From Chitinophagaceae bacterium (GTDB taxonomy: Bacteria; Bacteroidota; Bacteroidia; Chitinophagales; Chitinophagaceae): 53,082 nt of DNA. The notes under the pieces were generated by a model. That model made no database searches. It worked only from the letters and a program-made list of their open reading frames with translations, and was not told where the DNA came from. Below are positions 1 to 53,082 of this stretch, piece by piece; position 1 is the first letter of the stretch, and each line of letters opens with the position of its first letter. Made by a program: the position numbers and the translations under genes. The stretch lies in contig JADZFY010000221.1 in the NCBI GenBank assembly GCA_020854215.1, positions 1 to 53,082 of the forward strand, written 5' to 3'.

Positions 1-991
1 GATCGGATTGGGGATCGTACACCGCTAACGTGTCGGGAGTTTTTTCAATAATCACCGCTTTATTGTCGGCCGCCGACCCCACTAAAAAGGACTCCGATAC
101 AAACATGGTACGTTTATGTGCAATAGCAACAGCTTCCTTAATATTTGCGGCATACTGCAAAATTTCTCTTGCTACCAGAGATACTGGTGTAGCTGAACCC
201 GAAGGGATACTACTTTTGGCCGCATTAATGGTCACCGTGAGTCCTTTTTCGTTCATTCCGGATACTACCCCAATGAAACCGCCCCAGGTAACGCTCATAA
301 ATTTGTAGCCCTGGGAAGGGTTTTCAAAGAGGATAATCTTGTTCTTTGCAAAATCATCCCCCACATAGAAGTCAAAATTCCGACCAATGATCATTGTGCT
401 GTCTTCTGAAGCAGCACCCCAGGTACCAAAGGAAGTACATCCCACCAATGCCATGTTTTGCAAAGCATGACCAATATCGTGGGCTGCATGATAGTTGAGG
501 ATGCGCTGGTAATTAGTGCCGATATAGCCGTACTTATCGGAAGCCGACTCCGATATACCCAAAATTTCCTTTTTATATTCAGCAATAATGTTCTTGTCTA
601 AATCGCGGTTGAACCAGCCTATGACGTATTTTAAAAAGTGAAGATAGAAGTTGGAGGGAATCATTTTTCGGATCTGGGCACTGAAATAATCTTCCTGTGA
701 TACCAGTAATTCTTTTGCGAGCTTTCCGTTTACCACTCCCCTTTCAAAAGGCGCTCCTTCTACATACAACTCATACAAACCCGACCGGCTTTTTCTAAGC
801 CAATTATTCTTTAAGGTATAGAAACCATCGCCATGATTTGTACGTTGCCATTTTAAACTCCCATTATTTGTTATTTCGGGTGGAGTGGTTTTACTTTCAT
901 ATACCACATAACCGAACAAGCACAACAGCAATATTGCCAGTGCTCCAACTACATACAATAGCCATTTTCCTACTTTCCTTAATTTACGCAT
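1..991 (-). CDS. C45-family autoproteolytic acyltransferase/hydrolase, C-terminus truncated by window edge
   Basis: Manual minus-strand translation from ATG at 991 stays open to the window edge: MRKLRKVGKWLLYVVGALAILLLCLFGYVV...NMALVGCTSFGTWGAASEDSTMIIGRNFDFYVGDD...; Ntn-type G-CTSFG. Missing from the ORF track because it runs off the edge. Confidence 0.8.
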   Translation of the reverse strand, partial: MRKLRKVGKWLLYVVGALAILLLCLFGYVVYESKTTPPEITNNGSLKWQRTNHGDGFYTLKNNWLRKSRSGLYELYVEGAPFERGVVNGKLAKELLVSQEDYFSAQIRKMIPSNFYLHFLKYVIGWFNRDLDKNIIAEYKKEILGISESASDKYGYIGTNYQRILNYHAAHDIGHALQNMALVGCTSFGTWGAASEDSTMIIGRNFDFYVGDDFAKNKIILFENPSQGYKFMSVTWGGFIGVVSGMNEKGLTVTINAAKSSIPSGSATPVSLVAREILQYAANIKEAVAIAHKRTMFVSESFLVGSAADNKAVIIEKTPDTLAVYDPQSD

Positions 992-2495
992 TTCTTATTT
1001 TCTCCACTATTTTCTCGTTACCGATTAACGACACACAGGTTAACAATGCGCTGATTGAAGAACCCAATACGCCATGAATATTGATGTTTTGTCCGGTTAG
1101 AAACAGGTTGCGTACTTTAGTTCGCGGTGAGATAAACGTTTTTAGAGGATCCTTATAATCTTTCGCAATGCCGTAGAGCGACCCATCGTAGTTTCCAATA
1201 TAATCTCTGTAGGACAGCGGTGTGGAAGTAGTGTACGACTGGATGCAATTCCTTAATCCCGGGAATTTCTCTTCAACACAATCCAATAATATTTCCGCTT
1301 TGTACTTCTTAAATGCATCGTAAGTAGCTCCCCGGCTGGTTTCCGCATTAACGGTGTTAAAGGTATGCTGCCACGGAGCCACCTCATCATAACGCATATA
1401 GGTAAAAATCGTCATCGCATCAGCATAGGCACCCGTTTTAGCCGACGGTGGAAAAAACAGAGCGTAGCCCAAGGGCCAATTGTCGTCGGTATAGTCTGCC
1501 AGGTTCCAAATTTCTCCTTCCCGGTGATAGTAATAATTGTGCCGGTGATAGGGCATACAATCCCTTTTGAGCACGATATGTATGAGGAAAGAAGAAATGG
1601 TGTGGGGTAAATTTCGAATACGTCTCCGATAGATGCTTTTAATAACATCGGAATGAGTGATCTCCATTGTTTTTGCCGGATGAATATTGGAGATAAAATG
1701 ATGAGCATAATACCGTTTGCCATGGGTATCTTCGGCATATACGGCTGTTCCATTTTGGGTTTCTATTTTAACCACCTCCGTGTTACGGAATATTTCACCG
1801 TTATTTTCCCGGATATTCCTGGCCAGTATCTTTCCTATTTGCGAACCTCCGTTAATGCATTTCCACGAACTCTCTATATAACTGTTGATGATAAGCGCAT
1901 GAATATAAAACGGCGTTTCATCCGGTTTGCCAACATATAAGGCATTATTGCCTACCAGCACTGCCTGAAGTTTTGTGTTGCCCGTTAACGAAGTAATCAC
2001 AGAACAGGTATCCTCCGTTAGTACTTCGGCTTTTTCTTCGTAAAGTCCGTTTGTTCTTAGGTTGTACAGCGGAAAACGGGCACAGGTTTCCTTAATTTTA
2101 TCGCAATAACTACGAATAGCTGCTTCTTCATCGGGGAAATCATCTGCCAACCGCCGGATAAAATTTTCATAGCCCTGAGCCTGGCAGTATTCTTTCTGAT
2201 CATTACTGATAATTATCTTGTCAAAAGCATCCTCGTCCATTCTTTGCAACTTCAGTTTATCCATCACTCCGAGGTATTTGAATATCTGATACAGGTTCTG
2301 CCCCTGTTCGAGTCCTCCAACATAATGAACCCCCGAATCAAATATTTCCTTTTCTCTGGAAAAAGTTTGAAGACTGCCGCCTATTTGTTTGTTTTTTTCA
2401 AGTATGCATACCCGATAGCCTTCCTTACTGAGTATGCCACCACATACCAGTCCGCCTATACCACTTCCTATTATCACTGCATCATACCTGTTCAT
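984..2495 (-). CDS. Phytoene desaturase-like NAD(P)/FAD-dependent oxidoreductase
   Basis: N-terminal Rossmann motif IIGSGIGGLVCGGILSKEGYRVCILEKNKQIGG; desaturase-like C-terminus. Start overlaps the stop of the upstream gene (ATGA). Confidence 0.85.
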   Translation of the reverse strand: MNRYDAVIIGSGIGGLVCGGILSKEGYRVCILEKNKQIGGSLQTFSREKEIFDSGVHYVGGLEQGQNLYQIFKYLGVMDKLKLQRMDEDAFDKIIISNDQKEYCQAQGYENFIRRLADDFPDEEAAIRSYCDKIKETCARFPLYNLRTNGLYEEKAEVLTEDTCSVITSLTGNTKLQAVLVGNNALYVGKPDETPFYIHALIINSYIESSWKCINGGSQIGKILARNIRENNGEIFRNTEVVKIETQNGTAVYAEDTHGKRYYAHHFISNIHPAKTMEITHSDVIKSIYRRRIRNLPHTISSFLIHIVLKRDCMPYHRHNYYYHREGEIWNLADYTDDNWPLGYALFFPPSAKTGAYADAMTIFTYMRYDEVAPWQHTFNTVNAETSRGATYDAFKKYKAEILLDCVEEKFPGLRNCIQSYTTSTPLSYRDYIGNYDGSLYGIAKDYKDPLKTFISPRTKVRNLFLTGQNINIHGVLGSSISALLTCVSLIGNEKIVEKIRNA

Positions 2496-5400
2496 GAAAC
2501 AACACGAGAGTTTTCAATTACAAAAATAACATTAGATGTAAACTTCGTTTCATCAATTCTGCGGCAGTTCATTTGGTGCGCTGCAGCCAATTCATTAATC
2601 ATGCTGCCCGAAAAAAACGATAGACCCGATGCAGTAGTCTTGTTAAAATGAAACAATTGAGTAGAAAAAAATTCAGTCAGCCGGGTACCCTTGTGCTTCC
2701 TTTCCATATCCTTATCACCGTCGCGGATAACCAGCACACCTCCCGGGTTCAAACTGTTCATGCATTTGCTGATCGTGTACCGCTGTTGTTCCGGAGTAAG
2801 ATAATGGAGCATGTCTGCCAGGATTATTCCGTCGCAAACTCCAAAGTCAAATTTCAGCACGTCTGCAAAATGGAAGTTGATTTGTTCGTTCCGGCTGAAA
2901 CAGTGATTGGCTACCGTGGTTTTCTCTTCGTCATAATCAATACCTGTTACCATTCGGCCAGGTGCGGAGAAATGCAGCATATACGACATAAAACCATATC
3001 CGCACCCAATATCCAGTATTTTTCCCTTGAGCGGCAGCAGTTCATGAAAACGTTCGTAATTTTTTTCGAGACGCACCTTCACCCGCATATACCATTCCAA
3101 TACCGGCCCTTTATAAATGTAATTGTGAAAAAGCTGCTCCCTGAACCAACGGGGTGTTTCGATCGTCGCACGTAATTTTTCATACTCTGCCCTAAAATAA
3201 CGCCCAATCTGTTTGGACTTTTCAACATAGCTTTCGCCGTAGGAAGTATCATTTGGCGATATACGCGGTAAATACCGAACCGTTATCCCACCATCTTTGA
3301 CCAGCTTATCTTTTTTAGTTAACGTGTAGCCGGTGCCGTGAATAATGACCGGCAATATATCGAGCTGAAGTTGCGCTGCCAGCAGAAAGGCCCCCTTATG
3401 GAAACGCTTAATTTTACCATCGGTTGACCGTGTGCCCTCCGGAAAAATAACGATAGAATAACCTAATGCCACTTTTTTTTCCATTTCCTTCAGACTGTGT
3501 TCCCAACCGGATGACACGGAATAGTAGTCTGCCATACGTACCACCGCACCCGAAACAGGGGCATTCCGTACCCGGTCGTTCGTCAGGAGGATCAGCTTCG
3601 GATGTTGCATCATCATCACAAAATTATCCAACCCCGACTGGTGGTTGCAAATAACCACCGCAGGTTTCGAAAAATGCTCTCCCTGCGGGTTGATAATGGT
3701 TTTCTTTACGTTGCCCATCACATAAATAAGCGATCGTGAAAACCCGGCAATACATACATGAAAGAGGTACTTGCCTTTTTCTTTACTGAAAGGATTACAT
3801 TTTACGCAAACAAAGCCAATGACCGCTAATAGCATACTACCCCCGATAAACCACATTTGTGCAAAAACCGATTTGCTGATTCCCCAAAAAGTAAGAGGGA
3901 ATAGGTTTTTTTGCGTTCGGTTTTTGATTAACATGGAAAACAAAAACGGGATACCCACCTGGGCCACCAGTACAACCGATAAAATACCAATGACTGAAAT
4001 GGTGGCGATAGATCTCAATGCCGGATGCCTGGCAAAAATCAAAACACCGAGTCCCACGATCGTGGTTACTGCGGAAAGAAGAATGGATGACTTAAAGGAA
4101 GAGAGATTTTTTTTACCGGTTTTATATTCCTGTAGCAGTCCGTCCATGATAAAAATGCTATAATCATCTCCCAATCCAAAAATGAGTGTGGAAACAATGA
4201 TGTTGATGATATTAAACTTGATTCCTGCCAGTCCCATAATTCCCAATATCCATATCCAGCTTACCAGCATGGGTAAGAAGGCCATCAACGCCAGTTCAAT
4301 TCTTCCGTAGGTAATCAGCAATACAACAAAAACAAACACCGACGTAATAAGTGCTATTTTCGTAAAATCAGCATTAATGAGCTTCACAAATTCACTCGTG
4401 AGGTATTGCTTGTCCAAAATAGTTATCGCAGCGCTGTTTTCGAAGGTTTCATATACCAGCGACTTATTTTGTGATGGCACTTTTAAAAGGGTAACTACGG
4501 AAACCTTTCCCGGCACGTCGGTAATATAATCACTCAGCAGGGACTTACGGATTGTTGCTTCTGCAACACTGTCCACTACACTAAATGGCTGATAGAGCAT
4601 CCGGCTAAAACGGTCAAACGCGGTTGCACTGTAGCCAAGTGAGCCGCCTTCCTGTTGCAAAACAGAAAGTAGCTTTTGTTTCCTTTCGGAGGTCCAGTAA
4701 CGATTCCACTTTTCGATTCTTTGCCTTTGTAAAGTATCCGATATCATCAACGACGACACTCCCGAATACTCCGAAATAATATGCTGTTGTTTTAGTGCTT
4801 CAATCTTTCCGGTGAGTTGTTCATTTCGCACCAGGGCCTCCTCCAGCGTACTTCCTTCTGCAACCAGGTAAACCGATTGCAGGGCGGCCTGGTTAATACG
4901 GTTGAGCTTCGCCTCCGCCTGTTTCAGTTGTTCAGGCATGAAGTTCATGTTATTCAACTCTGTTTCAAAAGCAACCCGGCCGGATGTATAGAAGAAAAAC
5001 ACCGTGAGTGCAATTATGCCCAGGATGATGTACCGGTTTTGATCAGGACGAAGGCTGGCTACCCGGTCAATCCATGAATGCTCGTGAGAAATGATATTTT
5101 CTTTTTTCTTTTGTGCCGAAAGAAAATGCGGTAAAAAAATTAGCGAACTGAGCGCAGCACCAATGAGACTGAAACCCGCAAACAAGCCCAGGTCATTCAG
5201 CATTTCCGATTCTGCAAAATTCAAACAAAAAAAGCCGCCGATGGTTGTGATACCCCCTATAGTCAGTGGAAAGGAAAGATCTCCGATTACCTTATCCATA
5301 TCGCCCGTATGACGATAATGATTAAACACATGCAGGGAATAATTTACCGCAATACCCAGGATTACAGAACCTGTACCAATAGCAATTACCGAAATGCTAC

Positions 5401-6352
5401 CCTTTAAAAAGTAAACCATCATAAGTGCAAACAAAGCACCAAACACAACGGGTATCATAATTAAAAGCGGTGCCGTAGCCCGCTTAAAATAGAACCCGAT
5501 GAACAGGATAAGAAAAATGATGGTAGCGGTTTGCGTAAAAAAAGTATCTTTTTCGAGTTGTGCGGCATTGCCTGCAGACACTGCCGTGGCACCAAAATAC
5601 GAAGCCGTAACAGCAGGATTAGCTATAGTGGTTTGCGTAATTAAACTGTCCAGCCCCTTTAAAAACAAAGCATTTTTACCGGTGTTGTTAGGCGGATAGC
5701 GCGGCGTAATAAACAGCAGGAGGTGCTTGTGGTCTTTGGTGATTACCGCATTGTCGTACAATTCAAAATTTTCATCATAGCGGAGTTCCTGAAGTTTTTT
5801 CAGTGCGATAAAGCTGATGCCCACCGGGTCTTCGCTGATCATACGCTTTAACGCAAGTCCTGCCGGAGAAATGAGCGTTTGAATATTCCGTTCAAGGGTT
5901 TGCTTTACTACCTGTGGTTCAATCAAACTGTCTATTGTCCGATAATCACTATCGGTGAGGTATACCGGCAAATGGCTGCGTATTTCATCAAACATCGCCA
6001 TAGCCAGGTCATCGTCCACCTTGTAATTAATGGACTGAATATAGGCGCCAAGTTGTTTCGGAACCGCTTCCGTCAAGTCATCTGCAAAAGCCAAAAGACT
6101 GTCTGGTGCCGTTTGTGTGGCCTCTTTGAGGGAAACCATCACCACCAGTTTATCCATGAATTTCGATTGACTGAAAACCTCGTTGAGTTTTTCTACCTTG
6201 TCATCCTTCGGAAGTATTTTCGAAATATCCTCTTCAAATTTCAGTTGTGCAGTAAAAAAAGCAGAAACAATGATACATACGGAAAAGAGCAGATAAAGTT
6301 GCCATCTGCGCTTCCTGAAATAACGATATATGCTGCCAAAAAACCTTTCCAT
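2492..6352 (-). CDS. Fusion protein: MMPL/RND-type exporter + PlsC-like acyltransferase + SAM-dependent methyltransferase
   Basis: 1286 aa; two sets of multi-TM RND segments, then NHQSGLD and FPEGTRS (acyltransferase motifs), then ILDIGCGYGFMSYML (SAM-binding motif I). Confidence 0.85.
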   Translation of the reverse strand: MERFFGSIYRYFRKRRWQLYLLFSVCIIVSAFFTAQLKFEEDISKILPKDDKVEKLNEVFSQSKFMDKLVVMVSLKEATQTAPDSLLAFADDLTEAVPKQLGAYIQSINYKVDDDLAMAMFDEIRSHLPVYLTDSDYRTIDSLIEPQVVKQTLERNIQTLISPAGLALKRMISEDPVGISFIALKKLQELRYDENFELYDNAVITKDHKHLLLFITPRYPPNNTGKNALFLKGLDSLITQTTIANPAVTASYFGATAVSAGNAAQLEKDTFFTQTATIIFLILFIGFYFKRATAPLLIMIPVVFGALFALMMVYFLKGSISVIAIGTGSVILGIAVNYSLHVFNHYRHTGDMDKVIGDLSFPLTIGGITTIGGFFCLNFAESEMLNDLGLFAGFSLIGAALSSLIFLPHFLSAQKKKENIISHEHSWIDRVASLRPDQNRYIILGIIALTVFFFYTSGRVAFETELNNMNFMPEQLKQAEAKLNRINQAALQSVYLVAEGSTLEEALVRNEQLTGKIEALKQQHIISEYSGVSSLMISDTLQRQRIEKWNRYWTSERKQKLLSVLQQEGGSLGYSATAFDRFSRMLYQPFSVVDSVAEATIRKSLLSDYITDVPGKVSVVTLLKVPSQNKSLVYETFENSAAITILDKQYLTSEFVKLINADFTKIALITSVFVFVVLLITYGRIELALMAFLPMLVSWIWILGIMGLAGIKFNIINIIVSTLIFGLGDDYSIFIMDGLLQEYKTGKKNLSSFKSSILLSAVTTIVGLGVLIFARHPALRSIATISVIGILSVVLVAQVGIPFLFSMLIKNRTQKNLFPLTFWGISKSVFAQMWFIGGSMLLAVIGFVCVKCNPFSKEKGKYLFHVCIAGFSRSLIYVMGNVKKTIINPQGEHFSKPAVVICNHQSGLDNFVMMMQHPKLILLTNDRVRNAPVSGAVVRMADYYSVSSGWEHSLKEMEKKVALGYSIVIFPEGTRSTDGKIKRFHKGAFLLAAQLQLDILPVIIHGTGYTLTKKDKLVKDGGITVRYLPRISPNDTSYGESYVEKSKQIGRYFRAEYEKLRATIETPRWFREQLFHNYIYKGPVLEWYMRVKVRLEKNYERFHELLPLKGKILDIGCGYGFMSYMLHFSAPGRMVTGIDYDEEKTTVANHCFSRNEQINFHFADVLKFDFGVCDGIILADMLHYLTPEQQRYTISKCMNSLNPGGVLVIRDGDKDMERKHKGTRLTEFFSTQLFHFNKTTASGLSFFSGSMINELAAAHQMNCRRIDETKFTSNVIFVIENSRVVS

Positions 6353-6364
6353 TGTATTCCCGGA

Positions 6365-7561
6365 TTATACTGCTGTCCTGGTTTTCCTGCCAAAAAAAGC
6401 GAGCAGCATCCACGTAACCAATCCGCATACTATACCCGATATTAAAGCCAGGGTGATTCCACCATAAAAATATTGTTGAAAATTGTTCTTCACGGATTCC
6501 AGGGTCAGGTTATCGGTAAAAATCAGATCGCCGTTTCCACTCTTCATCCATAGCGCCCCCGTTTTGTAGCTCAAAAATATAATTAAGGGTATCATTGGAG
6601 GAATACTGATATTAGCGGCAATAATAACTAAAGCCTTGTTGAGCCTGAGCACAAAGGATAAAAAAATAGCGGAAAGCAATTGAAATCCCCAGATGGGCAA
6701 TATACCCATACAAATACCTAATGCAACAGAAGCCGCTTTAACGAAATGGGGCTCGTTAGCATTGAATAACTGTTCCCGGAAAAACTGTTCCCATTTCTCT
6801 TTTTTAAATAGCGATCTTATAAAATTTCGTGGTTTAATATACAAGAAGGCAATTAGGACCAAAACAGTATTCAGGAGGCTAATCCTTAAAAAATCCCGCA
6901 GGGGCCGGAAATGTGAAATTCTCTTTTCTTTTGGTGCATAATAAACCGAAACAGGAACCGATACAATATCTATTCCACTCCATGCAGCCCGAACCAGTAC
7001 TTCAATTTCAAATTCGTACTTGCGGGTATAAAACTGCATTTCTTTCATCAATGCCACGGGGTACAACCGGTAACCCGATTGTGTATCGGGTGTACGGATA
7101 CCGGTTTCGAGCTTAAACCAGAAAGTAGAGAACCTGTTTCCGAAACTGCTTTTTCCGGGAACCGAAGCCTGATCCATATTTCGGGCACCTATAATGATTG
7201 CCTGTTGCGCCTGCTGTAGTTTGTTCATAAAAACAGGTAAATCATGTGCAAAGTGCTGTCCGTCGGAATCAATAGTGATCGCGTACAGATAACCCAACTG
7301 AACCGCCATTTCAAAACCATTGCGCAGGGCAACACCTTTGCCTGCGTTTTTAGGATAGCTGATCACCTCCAGAAACGGATAACGGGTAAGTATATGTGCC
7401 GTTTGATCTGTTGAGCCGTCATTTACTACTATGATATGGTGTGTAAACGCTGCCACCCCGGCAATCACATCTGGTAACGTATCCGCATTATTGTATGTTG
7501 GAATAATGACACAGGTTCGAAACTTCCGGAATAAATGATGTTGAGTTGTAATATCCCCCAT
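6365..7561 (-). CDS. Family 2 glycosyltransferase with C-terminal DUF2062
   Basis: CVIIPTYNNADTLPDVI...VNDGSTDQT...; C-terminal ALGICMGILPIWGFQLLSAIFLSFVLRLNKALVIIAANISIPPMIPLI. Confidence 0.85.
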   Translation of the reverse strand: MGDITTQHHLFRKFRTCVIIPTYNNADTLPDVIAGVAAFTHHIIVVNDGSTDQTAHILTRYPFLEVISYPKNAGKGVALRNGFEMAVQLGYLYAITIDSDGQHFAHDLPVFMNKLQQAQQAIIIGARNMDQASVPGKSSFGNRFSTFWFKLETGIRTPDTQSGYRLYPVALMKEMQFYTRKYEFEIEVLVRAAWSGIDIVSVPVSVYYAPKEKRISHFRPLRDFLRISLLNTVLVLIAFLYIKPRNFIRSLFKKEKWEQFFREQLFNANEPHFVKAASVALGICMGILPIWGFQLLSAIFLSFVLRLNKALVIIAANISIPPMIPLIIFLSYKTGALWMKSGNGDLIFTDNLTLESVKNNFQQYFYGGITLALISGIVCGLVTWMLLAFFGRKTRTAV

Positions 7562-7686
7562 TGATTAACAGATATACTTTAAATTTCCGGCGCAAAGATA
7601 AAAATATAAACACTGCTTAGCCTACACAATTGGATGCACGGAGCGTGTTACTTAAACTTTTAAAGCATCCTCCGGCAACAAGGTAT

Positions 7687-8916
7687 TTATTTTCCTCTTC
7701 GTATTATTTCCTTTTTAATCAAACCTAACTCCCTGCCTGTTTGCCCGGCAATGGATCCATTTTCCTGTGCTCTTCGCATCAGGTAAGGAACAACGTCCTG
7801 GATGGGGCCAAACGGAAGATACTTGCTAACGGAAAATCCGGCTTTGGCGAGATTGAATGTGATGTGGTCGCTCATACCGTACAATTGTGAAAAATGAATG
7901 TGTGGATGGCGAGGAGAAAGCTGCTTTTGCTGAAGCAGTTGCGTGGTATATAAATTGCTGTATTCATTGTGGGTTGCAATGATGGCCGCAATCTTATCTA
8001 TATGTTCAATACAAAACGCTATTCCCTCGTTATAGTCGCGATCGGTTGCAACTTTATCGGGTTGTATGGGAGAAGGATAGTTCATCTCGGCCGCTCTTTC
8101 CCTTTCTTTTTCCATGTATGCGCCACGTACCAGTTTAGCTCCAAGGATAAAGCCGCGCAACTCAGCAGCTTCGAGGGAGTCTTTTAAAAATTTTAACCTG
8201 TCGTGACGATAAAGCTGAACGGTATTGTAAACCACCACTTTTTCTCTGTTAAACCGCTCCATCATCAAAATGGTGACTACGTCAACCGGGTCTTGTATCC
8301 AGGTTTCTTCAGCATCAATCAAAACGCCTACCCCTTTTTCAGACGCCACGGTGCAAATCTTTTCCATCCTACTTTTCACATGCTCCCATTCCTCCTTTTC
8401 TGCATCGGTTAATTCAGATACCGCATGGTTGTATCTTTTCATCAGCGATCCCTGCTGGTCGGAAACTGAAGAATCTAATTTTTCCAACAGTCCTCTTCTG
8501 GCAATCCCCGTAACCTTCACGCTCATGAATGGAATATTGGGCTGTGTTGCAGCATAATTAATCACGCGGATAAATTCATCCATAGCATGATCAAAGGCTG
8601 TTTCCCCCGACTCGCCTCCTTCAACCCCATAATCCAAAATAACCTGCACCTGGTACTCACCCAACTTCTGAGCTACCGGCGCTGTTTCTGCGAGCGTTTC
8701 TCCTCCCACAAACTGTTCAAAAATGGTGTTGCGTATCAAACCCTTTACCGGCAAACCCGACTTCAACGCCCAGGGAGTAATTTGAATGCCCCATTTTACC
8801 AAAAGATCATATCCCATAGTCCAAAACAGAAACTTTGCTTTTTTTAAGGATTTATCGGTTTTATACGCAAAAGCATTTTCCGTATTTTCAAACGAAAGTG
8901 CATTATTGGTGTTCAT
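7687..8916 (-). CDS. Proline dehydrogenase family protein
   Basis: VILDYGVEGGES, VLIDAEETW, GAKLVRGAYMEKER, ATHNEYS, YLPFGPIQDVVPYLMRRAQENGS motifs. Confidence 0.9.
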   Translation of the reverse strand: MNTNNALSFENTENAFAYKTDKSLKKAKFLFWTMGYDLLVKWGIQITPWALKSGLPVKGLIRNTIFEQFVGGETLAETAPVAQKLGEYQVQVILDYGVEGGESGETAFDHAMDEFIRVINYAATQPNIPFMSVKVTGIARRGLLEKLDSSVSDQQGSLMKRYNHAVSELTDAEKEEWEHVKSRMEKICTVASEKGVGVLIDAEETWIQDPVDVVTILMMERFNREKVVVYNTVQLYRHDRLKFLKDSLEAAELRGFILGAKLVRGAYMEKERERAAEMNYPSPIQPDKVATDRDYNEGIAFCIEHIDKIAAIIATHNEYSNLYTTQLLQQKQLSPRHPHIHFSQLYGMSDHITFNLAKAGFSVSKYLPFGPIQDVVPYLMRRAQENGSIAGQTGRELGLIKKEIIRRGK

Positions 8917-9063
8917 GACTGAGCAGTTTAGTTCAAAAGTAAGTAAGGATAACGAAGTCAGGTAATTTGGGTAAATGAAAATTTAGAAACTTGTTCCTAA
9001 CCCACACAGGAAAGTCGTTGTTCCTATTCATTAGTTTTTTACCTTCATTTCTTCAATTTGCTT

Positions 9064-10161
9064 ATGAAAATTTCCCATACTCACATCTACACATTCAGCA
9101 TCCCAATGCACCCGTTTACGATTGCTACGGGAACAATGCATTATGCTCAGAATATCTTTATCAGAATTTTTACCGACCAGGGTATTTATGGTGTGGGTGA
9201 ATGCTCCGCCTTTCCCATGATTGTTGGCGAAACACAGGCAACATGCTTTGAGATGGCCAGAGATTTCGCCGCGCTTTGGAAACTCAAAGATCCCTTGAAT
9301 ATACCCGAACGGATGGGTGAACTGCATGCTTTTACAGCTTATAACGGTACCGTAAAAAGCGCATTTGATATGGCGTTGTACGATATAAGCGCAAAGGCAG
9401 CCAATATGCCGCTTTATGCTTTTTTGGGAGGAGAAAGAAAAAGAATGGAAACCGATATTACTATTGGTATCAACAACCCTCAGGTGATGGTAGACCAGGC
9501 AATATCGTTCAGGAATAACGGAGCACGCATCCTTAAAGTGAAATTGGGAAGTAACCCCGAAGAAGACGTTGAAAGGATAAGACAGATACGGTATGCAGTA
9601 GGCGATGACATAAAAATACGAATTGATGCCAACCAGGGGTGGACTTACGTAGCAGCCCGCAGCGTTTTGACCGAAATCAGCCGGTACAATATTGAGTTTT
9701 GTGAACAACCGATGCGGAGGTACAACGACCATTTGCTTCCGGTGTTGCATCGCTTCTCTCCCATTCCTATTATGGCGGATGAAAGTGTTTTCGACCATCA
9801 CGATGCGGAGCGTATCTTAAATACGAAGAGTTGTAGTTTTGTCAACATTAAGTTTGCAAAGAGTGGAGGCATCCTGGAAGCATTAAAAATCAACGAGGTA
9901 TGTTGCAGCCACCATGTTCCCTGCATGATGGGCGGTATGCTGGAAAGCCGGGTTGCGCTCACCGCATTTGCCCACTTTGCTTCGGCAACGGATAATATTC
10001 AATTTTACGATATGGATACCTGCATGCTCGGTCACAAGCTTGACCCGGTTATTGGCGGAGTATCCTATAACGGGTATTTTGTAGAATTACCGGAAGCCAT
10101 TGGAATTGGCGCTGATGCCGATGACGCCTTTCTTTCCACTAATAAATCAATCATCGTTTGA
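9064..10161 (+). CDS. Dipeptide (L-Ala-D/L-Glu type) epimerase, enolase superfamily
   Basis: LKVKLG (KxK), RIDANQGW, EQP, ADESVFD; first ATG at 9064. Confidence 0.85.
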   Translation: MKISHTHIYTFSIPMHPFTIATGTMHYAQNIFIRIFTDQGIYGVGECSAFPMIVGETQATCFEMARDFAALWKLKDPLNIPERMGELHAFTAYNGTVKSAFDMALYDISAKAANMPLYAFLGGERKRMETDITIGINNPQVMVDQAISFRNNGARILKVKLGSNPEEDVERIRQIRYAVGDDIKIRIDANQGWTYVAARSVLTEISRYNIEFCEQPMRRYNDHLLPVLHRFSPIPIMADESVFDHHDAERILNTKSCSFVNIKFAKSGGILEALKINEVCCSHHVPCMMGGMLESRVALTAFAHFASATDNIQFYDMDTCMLGHKLDPVIGGVSYNGYFVELPEAIGIGADADDAFLSTNKSIIV

Positions 10162-10251
10162 ACAGCTATTTTCTCTTTTTGTAATAAAAATGCATTATTG
10201 AACGCAGCACCTGTTTTTTCACTAAATTGTCTGGTCTTAAATAGCACCGCT

Positions 10252-10647
10252 ATGAAAATACTATTCGTTCTACTTGTTGCTATGCTTCCGATAACCGGTT
10301 TCTGCCAGTTTGGAGGGAAACAAGTCATTAAGATAAATGGTTTGGGTTTAGACCAATTGGTTAAGGGCTTGTTGGATGCGGGATATTCTATCGAAAAAAG
10401 TGAAGCATCGCTGAGCGTTATTGTTACCCATATCAAACAATCACCCGCCACGGGCATAGGTACCCTCATTAAAGCTAAACTTCAGGGTGGCAATGTGCTG
10501 CTTTCGGGTCAATATTCTGAACCGGGGAAGCCTGCGGAAACCTGCCCCATTACTGATTCGGGCAGCCCCGGAAGTCCTTGTATGACGTCATGGAAACTTA
10601 TGCAGGATTTGGCAGAATCCTTCAACAAACCAATGGAGATATTGTAA
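10252..10647 (+). CDS. Hypothetical secreted protein
   Basis: Signal peptide MKILFVLLVAMLPITGFCQFG; 131 aa. Confidence 0.6.
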   Translation: MKILFVLLVAMLPITGFCQFGGKQVIKINGLGLDQLVKGLLDAGYSIEKSEASLSVIVTHIKQSPATGIGTLIKAKLQGGNVLLSGQYSEPGKPAETCPITDSGSPGSPCMTSWKLMQDLAESFNKPMEIL

Positions 10648-10711
10648 TAACGGGAGTATTTACAACGATGGTTTCTGCCTGACAAAAACAAGAAAAAGAT
10701 CCGGGAGCGTA

Positions 10712-11809
10712 TTAATAGCCCTTAACCATATACACACAGTTTTCTATCTTTTTAACCTGCTGTGTTCTGCTTAAGTTTTTAACCGCGGATGAAGCAGGCA
10801 TTTTAAGCTGCAGGTTGACACTGTCTTTCTTTAACTCATCAAGCACTTTAAAAATATGACTGGACTTTATTGCGAAAACTACTCCTTCGGCACTGGTTTG
10901 CCGGGTGCTTAAAATACCAATCACCTCCCCATCTTTATTAATAACCGGGCCTCCGCTATTGCCCGGATTGGCCGAAATAGATATCTGGCAGGCAAGCGTA
11001 TCTCCGTTGTAACCGGTTTTAGCACTGAGGTAGCCTTCGCCATATACAATCTCGTCTCTGGGATATCCTAACGTAAATATCGGTTCGGCAAGATCAACAA
11101 CTGACTTTCTATTAATAAAGTAGGGTAAGCTATTCAATGGTTTATAAAGGCTATCGCTAATTTTAAGAATGGCTATATCCAGGCGTTCGTCTGAAAAAAG
11201 CGTAACAGCATTTAATTCAACGCCTGATCTATTTTGCACGGTAACCTTGTCCGCTTTACTCACCACATGCGCATTAGTAATGAGGTAGCCCTTAACGTCA
11301 ATCAGAAAGCCGGTTCCGCCAAACTTAGCCGGAACACCCGGTATTTCGATCTTATTCTTTACGTCATACAACTCGCGGCGGGTATGGTTTTGATTTTTCT
11401 CCAGGATATCAATCTTTCTACCCAGATTTTCAATCTGTTTGATATTCGTCTTAGGTGTCAGCGAGGTGATCATACCACTAATAATAAGCGCAGTGACACC
11501 TGCAATGGAAGCAGCAACGGCAATGGTTTTCTTATAACGATTCCACAAATAAACCAGTTTTACGCCACCGGCGGGACGTTTTATTTTCCCTTCTGATGCC
11601 AATTTATTATGAATTTCCCCTAACGACGAACGGAACTGCCTGTCTTGGTCAAACTGCTCCATCTGGTTGATAAAGAAATGATGTTCCACTACTAACTGAT
11701 CTACATCAGGCTGAGTTCTGCGCAATTCCTGGAACAATATCTTTTCTTTTTCCGACAATTCATCCCGGAAGTAACGTTCCACCATTTCCATTAAGCGAAT
11801 ATCATTCAT
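10712..11809 (-). CDS. Membrane-anchored trypsin/HtrA-like serine protease with anti-sigma-like cytoplasmic N-terminus
   Basis: Cytosolic N-terminus, one TM (KTIAVAASIAGVTALIISGMITSL), then GTGFLIDVKGYLITNAHVV / ERLDIAILKI / SANPGNSGGPVINKDGEVIGI (His/Asp/Ser triad contexts); overlaps the upstream sigma factor gene. Confidence 0.8.
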   Translation of the reverse strand: MNDIRLMEMVERYFRDELSEKEKILFQELRRTQPDVDQLVVEHHFFINQMEQFDQDRQFRSSLGEIHNKLASEGKIKRPAGGVKLVYLWNRYKKTIAVAASIAGVTALIISGMITSLTPKTNIKQIENLGRKIDILEKNQNHTRRELYDVKNKIEIPGVPAKFGGTGFLIDVKGYLITNAHVVSKADKVTVQNRSGVELNAVTLFSDERLDIAILKISDSLYKPLNSLPYFINRKSVVDLAEPIFTLGYPRDEIVYGEGYLSAKTGYNGDTLACQISISANPGNSGGPVINKDGEVIGILSTRQTSAEGVVFAIKSSHIFKVLDELKKDSVNLQLKMPASSAVKNLSRTQQVKKIENCVYMVKGY

Positions 11810-12375
11810 GAGTTACCATTTTTATACTGCGCGAAAAACAACTTTTTTAACCGTGTCAGGCATTTATACTTCTGGTTCTTGGCATTATCAGCGTTGGTAT
11901 ATCCAAAACGATCCGCAATATCCTGCATGTTTTGTTTCTGAATATAATATGCTTCAAGAATACTTTTACAGGGTTCGCCAACATTAGCCAAAGCAGACTC
12001 CATCATTCCAAATTCACTGTTTCTTTTTTCATGAAACGCTATATCTTCCTCAACAACTACAACCTCCTCAATTCCAACAGATTGCCGCTCATACCAATTA
12101 TTTTTCTGTAGCCGTTTAAGCCACAACCTTCTACTCACTGAGTATAAGTACGTCTTAATCTGGCAGTTCAATACAAACTCCGTCATCCTGGATTTCTCAT
12201 ACAAAACAATTAAAGCTTCCTGAAAAATATCCTTGGCATCATCCTCCGATCCATTGTTGTTCATTACCAGGTTTTGAATAACCTGATAATTTTCTTTGTA
12301 TATCCTTTCGGTTGCGCTTTTATCGTTAAGTGATAAACCCCTTATTAATTCCTTTTCTGTTAGGATACTATCCAC
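11806..12375 (-). CDS. ECF-type RNA polymerase sigma-70 family factor
   Basis: 189 aa; DAKDIFQEALIVLYEKSR region 2 and C-terminal HTH (IADRFGYTNADNAKNQKYKCLTRLK). Confidence 0.85.
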   Translation of the reverse strand: MDSILTEKELIRGLSLNDKSATERIYKENYQVIQNLVMNNNGSEDDAKDIFQEALIVLYEKSRMTEFVLNCQIKTYLYSVSRRLWLKRLQKNNWYERQSVGIEEVVVVEEDIAFHEKRNSEFGMMESALANVGEPCKSILEAYYIQKQNMQDIADRFGYTNADNAKNQKYKCLTRLKKLFFAQYKNGNS

Positions 12376-12516
12376 TTAGCTTATTATTAATACGGTTATA
12401 CCTTATTTGGTAACCCAAAATTGGGTAAAAAACATTTTTAAAAAAAACGGGTTACCTTTTTTCAACTTTAGAATTAAAGATAGATTTCATTATCAAACTA
12501 TTCAAAAACATTAAGA

Positions 12517-12759
12517 ATGAAAAAGTTACTCGTTATTTTGGCTATTGGCGCTTTTGCTGCCTGCAACAATGCAACTGAATCTACCGAAGCTACTGTAGAC
12601 AGCTTAAAAACTGCTGCTGAAACAACTGTTGACAGCCTGAAAGCTGACGCTGGTGCTGTTGTTGATTCTGCAAAAACTGCTGCAGGTGCTGTTGTTGATT
12701 CTGCAAAGAATGCTGCAGGTGCTGCTGTTGACGCTGCAAAAGAAGCCGTTAAGCCTTAA
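12517..12759 (+). CDS. Small Ala-rich repeat lipoprotein
   Basis: SPII signal MKKLLVILAIGAFAAC; 11-residue repeats (AGAVVDSAKTA / AGAVVDSAKNA / AGAAVDAAKEA). Confidence 0.75.
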   Translation: MKKLLVILAIGAFAACNNATESTEATVDSLKTAAETTVDSLKADAGAVVDSAKTAAGAVVDSAKNAAGAAVDAAKEAVKP

Positions 12760-12796
12760 GCGAACGGAGTTTTTTATATGGCAAGCAATCGTTGAG

Positions 12797-12827
12797 GCCA
12801 CTCCAGAAAATGGGGTGGCATTTTTTT
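12797..12827 (+). terminator. Intrinsic terminator of the small lipoprotein gene
   Basis: GCCACTCC / GGGGTGGC stem (one G-U) followed by T-tract. Confidence 0.8.
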
Positions 12828-12869
12828 GAAAAAAAGTACGGGAAATCGTGGGGAAATTATTTTAAGTGT

Positions 12870-12877
12870 TACATTTG
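12870..12877 (+). promoter_or_regulatory. Candidate Bacteroidota -7 element (TAnnTTTG) for the aromatic operon
   Basis: TACATTTG exact match to TAnnTTTG; 7 nt between it and the leader ORF ATG. No strong -33 element seen. Confidence 0.5.
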
Positions 12878-12884
12878 CAACGCA

Positions 12885-12971
12885 ATGAATCAAACAAGAG
12901 CATACGGTTTCTTTTATTTTTATTTCTACTTTACCGGTAGAGCGGGATTGCTTTTGTTGAAAACAAATTAA
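12885..12971 (+). CDS. Phe/Tyr-rich attenuator leader peptide (28 aa)
   Basis: MNQTRAYGFFYFYFYFTGRAGLLLLKTN stop; 9 aromatic residues, 8 consecutive; directly upstream of a terminator and pheA. Below the ORF-track length cutoff. Confidence 0.85.
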   Translation: MNQTRAYGFFYFYFYFTGRAGLLLLKTN

Positions 12972-13021
12972 ATCAAAAAAACTCAGCATAAACAGTCCCG
13001 GCTTAAAACCGGGATTTTTTT
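12943..13021 (+). promoter_or_regulatory. Transcription attenuator: mutually exclusive antiterminator and terminator
   Basis: Antiterminator: CGGGATTG (12943-12950) pairs with CAGTCCCG (12993-13000), 8 bp with one G-U. Terminator: TCCCGG (12996-13001) pairs with CCGGGA (13009-13014), then T7. Confidence 0.8.
12996..13021 (+). terminator. Intrinsic terminator of the pheA leader (attenuator)
   Basis: TCCCGG-CTTAAAA-CCGGGA-TTTTTTT, 24 nt after the leader peptide stop. Confidence 0.85.
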
Positions 13022-13055
13022 GTGGCTTTTCGAATCCAGATTAAACTATTTAATT

Positions 13056-13985
13056 ATGAGTGATCCTAAAACGGCTGACGAAGCAAAAGAAGTAACAGAT
13101 CCGGTTACAAGCTCTCCGATCAGGAGCAACGGCCACCCATCTGAGGTTGAATCGGCAGCAGTTGTTGCCATCCAGGGATATGAAGGCAGCTTTCACCAGG
13201 TAGCTGCGCAGCATTTTTTTGGCAGAAAGACAAATGTAATTTGCTGTGCCACGTTTGGAGATGTTGTAAAAAATACATTAAACAAGAAAGGCAGCGATGG
13301 TGGCGTAATGGCAATTGAGAATTCTATTGCCGGTAGCATTTTGCAAAACTACAACCTGTTGCAGAAAAGCCGCCTTAAGGTTGTAGGCGAAATATATCTG
13401 CAAATCCGTCAAAACCTCCTGGTAAATCCGGGTATTCAATTGTCGGATATTAAAGAAGTGCATTCCCACCCAATGGCCATTCAACAATGCCTCGACTATC
13501 TTGATCAATTCAATTGGAAGCTCGTTGAAACAGAGGACACGGCTTTAAGCGCAAAACATATTCACCAACACAAAAGCAAACACGTAGCCGCTATTGCCAG
13601 CACTTTGGCAGCCGAATTGTATAATTTGGACGTGTTGGCACCCGACATTCATACATTAACGAACAACTACACCCGATTTTTGATCCTGCAGCACGAGGAC
13701 CTGGCTGAAATCATTGAACACGCCGACAAAGCTTCGGTTAGTTTTCATACCGATCATTCAAAAGGAAGTTTAGCCAGAGTACTAACCACGATAGCGGAAG
13801 GTGGGATTAATCTGAGCAAACTGCAAAGCTCTCCTATCCCGGGATCCGATTTCAGATATTCTTTTCACGCTGATATGGAGTTTGATTCGCTGCAGCAGTT
13901 TTATCAGGTAATTAAGGAAGTGAAAGGCCTTACCGAAGACGTTAAGATTTACGGCGTGTATCGAAAAGGCAAACACTACACATAG
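13056..13985 (+). CDS. pheA: Prephenate dehydratase with ACT domain
   Basis: IQGYEGSFHQVAA, MAIENSIAGSI, HSHPMAIQQC, NNYTRFLIL; ATG at 13056 (MSDPKTADEAKE) preferred to the track's upstream TTG at 13020. Confidence 0.9.
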   Translation: MSDPKTADEAKEVTDPVTSSPIRSNGHPSEVESAAVVAIQGYEGSFHQVAAQHFFGRKTNVICCATFGDVVKNTLNKKGSDGGVMAIENSIAGSILQNYNLLQKSRLKVVGEIYLQIRQNLLVNPGIQLSDIKEVHSHPMAIQQCLDYLDQFNWKLVETEDTALSAKHIHQHKSKHVAAIASTLAAELYNLDVLAPDIHTLTNNYTRFLILQHEDLAEIIEHADKASVSFHTDHSKGSLARVLTTIAEGGINLSKLQSSPIPGSDFRYSFHADMEFDSLQQFYQVIKEVKGLTEDVKIYGVYRKGKHYT

Positions 13986-14028
13986 CCTGTCATCCTTATT
14001 ATATACAAACCACTCACTACACACAGAT

Positions 14029-15213
14029 ATGACCACGACGGCAAAACGATTAGAAGGCATTGGTGAATATTATTTCTCGCAAAAACTCAGGGAGATAGAC
14101 GAACTGAACCGGCAGGGCAGGCAGATCATTAGTCTGGGTATTGGTAGCCCCGATATGCCTCCCCACCCCGATGTAATAAAAACATTGCAGGAAGAGAGTG
14201 CTAAACCCAATGTTCACGCGTATCAAAGTTATAAAGGGTCTCCTGTTTTGCGTCGTGCAATTGCGGAATGGTATAAAACCTCGTACAACGTTACTTTGCA
14301 GGCCGACACGGAGATACTTCCTCTTATCGGGAGCAAAGAAGGTATAATGCACGTTTGCATGACCTATATCAACCCGGGTGACGATGTATATGTGCCCAAC
14401 CCCGGCTATCCCACCTACAGAAGCGCCGCGAAGTTAGCGGGAGCCAACATTGTAGAATATGAGCTGGAACAAAAAAACAACTGGTTGCCCAATCTGGAAG
14501 CGCTTAAGATGCAAATCAATAGCGGTTCGAAACAGCAAACCACCCGTTTACTCTTTATCAACTATCCGCATATGCCTACCGGGCAGGTACCCGCAAAATC
14601 ATTTTTTGAATCATTGGTGGCATTTGCAAAAAAGAACAACGTGCTTATCGTACATGACAATCCGTACAGTTTTATCCTTAACGATCGTCCCATGAGCATC
14701 TTGGAAGTGGACGATGCAAAATCAGTTGCAATAGAACTGAATTCCTTAAGCAAATCCCACAACATGGCCGGATGGCGCGTGGGAATGCTCTGCGGCGATA
14801 AACAACGGATTGATGAAGTGTTGCGTTTTAAAAGCAATATGGACAGTGGAATGTTTCTTCCGGTACAACTTGCTGCCGCAAAGGCCTTAACGCTCGGAAA
14901 TGATTGGTACGAAAGCATCAATACCACGTATGCTGCACGGCGGATGAAAGTTTTTGAATTGCTGCAATTGCTTAATTGTTCATTCGCTTCCGAACAGGCT
15001 GGCATGTTTGTGTGGGCTAAAGTACCTGAATCGTATAAAGACGGATATGCATTGAGTGATGAACTGCTGTATAACGCCGGAGTATTTATTACACCAGGCG
15101 GCATATTTGGAAGCGCAGGTAATCAATATGTGAGAGTGAGCCTCTGCTGCACCACACAAAATATTCAGGAAAGTATAGAACGGATAAAAGTATCATTGAA
15201 AGGAAATCAATAA
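14029..15213 (+). CDS. PLP-dependent class I/II aminotransferase (probably aromatic amino acid)
   Basis: ISLGIGSPDMPPHPDV, NPGYPTY, INYPHMPTG, SLSKSHNMAGWRVG. Confidence 0.85.
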   Translation: MTTTAKRLEGIGEYYFSQKLREIDELNRQGRQIISLGIGSPDMPPHPDVIKTLQEESAKPNVHAYQSYKGSPVLRRAIAEWYKTSYNVTLQADTEILPLIGSKEGIMHVCMTYINPGDDVYVPNPGYPTYRSAAKLAGANIVEYELEQKNNWLPNLEALKMQINSGSKQQTTRLLFINYPHMPTGQVPAKSFFESLVAFAKKNNVLIVHDNPYSFILNDRPMSILEVDDAKSVAIELNSLSKSHNMAGWRVGMLCGDKQRIDEVLRFKSNMDSGMFLPVQLAAAKALTLGNDWYESINTTYAARRMKVFELLQLLNCSFASEQAGMFVWAKVPESYKDGYALSDELLYNAGVFITPGGIFGSAGNQYVRVSLCCTTQNIQESIERIKVSLKGNQ

Positions 15214-15216
15214 AAA

Positions 15217-16065
15217 ATGTTCAACACAATTACTATTGTAGGAGTAGGCTTGATAAGTGGCTCGTTTAGCCTCATTCTTAAAGAACGCGGATGGGTGAAA
15301 CATGTGATTGGAGTGAGCCGAACCGAACAAAGTATCAAAAAAGCACTGGAATTGGGCCTCATTGATGAGGCACTTCCGCTGGAAGAAGCAGTAAAAAAAA
15401 GTGATCTTATTTATGTAGCCATTCCGGTTGACGCCACCATACCTGTGATGCAGAAAATTTTGGATTGCGTAAATGAAAAGCAAATTGTGGTGGATGCAGG
15501 TTCTACCAAGCAGGTGCTTTGCGACGCCCTCGCTAATCATCCTATGCGGAGGCGATTTGTAGCCACCCACCCTATGTGGGGAACGGAATACAGCGGTCCG
15601 GAAGCCGCGGTGAGCAATGCATTTGCCGGACGCGTTTGTGTGGTTTGTGAAAAGGAGAAAAGTGATTCGGATGCGGTGGAGACAGTAGAGGGCGTTTATA
15701 AGCAACTGGGAATGCATGTAACCTATATGGATGCCGATGCTCATGATATTCATGCCGCCTATGTAAGCCATATTTCTCATATCACTTCCTTTGCCCTGGC
15801 CAATACCGTTTTAGAAAAAGAAAAAGAAGAAAACGCCATTTTCGAACTGGCAGGTGGTGGTTTTGAAAGTACCGTGCGCCTTGCTAAAAGCAGCCCCGCG
15901 ATGTGGCTTCCTATTTTTCAACAAAATCGCGAACACGTACTGGATGTACTCAATGAGCATATCACGCAGTTAAGAAAATTTAAGAGTTGTCTCGAAAAAG
16001 AAAATTACACCTACCTGCAGGAACTCATGGAAAATGCCAACAAAATAAACAGGATTATCAAATAG
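15217..16065 (+). CDS. tyrA: Prephenate dehydrogenase
   Basis: TIVGVGLISGSFSLILKERGW, VVDAGSTKQ, THPMWGTEYSGPEAA, HDIHAAYVSHISH. Confidence 0.88.
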   Translation: MFNTITIVGVGLISGSFSLILKERGWVKHVIGVSRTEQSIKKALELGLIDEALPLEEAVKKSDLIYVAIPVDATIPVMQKILDCVNEKQIVVDAGSTKQVLCDALANHPMRRRFVATHPMWGTEYSGPEAAVSNAFAGRVCVVCEKEKSDSDAVETVEGVYKQLGMHVTYMDADAHDIHAAYVSHISHITSFALANTVLEKEKEENAIFELAGGGFESTVRLAKSSPAMWLPIFQQNREHVLDVLNEHITQLRKFKSCLEKENYTYLQELMENANKINRIIK

Positions 16066-16106
16066 CGGAAACAGCAAATAATAAAGGGATTCAGCAAAAT
16101 CGTTTT

Positions 16107-16114
16107 TATCTTTG
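16107..16114 (+). promoter_or_regulatory. Candidate internal promoter -7 element for the DEAD-box helicase
   Basis: TATCTTTG matches TAnnTTTG, 19 nt before ATG 16134. Confidence 0.4.
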
Positions 16115-16133
16115 CGAAAATTGAAAAAAAATT

Positions 16134-17813
16134 ATGATGACATTTGAAGCGTTGGGTTTAGAAGGCAGATTGGTAAAGGCTACTGATTCTTTAGGATTTA
16201 CACAAGCAACCCCTATACAGGAAAAAGCGATTCCCGTTTTACTGAGCGGCACTACAGATTTGGTGGGACTCGCACAAACAGGAACCGGAAAAACGGCGGC
16301 CTTTGGCCTGCCTTTGTTACAACTTATTGACGCTAAGGAGAAATATCCGCGGGCATTGATTGTATGCCCTACCCGCGAATTGTGTTTGCAAATAGTAAAT
16401 GAGCTAACAACTTTTAAGCAATTCATCCCCGGCATGCATGTAACTGCCGTTTACGGTGGCACTTCTATTGGAGCACAAATCAGGGAACTTCGAACCGGGG
16501 TGCAAATTGTGGTGGCTACACCCGGACGACTGATAGATTTGATTGAACGCAAAGCAATCAACCTGGAGCAAATTAAATACGTGGTACTGGATGAAGCAGA
16601 TGAAATGCTGAATATGGGATTTCAGGATGATATTGAATTTATTTTAAAAAACACCCCTAACCGCGAAAGCACCTGGCTGTTCAGTGCCACTATGCCTCCT
16701 GAAATACGCAGAGTAAGCAAAAAATACATGAAGACTCCTGTAGAAATTACAGTGGGTAAAGTAAACACTGCGAATAAAAATATAGATCACCAGTATTACG
16801 TAACGACCGCTCAGCAACGCTACGACGCATTAAAGCGGTTGATAGATTTTAATCCGGGCATCTACGGAATCATTTTTACCCGTACTAAAGCAGACGCCCA
16901 GGCGATTGCTGAAAAACTTACCCGGGAGGGTTACGACATTGATGCATTGCACGGCGACCTCACCCAACAGCAGAGAGATAAAGTAATGGGCGCATTTAGA
17001 GATAAATCGCTTCAGCTTTTAATTGCCACAGATGTTGCCGCAAGAGGAATTGACGTACAGGGTATCACACACGTTATTAACTACGAGCTGCCTGACGACG
17101 TGGAAGTATATACCCACCGAAGCGGACGTACCGGCCGAGCCGGAAATACAGGTATCTGCATGTCGGTTATCCATAGCCGTGAAATTGGAAAAATCCGGCA
17201 GATTGAAAGAATGGTGCAAGTGCCCTTTCATAAGTTGGAAATTCCCGCAGGTAAAGATGTGTGCCGCAAACAGTTTTATCATTTTATGGATAATCTGTTG
17301 CAACTCGATATTGATGACAAGAGTTACGAACCCTATATTCCAATGATGGATGAAAAATTCGCCAACATTACAAAGGAAGAGATATTAAAGCGGCTGGCAG
17401 CACATGAATTTCAGCGCTTTTTAAAATATTACGAGAACGCCGAAGATCTTAATGTAAGGGAAAGAGTGCGGGAACAACGGGACAGAACGCCCAGAAGCTT
17501 TGGCGACAAACGCGATATGGGTCGCAAAAAAGACGTCAAAGGAAGAGAATTCACCAGGAACGGAAACGGAGACTATACCCGCCTTTTTGTAAACCTCGGT
17601 ACCAAAGATGGTTTTTACAAAGCCAGTTTCCTGCAGTTTATTTTAGACATGAGCGATTTAAGAAAAGAAACACTGGGAAGAATAGATATGAAGGAAATGA
17701 ACAGTTGGATTGAGGTTGACAAAAGATCAGCGGGACAAATGATCCGGTCTATTGACGGGAAAAAATTTAAGGGAAGAAGCCTTCGGATGAACGAAGCGGA
17801 TCAACGGAGATAA
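16134..17813 (+). CDS. DEAD-box RNA helicase with DbpA-like C-terminal RNA-binding domain
   Basis: AQTGTGKTAAF, PTRELCLQI, VLDEADEML, SATMP, HRSGRTGRAG; C-terminal YTRLFVNLGTKDGFYKASFLQFI. Confidence 0.9.
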   Translation: MMTFEALGLEGRLVKATDSLGFTQATPIQEKAIPVLLSGTTDLVGLAQTGTGKTAAFGLPLLQLIDAKEKYPRALIVCPTRELCLQIVNELTTFKQFIPGMHVTAVYGGTSIGAQIRELRTGVQIVVATPGRLIDLIERKAINLEQIKYVVLDEADEMLNMGFQDDIEFILKNTPNRESTWLFSATMPPEIRRVSKKYMKTPVEITVGKVNTANKNIDHQYYVTTAQQRYDALKRLIDFNPGIYGIIFTRTKADAQAIAEKLTREGYDIDALHGDLTQQQRDKVMGAFRDKSLQLLIATDVAARGIDVQGITHVINYELPDDVEVYTHRSGRTGRAGNTGICMSVIHSREIGKIRQIERMVQVPFHKLEIPAGKDVCRKQFYHFMDNLLQLDIDDKSYEPYIPMMDEKFANITKEEILKRLAAHEFQRFLKYYENAEDLNVRERVREQRDRTPRSFGDKRDMGRKKDVKGREFTRNGNGDYTRLFVNLGTKDGFYKASFLQFILDMSDLRKETLGRIDMKEMNSWIEVDKRSAGQMIRSIDGKKFKGRSLRMNEADQRR

Positions 17814-17870
17814 TACCGAACTACATTAAATTTTAATTTTCAGAATAGTAAAAACATAAAACGTTATCAC

Positions 17871-18959
17871 ATGCAAGCGGTTGAAACCATTACGAAAGCA
17901 GCAGTGCTGGAAAAGTTAAATAAAAAACCTTTAATCATTTCTGGTCCCTGTAGCGCAGAGACCGAGGCACAGGTACTCGATACAGCCCAGCGTTTGGCAA
18001 ACACAGGCAAAGTAGATATGCTCCGTGCGGGTATATGGAAGCCCCGTACCCGTCCGGGAAGTTTTGAAGGGATTGGCACTAAAGGTTTACCCTGGCTGCA
18101 ACAGGCAAAAAAAATCACCGGATTGCCCACTACTGTGGAAGTAGCTACGGGCAAACAAGCCGAGGACGCCCTGCATTTTGAAGTGGATATGTTATGGATA
18201 GGTGCACGTACAACGGTTAATCCGTTCAGTGTTCAGGAAGTAGCAGATGCGTTGCGTGGCGCCGATGTTCCCGTATTTATAAAAAATCCGATTAACCCGG
18301 ACCTGGAATTGTGGACCGGCGCTGTTGAACGTATTGCTAAAGCGGGCATTAAAACCATTGGGTTAATTCATCGCGGTTTTAGCTCTTACGGAAATACAGA
18401 ATATCGCAATGCGCCGATGTGGCACTTAGCAATTGAAATGAAAAGACGTAATCCGGAGCTGAAAATCATCAACGACCCATCTCACATTTGTGGAAGGAGA
18501 GACATACTTCTGGAAGTTGCTCAAAAAGCGATTGACCTCGACTTTGACGGGCTGATGATTGAAAGCCATGTTGATCCTGATAACGCATGGAGTGATGCCA
18601 AACAACAGGTTACTCCTGAAAAACTGGCTGAAATGCTCAACTCCATAGCCTGGAGAAATGAAGACGCCGACTCGAAAGAATTTCACGCCGCACTGGAAAA
18701 ACTTCGGCAGCAAATTAACCATCTGGATGATGAGTTGATGCAGATACTCAGCCAGCGCATGAACCTTGCCGAAAAAATTGGTCAGTATAAGAAGGATAAT
18801 AATATTACGATTTTGCAAACTTCCAGGTGGAATGAAATTCTTGAAAGAGCAATGCGCAAGGGAGAAAAAATCGGACTGAGCAGTGAGTTTATTACCAAAT
18901 ATTTTGATGCGGTACATATGGAGTCCATCAATCATCAGAATAAAATAATGAACTCCTGA
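17871..18959 (+). CDS. Bifunctional 3-deoxy-7-phosphoheptulonate synthase / chorismate mutase
   Basis: IISGPCSAETEAQ, MLRAGIWKPRTRPGSFEG, DPSHICGRRD; C-terminal AroQ-type LRQQINHLDDELMQILSQRMNLAEKIGQYK. Confidence 0.9.
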   Translation: MQAVETITKAAVLEKLNKKPLIISGPCSAETEAQVLDTAQRLANTGKVDMLRAGIWKPRTRPGSFEGIGTKGLPWLQQAKKITGLPTTVEVATGKQAEDALHFEVDMLWIGARTTVNPFSVQEVADALRGADVPVFIKNPINPDLELWTGAVERIAKAGIKTIGLIHRGFSSYGNTEYRNAPMWHLAIEMKRRNPELKIINDPSHICGRRDILLEVAQKAIDLDFDGLMIESHVDPDNAWSDAKQQVTPEKLAEMLNSIAWRNEDADSKEFHAALEKLRQQINHLDDELMQILSQRMNLAEKIGQYKKDNNITILQTSRWNEILERAMRKGEKIGLSSEFITKYFDAVHMESINHQNKIMNS

Positions 18960-18986
18960 TTTTCTGACCCCTTCTCCTGCTACACC

Positions 18987-19421
18987 ATGCAAGGCAGTAA
19001 TAATACTTTTTTGTACGTTCATGCCATTTGGAGTACATCCGGCAGAATGCCGGTACTTTCGCCTGTTGTAAGAAAGGTTTTATTTGCGTTCATGGACAAA
19101 ATTCCGGAAACAAAAGGTATCCAGGTAATGGCCGCCAATGGGGCAGATGACCATATTCATTGCCTTTTTAAACTTATGCCGGTTCAATCGGTTGCCGAAA
19201 TTGTCCGGCAGTTAAAATTCGATACGCAGGACTGGCTGAACAGCAACAAATTTTTAGCTGACCCATTTGAGTGGAGCGACAGTTATTCTGCCTGGTCTGT
19301 AAGTCCATCCACCATTGACAAGGCAATTGAATATATCTGCAAACAGGAGTGTTACCATCGGGAGAAAACACTCACGGAAGAACTGGATGCGTTTAACAAA
19401 ATGGTTGTGCATTTGAGCTAA
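18987..19421 (+). CDS. IS200/IS605-family Y1 transposase-like protein (TnpA)
   Basis: DDHIHCLF (HUH), EWSDSYSAWSVSPSTIDKAIEYICKQECYHREKT (Y1 motif); 144 aa, short C-terminus. Confidence 0.85.
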   Translation: MQGSNNTFLYVHAIWSTSGRMPVLSPVVRKVLFAFMDKIPETKGIQVMAANGADDHIHCLFKLMPVQSVAEIVRQLKFDTQDWLNSNKFLADPFEWSDSYSAWSVSPSTIDKAIEYICKQECYHREKTLTEELDAFNKMVVHLS

Positions 19422-19458
19422 AATCATAACGCCCATATTAAAAACGGAGCTATTCACA

Positions 19459-20478
19459 ATGAGTTCGACACGGTATAAATTCAATAACAGTCTCACGCAG
19501 TTCTATTTTGACAGCAGTTTTTCTCAACTCAGAAAAATTGCGGACGCCAAATCGGCGGTACTGATTACAGATGAAAACGTTTTCAGTAATCACACCAAAA
19601 AGTTCAGGAACTGGAATACCATTGTGCTGAAACCGGGTGAGGAATTTAAAGTGCAGGCTACAGTGGATTCGATCATTGAGCAACTGATTGGAATGGCCGC
19701 CGACAGAAAAACCACTTTGGTTGGGATTGGAGGAGGAGTAGTTACGGATATCACCGGATACGCTGCTGCTACATATATGCGCGGAATTCCGTTTGGATTT
19801 GTTCCCACATCCGTATTGGGATTGGTGGATGCAAGCATTGGAGGAAAGAATGGTATTGACGTAGGCGTATATAAGAATATGGTTGGCACAATACGCCAGC
19901 CTGCTTTTCTTTTGCACGACTACAGTTTATTGCAGTCTCTTCCCGAAAATGAATGGCAGAATGGCTTTGCGGAGATCATCAAGCACGCCTGTATTAAAGA
20001 CGCCCCGATGTTCAAAGAACTGGAAGCGAATTCACTGAAAACGTACCGGCAAAAGAAAAGTGCCATGCGTTCATTATTCCGGCGCAATGCACTGATCAAA
20101 ATCAGGGTGGTTCAAAAAGATGAATTTGAAAAAGGAGACAGAAGACTGCTCAACTTCGGGCACACCCTGGGGCACGCGTTGGAAAATCAATATGACCTTT
20201 CGCATGGCCAGGCCATTGCAATCGGTATGACCTACGCCTGCCATATTTCTTCCCGGTTAAAGCGTTTTAAGGATACGGCGAGGGTGGTAAAATTATTGGA
20301 ACAATATGGATTACCTACTTATGCTGATTTTGATACAGGGAAAGTGTTAGATGTGCTCAAAATGGACAAAAAGAGAGAACGCAGGGAAATCAATTATGTA
20401 TTGTTGGAAAAAACAGGTAAGGCAGTGATTGAAGCACTACCGCTCCGGCAATTGGAACAATTAATAGAAGCATTGTAG
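19459..20478 (+). CDS. aroB: 3-dehydroquinate synthase
   Basis: GIGGGVVTDITGYAAATYMRGIPFGFVPTSVLGLVDASIGGKNGID; FGHTLGHALE. Confidence 0.92.
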   Translation: MSSTRYKFNNSLTQFYFDSSFSQLRKIADAKSAVLITDENVFSNHTKKFRNWNTIVLKPGEEFKVQATVDSIIEQLIGMAADRKTTLVGIGGGVVTDITGYAAATYMRGIPFGFVPTSVLGLVDASIGGKNGIDVGVYKNMVGTIRQPAFLLHDYSLLQSLPENEWQNGFAEIIKHACIKDAPMFKELEANSLKTYRQKKSAMRSLFRRNALIKIRVVQKDEFEKGDRRLLNFGHTLGHALENQYDLSHGQAIAIGMTYACHISSRLKRFKDTARVVKLLEQYGLPTYADFDTGKVLDVLKMDKKRERREINYVLLEKTGKAVIEALPLRQLEQLIEAL

Positions 20479-20480
20479 TT

Positions 20481-21779
20481 ATGATAGCCATCATTAAGCC
20501 ATCGGAACTGACCCATATTATTCAGGCGCCTGCTTCCAAAAGTGCCATGCAAAGGGCCTGTGCGGCCGCATTGATTGCCAGGGGAAAAAGTGTGATATGC
20601 AACCCGGGACATTCGAACGACGATAAGGCGGCCCTCGCAGTAATCGAGGCGTTGGGTACAAGATTGAGCACTAACGCCGACGGTGCGATAGTTGCAGACA
20701 GCAGCGAAGTAAATTTATCGTCTCCGGGCGACAATCAAAACCCGCTGTCCGTTAATTGCGGCGAAAGCGGACTGGGTATTCGGATGTTTGCTCCGGTAAT
20801 CGCGTTAAGCAGACACCCCATTACCATTACGGGGGAAGGAAGTTTGGTATCTCGTCCGATGGATTTTTTTGACGATACTCTCCCGCACTTAAACGTAACC
20901 GTTAGTTCAAATTCGGGCAAGTTGCCTTTAACACTCTCCGGACCGCTGCAACCCAGAAATATAGAGGTTGACGGTTCCCTGAGTTCTCAATTTTTGACCG
21001 GCTTATTAATGGCATACGCCGCAGCGGGAGCCCGGGACGTTACCATAAAGGTTAACAATTTAAGAAGCAGACCTTACATTGATCTTACCCTTAAGGTGAT
21101 GCAACATTTTGGATTGAAAACACCGGAAAACAAAAATTACAAAGCATTTTATTTTGACCAGTCGCAGGTGAACCCTCCAATGTCCGAAACGCAATACACC
21201 GTAGAAGGAGACTGGAGCGGCGGAGCGTTTTTACTCGTTGCAGGCGCCATCGCCGGTACGATTGAAGTACGCGGTCTTGATCCTGAATCTACGCAGGCAG
21301 ATAAGAAAATAATGGAAGCGCTTTCAGATGCCGGTGCAGGCATTGAATACGGCAGCAACGGATACCTCATTTCACCTGCCGAATTAAAAGCGTTCACTTT
21401 TGATGCAACAGATTGCCCGGATCTCTTTCCACCGTTAGTTGCACTTGCCGCTTATTGCCAGGGTACAACCGAAATCAAAGGGGTTAGTCGTTTAACCCAT
21501 AAAGAAAGTAACCGTGGTTTAACGCTACAGCAGGAATTTGGCAAAATGGGGTTACAGATTACGTTGCAGGATGATATCATGCAAGTATTTGGTGGTAACG
21601 GATTAACAGGAACAACCGTACATTCAAGGCATGATCATCGAATCGCAATGGCCTGTGCCGTAGCAGCACTCCGGGCACAAGGCGAAACACACATAGAAGA
21701 AGCCGAAGCCATCAATAAATCTTACCCCGATTTTTATAATGACCTTTTGAAATTGGGTGCGGCTGTAAAAATAAAATGA
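20481..21779 (+). CDS. aroA: 3-phosphoshikimate 1-carboxyvinyltransferase (EPSP synthase)
   Basis: APASKSAMQRACAAAL, CGESGLGIRMFAPV, VDGSLSSQFLTGLLMA, HDHRIAMACAVAAL. Confidence 0.92.
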   Translation: MIAIIKPSELTHIIQAPASKSAMQRACAAALIARGKSVICNPGHSNDDKAALAVIEALGTRLSTNADGAIVADSSEVNLSSPGDNQNPLSVNCGESGLGIRMFAPVIALSRHPITITGEGSLVSRPMDFFDDTLPHLNVTVSSNSGKLPLTLSGPLQPRNIEVDGSLSSQFLTGLLMAYAAAGARDVTIKVNNLRSRPYIDLTLKVMQHFGLKTPENKNYKAFYFDQSQVNPPMSETQYTVEGDWSGGAFLLVAGAIAGTIEVRGLDPESTQADKKIMEALSDAGAGIEYGSNGYLISPAELKAFTFDATDCPDLFPPLVALAAYCQGTTEIKGVSRLTHKESNRGLTLQQEFGKMGLQITLQDDIMQVFGGNGLTGTTVHSRHDHRIAMACAVAALRAQGETHIEEAEAINKSYPDFYNDLLKLGAAVKIK

Positions 21780-21829
21780 GCAAGGTCAGATTATCTGTAA
21801 CTAATCATTAGCTTTAAGAAAACGCTGAT

Positions 21830-22873
21830 ATGAATTCATTTGGGAGATTTTTTCGCGTGCATATATTTGGAGAGTCGCATGGTGAGAGCGTGGGCATTTG
21901 TATAGACGGATGTCCTGCCGGTTTGTCGTTGAAGGTGGACGATTTCTTAACCGATATCGAGCGAAGAAAAGGCGGTAAACAAAAAGGCACTACGCCCAGG
22001 CAGGAATCGGATCTTCCGATTTTTAAGAGTGGTATATTTAACGATACCACAACGGGAGCACCCCTCACCATACTTTTTGAAAATAACAATACGCGTTCTG
22101 GCGACTACCAGAAGCAACGAGCCGTACCTCGTCCCGGACATGCCGATTTTGTAGCCCATCAAAAATTTGGCGGTTTTGAAGACTACAGGGGTGGCGGCCA
22201 TTTCAGTGGACGCCTTACCGTGGCGCTGGTTGCAGCCGGCGTTATTGCCAAAAAGCTCCTGCAACAGGTTTCAGAAAAAGTCGGAATTCACAATTCAAAT
22301 GATGCGGTGCGGCAGGAAATTTCCGTTGTTTCCCACCTTGTGGAAATAGGCGGTGAAAAGGATATAGAAAAAGGACTGCAGCGGGCCATTGATGCCAAAG
22401 ATAGCATTGGTGGTATTGTAGAATGCCGCGTTAACGGACTTCCCTGGGGATTGGGTGAACCTTTTTTTGATTCCGTGGAATCGGTAATAAGTCACGCTGT
22501 ATTTTCAATCCCTGCCATACGCGGAATTGAATTTGGAACCGGGTTTGCAGCCGCCCGGATGTTTGGTACCGAGCACAATGACGCCATCATAGACGCCAGT
22601 GGAAAAACCCGCACCAATCATGCAGGCGGTGTTGTAGGCGGAATAAGCAACGGCAATGAGTTGGTATTTCGAATTGCAGTTAAACCTACTTCGTCCACAC
22701 CTAAAGAGCAGGAAACATTAAACTGGGAAACGGGAGTGGTTGAAACATTTTCCGTAAAAGGACGTCATGACCTTTGTATTGCTTTAAGGGTTCCGGTTGT
22801 GCTGGAAGCTGTTACGGCAATCGTTTTAGCCGACCTGATGTTAATCACCCAGAATATGCCGAGGATATCCTAA
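21830..22873 (+). CDS. aroC: Chorismate synthase
   Basis: FRVHIFGESHGESVGICIDGCPAG, RPGHADFVAHQKFGGFEDYRGGGHFSGR, RTNHAGGVVGGISNG. Confidence 0.92.
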   Translation: MNSFGRFFRVHIFGESHGESVGICIDGCPAGLSLKVDDFLTDIERRKGGKQKGTTPRQESDLPIFKSGIFNDTTTGAPLTILFENNNTRSGDYQKQRAVPRPGHADFVAHQKFGGFEDYRGGGHFSGRLTVALVAAGVIAKKLLQQVSEKVGIHNSNDAVRQEISVVSHLVEIGGEKDIEKGLQRAIDAKDSIGGIVECRVNGLPWGLGEPFFDSVESVISHAVFSIPAIRGIEFGTGFAAARMFGTEHNDAIIDASGKTRTNHAGGVVGGISNGNELVFRIAVKPTSSTPKEQETLNWETGVVETFSVKGRHDLCIALRVPVVLEAVTAIVLADLMLITQNMPRIS

Positions 22874-22896
22874 ATTTATCCGTAAAACCCAACTGC

Positions 22897-23196
22897 ATGG
22901 CTCTCATCTATCACATCACTTCTGCGTCTGAATGGAATGATGCCCAACAAAAAGGATTCTATGCGTCCGGCGCACTGAAAGAAGAGGGATTTATCCACTG
23001 CTGCGAAGAACGTCAAATACCCGATGTGTTGAATAGATTTTATACCGGCAAAACCAACCTGGTAAAACTGACCATTCAAACCGAAAAATTAACCAGTCAG
23101 TTGATCTACGACTGGTCGAATGCCATTGAAGATACCTTCCCTCACGTGTATGGCCCAATAAATCTCGATGCTGTAACAGCTGTCGAAAATCTTTAG
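22897..23196 (+). CDS. DUF952 family protein
   Basis: MALIYHITSASEWNDAQQKGFYASGALKEEGFIHCC...FPHVYGPINLDAV. Confidence 0.8.
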   Translation: MALIYHITSASEWNDAQQKGFYASGALKEEGFIHCCEERQIPDVLNRFYTGKTNLVKLTIQTEKLTSQLIYDWSNAIEDTFPHVYGPINLDAVTAVENL

Positions 23197-23377
23197 GTAT
23201 CCGCAATTGATATAAATCAATCATCCGCTTCCCATTTAAGGCTTATTGTTACCATAGGATAAGAAGTATGTACTAATGATTTATTAGTTCAGTATTTATA
23301 CGGTTTTCAACATTGCAGTAAGTAATTTTACTTACCCGTTCAGGGATAATACGAACACAACACTCAAAAAAACACGT

Positions 23378-24040
23378 ATGAAAGCTCTATTTGTTATCAC
23401 CAGTATTATCCTCTTATCCTTTCAGATTGACCGCCTGCTGGTAAGTAATTTATTCGAAACCGGCAATAACATTGAGCTACTCAACCATTTTGTAACCGGT
23501 AACCATCGGGCGCCTTCGTCGTTGCACCCTGCTCCCGCTACCCGCGTTCAAACCTCAACCGCTGTTGTAACCACCGCGGCAGGTGGGGTAAAAACAACTG
23601 CCGTTGCCGAGAAAAATAGCCTGGTAAAAATACGTTCAACTTACCGCGATCAATCCGTGATGAACGGGCAACTCCATCAATCTATAAAATTGTCCGGCAA
23701 TTATCTTGAGATGGCTACCCTGCAGTTTGGATTTAACCAATCTAAAAAAGAAGATACGCGCTCGTTTAATGCAATACTGCAAATGGCAGACCTGCTCATC
23801 TTTAATGACTCATTACGAATAAGTATTGCCGGGTTTACGGATAATGTCGGCGCAATGGACTATAACAAGCAACTTTCCATGCGCCGTGCACTCGATGTAA
23901 AGCAATACCTCTTAGATCTTGGAGTAAACGACAATCAAATTATGGTTTCGGGTAACGGGTATTCCAATCCGGTTGCTGATAATAGCACCGGAAAGGGAAG
24001 AGCTGCAAACCGGAGAGTGGAAATGATGCTTATTAGATAA
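23378..24040 (+). CDS. OmpA-family C-terminal domain protein
   Basis: Signal-like N-terminus; [35 protein letters not shown]...[14 protein letters not shown]. Confidence 0.8.
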
Positions 24041-25082
24041 TAAGCATGGCATCGCCATAGCTGAAAAAGCGGTACTTATCTTTAATTGCTTTTTTATAAG
24101 CTTCAATCATAAGATCGTACCCGGCAAAGGCGCAGGCCATAATCAACAGACTGGTTTTTGGAAGATGAAAGTTGGTGATTAATGAATCGGCTATAGAAAA
24201 ATTGTAAGGTGGGTGAATAAACGTGTTCGTCCATCCTTCGGAAGGTTTCAACAATTTGTCAGAGGTAAATGACGATTCCAACGCCCTCATCGTGGTTGTT
24301 CCTACTGAGCAGATGCGTTTTCCATCCTGCCTGGCTTTGTTAACCACACTACAGGCTTTTTCTTCAATACGGTAGTATTCCGCATCCATCTTATGCTTGC
24401 TTAGGTCTTCCACCTCAATGGGGCGAAAAGTGCCCAGCCCGGTGTGCAGGGTTATTTCGGCAAAACGAATGCCTTTAATTTCGAGGCGTTTGATGAGTTC
24501 AACGCTAAAATGCAGTCCGGCAGTAGGCGCAGCTACCGCTCCTTCGTGCTTGGCATAAACGGTTTGATAACGATCTCTGTCCTCGTCATCCGGTTTGCGT
24601 TTAATATATTTGGGTAACGGCGTTTCACCGAGAGTGTTGAGTATTTGTTTGAACTCCTCGTTGGTTCCATCAAACAGAAAACGAATAGTTCGCCCGCGAG
24701 AAGTGGTGTTATCAATTACTTCCGCAACCAGGTCTTCAGCTTCGCCGAAATAGAGTTTATTTCCTACTCTTATCTTACGCGCCGGATCTACAATTACATC
24801 CCACAATTTGTTCTGATGATTCAGTTCACGAAGCAAAAAGACTTCAATCTTTGCCCCCGTTTTTTCCTTGCGACCGTACATCCTTGCAGGAAATACCTTG
24901 GTGTTGTTCACCACAAACACATCTTTGTCATCGAAATAATCGAGCACATCACGAAAATGTTTGTTTTCAATTTGACCGGTGGCGCGATGTATAACCATCA
25001 ACCGGGCATCTTCTCTTTTTTTTGCGGGATGTTGTGCGATAAGATTGAGGGGCAGATCAAATCTGAATTGTGATAATTTCAT
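24033..25082 (-). CDS. queA: S-adenosylmethionine:tRNA ribosyltransferase-isomerase
   Basis: [66 protein letters not shown]. Confidence 0.92.
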
Positions 25083-25315
25083 TTGATTGTTTATTATTTT
25101 TTACAGTCACATGAAACTTATCCTTATCAATGCGGCGAGATATCCTGGATTCTCCTGAACCTGATCTTACGGTATCAGGTTTCATGTAAATTGCTGTATT
25201 CAACAGCCTGCAAAGCTAAGGAAATATTGAATTGAAAAATTAAATCGGTGAAAGAAAAAAAAGAAGGAAAACTATTTCTGTGGTAATGGGCGGAAATAGT
25301 CCGGCCTGCACCTAT

Positions 25316-27100
25316 TCAGGAGGATATTAAACCGACAGGGATAGCCGAAATCAATTTTTGGGTATAGCTGCTTTGAGGATGTTTATATACCGCTTCAGCA
25401 TCTCCTGATTCTACAATCTTTCCTTTACACATCACCAAAATCCTATCACTGATGTACCGCACTACCGACAAGTCGTGCGAAATAAAGAGTGCAGCAAATC
25501 CAAACTCGGCTTTTAAGTCGTTCAGCAAATTGAGCACCTGCGCCTGTACGCTCACATCGAGTGCAGAAACCGATTCGTCGCAAACGATAAAGGAAGGTTC
25601 CAAAGCCAGGGCCCTTGCTATTCCTATCCGTTGCCTTTGTCCTCCGCTGAATTCATGCGGATACCGATGATAATGATCCGCACTAAGATTAACCTTTTCC
25701 AAGAGCTGCACTATTCGTTCCTTTCTTTTTGCAGCACTTTCGCCTATTTGGTGCACCTTCATTGCTTCTTTTATCGCAGCACCTACCGTTAGCCGCGGGT
25801 TGAGGGATGAGTAGGGATCCTGAAAAATAATTTGGAGATGCCTGCGCATGTGCCGGAGTTGCTGCTGTGAGCATAGCAACAGGTTTTGATCCTGGTAGTA
25901 CACTGAGCCAGCGGTAGGCGTAACTAAACGGAGCAAACTTCTGCCTAAAGTAGTTTTTCCGCAACCCGATTCTCCTACCAAACCTACCGTTTCGCCGGGA
26001 TAGATTTTAAAACTAACATCATTTACCGCCTTAACATGAAAACCTGGTGTTGCGTGCCGCGATGCAAACCATACACTTAAATTCTCAACGCGTATTAAAG
26101 GTGCTCTTCCTGTTTCACCTGGCTGGGTAAACGAAAAGGAATCAGCATTCTTATTCGATTGATCAACACTGTTCCCGTTCCCTTTTTCGCTACCTCCATT
26201 TTCGAATTCAAACTTATTGATGGCTTTTGCAACAATGGTTCCATCAGCGTTTTGTTCCATAAAATCGCTCACCAGAGGAAGGCGTTTGCCTTTTGCGTGT
26301 AAAATCGGACGGCAGGAAAGTAACGCTTTGGTATAGGGATGGGAAGCTGTTGTAAAGATATTTTTTGTGGTATCCTGTTCCACAATCTCGCCCCTGAACA
26401 TAACAACAATACGGTCTGCTATTTCGGCTACAAGTCCCAAATCGTGACTGATGAAAACCACACCCATATTGTTTTCGGACCGGAGTGTTTTAATCAGGCG
26501 AAGGATATTCTGCTGAACGGTTACATCTAATGCCGTTGTTGGTTCATCTGCAATGAGCAATGCCGGTTCACTACTTACTGCCATCGCAATCATCACCCTT
26601 TGCATTTGCCCGCCACTTATTTCATGCGGGTATCTGCTCAACATGGCTACGGGATCAGGTAATTGCACTTTCTCAAACAATTCAATTGTCTTTTGCCTCG
26701 CGTTTTGCACATCTATTTGCTGATGCCGCATTATCGCTTCTATTACCTGGCTACCACAGGTAAATAAAGGATTAAGTGAAGTCATTGGCTCCTGAAAGAT
26801 CATAGAAATCTGGTTGCCTCTTATCGTCTGCATTTCTTTTTCCGACCGCTGGAGTAAGTCCGTTTGCGAATCTCCCCCGGGAGAGAAAAGAATCTTGCCG
26901 CTCATATAAACGGCAGGTGGTACAGACAAAAGCCGAAGGATGGCAAGTGAAGTGACCGATTTTCCGGAACCCGACTCCCCCACTATCGCAACCGTTTCTC
27001 CGCGGCTAACGGAAAACGACAGACGATGTAGTACCTGATTGATCACTCCATTTTGTCGAAAGCCGATATTCAGGTCTTGTATGGATAAAAGCGGAAACAT
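25316..27100 (-). CDS. Duplicated-ATPase oligopeptide/dipeptide ABC transporter ATP-binding protein
   Basis: Two Walker A (GESGSGKS, GESGCGKT) and two signature motifs (SGGQMQR, SGGQRQR). Confidence 0.9.
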   Translation of the reverse strand: MFPLLSIQDLNIGFRQNGVINQVLHRLSFSVSRGETVAIVGESGSGKSVTSLAILRLLSVPPAVYMSGKILFSPGGDSQTDLLQRSEKEMQTIRGNQISMIFQEPMTSLNPLFTCGSQVIEAIMRHQQIDVQNARQKTIELFEKVQLPDPVAMLSRYPHEISGGQMQRVMIAMAVSSEPALLIADEPTTALDVTVQQNILRLIKTLRSENNMGVVFISHDLGLVAEIADRIVVMFRGEIVEQDTTKNIFTTASHPYTKALLSCRPILHAKGKRLPLVSDFMEQNADGTIVAKAINKFEFENGGSEKGNGNSVDQSNKNADSFSFTQPGETGRAPLIRVENLSVWFASRHATPGFHVKAVNDVSFKIYPGETVGLVGESGCGKTTLGRSLLRLVTPTAGSVYYQDQNLLLCSQQQLRHMRRHLQIIFQDPYSSLNPRLTVGAAIKEAMKVHQIGESAAKRKERIVQLLEKVNLSADHYHRYPHEFSGGQRQRIGIARALALEPSFIVCDESVSALDVSVQAQVLNLLNDLKAEFGFAALFISHDLSVVRYISDRILVMCKGKIVESGDAEAVYKHPQSSYTQKLISAIPVGLISS

Positions 27101-27107
27101 GCAGCTA

Positions 27108-27878
27108 TCAAAATCGTAAATGTCTGACAGTTAAGCCGTCATTGATTAATTGTTTTAGTGAATCAATTCCGATCCGGATATGGGTATCTACGAACGAAGA
27201 AGTTACACTCTTATCGCTTTCCTCCGTTTTTACCCCTTCCGGTATCATGGGCTGGTCGCTTACTAAAAGAAGCGCCCCGGTAGGTATCTTATTATAGAAG
27301 CCCACGGAAAAGATAGTGGCTGTTTCCATGTCAATGGCGTATGCCCTGATTTTTTGCAGGTAGGTTTTAAACTCCTCATCATGCTCCCACACCCTGCGAT
27401 TGGTAGTGTAAACCGTTCCCGTCCAATAGTCAACTCCGTAGTCTCTGATGGTGGTAGAGATGGCTTTTTGCAAAGCAAAGGCAGGCAAGGCAGGGACTTC
27501 GGCCGGAAAATAATCGTTGGATGTACCTTCTCCCCTTATGGCAGCTATGGGCAGGATTAAATCGCCTAACTTATTCCTCTTTTTAAGTCCACCGCATTTT
27601 CCTAAAAACAACACCGCCCTGGGTTCGATGGCGGTAAGCAAATCCATAATGGTGGCAGCTCCGGGACTTCCCATTCCAAAGTTGATTATCGTTATTCCAT
27701 CCGCTGTTGCACAGGGCATGGGTCGGTCAGCGCCTATCACTTCCACATTATTCCATCTTGCAAAGGAATTTACGTAACCACTGAAATTGGTAAGCAGGAT
27801 ATATTTTCCGAATCGCTCCAACTGTTCGCCTGTATAACGTGGCAACCAGTTTTCAACAATATTCTCTTTTGTCAGCAT
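27108..27878 (-). CDS. AMP nucleosidase
   Basis: NP-superfamily phosphorylase-like: GMGSPGAATIMDLL, LFLGKCGGLK, AIRGEGTSNDYFP, DMETATIFSVG, LLVSDQPMIPEGVKT. Confidence 0.85.
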   Translation of the reverse strand: MLTKENIVENWLPRYTGEQLERFGKYILLTNFSGYVNSFARWNNVEVIGADRPMPCATADGITIINFGMGSPGAATIMDLLTAIEPRAVLFLGKCGGLKKRNKLGDLILPIAAIRGEGTSNDYFPAEVPALPAFALQKAISTTIRDYGVDYWTGTVYTTNRRVWEHDEEFKTYLQKIRAYAIDMETATIFSVGFYNKIPTGALLLVSDQPMIPEGVKTEESDKSVTSSFVDTHIRIGIDSLKQLINDGLTVRHLRF

Positions 27879-27918
27879 ACTTCTTTATTTGGCTAATTTA
27901 GCACATTCATTCTGAAGT

Positions 27919-28374
27919 ATGATTAAAATAGCGTATCCGGTATACCCATATAAAATCAAGACCAATAATGGCAGGGAACAAATATTTGACAGTGTTCGAA
28001 AAAAATGGGTATTGCTTACTCCCGAAGAATGGGTGCGGCAAAACTTTTTGCAATACCTGCTCCAGGTAAAAAGATATCCCCGGACCTTGTTAGCGGTTGA
28101 AAAAGAAATTCGCCTCGGCGAACTCACCAAACGTTGCGATATCATCGTTTATAAAAACCCAACCACTCCCCTTTTGATTGCAGAATGTAAAGCAATGGAT
28201 GTGCCCATAAACGCTGCGGTAGCAGAACAGATTATTCGGTACAATATGGCGTTGCCTGTGCGGTACCTCGTAATAACCAACGGCTCTTATTGTTTCGCGT
28301 TTGAGCGTACCGCAGGGGCTTGTATTGCGCTTACCGAAATACCTGCGTGGGAGCAACAGGAGGAGGATGAATAG
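27919..28374 (+). CDS. Stand-alone HsdR N-terminal (PD-(D/E)XK-like) domain protein
   Basis: LLTPEEWVRQNFLQYL...RCDIIVYKNPTTPLLIAECKAMDVPI (D...ExK). Confidence 0.75.
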   Translation: MIKIAYPVYPYKIKTNNGREQIFDSVRKKWVLLTPEEWVRQNFLQYLLQVKRYPRTLLAVEKEIRLGELTKRCDIIVYKNPTTPLLIAECKAMDVPINAAVAEQIIRYNMALPVRYLVITNGSYCFAFERTAGACIALTEIPAWEQQEEDE

Positions 28375-28518
28375 ACACAGTTTCAACTACGTTTTATCCG
28401 TTTTACTTTCTTCGAATTGTACGCTGCGGTGGAAAGTATTAACCATTAAGGCATAAAGAGGCATTAATATCCCTTCCTGTTCCTTCGCTCCTTCATGGTG
28501 AGTATGGGTAACTATCAC

Positions 28519-28893
28519 TTAGCTCAACTGACGGCTAACGATCAAACAATACTCCTGTTCGATGTGAAGGTATCCGTATTCATAACAAAAAAAATAAGTT
28601 ACTCCCTTGCGTGTGGTATAGGTGTGTGTGATGTACTGAAAATTAAACCCCTTTTCAGAAAGTTTTTGTCGCGAGGTTTTTACCATTTCTTTTCCACCGG
28701 GTATCAACGCAGAGAGTATCTGCCGATTTTTACGGAGAATGTTGTTTACACTGCGTACAAAACCCGAAGACTGGCTGTAGCGTTTGTTGTTGTGGGCGTT
28801 GCGGCACCAGTCGTCGCAGAATTTCTTATCAATCCTGCCCTTTACCGGCTTGCCGCAATACAGGCAATAGGCCTGATGCGTGGTGTCTGTCAT
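28519..28893 (-). CDS. Small zinc-ribbon protein
   Basis: CLYCGKPVKGRIDKKFCDDWCRNAHNNKR (two Cys pairs). Confidence 0.7.
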   Translation of the reverse strand: MTDTTHQAYCLYCGKPVKGRIDKKFCDDWCRNAHNNKRYSQSSGFVRSVNNILRKNRQILSALIPGGKEMVKTSRQKLSEKGFNFQYITHTYTTRKGVTYFFCYEYGYLHIEQEYCLIVSRQLS

Positions 28894-29293
28894 AAGTTTT
28901 CAATTTTAACAATGAACGGTTTGCAATATCCACTGTTGGAATTTATTCAATGGAAAACTCCCGGAGAAGTTTTTCTCCCTAAATATATACAAGATTATCC
29001 GTTTTTAATTACTTATAAACGACAATAGTCGGATGCCGTCCCGCGTAGCGCCTTGTACCGGTCATTCCAATCAAAAGGAATCTCCTGTGCATACTTCGTA
29101 ACGGCAACTGACGAAGGATTTGCTGAACATTATGCGGGCAGAACATGTAAAAACAATTTCGGCACCTCAGCCAGACGAGGCACCCTGTTACCCGAACAAA
29201 TTTTAGTTTCTATCTTTAACATCCCTATCGGTATCCACCCTGACGATGCCGCAGGGCAGATTCAAATCAACACTAGCAGGAAATTTTGAGACT

Positions 29294-29989
29294 ATGGCAA
29301 CGAGTTTTCTCAGTCAAAAAGAAATCAGAACGGGAGAAGAGGTGAACGGAGTAGATATTCGACCGGGTATCTTCCAGCTAATCGCAAAAGAATTTCCGGG
29401 TTTTAGTAAAGCGCATTGCATATCCCTTGCCGAACTCAACCAATACCGAAGGCAGTATTTGGCCCTTCTGATTGCGGAAGAAAGAGGTGAACTGGCAAGT
29501 ATTGACCGGGATGTGATGGATGCCTTTAAAAACAATGCCATTCTTTCTGAAAACATTCAGGACGAAATCGAAGGAACACTTACGCGGGGGCAACGAATTG
29601 CCGACCGGTTTGCCGAATTTGGCGGGAGCTGGACTTTTATCATTTCGTTCTTTCTTTTCATTTTGTTATGGATGGTTGTCAACATTTGGTTTCTGACGGC
29701 AAAGCCTTTTGATCCCTACCCATTCATTCTGCTAAATCTGGTGCTGTCGTGTTTGGCCGCTATCCAGGCGCCAATTATTATGATGAGCCAAAACCGGCAG
29801 GAATAGAAAGACCGCCAAAGAGCCGAGCACGATTATAAGATAAATTTAAAAGCTGAATTAGAGATAAAACTGATGAGTGAAAAAATTGATCATCTGCTGG
29901 TGTATCAAAACCGAAAACTCCTGGAAATACAGGAGATACAGACAGACTACCTCGATGATTTGATGAATGAACTCAAACGTAAATCGTAA
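29294..29989 (+). pseudogene. DUF1003 family membrane protein interrupted by in-frame TAG at 29804-29806
   Basis: ATG 29294 to TAG 29804; the same frame continues KDRQRAEHDYKINLKAELEIKLMSEKIDHLLVYQNRKLLEIQEIQTDYLDDLMNELKRKS to TAA 29987-29989, resembling the usual DUF1003 C-terminus. Confidence 0.7.
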
Positions 29990-30010
29990 ACGGAAGCACC
30001 ACTCCCCTTT

Positions 30011-30721
30011 TTAATTCAGGTTTAATCCAAAAGCGAGTCCAATCCATGGTTTGCTCTCGTATATCCAAATACGATTGTTCCTGTCGAGCAAATTATCGAA
30101 GCCAACAGATAAACCAACTGTAAAGTTATTTACACCAATAATCGCGGCAATTCCTTTGGTCCAAACAATTCCGTCGTACTCCTGTTGTATAATGCTATTG
30201 GTATTTGTTGGCGACATAAACGTATTTCCCAGCCCGGTAAAAATGCCGATAGAATAGCCCAAATGATTCGTGTTGCGAACGGATTCGTTCAGCGGGTTGA
30301 GTTCATAACTAATTTTGTAGATATCTGTTCTATAGCCAAAATACACCGCCCCGTTCAGGTTGGCGTTCAATTGCGGTGGAACTTCTTTTTCAGCTATCCT
30401 TAATTTTAATGGAATAGTTAGAAAATCAATATCAAAACTGCTTTTCAAAAGCAGGAATCTTGTATGCGCTGAGTCGTTGCGTTGCAGAAGATACAGCCTG
30501 GAATTTTCGAATCTGTTTACCTCTGCTTTCGTGTTGGTGCGGCGGGTTGGGTAAATACGTATGGAATCATTGGTGACATCTACATATACGCTTTGGCTGA
30601 TTGTTTGAGATTTTTCGCGATAAAAGCCATCAGCCAGTTGCTGCTTTGCGGATTTTTGTAAAATACTGCAACTGCTCACCAGCGTAACCATGCCCAATAC
30701 AAATAAAAGTCTGTTCAGCAT
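30011..30721 (-). CDS. Lipoprotein / outer-membrane-associated protein
   Basis: MLNRLLFVLGMVTLVSSCSIL lipobox using internal ATG 30721; beta-rich. Confidence 0.55.
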   Translation of the reverse strand: MLNRLLFVLGMVTLVSSCSILQKSAKQQLADGFYREKSQTISQSVYVDVTNDSIRIYPTRRTNTKAEVNRFENSRLYLLQRNDSAHTRFLLLKSSFDIDFLTIPLKLRIAEKEVPPQLNANLNGAVYFGYRTDIYKISYELNPLNESVRNTNHLGYSIGIFTGLGNTFMSPTNTNSIIQQEYDGIVWTKGIAAIIGVNNFTVGLSVGFDNLLDRNNRIWIYESKPWIGLAFGLNLN

Positions 30722-31001
30722 AATTTCTTTGTACAATATCTGCAAGCCAATTTACATGAAAATTAACACCCACACTTATTTTTTCCAACAAACCACTTCT
30801 CCTTATCGCCTTGGCCGTGGGGCTTTGACTACTGGTCTATTTTCGAAATGGCTACGGCGCTAACCTACAAGAGGAGTAACCGAAGAAACAGCCCTTACCT
30901 CCGGATGAGGCAACACAACTTTCAATAGCTCTCCTGCGAGTGGAGTTAAAATCTATATTCCGTTATGGTCACGTGTTTCCCCGGCAATACGGGAATTTGT
31001 G

Positions 31002-31373
31002 TTATTTTTTGAAAATAAAATATACGGCAAGAACCAGAAAACAAAAACCAATCGCATGATTCATTCTAAAGGTTTCATTCTTAAAAACAATTATCGTAAA
31101 AAAGGTGAAAACAATTAAGGTAATTACTTCCTGTAAAACCTTAAGTTGCCACAAATTAAAAGGCCCGCCATTTTCGTTGAAGCCAATTCTGTTTGCCGGT
31201 ACCTGGAAAGAATACTCAAATAAAGCAATTCCCCAGCTTATGAGTATGATGGCGGGCAAAGCCAATTTTTGCGACCACTCCATTTCCTTAAATCTGAGGT
31301 GTCCATACCAGGCAACAGTCATAAAGATATTTGATACGATGAGTAGCCCAATGGTGAAAAGTCCCTTCATCAC
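31002..31373 (-). CDS. DUF486 small multidrug-resistance-like membrane protein
   Basis: Four TM segments; VSNIFMTVAWYGHLRF, FEYSFQVPANRIGF, LQEVITLIVFTFF. Confidence 0.8.
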   Translation of the reverse strand: MMKGLFTIGLLIVSNIFMTVAWYGHLRFKEMEWSQKLALPAIILISWGIALFEYSFQVPANRIGFNENGGPFNLWQLKVLQEVITLIVFTFFTIIVFKNETFRMNHAIGFCFLVLAVYFIFKK

Positions 31374-31595
31374 TATTTTTTGCTAAATATATTCCTAATC
31401 CCGTCATTAATTCAAATTTCAATAATGACGAAAAGCAAAACAGCCACACGAATAAAGGTGGAACGGTTGGGCAAACCCGGCTGCCAAAAGAATAGCTAAT
31501 GGCGAAACACGCTTATCGCCCCAGAAAACCTCTGCAGGTGTATTAACTCCTAAAACCGGATGAGGTTGAATAAACAGTAATTACGATTAGAACAA

Positions 31596-32570
31596 TTAAA
31601 GTTTAAAGAGTTTTTTTGCATTTTCGTAAAGTATTTTACGTTCAGCGGCTTTGCTTCCGGATAATGCTCTTATTGTTGCTATCATTGGCGTGCCGGTGCA
31701 TTCCCCTTTAGCATCCACGATGCCATCGTTATCCCAGCAGTCACTCCCGAACAACAACTTATCCTGAAGTTTTTGCATGAATGCGCTTCCATGTCCTTCA
31801 TCCCGTTTGAAAGCATTGAGTCCCGAGCCGGCAGACAAATCGCCATACATATTGGGATAGTCGGTAAGATAACGTTCTGTAAGTCCGCCGGGTGTTACGA
31901 TTCCTTTTGGATACATCGGAAGGTCTTGCGGAATTCCTTTATCTACATTTGCCCACCAAAACTGTGCGTGTCCTATAAAGTTTACCCTGGGGTACTGTTC
32001 GAGAATTTTATAAAAACGATCAAGCCCATAGAAATATCTGTCCTTTTGCCAATGCATCAATACGGGTACGTCATAAGCCTGAGCTAACTGGTATATCTTG
32101 TGCATTTCCGGTGAATCACATTCAACACCAAACTTTAATTCTCCAATTACCTTAGCCCCCAATTTCAAATACTTTTCGATGTCGTAAATGGCATCGGGCG
32201 CATCCGGAACCGCACAAGCGCCAAATTTGAAATGTTTGCGATGCGCCATTGCGAAAAGATAAGTTTCGGCATTGCCCCCAACCTGCGCCTGTAATCCGTT
32301 TCCAAGTCCCTGGTGGGTAGCGTCGGAATTAACGGGCCGACCGGCAGGCAGCAGAATGGTGGTAGTAGCTCCTATTGCTTTTTGGTGAGCGATAAGATGA
32401 TCATCTGTTCTGCCCATATAGTGTATATGTTGATGGATATCAATGATGGGTTCTTTTTTCTCCTCTGTGTTTTCGGCCAATAGTTCCACAGGTAACACGC
32501 TGCCAGCGGCCAATATACCCGCCTGGGTTAAAAAATTTCGTCTTGAGGAATTCAGTTTGGATTGTTGCAT
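31596..32570 (-). CDS. Amidohydrolase family protein with Tat-like signal
   Basis: SSRRNFLTQAGILAAGSV; DIHQHIHYMG; VNFIGHAQFWW; LLFGSDCWD. Confidence 0.85.
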   Translation of the reverse strand: MQQSKLNSSRRNFLTQAGILAAGSVLPVELLAENTEEKKEPIIDIHQHIHYMGRTDDHLIAHQKAIGATTTILLPAGRPVNSDATHQGLGNGLQAQVGGNAETYLFAMAHRKHFKFGACAVPDAPDAIYDIEKYLKLGAKVIGELKFGVECDSPEMHKIYQLAQAYDVPVLMHWQKDRYFYGLDRFYKILEQYPRVNFIGHAQFWWANVDKGIPQDLPMYPKGIVTPGGLTERYLTDYPNMYGDLSAGSGLNAFKRDEGHGSAFMQKLQDKLLFGSDCWDNDGIVDAKGECTGTPMIATIRALSGSKAAERKILYENAKKLFKL

Positions 32571-33447
32571 AATGCCTGATTTTAAAAATGAGTGATAAAT
32601 ATTTTATTGGGGATAATTTGAATAGATATTGTGTTTTTAATTTATTGTTGTTGCAGAAATTTATTCCTGAAATCTGCCGGGGACAATTTATATTTCTTCG
32701 ATAACGATTCAGGGTGTGCAGCACACTTCGTACGATTGTCATTTACACCATAGGTATTGACGGCAGAGGTTTTAACACGCCGGTCATACACCGTGGGTAT
32801 TCGAAAAAGCACCTTCCTTCCCTTCGTAAGCAATTTTTTAACGATCGTATCTACTTTATTCAACCAACGCCTCCACTCCTTTTCCCAACGTTCCTTTATG
32901 ACTGTTTCCAACCGATCCTCTAACGATTCTTTTAACCATACTATCTGCTTATTCAATTTTTGTATAAAAACCGTTAACGTAAACGAATCTATGCTATTTT
33001 TTTGACTTTCTCACTATTCTTTAGAAAATTTACCGATAGCATCTATTACGATAAGCAGAAAAATGTGGATAGGGAGATCCGTTGTTCCCGGATGAAAATC
33101 CTGCCAGTTCATTTACATGACCTGACCTTGAAGGGGGCGGTTTGTTATAAACAGGAATAATCCGCATTACCCCCAGGCTAATAGCGGACGATTATTGTTT
33201 TATTCTTATTTTACTTCTTTATCAGATTTCAGAAACATCCAACGTGAAAACAAGAATACTTGTGGAAATTTGAGGAGCGAAACGACCTAAACGAAGTGAA
33301 GTCTATCTTCACCACGCCCCTGGAAAATTAGAAAGCAGCACCGAGTCCTATTTTTGCTTTCAAATAAAAAAGTTTACCTAATATCTTTTCGACCAAATCA
33401 TTAATCACCCAGGTGAAGCTTTCAATTACTCAACAAACATTTCACAT

Positions 33448-34587
33448 TTAGGGTAATAGCTCCGACAGCTTCTTTTCCAGTTTATCACCAAAAAGATTTC
33501 TTCCGATAATGGTTCCCTCCTTATCCAGCAAATAGCAGGTAGGTGTAGCCCAAACCCCATAGTCCTGCATGGCCTTATTACTCAGTCCCTGCAAATCAGA
33601 AACCTGGGTCCAGTCGAGATGGTCTTTTTTTACTGCATTTATCCATGCCTGTTTATTGTGATCTAATGAAACACCTATAATGGTAAATCCTTTGTTCTTG
33701 AATTGCTGATATGCCTTCACCAGGTGAGGATTATCTTTTCGGCAGGGGCCACACCAGCTTGCCCAGAAATTGACAAGAACAAACTTACCACGCAGGGAAC
33801 TGAGCGTAAAAAGATTACCTTCCATGTCGGGTTGTGAAAAATCTGGCGCCGTACTTCCGATTGCGAGGCGTTTGGCAATATCCAGGTGTTCCTTAATTAT
33901 TTTTCCATATTGGGATCTCTGCACCGTAGGATCTAAAGAATAAAACATGCTGTTTAATTGTTCGGCATCCGGATTCCAAAGGAAATTCGAAACAATCAAT
34001 CTCGCGGTTACAACAGAAGAAGGGTTGTCGCTGATGAATTTAGCAATTGTACTGCTTTTCAGACTATCCAGTTCCGCAAGTTTGTGCCTGAGACTATCCC
34101 CCATCGAAGTCTGGCTGATCGCATTATCCACGGGCGTTGCATCAGATAATGCTTTGTTTAAGGTTTCTATTTTCATTTCAATAGGGCTAATCCTGTCGAG
34201 ATAATCCTGATAGGTGTCCTGAGAAGCAGAACCTGTTATTTTTGCATTATAAAACGAGTCTGCTGAAGCCACAATTTTAATATCGCCATTCTCAAGAAAA
34301 AACTTCACGGAAGCACCCTTCTTTTTCAGAAAAAGGGTAACCTGTTCCGCAGTACTTTTTTCACCATTCAAAACGAAACGGTGGTTTTTTATCTCTGCTG
34401 AATCAACAACCGCATTACCACCCTCATCCGCGTGTTTCATAAAAACCCATCCGGAATTAATATCTCTAATTTCTCCGTTGATTCTATACCCTTTCGGGAC
34501 AGTTGCCACGCCCTTCGGTGAGGTGGAATGACAAGATGTAAAAATGACCATGACTAAAAAACAAAGGAGGGAAAAATCATTCTTCAT
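33448..34587 (-). CDS. DUF4369 + TlpA-like thioredoxin-fold lipoprotein
   Basis: Lipobox (FTSC); VNFWASWCGPCRKDNPHLVKAY. Confidence 0.88.
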   Translation of the reverse strand: MKNDFSLLCFLVMVIFTSCHSTSPKGVATVPKGYRINGEIRDINSGWVFMKHADEGGNAVVDSAEIKNHRFVLNGEKSTAEQVTLFLKKKGASVKFFLENGDIKIVASADSFYNAKITGSASQDTYQDYLDRISPIEMKIETLNKALSDATPVDNAISQTSMGDSLRHKLAELDSLKSSTIAKFISDNPSSVVTARLIVSNFLWNPDAEQLNSMFYSLDPTVQRSQYGKIIKEHLDIAKRLAIGSTAPDFSQPDMEGNLFTLSSLRGKFVLVNFWASWCGPCRKDNPHLVKAYQQFKNKGFTIIGVSLDHNKQAWINAVKKDHLDWTQVSDLQGLSNKAMQDYGVWATPTCYLLDKEGTIIGRNLFGDKLEKKLSELLP

Positions 34588-35137
34588 TATAATTAAGTTT
34601 TATTAAGCGAACCGGCAATTGCATTTACGCATTGAACGGGTAATCGTCAAAATCGTATGATCTCTTAGCAATCTGATACGAATTCACCGAAAACTAAAAC
34701 CAGTTTCAAATAGCGCTAAACACGTACTAATGGGAGCCAGCCTCTAAAGCTAAACAGAAATTCCAAATAAACGTATTCGTATATCAGCCGTCTCCCCGAC
34801 AAACAGGCTATTTCACCCCATTTTCAAAAGCTGGCAATGCAATATGCCGCACGATTTTACAGTCTCTCCAGGATTTGAAAATGTGGTTTACTGTCTGTGC
34901 CAATATATAGTTTTATCCTGCCTTTGCCATATTCATCCCTGATAAAAACACCGGTTTGGTTATTGAAATTTTCCCCGGTGAACAGCCGATCTGCTCCCAC
35001 TGGAATACCGTCATTCATGTGCGTAATAATATCCATCATTTGCTGATCGTTGGAATAATACTTTCAACTTTTTGTGCATTGGCACAAAAGGATAGCAATA
35101 GCAATACGGTACAAACAATATTTGTTTTCATCCGTAA

Positions 35138-35353
35138 CTAATTTTTATTTTCTTCTACATATTCAAGAATATCAGCGGGCTGACAATTTAGTGCCTTACA
35201 AATAGCTTCTAAAGTGCTAAAGCGTATAGCTTTCGCTTTTCCTGTTTTTAATATAGAAAGGTTGGAAAGTGTTAGTTCAACTTTTTCTGATAGCTCAATA
35301 AGCGACATTTTTCGCTTTGCCATCATCACATCTAAGTTTACAATGATTGGCAT
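35138..35353 (-). CDS. Cro/CI-type HTH regulator
   Basis: MPIIVNLDVMMAKRKMSLIELSEKVELTLSNLSILKTGKAKAIRFSTLEAICKALNCQPADILEY. Confidence 0.9.
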   Translation of the reverse strand: MPIIVNLDVMMAKRKMSLIELSEKVELTLSNLSILKTGKAKAIRFSTLEAICKALNCQPADILEYVEENKN

Positions 35354-35356
35354 GGC

Positions 35357-35893
35357 TTATACGGTTAAATCGTTTTCGTTTTGAAGTTCTACTCCTTTTT
35401 TAAAAATGGTAGCAATGATGTAGATAATAGCACCCATCAAAATAAACGCCTCACTATCAACCCAAAATTGGTTGATGTTTTCAGGAACAAAACCATAATG
35501 CATTAAATTTTTCACAAGCTGTCTGGCAATTAAATTAAACAGTCCAATTGCAAGAGTGAAATAGCCAATTATTGAAATTTGTCTTGAAACAAATGCGCTG
35601 AACGGTTTTGATCGGTCCATTCTGTGCATTAGATGGATAACTATGTAAAATAGAAAAGCTTTCGAAATGGAAATGATTAGAATAAAACTATAAACACCGA
35701 AAAAAGCCAACTTACTTTCTTTATACATTTGAATTAAGTCCAACTTTTGGTAAAGATTTTGGACCATTTCAGGCTTATAAATATGAAAGAAGAAATTTAC
35801 TAATAAGCCTCCAGCTTCAATGGACAAGGCTACAAAAATGAGCCAAGCTATAATATATAAGACCCAAAACACGAAGTTGTTTGTTTTTGACAT
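35357..35893 (-). CDS. DUF2975 membrane protein
   Basis: Multi-TM protein directly upstream of the HTH gene, typical pair. Confidence 0.8.
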   Translation of the reverse strand: MSKTNNFVFWVLYIIAWLIFVALSIEAGGLLVNFFFHIYKPEMVQNLYQKLDLIQMYKESKLAFFGVYSFILIISISKAFLFYIVIHLMHRMDRSKPFSAFVSRQISIIGYFTLAIGLFNLIARQLVKNLMHYGFVPENINQFWVDSEAFILMGAIIYIIATIFKKGVELQNENDLTV

Positions 35894-36450
35894 GATAGTT
35901 AAATATTTGATTGACTATGTAAAAATAATTATTTATTGTTATTCAATAAATATATCATCTTTATCGAAAATTATTTTTCTAAATTAAAAATTATCCTTTT
36001 GTCTGGGAGGTGGATATAGTCGCAGAGTAAAGACGTATTGCTGATGTGTCAAACTAATGATGATAGCCATTCGTCAGCCTGGGTGGGTGAGCAGTGCGTT
36101 GGTATTTTCAGCTATTAAGTCAACACTGTCTTCAGTTTTGTTAATGATGGTTTCTTCCGAAAGTAGTTCAGCAGTTTTTGTGTCATTTATATTATGGGTT
36201 TCAATTTTCATTTCGTCAGTATGTATATCTATCGAGGTCTTTTTTTGTACAATGCCCGCTAACACCCAAATACACACACTATCCGCTTTTAAACGCTTAT
36301 AAACGACTACAATCGGTTTTAAACGACTATATACCGATTAAAGGTTTCCCACTGCATCATCTTTGTAACGGTAAAGGAAAAGCGCTTATCCCGGTAAAAT
36401 TCAACATCACAAAACAGCATCCGCATTATAAACCTTTAAAACAAAACATC

Positions 36451-36798
36451 ATGAACAGCTTGCAAAACAAAGTACAACTGATTGGCAACTTAGGCAATAA
36501 CCCCGAAGTGCGTAATACCGACTCGGGCAAAAAAATGGCACGTGTATCCATCGCCACCAATGAAAACTACCGCAATGCCAAAGGCGAAACCATTAAAGAA
36601 ACCCAATGGCATAACGCTATCGCCTGGGGTAAAAATGCCGATCTCGTGGAGAAATACCTCACCAAAGGCAGCCAGGTGGCTATTGAGGGACGCCTGGTAA
36701 ACCGCAACTACGTGGATAAAGAAGGCAACAAAAAATACGTTACCGAAATCCAGGTGAACGATATCCTGTTCCTGGGGGGTAAAAACAACAATCAATAA
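36451..36798 (+). CDS. ssb: Single-stranded DNA-binding protein, short form
   Basis: MNSLQNKVQLIGNLGNNPEVRNTDSGKKMARVSIATNENY...WHNAIAWGKNADLVEKYLTKGSQVAIEGRL; lacks acidic tip. Confidence 0.9.
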   Translation: MNSLQNKVQLIGNLGNNPEVRNTDSGKKMARVSIATNENYRNAKGETIKETQWHNAIAWGKNADLVEKYLTKGSQVAIEGRLVNRNYVDKEGNKKYVTEIQVNDILFLGGKNNNQ

Positions 36799-36820
36799 AT
36801 CAGCAGCTTCTCCTGTACAA

Positions 36821-36849
36821 AAGGTCGCCTTCACAAGGCGGCCTTTTTT
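36821..36849 (+). terminator. Intrinsic terminator after ssb
   Basis: AAGGTCGCC / GGCGGCCTT stem followed by T-tract. Confidence 0.85.
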
Positions 36850-38305
36850 AATTTTCTATCGCATGGTTTTTCTCAAAGTCGTAGAGCGTTACCCGCCGCA
36901 GTTCGTAGTACGATTGCCAATACTGTTGCAACATCCTTACATAATCCACCACCGCATTGTCCTTGGCTTCCTGGGCCAGTCCCAAATCGGTGATACTGAT
37001 TTTACCCAGCATATACCGGTTCCTGGCTACTTCATACCTTTTTTGTGCAATGGTATCGCTTTTGGCGGCAATGATTAACGCCGACTGCAACTGCAGAAAC
37101 TGGTTGACCGTATTTTCCACTTCCAGCTCAAATGATTCTTTTTCAAAGGCAATCTGCGCCTGAACCGATTTTAAGTTCGCCTTGCTGCCGGCAATATCAT
37201 GTTTGCTTTTTCCAAATCCAAATAACGGCAACGAATAGCCAATATTCACCTGCTGAAAATCCAGCGGATTCTGATAAGCACCACCAAGCGTCATCGCCGT
37301 TTGATTTAACCCGTAACTCAGTCTGATGTTTCCACTGGCAAAAGCGTTAGACTGGCTTTGCCTGAGTTGCCGCCGGGCATTGTTTTCACGCAGGTCATAG
37401 CCCAGCATATCACTGCGGTTGCGTTTTGCTTCATCCACGGCCCGATGGGCATCTACCGCAAACACCGGAGCATTGGTTACCGGTATCAAATCGAATTCCG
37501 TACCACTGTCCAATCCTAACAAATTTGCCAATCGCTTAGCGTTCGCCTGTACATTCACCTCTCCCTGCGTTACGGCGTTGCGTGCATTCATCAATTGCAG
37601 TTCTACCTGCAGCAGTTCATTTTCCGCTATCCTTCCCACATTGTAGCGGCCGGTAGATATCTTATACAATGTATCGTTTACCTCCACATTCTGACGTGCC
37701 TTATTGAGTACCATTTTAGATACGTAAAGGTTAAAATATGCCGTGGTGATCTGCCCGGATAAGTTTTCATAATTTTCAATCTGTTCCTTGGTGGCCTGTT
37801 TCATGCGGAGTTTCTCCTGCTCAAAATTCCATTTAACCGTATTAAACAAACTCAAAGGCTGGCTGATGCCTACCTGAAATGGGGCGGTTTGCCACTGCCG
37901 CTGATCGAGCCCGTTACCCTTGTTGGTAAATAAATTTGCGCCCGAGGAAACGAATATGTTGCCTCCCGTCCAAAAGATATTTTGTGTTATCGTAAGATTA
38001 CTTCCCACAATGGATCGGCGCACCGACTGCACTTTATACGAACCATCGGGCTGCGTAATGTTTATCAGCGACCTGTCGTAAGCCGGCAATGTTCCGTCGA
38101 GGCTCAACTGCGGTTTGAGTGAAGCTTTAAATGAGCGGTACCGGTGCACATAACTTTCGAAGTCGGATTCAATTTGTTTTGCCAGTAAACTCTGTCCCCG
38201 CGCAACACCAATGGCTTCCTGCAGAGACAATGTCATTTTTTGCTGAGCTTCAACAGACCGGCAGAGGCATACTGCTGCCACAATGAGGTATAAAACAGGT
38301 TTCAA
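36848..38305 (-). CDS. TolC-family outer membrane efflux protein
   Basis: Signal peptide; SLQEAIGVARGQSLLAKQIESDF; TolC-like repeats. Confidence 0.88.
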   Translation of the reverse strand: MKPVLYLIVAAVCLCRSVEAQQKMTLSLQEAIGVARGQSLLAKQIESDFESYVHRYRSFKASLKPQLSLDGTLPAYDRSLINITQPDGSYKVQSVRRSIVGSNLTITQNIFWTGGNIFVSSGANLFTNKGNGLDQRQWQTAPFQVGISQPLSLFNTVKWNFEQEKLRMKQATKEQIENYENLSGQITTAYFNLYVSKMVLNKARQNVEVNDTLYKISTGRYNVGRIAENELLQVELQLMNARNAVTQGEVNVQANAKRLANLLGLDSGTEFDLIPVTNAPVFAVDAHRAVDEAKRNRSDMLGYDLRENNARRQLRQSQSNAFASGNIRLSYGLNQTAMTLGGAYQNPLDFQQVNIGYSLPLFGFGKSKHDIAGSKANLKSVQAQIAFEKESFELEVENTVNQFLQLQSALIIAAKSDTIAQKRYEVARNRYMLGKISITDLGLAQEAKDNAVVDYVRMLQQYWQSYYELRRVTLYDFEKNHAIEN

Positions 38306-38388
38306 CGATTGAGTATTTTATGGTTAACGATTCTCGTTCGGGTTCAATATGCCGTCACACGATCCCAAGCTATCCACACCACGCCGTT

Positions 38389-39741
38389 TTAGTCTGACCT
38401 CAGCGATACTACGGGATCACTTTTTGCTGCACGACGCGCAGGTAATATTCCAAATACCAGCCCAACGGCTATGGATATGGTAAAAGAAATGATAATGGAC
38501 GCCGGGGAGATAATGGTTTGTATTCCCGTTAAATGCCGGATCAACACACTGGTACTGATGCCAAGGATTACACCTATTACGCCTCCTGTGATGCTGATAC
38601 TTACTGCTTCTCCTAAAAACTGCATCACCACATCTCTTTTGGTGGCGCCGAGCGCCAGGCGTAAACCAATTTCACGGGTTCGCTCCAGCACCGATGCAAG
38701 CATGATGTTCATAATACCAATACCGCCAACAATCAGCGAAATGGAAGCAATAATGGCAAGCACTACGTTAAACAATGCCTTCGTTTTTTGTTCCTGTTTC
38801 AACAACAATTCAGGTACTACTATTTCATAGTCTTCCACCTGCTGGTGACGCCTGGCAAGCAGGCGGGATAATACCTCTACCGTTGGCGCCATTAAATCAC
38901 TTGACGCCACATGCACTACTATCCTGTCTAACTGATTGTAATTGGACGGTGTTTGATTTCTCCTGTTGCGCATCCTCCTGATTTTTTCTGTAGTAACCAA
39001 CGAACGGTTACTATAGCGGATGAGCATAGTATTGACGGGCAGATAGACTTCATTGTTCAGGTTTCGCACCGACAGCTTTTCCATCTCCCCGGCGTTAACA
39101 TCTTTATTTCCCAGCACCCCAATGATGAGCAGCCAATTGTTACCACATTTCAGGTATTGCCCAACAGGATCCTTGCCCGCGAAAAGTTTGGTTTTGATAT
39201 TTTTTCCTATGACACAAACAGGCTCAGCATTTTCTAATTGCTTTTCGGAAAAAAAACGCCCGTCGGCAAGTGTTGCGCCTGTAGTTTCAAAATAGTAGTT
39301 CTGAACGCCTATCAGTTTGCCGTTCATGTTTAGTCCCTCAAATAAAAATTGGGCTTGCAGTTCAATCTCCGGACTGGCAAATTTTACCGAACTAATACTG
39401 CCCATAATGTCATCTGCATCGGCAATACTTAATCCGGGTGAGAAATTTTTCTTGTCCTTTACTTCTTTACCGGTTGCAGCCGTTCCATCATCGGACGATC
39501 CATTGTCATCATTCTTCCTGGACTGATCGCCGATTTTTGATTTAATGATTATGTTGTTTGCGCCTACCTGTTTGATTTGCTCTAAGATTTCTTTCTCTGC
39601 ACCTTTACCAATCGCCAGCATAGCAATTACAGAGGCCACGCCAAAAATGATCCCCAAAGAAGTAAGAATGGCCCTGATCCTGTTTTGAAACAAGGCCCGG
39701 ACACCAATATCGAAATTGAATAGTATTCGTTGCAAGCGCAT
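38389..39741 (-). CDS. MacB/FtsX-type ABC transporter permease
   Basis: IRAILTSLGIIFGVASVIAMLAIGKGAEKEI; GIGIMNIMLASVLERTREIGLRLALGA. Confidence 0.9.
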   Translation of the reverse strand: MRLQRILFNFDIGVRALFQNRIRAILTSLGIIFGVASVIAMLAIGKGAEKEILEQIKQVGANNIIIKSKIGDQSRKNDDNGSSDDGTAATGKEVKDKKNFSPGLSIADADDIMGSISSVKFASPEIELQAQFLFEGLNMNGKLIGVQNYYFETTGATLADGRFFSEKQLENAEPVCVIGKNIKTKLFAGKDPVGQYLKCGNNWLLIIGVLGNKDVNAGEMEKLSVRNLNNEVYLPVNTMLIRYSNRSLVTTEKIRRMRNRRNQTPSNYNQLDRIVVHVASSDLMAPTVEVLSRLLARRHQQVEDYEIVVPELLLKQEQKTKALFNVVLAIIASISLIVGGIGIMNIMLASVLERTREIGLRLALGATKRDVVMQFLGEAVSISITGGVIGVILGISTSVLIRHLTGIQTIISPASIIISFTISIAVGLVFGILPARRAAKSDPVVSLRSD

Positions 39742-39767
39742 AGTGAAACGGGGGAGTTAATAAACCA

Positions 39768-41147
39768 TCAATCAATAAGAATTATTCCGCCTTCACTGCC
39801 ACCACGCGGGGTTTTACCATCCTGATCGCCTTTTTCTTTCAGTCGTTTGGCTTCAGCGCTGTCAATAAGGATTAGCTGCCGGGGTTTTACTTCCGCGGTA
39901 GAATCGGGTTTAAATATTTTCAAACCTGTGGTATCGGAAGGCAGGCTGTGATACACCCGATCACCTTCCTTCAAGCCGTTGGTGATAAGGGCATTGCTCT
40001 CATTCACCGTGAACACTTTCACATATTGTTTAACCAGGCTGCCCCCTGTTCGCTTAAAGATGAAGCTCCCGTTTGCATCGTTGTATATCGTTTCAAGGGG
40101 TAACTGCAAAGCATCCCGGTATTTTTCGGCGGCAATTTTACAACTCACTGTCATGGCGGGTTTTAAAATCGGGTCTTCGGTGAGTACATCAATCAGCACT
40201 TCAAAAACCTTAGCATCGCTGTTTGGTTTCTCCTCTCCTATGTTGGCAACACTTTTAACCACACCCTTCAGCTTTTTATCGGCAGCGGCATCTAAACCAA
40301 TATCCACTGTTTGTCCCACTTTCACTTTCTGTATATCTACTTCATTCACATAAGTAAGTACTTCCATTTGCGTAAGGTCGGGCAATGTGGCAAGGGTAGG
40401 GTTCCACAACTCTACCAATGTACCTACGGCTTTCTTTTGCCCGTTCCAGTCTTTATCATACACGAGCATTCCGCTTTTGGGAGCGGTAATGGTTAGCTGA
40501 CTCAAAATACCGGTAAGACCATCCATATAGTTTGTTAACTGCTTTAGGTCGGAGCCCAGTATTTGCATTTTGGTTTGCGTTTGAATTTGTTTGGTTTTAT
40601 AATTATCTTTTTTTTGCCGGAGTGTTCTTTCAGCTTTTTCGTATTCTAATTGTACACGTTTAATTTCTGCCGGTGCTTCATACCGCGACTGTTCCTTTTC
40701 CAACACTTTTTGTTCGAGTTCAAAGCCAAGGTTCACTATTTCATCGCGAAGGGTTCTTAGTTCCATCATGGTATCCAGCGATGCCTGTTTGATTTCCGCA
40801 TTTTTTTTGTCTATGTTCAACTGCTGATCTTTTATTTTAGTCAGCACATCGGAATTATCCAGCGACACCACAAACGCACCTTCCTTTACGAGTGTTCCTT
40901 CGGGAACCATGTCTGCAATCTTGATCTGATAAATACTCAACTGACGAAGTTTAGTGGGCGCAGAAATCATCGTCATGCTCTTGGAGCGTAACTCACCGGT
41001 AGTGAGAATATTCACTTCAAAATCACTTTTCTTTACGTCAACGATGAGGTCGTTGGTTGATTTTGTATCGCGAAAGAATATGGCATACGCAGTGGCAGAT
41101 ATTGCCAACAGTACACCCGTAGCAAGCAGGATTCGTTTAATGGTCAT
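39768..41147 (-). CDS. HlyD/MacA-type periplasmic adaptor
   Basis: N-terminal TM, long coiled coil, beta-barrel segments; operon with permease and TolC. Confidence 0.85.
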   Translation of the reverse strand: MTIKRILLATGVLLAISATAYAIFFRDTKSTNDLIVDVKKSDFEVNILTTGELRSKSMTMISAPTKLRQLSIYQIKIADMVPEGTLVKEGAFVVSLDNSDVLTKIKDQQLNIDKKNAEIKQASLDTMMELRTLRDEIVNLGFELEQKVLEKEQSRYEAPAEIKRVQLEYEKAERTLRQKKDNYKTKQIQTQTKMQILGSDLKQLTNYMDGLTGILSQLTITAPKSGMLVYDKDWNGQKKAVGTLVELWNPTLATLPDLTQMEVLTYVNEVDIQKVKVGQTVDIGLDAAADKKLKGVVKSVANIGEEKPNSDAKVFEVLIDVLTEDPILKPAMTVSCKIAAEKYRDALQLPLETIYNDANGSFIFKRTGGSLVKQYVKVFTVNESNALITNGLKEGDRVYHSLPSDTTGLKIFKPDSTAEVKPRQLILIDSAEAKRLKEKGDQDGKTPRGGSEGGIILID

Positions 41148-41179
41148 ACGAAGATTTGTGGTGTTTAGCGAAACGGAAT

Positions 41180-41205
41180 AATAAAACTAAATATTTAGTT
41201 TTATT
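41180..41205. promoter_or_regulatory. Candidate operator: 26-bp perfect palindrome upstream of the efflux operon
   Basis: AATAAAACTAAATATTTAGTTTTATT is its own reverse complement. Confidence 0.5.
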
Positions 41206-41379
41206 TTATCCTGATATAAATGTTAAATAAACCCAAAAGAACTGCAGAATCATGATGCAGGAAAAGGGAAATTCCACAAAACGAATTGAGAAACAAGCCG
41301 GAGCTTTAAGATTTCGGTTTTGTGATTGGTCATTTAGCGCTTACCACCCCAACATCTCCCTTTTAATTTTGCCTCCCTC

Positions 41380-42561
41380 TTACTTCAGATTTTCAATAAC
41401 CATTGCGCTGGCCCCTCCCCCTCCGTTACAAATACCGGCGGCTCCATATCGGGCATTATTTTGTTTGAGCACTTGGATGAGGGTAACAATAATTCGTGCG
41501 CCACTTGCACCTAACGGATGACCAAGCGCTACTGCACCGCCGTGCACATTTACTTTAGCGGGATCCAGATTCAGCCTCCTGCTATTTTCAATACCCACCA
41601 CACTAAACGCCTCATTCAACTCCCAAAAACTGATATCCTCCATTTTCAAACCCGCCTTGGCTACTGCTTTAGGAACTGCGATGGATGGCGTTGTGGTAAA
41701 CCACTCCGGCGCCTGTTCTGCATCAGCATAGGAAAGTATTTTTGCAATGGGTTGCAAGCCCAGCCCTTCGGCTTTTTCTTTACTCGTAAGCACCAGTGCC
41801 GCTGCGCCATCATTTAGTGTACTTGAATTAGCTGCTGTTACGGTTCCGTCTTTCTGAAAAGCGGGACTAAGCGAAGTTATCTTGTCGAACTTAACATTAA
41901 ATGGTTCTTCATCTTCAGAGAACAAAACCGGGTCCCCTTTTCGCTGCGGCACTTCTACGGATACAATCTCCTCCGCAAAACTGTTTTTCTCCCAGGCCTG
42001 TTGGCTGCGCTTATAACTCTCAATCGCGAACGCATCCTGTTCTTCACGGCTGATACCACATTCCCTGGCACACAATTCCGCCGCATTGCCCATCGCTTTT
42101 CCGTCGTACACATCGGTTAATCCATCCTTTGCCAAACCATCCACAAGCATTGTATTTCCGTATTTATTTCCCCAGCGCAGGTGTTCAGCATAAAATGGCG
42201 CATTACTCATGCTCTCCATACCTCCGGCTACGGCTATTTCGGTATCGCCCAGTGCAATACTTTGTGCAGCCAGTGCAATGGCCTTCATACCGCTTGCACA
42301 CACTTTATTGATGGTAGTGCAGTTTACCTCATTGGGTAGTCCGGCAAATTTTGCTGCCTGTCTCGCGGGCGCCTGTCCTAGATTAGCCTGCAACACACAA
42401 CCCATCAGTACATCCTGAATCAAATCCGGACGAATACCTGCTTTCTGCAATGCCCCTGCTATAGCTGCAGCGCCGAGTTTTGTTGCGGATATATCTTTTA
42501 GTGAACCACCAAAGCTACCAATAGGGGTACGCACTGCAGAAACGATAACAACTTCTTTCAT
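41380..42561 (-). CDS. Acetyl-CoA C-acyltransferase (thiolase)
   Basis: NKVCASGMKAIALAAQSI, GGMESMSNAP, HGGAVALGHPLGASGARI, GICNGGGGASAMVIE. Confidence 0.92.
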   Translation of the reverse strand: MKEVVIVSAVRTPIGSFGGSLKDISATKLGAAAIAGALQKAGIRPDLIQDVLMGCVLQANLGQAPARQAAKFAGLPNEVNCTTINKVCASGMKAIALAAQSIALGDTEIAVAGGMESMSNAPFYAEHLRWGNKYGNTMLVDGLAKDGLTDVYDGKAMGNAAELCARECGISREEQDAFAIESYKRSQQAWEKNSFAEEIVSVEVPQRKGDPVLFSEDEEPFNVKFDKITSLSPAFQKDGTVTAANSSTLNDGAAALVLTSKEKAEGLGLQPIAKILSYADAEQAPEWFTTTPSIAVPKAVAKAGLKMEDISFWELNEAFSVVGIENSRRLNLDPAKVNVHGGAVALGHPLGASGARIIVTLIQVLKQNNARYGAAGICNGGGGASAMVIENLK

Positions 42562-42724
42562 AGCGATGTAGTATTGAGGCGTTAAAGATAGTTAAAGAAA
42601 CGGGGTGAAATGACTACTATAGGATGCTGTTTTTTCACAGCCTGAATTTTCGACTACAGTAATTATTTAATCCCCGATGCAACACCAACAACAAACTACG
42701 CGGCAAAGCGAGGCGATTAACACA

Positions 42725-43057
42725 TTGCGGTGTGGGCCGGATAATTCACATGATCCCTTGTGCCTGCGGCGGGGGCTTAAATCAAACAAAGCCGGCACGT
42801 TGCGCCTTTCATTTTTATTTTCATCCGCTTACAAAGCAAGCTTTGAACGCTCCTGAAAACAAAAATGCCCCTCATGGGGCTTTGTTTGATTTGCGGTGAG
42901 GGCGGGATGATTCACATGATCCCTTGTGCCTGCGGTGGCGGGCTTAAATCAAACAAAGCCGGCACGTTGTGCCTTTCATTTTTATTTTCATCCGCTTACA
43001 AAGCAAGCTTTGAACGCTCCTGAAAACAAAAATGCCCCTCATGGGGCTTTGTTTGAT
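42725..43057. repeat. Tandem repeat, two 166/167-bp units abutting the tRNA-Ser 3' end
   Basis: TTGCGGTG recurs at 42725, 42891 and 43058; units near-identical over the last ~95 bp; each contains a strong hairpin and a partial tRNA 3' end. Confidence 0.9.
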
Positions 43058-43061
43058 TTGC

Positions 43062-43149
43062 GGTGAGGGCGGGATTCGAACCCGCGGTACAGTTTAACCC
43101 GTACGACAGTTTAGCAAACTGTTGATTTCAGCCACTCATCCACCTCACC
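43062..43149 (-). tRNA. tRNA-Ser(GCT)
   Basis: GGTGAGG...CCTCACC acceptor; anticodon arm ACAGT-TTGCTAA-ACTGT; T-arm GCGGGTTCGAATCCCGC; long variable arm. Confidence 0.92.
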
Positions 43150-43199
43150 TCTGCTGAAAGGACGGCAAAAATAGGGTGAATCTTCAAATATCCCAAACA

Positions 43200-43475
43200 T
43201 TAAAACCGGATTACTTTAAAATCTTTAAACCCTTTCACTTCTCCCACCTTAACCAATACCTCCCGAACCTCGGCACGCGGCGGACCATAATGACACCACG
43301 CAATTAATGCCGCAACCGCTTCTTCGTCTCCCTCAGCAATCAGCAATACGGAACCATCCGGCATATTCATTACTTCTCCATATACGCCAAGTCGCTCCGA
43401 TTCTTCCCGCGTGCTGCCGCGGTAAAATACTCCCTGTACTTTTCCGGTAATGGTTATAATCCTGTTTATAATCAT
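43200..43475 (-). CDS. Acylphosphatase
   Basis: ITITGKVQGVFYRGSTREESERLGVYGEVMNMPDGSVLLIAEGDE; internal ATG chosen. Confidence 0.88.
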   Translation of the reverse strand: MIINRIITITGKVQGVFYRGSTREESERLGVYGEVMNMPDGSVLLIAEGDEEAVAALIAWCHYGPPRAEVREVLVKVGEVKGFKDFKVIRF

Positions 43476-43503
43476 GCGGTGGAAATGAATTGACACACTA
43501 AAA

Positions 43504-43530
43504 TAAAAAACCCCGGAAAATTCACGGGGT
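43504..43530 (-). terminator. Intrinsic terminator after dnaA
   Basis: Minus strand ACCCCG-TGAATTTTC-CGGGGT-TTTTT. Confidence 0.75.
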
Positions 43531-43555
43531 CTTCTTTTAGATATTTGAATATTTT

Positions 43556-44989
43556 TTACATGGCCGCCAACTGCACTTTCTGCTGTAGTTCCACCACACT
43601 TTCTTTGAAAAGTCCGTCGGTATCCATCAAATCTTTTACCGTTTGGCAGGAGTGAATTACTGTAGTATGATCTCTTCCTCCAAAATGTTCTCCGATGGTT
43701 TTTAAAGAGTTTTTAGTGAACTGTTTGGCTAAGTACATTGTAATCTGGCGCGCCTGCACAATCTCTCTCTTGCGCGTTTTCTGCAAAAGCCGTTCGTAGG
43801 GGAGATTGAAATAATCGCAAACCATTTTCTGGATAGTTTCGATAGTAATCTCCCTGGATGATGACTTTACAAAATTGCGAAGTACTTTTTTTGCCAATTC
43901 AAGATCAATTTCTCTTTTGTTGAGCGAAGACTGTGCCAAAAGAGAAATCAATGCACCTTCCAATTCTCTTACGTTGCTTTGAATATTGTACGCAATATAC
44001 TTTACTACTTCCTTCGGCATTTCCAACCCGTCATTTCTCATCTTTTTATCCAGGATATCCATCCGGGTGTCATAGTCGGGCATCTGCATATCGGCACTCA
44101 ACCCCCAGCGGAACCTGCTCAGTAACCTTTCCTGAACGCCCTCGAGGTCTTTAGGCGATTTGTCGGAGGTAAGGATAAGTTGTTTGCCGCTTTGATGCAG
44201 GTGATTAAAGATAGCGAACAGGGCATCCTGCGATTTCTCCGCACGATTAAAAAATTGCACGTCATCCACAATCAACACATCAATCATCTGATAAAAATGA
44301 ATGAAATCATTAATAGCGTTATTGCGGCTATGATCCTGGAACTGGTTGATAAATTTTTCCGAGCTTACGTACAACACTACTTTATGTGCATGATGTCTTT
44401 TTACTTCATTACCTATCGCCTGCACTAAATGTGTTTTACCAAGTCCAACTCCGCCATATACCACTAAGGGGTTAAAAGAGGTAGTGCCCGGCTTTTCTGC
44501 AACGGTTTTACCGGCCCTGCGTGCTACGCGATTACAATCACCTTCAATAAATGTATCAAATGAATAAATAGGATTGAGTTGGGAGTCAATCTGCATCTTT
44601 TTTAATCCGGGGATAACGAAGGGATTTTTCACCGGGTTATTAATGACCAACGGAAAATCCATTTCATTATTAGAGTAGGTTTTAAAACCCTGACCCGGAA
44701 CATCCATTGTCAAAGGTTTGTTTTTATCGTTTCCACTATCTACCATGATCCGATATTCAAGCCGTGCATCTTTTCCTAATTCTCTCTTCAAAGTCTTTGC
44801 CAATAAATTCACATAATGCTCTTCAAGGTACTCATAAAAAAATTGACTCGGTACCTGAATGGTTAAAACTTTGCCTTTTAGCTCCACCGGCTTAATGGGT
44901 TCAAACCAGGTTTTAAAATGTTGCCATTCTACAATATCTTTTATTATACCAAGACAGTTGAGCCATACCTTGTCATGTGTTTTATCCAT
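43556..44989 (-). CDS. dnaA: Chromosomal replication initiator protein DnaA
   Basis: NPLVVYGGVGLGKTHLVQAIGNE, VLIVDDVQFF, GGRDHTTVIHS. Confidence 0.95.
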   Translation of the reverse strand: MDKTHDKVWLNCLGIIKDIVEWQHFKTWFEPIKPVELKGKVLTIQVPSQFFYEYLEEHYVNLLAKTLKRELGKDARLEYRIMVDSGNDKNKPLTMDVPGQGFKTYSNNEMDFPLVINNPVKNPFVIPGLKKMQIDSQLNPIYSFDTFIEGDCNRVARRAGKTVAEKPGTTSFNPLVVYGGVGLGKTHLVQAIGNEVKRHHAHKVVLYVSSEKFINQFQDHSRNNAINDFIHFYQMIDVLIVDDVQFFNRAEKSQDALFAIFNHLHQSGKQLILTSDKSPKDLEGVQERLLSRFRWGLSADMQMPDYDTRMDILDKKMRNDGLEMPKEVVKYIAYNIQSNVRELEGALISLLAQSSLNKREIDLELAKKVLRNFVKSSSREITIETIQKMVCDYFNLPYERLLQKTRKREIVQARQITMYLAKQFTKNSLKTIGEHFGGRDHTTVIHSCQTVKDLMDTDGLFKESVVELQQKVQLAAM

Positions 44990-45129
44990 TATCAGTAAAG
45001 CAGTTTATATATTCTATTAAGTTTTTTATTTTAGGTAAGGTTTCTCAATTTTGTATGATGTGAATAACACATCAAAAAAAGTAGGACAGGGCGGCGAATA
45101 TCAACATTTCCTGTTGAAAAAAAAATTTT

Positions 45130-46065
45130 TTATTCCTTTGATTTTTCCCCAATAACCACAGTGTGCGTATCCACCAAATTTTTACTTTTTTTCTTTCCAA
45201 AAACAAAGTCAAGTCTGCCTAAAATGACGCCTCCCCATCCCACCTGATTTACAATAACATCAGCACCAAGTTTATTTTTATAAGTAACCGGCTGTTCCAT
45301 AAACGTATGGGTATGTCCACCGATAATCAGGTCTACATACTCCGATTCTTTTGCCAAAATTTCATCACAGATTTTGTTCTGTTCTTTATATCTGTATCCC
45401 AGGTGAGATAAACAAATAATCATATCACAACCTTCTTTCTTTTTTAACATCGCGGCAACCGAATTCAGTTGCTCAATCGGATCCAGATAACGGGTATTGC
45501 CATACAGCGTTTCAGATACCAATCCCTGCAACGCTATACCTACACCGGTAACCCCAACTTTCAACTTTCCTTTCCTAAAAATCTTATACGGTAAATACCG
45601 ATGCTCCAATGCTGTATTACTGAAATCATAATTACAGAGCAGCACAGGAAAGTTGGCATACTGCAATTGCGCCGAATAATTTTCAATTCCCGCGTCAAAA
45701 TCATGATTGCCCATAGTAACCGCATCATAATTCATTTTACTCATTGCTTTTATCTCCGGCTCGCCTTTATAAAAATTAAAATAAGGTGTTCCCTGAAAAA
45801 TATCTCCTGCATCCAGTAACAATACCTGTGCTTCCTCCTCCCGGATGCTGTTTATTAAAGCAGCCCTTGCCACTACACCACCCAGCCCTGCATTTCGGGT
45901 ACCATCCATCGGAAACGGTTCTAACCGGCTGTGTACATCATTGGTATGCAACACCGTAAGTGTTTGTAAGGATTCCGAATCATCAGCCACTGTAATACAG
46001 GGTGATGCTATGATTCCTCCTGTAATTAACAGCGACTGCCGGATGAATTGTCTTCTATTGAACAT
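45130..46065 (-). CDS. Metallophosphatase (5'-nucleotidase catalytic domain), Tat-like signal
   Basis: NRRQFIRQSLL; LHTNDVHSRLEPF; LDAGDIFQGTPYF; MGNHDFDAG; IIGGHTHTF. Confidence 0.9.
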   Translation of the reverse strand: MFNRRQFIRQSLLITGGIIASPCITVADDSESLQTLTVLHTNDVHSRLEPFPMDGTRNAGLGGVVARAALINSIREEEAQVLLLDAGDIFQGTPYFNFYKGEPEIKAMSKMNYDAVTMGNHDFDAGIENYSAQLQYANFPVLLCNYDFSNTALEHRYLPYKIFRKGKLKVGVTGVGIALQGLVSETLYGNTRYLDPIEQLNSVAAMLKKKEGCDMIICLSHLGYRYKEQNKICDEILAKESEYVDLIIGGHTHTFMEQPVTYKNKLGADVIVNQVGWGGVILGRLDFVFGKKKSKNLVDTHTVVIGEKSKE

Positions 46066-46798
46066 AACTTACCCGTCCTTCCGATTGAGCAAAAATTTTT
46101 TCTCCTTTTTCTCCCCGCGTTTTAAAATAATCAATAAATGCATCCCTCACTAAATAATCAGACACAGTTGAAGGCAATTCCTTCAGTATACTACAATGCT
46201 CACCTCCATTTACAATATAATCTGAATTCACAATGCGGTAAACACCATTTTTCATCAGAGCCTTCCCTCCTATCATCACGTTTGTTGCTCTATTGCTTTT
46301 AATCTTCATCGTTAATCCTGCAAGCGGCCATCCACCTCGTACAGCAGTAAAATCAAGAAAATCCTGCAACACTGCTCCTCTCACTTCCTGCAATACTATC
46401 CTGTTGTCAAAGGGCATTACTTCGTACATATCTCCTATCGTTACCGGACCACGCAGCAATACCGCCTTTCTAATTCCACCCGGATTTAGAAACGCCGCAT
46501 CTATGCGCACATTAAGCTTTTCCGATGCAGACTCCAGCAATGCGTCTGCAAGAACATTACCAAGAGCACCTTCCGGCTGTTTCTTTTGTAATGCAACATC
46601 CGTTGTAGCAATTTTTACCTGTATGCGTTTTTGCACACTATCGCTAATGGGTTGCAGGAACGCCCTCATACTGGTATCCTCTTTGTGAGGCAGCCCTACC
46701 CGGTATTTTGTAAACTGAACGGATTGTGGTTGGTAAGGAAGTTCGCAGGAGGCTATAAAAATGAAAATAAATATGGATATGCAACATTTTTTTTTCAT
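46055..46798 (-). CDS. 5'-nucleotidase C-terminal domain lipoprotein
   Basis: MKKKCCISIFIFIFIASC lipobox; GNVLADALLESA; NPGGIRKAVLLRGPVTIGDMYEVMPFDNRI; overlaps the start of the catalytic-domain gene. Confidence 0.85.
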   Translation of the reverse strand: MKKKCCISIFIFIFIASCELPYQPQSVQFTKYRVGLPHKEDTSMRAFLQPISDSVQKRIQVKIATTDVALQKKQPEGALGNVLADALLESASEKLNVRIDAAFLNPGGIRKAVLLRGPVTIGDMYEVMPFDNRIVLQEVRGAVLQDFLDFTAVRGGWPLAGLTMKIKSNRATNVMIGGKALMKNGVYRIVNSDYIVNGGEHCSILKELPSTVSDYLVRDAFIDYFKTRGEKGEKIFAQSEGRVSYVQ

Positions 46799-46915
46799 TA
46801 GTACAGCATTCACTTGCGTGTTGGAAGTTAGCGTTTTTTTTGGGCAAAAACAAAAACAAAATTTCAAAATCAACACACCATATTAAGCGCTACATTTGCT
46901 GTTTAATTATTTACA

Positions 46916-47296
46916 ATGAGTTATGAACTAAGTGGCAAATTAATTGCTAAATCAGACACCGTTCAGCGTACTGCAAGTTTTAAAACCCGTGAGTTTGTAA
47001 TTGAGAAAACAGAGGATATTGGCGGAAGAACGATTACTAACTATGCAAAATTCCAGTGTGTACAGGATAAAACATCACTACCCGACCGTTTCAGTATAGG
47101 GGAGACTGTTAAAGTGTACTTTAATATAAAGGGTACCAAATGGGAGAAGAACGGACAGGTGAACTATATTACGAACTTGGACGCCTGGAGAATGGAGTCC
47201 ATCAACCTGCAGCAGCAGGATGCGGTTACACCGGTAAATGAATACACGCCTGGTGAGGTTTCTTCAACACCGCAGGAGGACGATCTGCCATTTTAG
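46916..47296 (+). CDS. DUF3127 family protein with SSB-like C-terminal tip
   Basis: MSYELSGKLIAKSDTVQRTASFKTREFVIEK...; ends PQEDDLPF. Confidence 0.88.
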   Translation: MSYELSGKLIAKSDTVQRTASFKTREFVIEKTEDIGGRTITNYAKFQCVQDKTSLPDRFSIGETVKVYFNIKGTKWEKNGQVNYITNLDAWRMESINLQQQDAVTPVNEYTPGEVSSTPQEDDLPF

Positions 47297-47348
47297 ATAA
47301 GTACATTACCCGTTCAGAGTTTTAGGATAATCACCTGACCTCGTTTAT

Positions 47349-48917
47349 ATGCAAAAAGAAATTGTACTTCGGCTTCTCCCATCGCAAGCGATGTCTGCAG
47401 AATTGATAACAGATCATATTGCAAATAGCGAAGCAGTTGCCCCAACAGACATTAGCGGGTTTCATATACTGAAACGTTCGATTGATGCAAGGGGCAGGCA
47501 GCCGTGGATCATGCTCACCGTTCGTGCATTTTTCAATGAACCTTTTCAGCAAAGACCTCGGCTTCTTTTTTTGTTTCAGGATGTACGGAAGGCAGCGAAG
47601 AAAATTGTAATTATTGGTGCAGGACCGGCAGGACTATTTGCCGCATTGCAATTGATAGAAAAAGGTATTCAACCTATCCTCCTGGAAAGAGGCAAAGATG
47701 TAAGAGCAAGAAGAAGAGACCTGGCCGTATTGAATAAAGAAGGCATACTAAATCCCGACAGCAATTATTGTTTTGGCGAAGGCGGTGCAGGAACGTACAG
47801 CGACGGAAAACTGTACACACGCAGCAACAAGCGTGGCGACATTAACCGGATACTCCACCTGTTTGTTCATTTTGGCGCAGAAGAAAATATTTTGTACGAT
47901 GCGCACCCGCATATTGGCACCAATAAATTACCTCATATTATTTCGGCCATGCGCGAGACGATCGTTGATTGCGGTGGTCTTTTTTTATTTGATAAAAAGG
48001 TTACCGATTTCGTTGTTGAAGACAGTATTATTAAAGCGGCAACAACAGCAGACGGGAGTAGCTTTGAAGGCGATGGATTTATTTTGGCCACAGGACATTC
48101 CGCCCGCGACATCTACCGGTTGCTGGTTCATAAAAACATTAGCGTGGAACCCAAGCCTTTCGCCTTAGGTGTGCGCATCGAACATCCACAGCAACTCATT
48201 GATGAAATTCAGTACCACAATGTTCGCAGTACCGCATCCGATTTGCTCCCCCCCGCTTCCTATAGTTTGGTAACACAAGCTCAGCAACGTGGTGTGTTTT
48301 CATTTTGCATGTGCCCAGGCGGCATTATTGCTCCGGCATCTACATCGCCGGAAGAACTGGTAGTTAACGGATGGAGTCCCTCAAAAAGGAATAACCCGTA
48401 TGCCAATAGTGGCATTGTGGTATCTGTAAACGAAAAAGATGTGCGGGCATACCAAAACCACGGCGCATTGGCAGCCTTGTGCTTTCAGGAAAGTGTTGAA
48501 CGGAAAGCGTATGCTGCCGGTGGCGGAAAGTTTGTGGCGCCTGCCCAGCGTATGGTGGATTTTGCAGAACAGAAAATCTCTTCCGATCTTCCGCATTGTT
48601 CCTACCTGCCCGGTGTTTCTTCCGTTTCATTGCAAACGGTGCTGCCTCCATTTGTTTACCGCACACTACAGGAAGGACTTATTGCTTTTGGAAAAAAAAT
48701 GAAAGGATATTATACCAATGAAGCAATTGTTGTAGCCACCGAGAGCCGCACCTCTTCGCCGGTACGAATTCCGAGAGATAAAGTGGGACTAAATCATCCA
48801 CAATTCAAAAACCTGTATCCCTGTGCCGAAGGAGCAGGTTATGCCGGGGGGATCGTAAGCGCCGCAATGGATGGAGAAAAAATCGCTAATATTATATCCG
48901 AAAAATTCGATACCTGA
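47349..48917 (+). CDS. NAD(P)/FAD-dependent oxidoreductase
   Basis: KIVIIGAGPAGLFAALQLIEKG; FGEGGAGTYSDGKLYTR; GAGYAGGIVSAAMDG. Confidence 0.88.
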   Translation: MQKEIVLRLLPSQAMSAELITDHIANSEAVAPTDISGFHILKRSIDARGRQPWIMLTVRAFFNEPFQQRPRLLFLFQDVRKAAKKIVIIGAGPAGLFAALQLIEKGIQPILLERGKDVRARRRDLAVLNKEGILNPDSNYCFGEGGAGTYSDGKLYTRSNKRGDINRILHLFVHFGAEENILYDAHPHIGTNKLPHIISAMRETIVDCGGLFLFDKKVTDFVVEDSIIKAATTADGSSFEGDGFILATGHSARDIYRLLVHKNISVEPKPFALGVRIEHPQQLIDEIQYHNVRSTASDLLPPASYSLVTQAQQRGVFSFCMCPGGIIAPASTSPEELVVNGWSPSKRNNPYANSGIVVSVNEKDVRAYQNHGALAALCFQESVERKAYAAGGGKFVAPAQRMVDFAEQKISSDLPHCSYLPGVSSVSLQTVLPPFVYRTLQEGLIAFGKKMKGYYTNEAIVVATESRTSSPVRIPRDKVGLNHPQFKNLYPCAEGAGYAGGIVSAAMDGEKIANIISEKFDT

Positions 48918-49077
48918 AGTCGGGTACCGAAGGTAAACACTTCAGCCCGTTCATCCTTCCCTGAGTAAATTCTTTTGTTGTACGAAAACTTTTTAGAATC
49001 TTTATGCTTTCTTTACCGTCAAATGATGGCGATTGCGATATCCTCTAAAAAACAAAACGGATTAACCCATTTCTCAT

Positions 49078-50010
49078 ATGCAGCATATCTTAAACGTTGA
49101 ACACCTCAAAAAATACTTTGCAACACAAAAAGCTGTTGACGATGTTAGCTTCTCAATAGAACAAGGTGCCATATTTGGAATGCTGGGACCCAATGGCGCC
49201 GGCAAAACCACTCTCCTGCGTATGATTACCGGGATATTTTTTCCGGATAGCGGCACCATCACATTCGAAGGGAAAAAATTTGACCCGGTTAATGATATTA
49301 TCCGGATCGGTTACATGCCCGAAGAAAGAGGCTTGTATAAAAAAATGAAGATTGGTGAACAGGCATTGTATCTTGCGCGCCTGAAAGGATTGAGTAAGGC
49401 GGAAGCGCTGGAAAAAATAAAGTTCTGGTTTCAACGCCTCGAAATGGAAAGCTGGTGGAACAAAAAGGTGCAGGATCTGAGTAAGGGCATGAGTCAAAAA
49501 CTGCAATTCGTAACTACTGTATTACACGAACCCGCTCTCATTATTTTAGATGAGCCTTTCAGTGGGCTTGATCCGGTGAATGCCAATCTGATAAAAGATG
49601 AAATATTCCGACTCGCAAAAAACGGAAGCACCATTATTTTCAGTACCCATCGCATGGAACAGGTAGAAGAAATATGCGACCATATTATCCTGATCAACAA
49701 AGGCAGCAAAATATTAGACGGAACCGTAAAGAATGTAAAGCAGGAGTTTAAAGAAAATATTTTCCAGGTGGGTTTTGAGGTAAAGCCCGCTACCATTGGC
49801 AGCAACAGTATTTTTGACGTAACGGGAGAAAAGGATCAGTCGTTATTACTGAAAATTCATGACGGGTATAAACCACACGATGTATTGCAGTATTTGCTTG
49901 CGTCACAACATGAAATTGTATCGTTTAATGAAATTCTCCCTTCTTTGAATGATATTTTTATCAGGCTGGTGGAAGGCACCCCCATGGCAAGGGCATTTCA
50001 GTCTGCGTAA
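49078..50010 (+). CDS. NatA-like ABC transporter ATP-binding protein
   Basis: GPNGAGKTT, LSKGMSQKLQF, LIILDEPFSGLDP. Confidence 0.92.
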   Translation: MQHILNVEHLKKYFATQKAVDDVSFSIEQGAIFGMLGPNGAGKTTLLRMITGIFFPDSGTITFEGKKFDPVNDIIRIGYMPEERGLYKKMKIGEQALYLARLKGLSKAEALEKIKFWFQRLEMESWWNKKVQDLSKGMSQKLQFVTTVLHEPALIILDEPFSGLDPVNANLIKDEIFRLAKNGSTIIFSTHRMEQVEEICDHIILINKGSKILDGTVKNVKQEFKENIFQVGFEVKPATIGSNSIFDVTGEKDQSLLLKIHDGYKPHDVLQYLLASQHEIVSFNEILPSLNDIFIRLVEGTPMARAFQSA

Positions 50011-50064
50011 CAACCGCATCAACAACCATACTAACTGTCTTCTATCACAATCCGGCAATAGCAT

Positions 50065-51378
50065 ATGAATAAGATCCGTTTGATAATTGAAAGAGAATAC
50101 ATGACCAGGGTAAGAAGAAAATCTTTTTTACTCACTACACTCGTGGTTCCGCTGGTCATCGTGGCTTTCTACGCGATCATAATCGCAGTTTCCATCAGTG
50201 GAGATACCAAAACACAAAATTTAGCAGTGCTGGACGAAGGCAACCTTTTTGAGGGTGCCATCACTGCTGCTGGTAAAGACGACAAATCCACTTACACCTT
50301 TATTCAGAACGAAACCGAACAGAGTTTTAAATCAAAATACAAAAAGGAAGGGTATAGTTTGTTCTTATATATACCTGCGTTTAAGGATGGTGAAATCCCC
50401 CACATCAAATTACACAGCCAGTCTGCAGTAAATCTTTTTGTAAAATCGGCGCTTGAGAAAAAAATAAATGCCGCCATTGAGCGAAAACGATTGGTTGCGG
50501 CACATATTGATCCGGAACTGTATAAAAATATAAAAGCAGACGTTGATATAGAGAATGCAATTGACTCCGGTGCGGGAGAAAAGAAGAGTATCGCGGGGGT
50601 TGCCTACGCCATTTCATTTATTGCCGGTATTCTCATTTATATGATACTGCTGATATATGGAACAATGGTGATGCGTGGTGTAATGGAAGAAAAAACCAAT
50701 CGAATTGCTGAAGTAATTGTGAGTTCAGCAAAACCGTTTCAGCTCATGCTGGGTAAAATCATCGGTATAGGTGCGGTAGGGCTTACCCAGTTTGCGATAT
50801 GGATTGTGGTGATGGGCGTTTTACAGTTTATTATCCCCTTGCTTTTCCCGGAAATCTTCAGTCAGCTTTCCGATCCTGCAGTTACCAACGCCGCAGCACA
50901 ATCTGTAAATTCACAAAAGATAGCCGATATCATTGAAGGCATTCAGTCTTTACCTATTACCCTGATTATTTTTTCCTTTTTGTTTTATTTCCTGGGTGGC
51001 TATTTAATGTATGCGGCGTTGTTCGCTGCTATTGGAAGCGTGGTAAGTGAAGATCAGCAGGAAGCACAGCAGTTGGTTTTTCCGGTAATGATGCCGCTGA
51101 TATTGGGTTTTGTAATAATGACCAAGGCCATCAACGATCCCGACAGCGGCTTAGCGGTTTTCGGTAGCTTGTTCCCCTTAACCTCTCCTATTGTGATGAT
51201 GGGCAGAATAACCTATGGCGTGCCGTGGTGGCAATTGGGGCTTTCTATGGTTATGCTGGTGCTCACCTTTTTATTTTTTACCTGGGTAACCGCAAAAATT
51301 TACCGTACCGGTATTCTGCTGTATGGAAAAAAAGTTACCTGGAAAGAAATGTGGAAATGGCTGGTTAGGAAGGGATAA
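50065..51378 (+). CDS. NatB-like ABC transporter permease
   Basis: EYMTRVRRKSFLLTTLVVPLV; VMEEKTNRIAEVIVSSAKPFQLMLGKIIGIG. Confidence 0.9.
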   Translation: MNKIRLIIEREYMTRVRRKSFLLTTLVVPLVIVAFYAIIIAVSISGDTKTQNLAVLDEGNLFEGAITAAGKDDKSTYTFIQNETEQSFKSKYKKEGYSLFLYIPAFKDGEIPHIKLHSQSAVNLFVKSALEKKINAAIERKRLVAAHIDPELYKNIKADVDIENAIDSGAGEKKSIAGVAYAISFIAGILIYMILLIYGTMVMRGVMEEKTNRIAEVIVSSAKPFQLMLGKIIGIGAVGLTQFAIWIVVMGVLQFIIPLLFPEIFSQLSDPAVTNAAAQSVNSQKIADIIEGIQSLPITLIIFSFLFYFLGGYLMYAALFAAIGSVVSEDQQEAQQLVFPVMMPLILGFVIMTKAINDPDSGLAVFGSLFPLTSPIVMMGRITYGVPWWQLGLSMVMLVLTFLFFTWVTAKIYRTGILLYGKKVTWKEMWKWLVRKG

Positions 51379-51465
51379 TAAAAGATTTTTGATTTATTGA
51401 TTTGAGATTTGAGATCAATGCAAAAGTGAAAACGACATGCGATAAACCCGCAATCAATTACTTCT

Positions 51466-52836
51466 ATGAAACGAAGTAGCCTTTTTCTTGTTTGTCTGCT
51501 GTTGTACCTGGCAACAAATGCGCAACTTACGCTGAGTGTCAATCAACGATTTATTTTGCGCGATCATCAGCCTTTTTTCTACCTGGCAGATACAGGCTGG
51601 GAACTGTTTCACCGGCTAAACCGGGAGGAAGCAGATGATTACCTTAAAACGAGGGCAGCACAGGGATTCACGGTAATTCAGGCCGTAATATTGGCCGAAT
51701 TAGACGGACTACACACCCCTAATGCTTATGGCGAACTCCCTTTACGCAATGATGATCCAACGCAACCCAATGAAGCCTATTTCAAACATGTGGATTATAT
51801 CATTGATAAAGCAAAAGATTATAACCTTGTCATTGGGCTGCTTCCCTCCTGGGGCGACAAAATATTCAAAAACACCTGGGGAACAGGCCCCGAAATATTC
51901 AATGCCGGTAACGCAGGAATTTATGGCGAATGGCTGGCAAAACGATATAAGAACAAAACCAATATCATTTGGATTGTAGGTGGCGACCGTAACCCGCGAA
52001 ACGAGCAGGATATCGCCATTTGGAATACAATGGCCAACGGAATAGTAACCGGTTGCGGATCTGCCGAAAAGCCACTTATTACTTTTCATCCTCAACCCAA
52101 TCCATACGGAAGTGCCGAATGGTTTATGGAGGAAGACTGGCTATCGTTTAACATGTTTCAAAATGGACACTGCCGCAATACGCCGGTTTACGACAAGATC
52201 CAATCCGTATACCAGATGACTCCTGTTAAGCCTGTAATTGATGGTGAACCGCTTTATGAAGACCACCCGGTGTGCTTTAATGTAAAAGACCTGGGCAAAA
52301 GCAATGCTTATGACGTAAGACTATACGGCTATCTGGATGTATTTTCGGGTGCATTCGGCCATACCTACGGCTGCCACGATGTATGGCAGTTTTACGCTCC
52401 GGGCCGGGAAGCCATTAACGGAGCGGGGATGTATTGGCGGGATGCACTCTACCTTCCTGGTGCACAACAAATGCAGCACCTCAAAAATCTCATCCTCTCC
52501 CGACCGTTTACAGACAGGATTCCCGATCAGTCGCTCATTTTAGAAAATAATCAGGCACCTTCCGAACGCATTCAGGCTACCAGAGGAAAAGATTATGCCT
52601 TTGTGTATACGGCTGCCGGAAAATCTTTTACAATAAAAGGAGGAATATTAACCGGTAACACACTGAACGCACATTGGTTTAATCCACGAAACGGAAATTG
52701 TGGTTCCGCCATTGAATACGCCAATAAGGGTACGCTGCGCTTTGTCCCCCCGTCAACAGGGTACGGACAAGATTGGGTATTAATATTGGATGATGCATCA
52801 AAACAATACGCCATGCCAACCGGCGAAGACAAATAA
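51466..52836 (+). CDS. GH140/DUF4038-like glycoside hydrolase
   Basis: Signal peptide; LRDHQPFFYLADTGWELFHRLNREEADDYLKTRAAQGFTVIQAV; IIWIVGGDRNP; VIDGEPLYEDHP. Confidence 0.85.
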   Translation: MKRSSLFLVCLLLYLATNAQLTLSVNQRFILRDHQPFFYLADTGWELFHRLNREEADDYLKTRAAQGFTVIQAVILAELDGLHTPNAYGELPLRNDDPTQPNEAYFKHVDYIIDKAKDYNLVIGLLPSWGDKIFKNTWGTGPEIFNAGNAGIYGEWLAKRYKNKTNIIWIVGGDRNPRNEQDIAIWNTMANGIVTGCGSAEKPLITFHPQPNPYGSAEWFMEEDWLSFNMFQNGHCRNTPVYDKIQSVYQMTPVKPVIDGEPLYEDHPVCFNVKDLGKSNAYDVRLYGYLDVFSGAFGHTYGCHDVWQFYAPGREAINGAGMYWRDALYLPGAQQMQHLKNLILSRPFTDRIPDQSLILENNQAPSERIQATRGKDYAFVYTAAGKSFTIKGGILTGNTLNAHWFNPRNGNCGSAIEYANKGTLRFVPPSTGYGQDWVLILDDASKQYAMPTGEDK

Positions 52837-53082
52837 AACTATTGCAGCTGCTGTTATAACTGTTGCTATTTTCAACAACATTGCCGATTTGGGCATTGAG
52901 GATGAACAGGCTTGAAGCAATCGAATACAGCTCACAAATGCCCAACCCTTTTTTCATTGGTGAATCGTAGTCCAAAGGGAGATACTTCAACGCAATCAAA
53001 GTGTGTACCTGATAACAACACCTTCGTTTTATCTGAAGTTTGGAAAATGAAAGGCCTGACCACATGGGCAACTCAACGAGTA

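Follow-up and report, generated by a model that had tools for sequence, protein, structure and literature searches.

A conserved Phe/Tyr-rich leader peptide and a predicted transcription attenuator upstream of pheA in Chitinophagaceae and other families of Bacteroidota

Transcription attenuation is textbook biology that comes from Proteobacteria. Among the described systems, pheL (Rfam RF01859, Phe_leader) combines, like the locus examined here, a leader ORF containing Phe codons, a terminator in front of pheA and a competing antiterminator. To our knowledge, Bacteroidota lack Shine-Dalgarno initiation and use a different promoter code. In this phylum, the Bacteroid-trp motif is linked to trp genes. 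That motif (RF01692), likewise a candidate cis-regulatory RNA of Bacteroidetes but of a different operon, was listed by Weinberg et al. 2010 (PMC2864571). In Flavobacterium psychrophilum, a structured 5' transcribed element that other genera of Flavobacteriaceae also conserve was described upstream of pheA, and the same study reported strong indications that leader peptides attenuate amino-acid operons (PMC9723704, 2021, main text). Regulation of this kind can therefore be considered already known, and the pheA element had been glimpsed, although we found neither leader codons nor an antiterminator or a mechanism for pheA in the main text of that paper, nor any claim beyond Flavobacteriaceae. 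In the openly accessible literature, this paper and the Bacteroid-trp motif were the only accounts bearing on attenuation in Bacteroidetes that we found, and we came across no description of the leader's reach across the class, of a run joining Phe and Tyr, of an antiterminator within the ORF or of its spacing.

We investigated the region upstream of pheA in a 53,082-nucleotide stretch of DNA from a Chitinophagaceae bacterium (contig JADZFY010000221.1; the whole analysed stretch is referred to as the window), for which an initial annotation had proposed leader-peptide attenuation. Conservation, compensatory changes, spacing relative to the ribosome edge and the interchangeability of Phe and Tyr all support this reading. 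Judging from the sequence comparisons, the locus is very likely a real attenuator, and we are highly confident that it acts as a ribosome-mediated transcription attenuator that would sense charged tRNA-Phe and tRNA-Tyr together and control a pheA-aminotransferase-tyrA operon, with shikimate genes behind. The features upstream of pheA are the following.

12797..12826, + strand: terminator of the preceding small gene (stem 12797-12819, then a T-run)
12870..12877, + strand: predicted -7 promoter box TACATTTG (TAnnTTTG), Bacteroidota type
12885..12971, + strand: leader peptide ORF MNQTRAYGFFYFYFYFTGRAGLLLLKTN, 28 codons (ATG 12885, TAA 12969-12971)
12909..12932, + strand: putative regulatory codons, eight consecutive Phe/Tyr (FFYFYFYF)
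12943..12950, + strand: antiterminator helix P1a, 5' strand CGGGATTG, within the ORF
12952..12960, + strand: antiterminator helix P1b, 5' strand, within the ORF
12983..12991, + strand: antiterminator helix P1b, 3' strand
12993..13000, + strand: antiterminator helix P1a, 3' strand CAGTCCCG, common to the terminator 5' arm
12994..13021, + strand: intrinsic terminator hairpin and T7 tract (stem 12994-13016)

Re-reading the sequence confirmed both the 28-codon ORF and its eight consecutive Phe/Tyr codons. With 9 aromatics per 10 residues, this ORF has no equal among 3000 dinucleotide shuffles of the 300 bases 5' of pheA, only one of which contained an ORF with 8; the initial observation holds and lies well outside chance expectation. 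Elsewhere in the same genome, runs of at least seven Phe/Tyr codons occur at three sites, approximately the control rate, none of which is leader-like, and His-run patterns yielded 50 scattered matches. Between the leader ORF and the first gene lies the intrinsic terminator, with TCCCGG at 12996, followed by CCGGGA and a T7 tract ending at 13021. As the initial annotation had stated, it precedes pheA at 13056, and the alternative stem formed by 12943-12950 and 12993-13000 pairs correctly (with one G-U in CGGGATTG/CAGTCCCG) and uses the terminator 5' arm, making the two folds mutually exclusive. Within the ORF tail, CCGGGA pairs with TCCCGG, the terminator 5' arm, and the partner of TTTTGTTGA is TCAACATAA, farther upstream of the arm. 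The P1b helix (12952-12960/12983-12991), the -7 box and the terminator of the preceding gene had previously been missed. The parts themselves can be read from the aligned sequences, as can their conservation, their spacing and the compensatory changes in their pairing.

Downstream of the terminator, the window contains the genes of the putative operon.

13056..13985, + strand: pheA, prephenate dehydratase (PDT; weak ACT domain; PF00800, E 1.7e-56)
14029..15213, + strand: class I/II aminotransferase (PF00155)
15217..16065, + strand: tyrA, prephenate dehydrogenase (PF02153/PF20463)
16134-17813: DbpA-type DEAD-box helicase, between tyrA and the DAHP synthase gene
17871..18959, + strand: DAHP synthase-chorismate mutase fusion (PF00793/PF01817)
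18987-19421: Y1 (IS200-like) transposase ORF, between the DAHP synthase gene and aroB
19459..22873, + strand: aroB, aroA, aroC, co-directional

The order pheA-aminotransferase-tyrA was found in all 71 long loci tested, and the co-directional aroB, aroA and aroC probably belong to the operon as well. The nearest named pheA is that of Agriterribacter humi. A helicase match follows tyrA in 29 of the 71 long relatives, and in 29 others the DAHP synthase gene comes directly after tyrA; the transposase ORF at 18987-19421 is of the kind known from REP-associated transposases.

Of 80 Chitinophagaceae sequences, 79 carry an aromatic micro-ORF (at least 6 aromatics per 10 residues) 5' of pheA, as do 52 of 89 further pheA-upstream regions from across the phylum, compared with ~1% in shuffled sequence and 1/89 in far-upstream stretches. 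The initial annotation had suggested comparing pheA-upstream regions of Chitinophagaceae, and this comparison revealed both the conserved Phe/Tyr ORF and stems with compensatory changes. Within the same class, the leader-bearing families are f1, f2, f3, f5, f8 (3 of 6), f9, f40, f44, f51 and f66, joined by f67, f70, f76 and f86; no leader was seen upstream of pheA in the sampled members of f50, f84, f59, f56, f4, f60 and f92, and f41 and f53 were placed in neither group. In other classes, 16 families were without the leader in the sampled regions, and four (f15, f18, f27, f33) each included a genome carrying a Bacteroidia-like pheA and a similar leader (L086 in G156, L090 in G014, L159 in G066 and L160 in G133), reflecting either horizontal transfer or assembly contamination. 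At three loci from a single genus of f8 (L121-L123), aroA directly precedes pheA with no leader in between, which suggests that the attenuator has been lost or relocated in this genus. Tandem pairs of aromatic micro-ORFs were observed upstream of pheA at L088 and L089 (f9), L092 (f2) and L155 (f70), each micro-ORF having its own terminator and antiterminator at the first three of these loci; such tandem leaders apparently arose in several lineages.

Across 75 distinct Chitinophagaceae peptides, the last seven codons of the run are nearly all Phe or Tyr, mixed within columns, with Ser as the main exception, and a search inside the run of the Chitinophagaceae leaders for the single-base change from Phe to Leu found no TTA or TTG codon. 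By this pattern of substitution, the run is selected to encode 'Phe or Tyr', as suits an operon making both amino acids from prephenate; the leader is a short ORF rich in codons for the operon's own products. The free exchange of the two residues within the run supports the earlier suggestion that one attenuator senses both. Among the 80 Chitinophagaceae leaders, 12 contain Trp, as do 19 of the 57 leaders from elsewhere, but because it makes up a small minority of the aromatic codons, its role as a third sensed amino acid is possible but unproven.

For the RNA arms, we counted 25 double-change cells in P1b within Chitinophagaceae; none of 500 shuffles gave more than 12, and slid registers never exceeded 7. 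The terminator had 6, against at most 2; P1a alone hardly varies and contributes little. When P1b was placed on the pheA tree, the best pair showed only ~5 changes per side, and the sign test had too few pairs, so that few independent changes underlie the covariation within Chitinophagaceae. The comparison between families provides the stronger evidence. In other families, the arms read GGATTGT/ACAATCC, GCGGGA/TCCCGC or GAGACTTT/AAAGTCTC, changed in sequence with complementarity kept, and compensatory change has thus preserved an antiterminator that occupies the terminator 5' arm and excludes the terminator. Pairing of the ORF tail with the terminator 5' arm beat shuffled tails in 55 of 57 leaders outside Chitinophagaceae, where the arms also preferred their own partners (mean -21.2 kcal/mol) to foreign ones (-13.0 kcal/mol), the own partner ranking in the top 10% for 46 of 56.

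CGGG lies 10 nt past the end of the last aromatic codon in 71 of 80 leaders, and this spacing stays at 9-13 nt in the whole set even though the intervening codons vary. Under a footprint borrowed from E. coli, the front edge of a ribosome holding the last aromatic codon in the A site ends where the antiterminator begins. Folding the RNA ahead of the ribosome for each ribosome position, we found the modelled antiterminator to dominate at 100% of 75 Chitinophagaceae loci for ribosome positions up to the one that places the last aromatic codon in the A site, and at 3% one codon later, a switch that persists when the front edge is set from +14 to +16; in other families, the modelled switch falls within two to three codons. 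In the window, the antiterminator drops from 1.00 through 0.24 to 0.00 at codons 16, 17 and 18. Spacing and the folding model together support the claim that a ribosome stalled on the Phe/Tyr codons would leave 12943-12950 free, these codons being positioned, in silico, such that a stalled ribosome frees the antiterminator. The companion claim that a ribosome at the stop covers the same segment did not hold up: by footprint, with the stop codon in the A site, ~12953-12981 would be covered. In the model, such a ribosome would instead block by separating the arms and covering P1b, and, since when parked at the stop it would not cover P1a, we assume that the OFF state depends on timing or steric separation.

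Because the preceding gene is closed by a terminator of its own (12797-12826), the leader has a separate transcription unit. An exact TAnnTTTG box accompanies 69 of 80 Chitinophagaceae leaders, 65 of 80 having it 4-10 nt 5' of the ATG compared with 0.8% in shuffles; in families other than Chitinophagaceae, the box is mostly farther from the leader ATG. In F. psychrophilum, the box spans -12 to -5 (PMC9723704, main text), which leads to a predicted 5' UTR of 0-6 nt for Chitinophagaceae and, in the window, to a predicted transcription start at ~12882 and a 5' UTR of ~3 nt. The same text puts leaderless mRNAs at only 5.5% in F. psychrophilum (PMC9723704). Upstream, at 12775-12826, the window contains a block, TATGGCAAGCAATCGTTGAGGCC, with a GC hairpin and a T-run behind it. 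The core of this block recurs in 33 of 80 Chitinophagaceae loci, mostly upstream of pheA, another contig (C73) of the same genome carries a second copy that has a terminator of its own, and a search against Rfam returned no match for it.

In the mechanism we infer, covering actual termination, stalling, coupling, the start site and the direction of the response, transcription is predicted to begin almost at the leader start codon. When Phe or Tyr is scarce, the ribosome would stall within the aromatic run and leave 12943-12960 free to pair with 12983-13000, which would take away the terminator 5' arm and allow RNA polymerase to continue into pheA. When both amino acids are plentiful, the ribosome would pass the last Phe codon (12930) and cover or separate the antiterminator strands, and the terminator at 12994-13021 would form. 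Leader translation would thus be the off switch, the antiterminator being the default without translation.

This predicted default without translation is what separates the proposed mechanism from a full four-arm attenuator of the trpL/pheL type, in which an untranslated leader terminates and a protector hairpin sequesters the antiterminator arm. Some close relatives do carry CCGG-TAGA-CCGG directly before the arm, and the best Rfam match of the leader, at 12892-13023, is the Phe_leader model, which reaches 27.1 bits (E 0.011), half the gathering score of 55 bits. However, our search for a protector (1:2) hairpin upstream of the arm in relatives found no conserved pairing partner, the corresponding segments reading AAGAAGCCGGG, AAGAGGCCGGG and others, and the window leader folded without a ribosome adopts the antiterminator at 0.92-0.98. 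We consider the four-arm design improbable. Of the enterobacterial pheL/trpL geometry proposed in the initial annotation, the leader ORF, terminator and competing antiterminator were borne out, whereas the conserved protector hairpin is missing and the untranslated RNA is predicted to be antiterminated. Given the lack of a conserved protector and the formation of the antiterminator without a ribosome, leader translation is predicted to switch the operon off.

Two further explanations would deny the ribosome this role. The ORF could encode a small functional peptide, acting in the membrane or in signalling, with the terminator being incidental; the conserved Phe/Tyr residues and the tail GRPGLLLLK, recurrent in Chitinophagaceae, are compatible with this possibility, but the tail is kept as nucleotides, CCGGGANTGCTTTTGTTRA, in different frames (PGMLLLK, RECFC*, PGVFC*), as explained by its being the antiterminator 5' strand. 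Moreover, peptides of different families have only the aromatic run in common, and each comes with its own matching antiterminator and terminator, leaving a functional peptide very unlikely. A T-box, a riboswitch or a protein-binding attenuator, with the ORF as a by-product, would share the terminator/antiterminator pair, which is common to all these devices. Yet no Rfam family reaches the gathering score at the leader, with neither the T-box nor RF01692 Bacteroid-trp matched in the window, and the amino-acid-level constraint on the run, along with the fixed codon-to-helix spacing, implies that a translating ribosome is required; we give this explanation the smallest chance of all.

Looking beyond the window, we lean towards an ancient attenuator, distributed over 14 or more families of the class, which would treat 'Phe or Tyr' as one signal, employ three RNA arms, stand on by default and be turned off by translation, with a nearly leaderless mRNA in Chitinophagaceae and tandem doubling in at least three lineages. 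Such a leader is predicted to be a long-conserved, major control of aromatic amino acid synthesis in Bacteroidota. Its codon-to-helix spacing offers a comparative ruler for the Bacteroidota ribosome edge, and leaders of this type could serve as ready-made Phe/Tyr sensors for Bacteroidota genetics.

The default-on, three-arm design yields a clear prediction that sets this leader apart from trpL. Compared with pheL, the leader described here mixes Phe and Tyr codons and is devoid of a conserved protector hairpin, its antiterminator arm lies inside the ORF behind a predicted 5' UTR of ~3 nt, and the operon it precedes also carries tyrA and shikimate genes.
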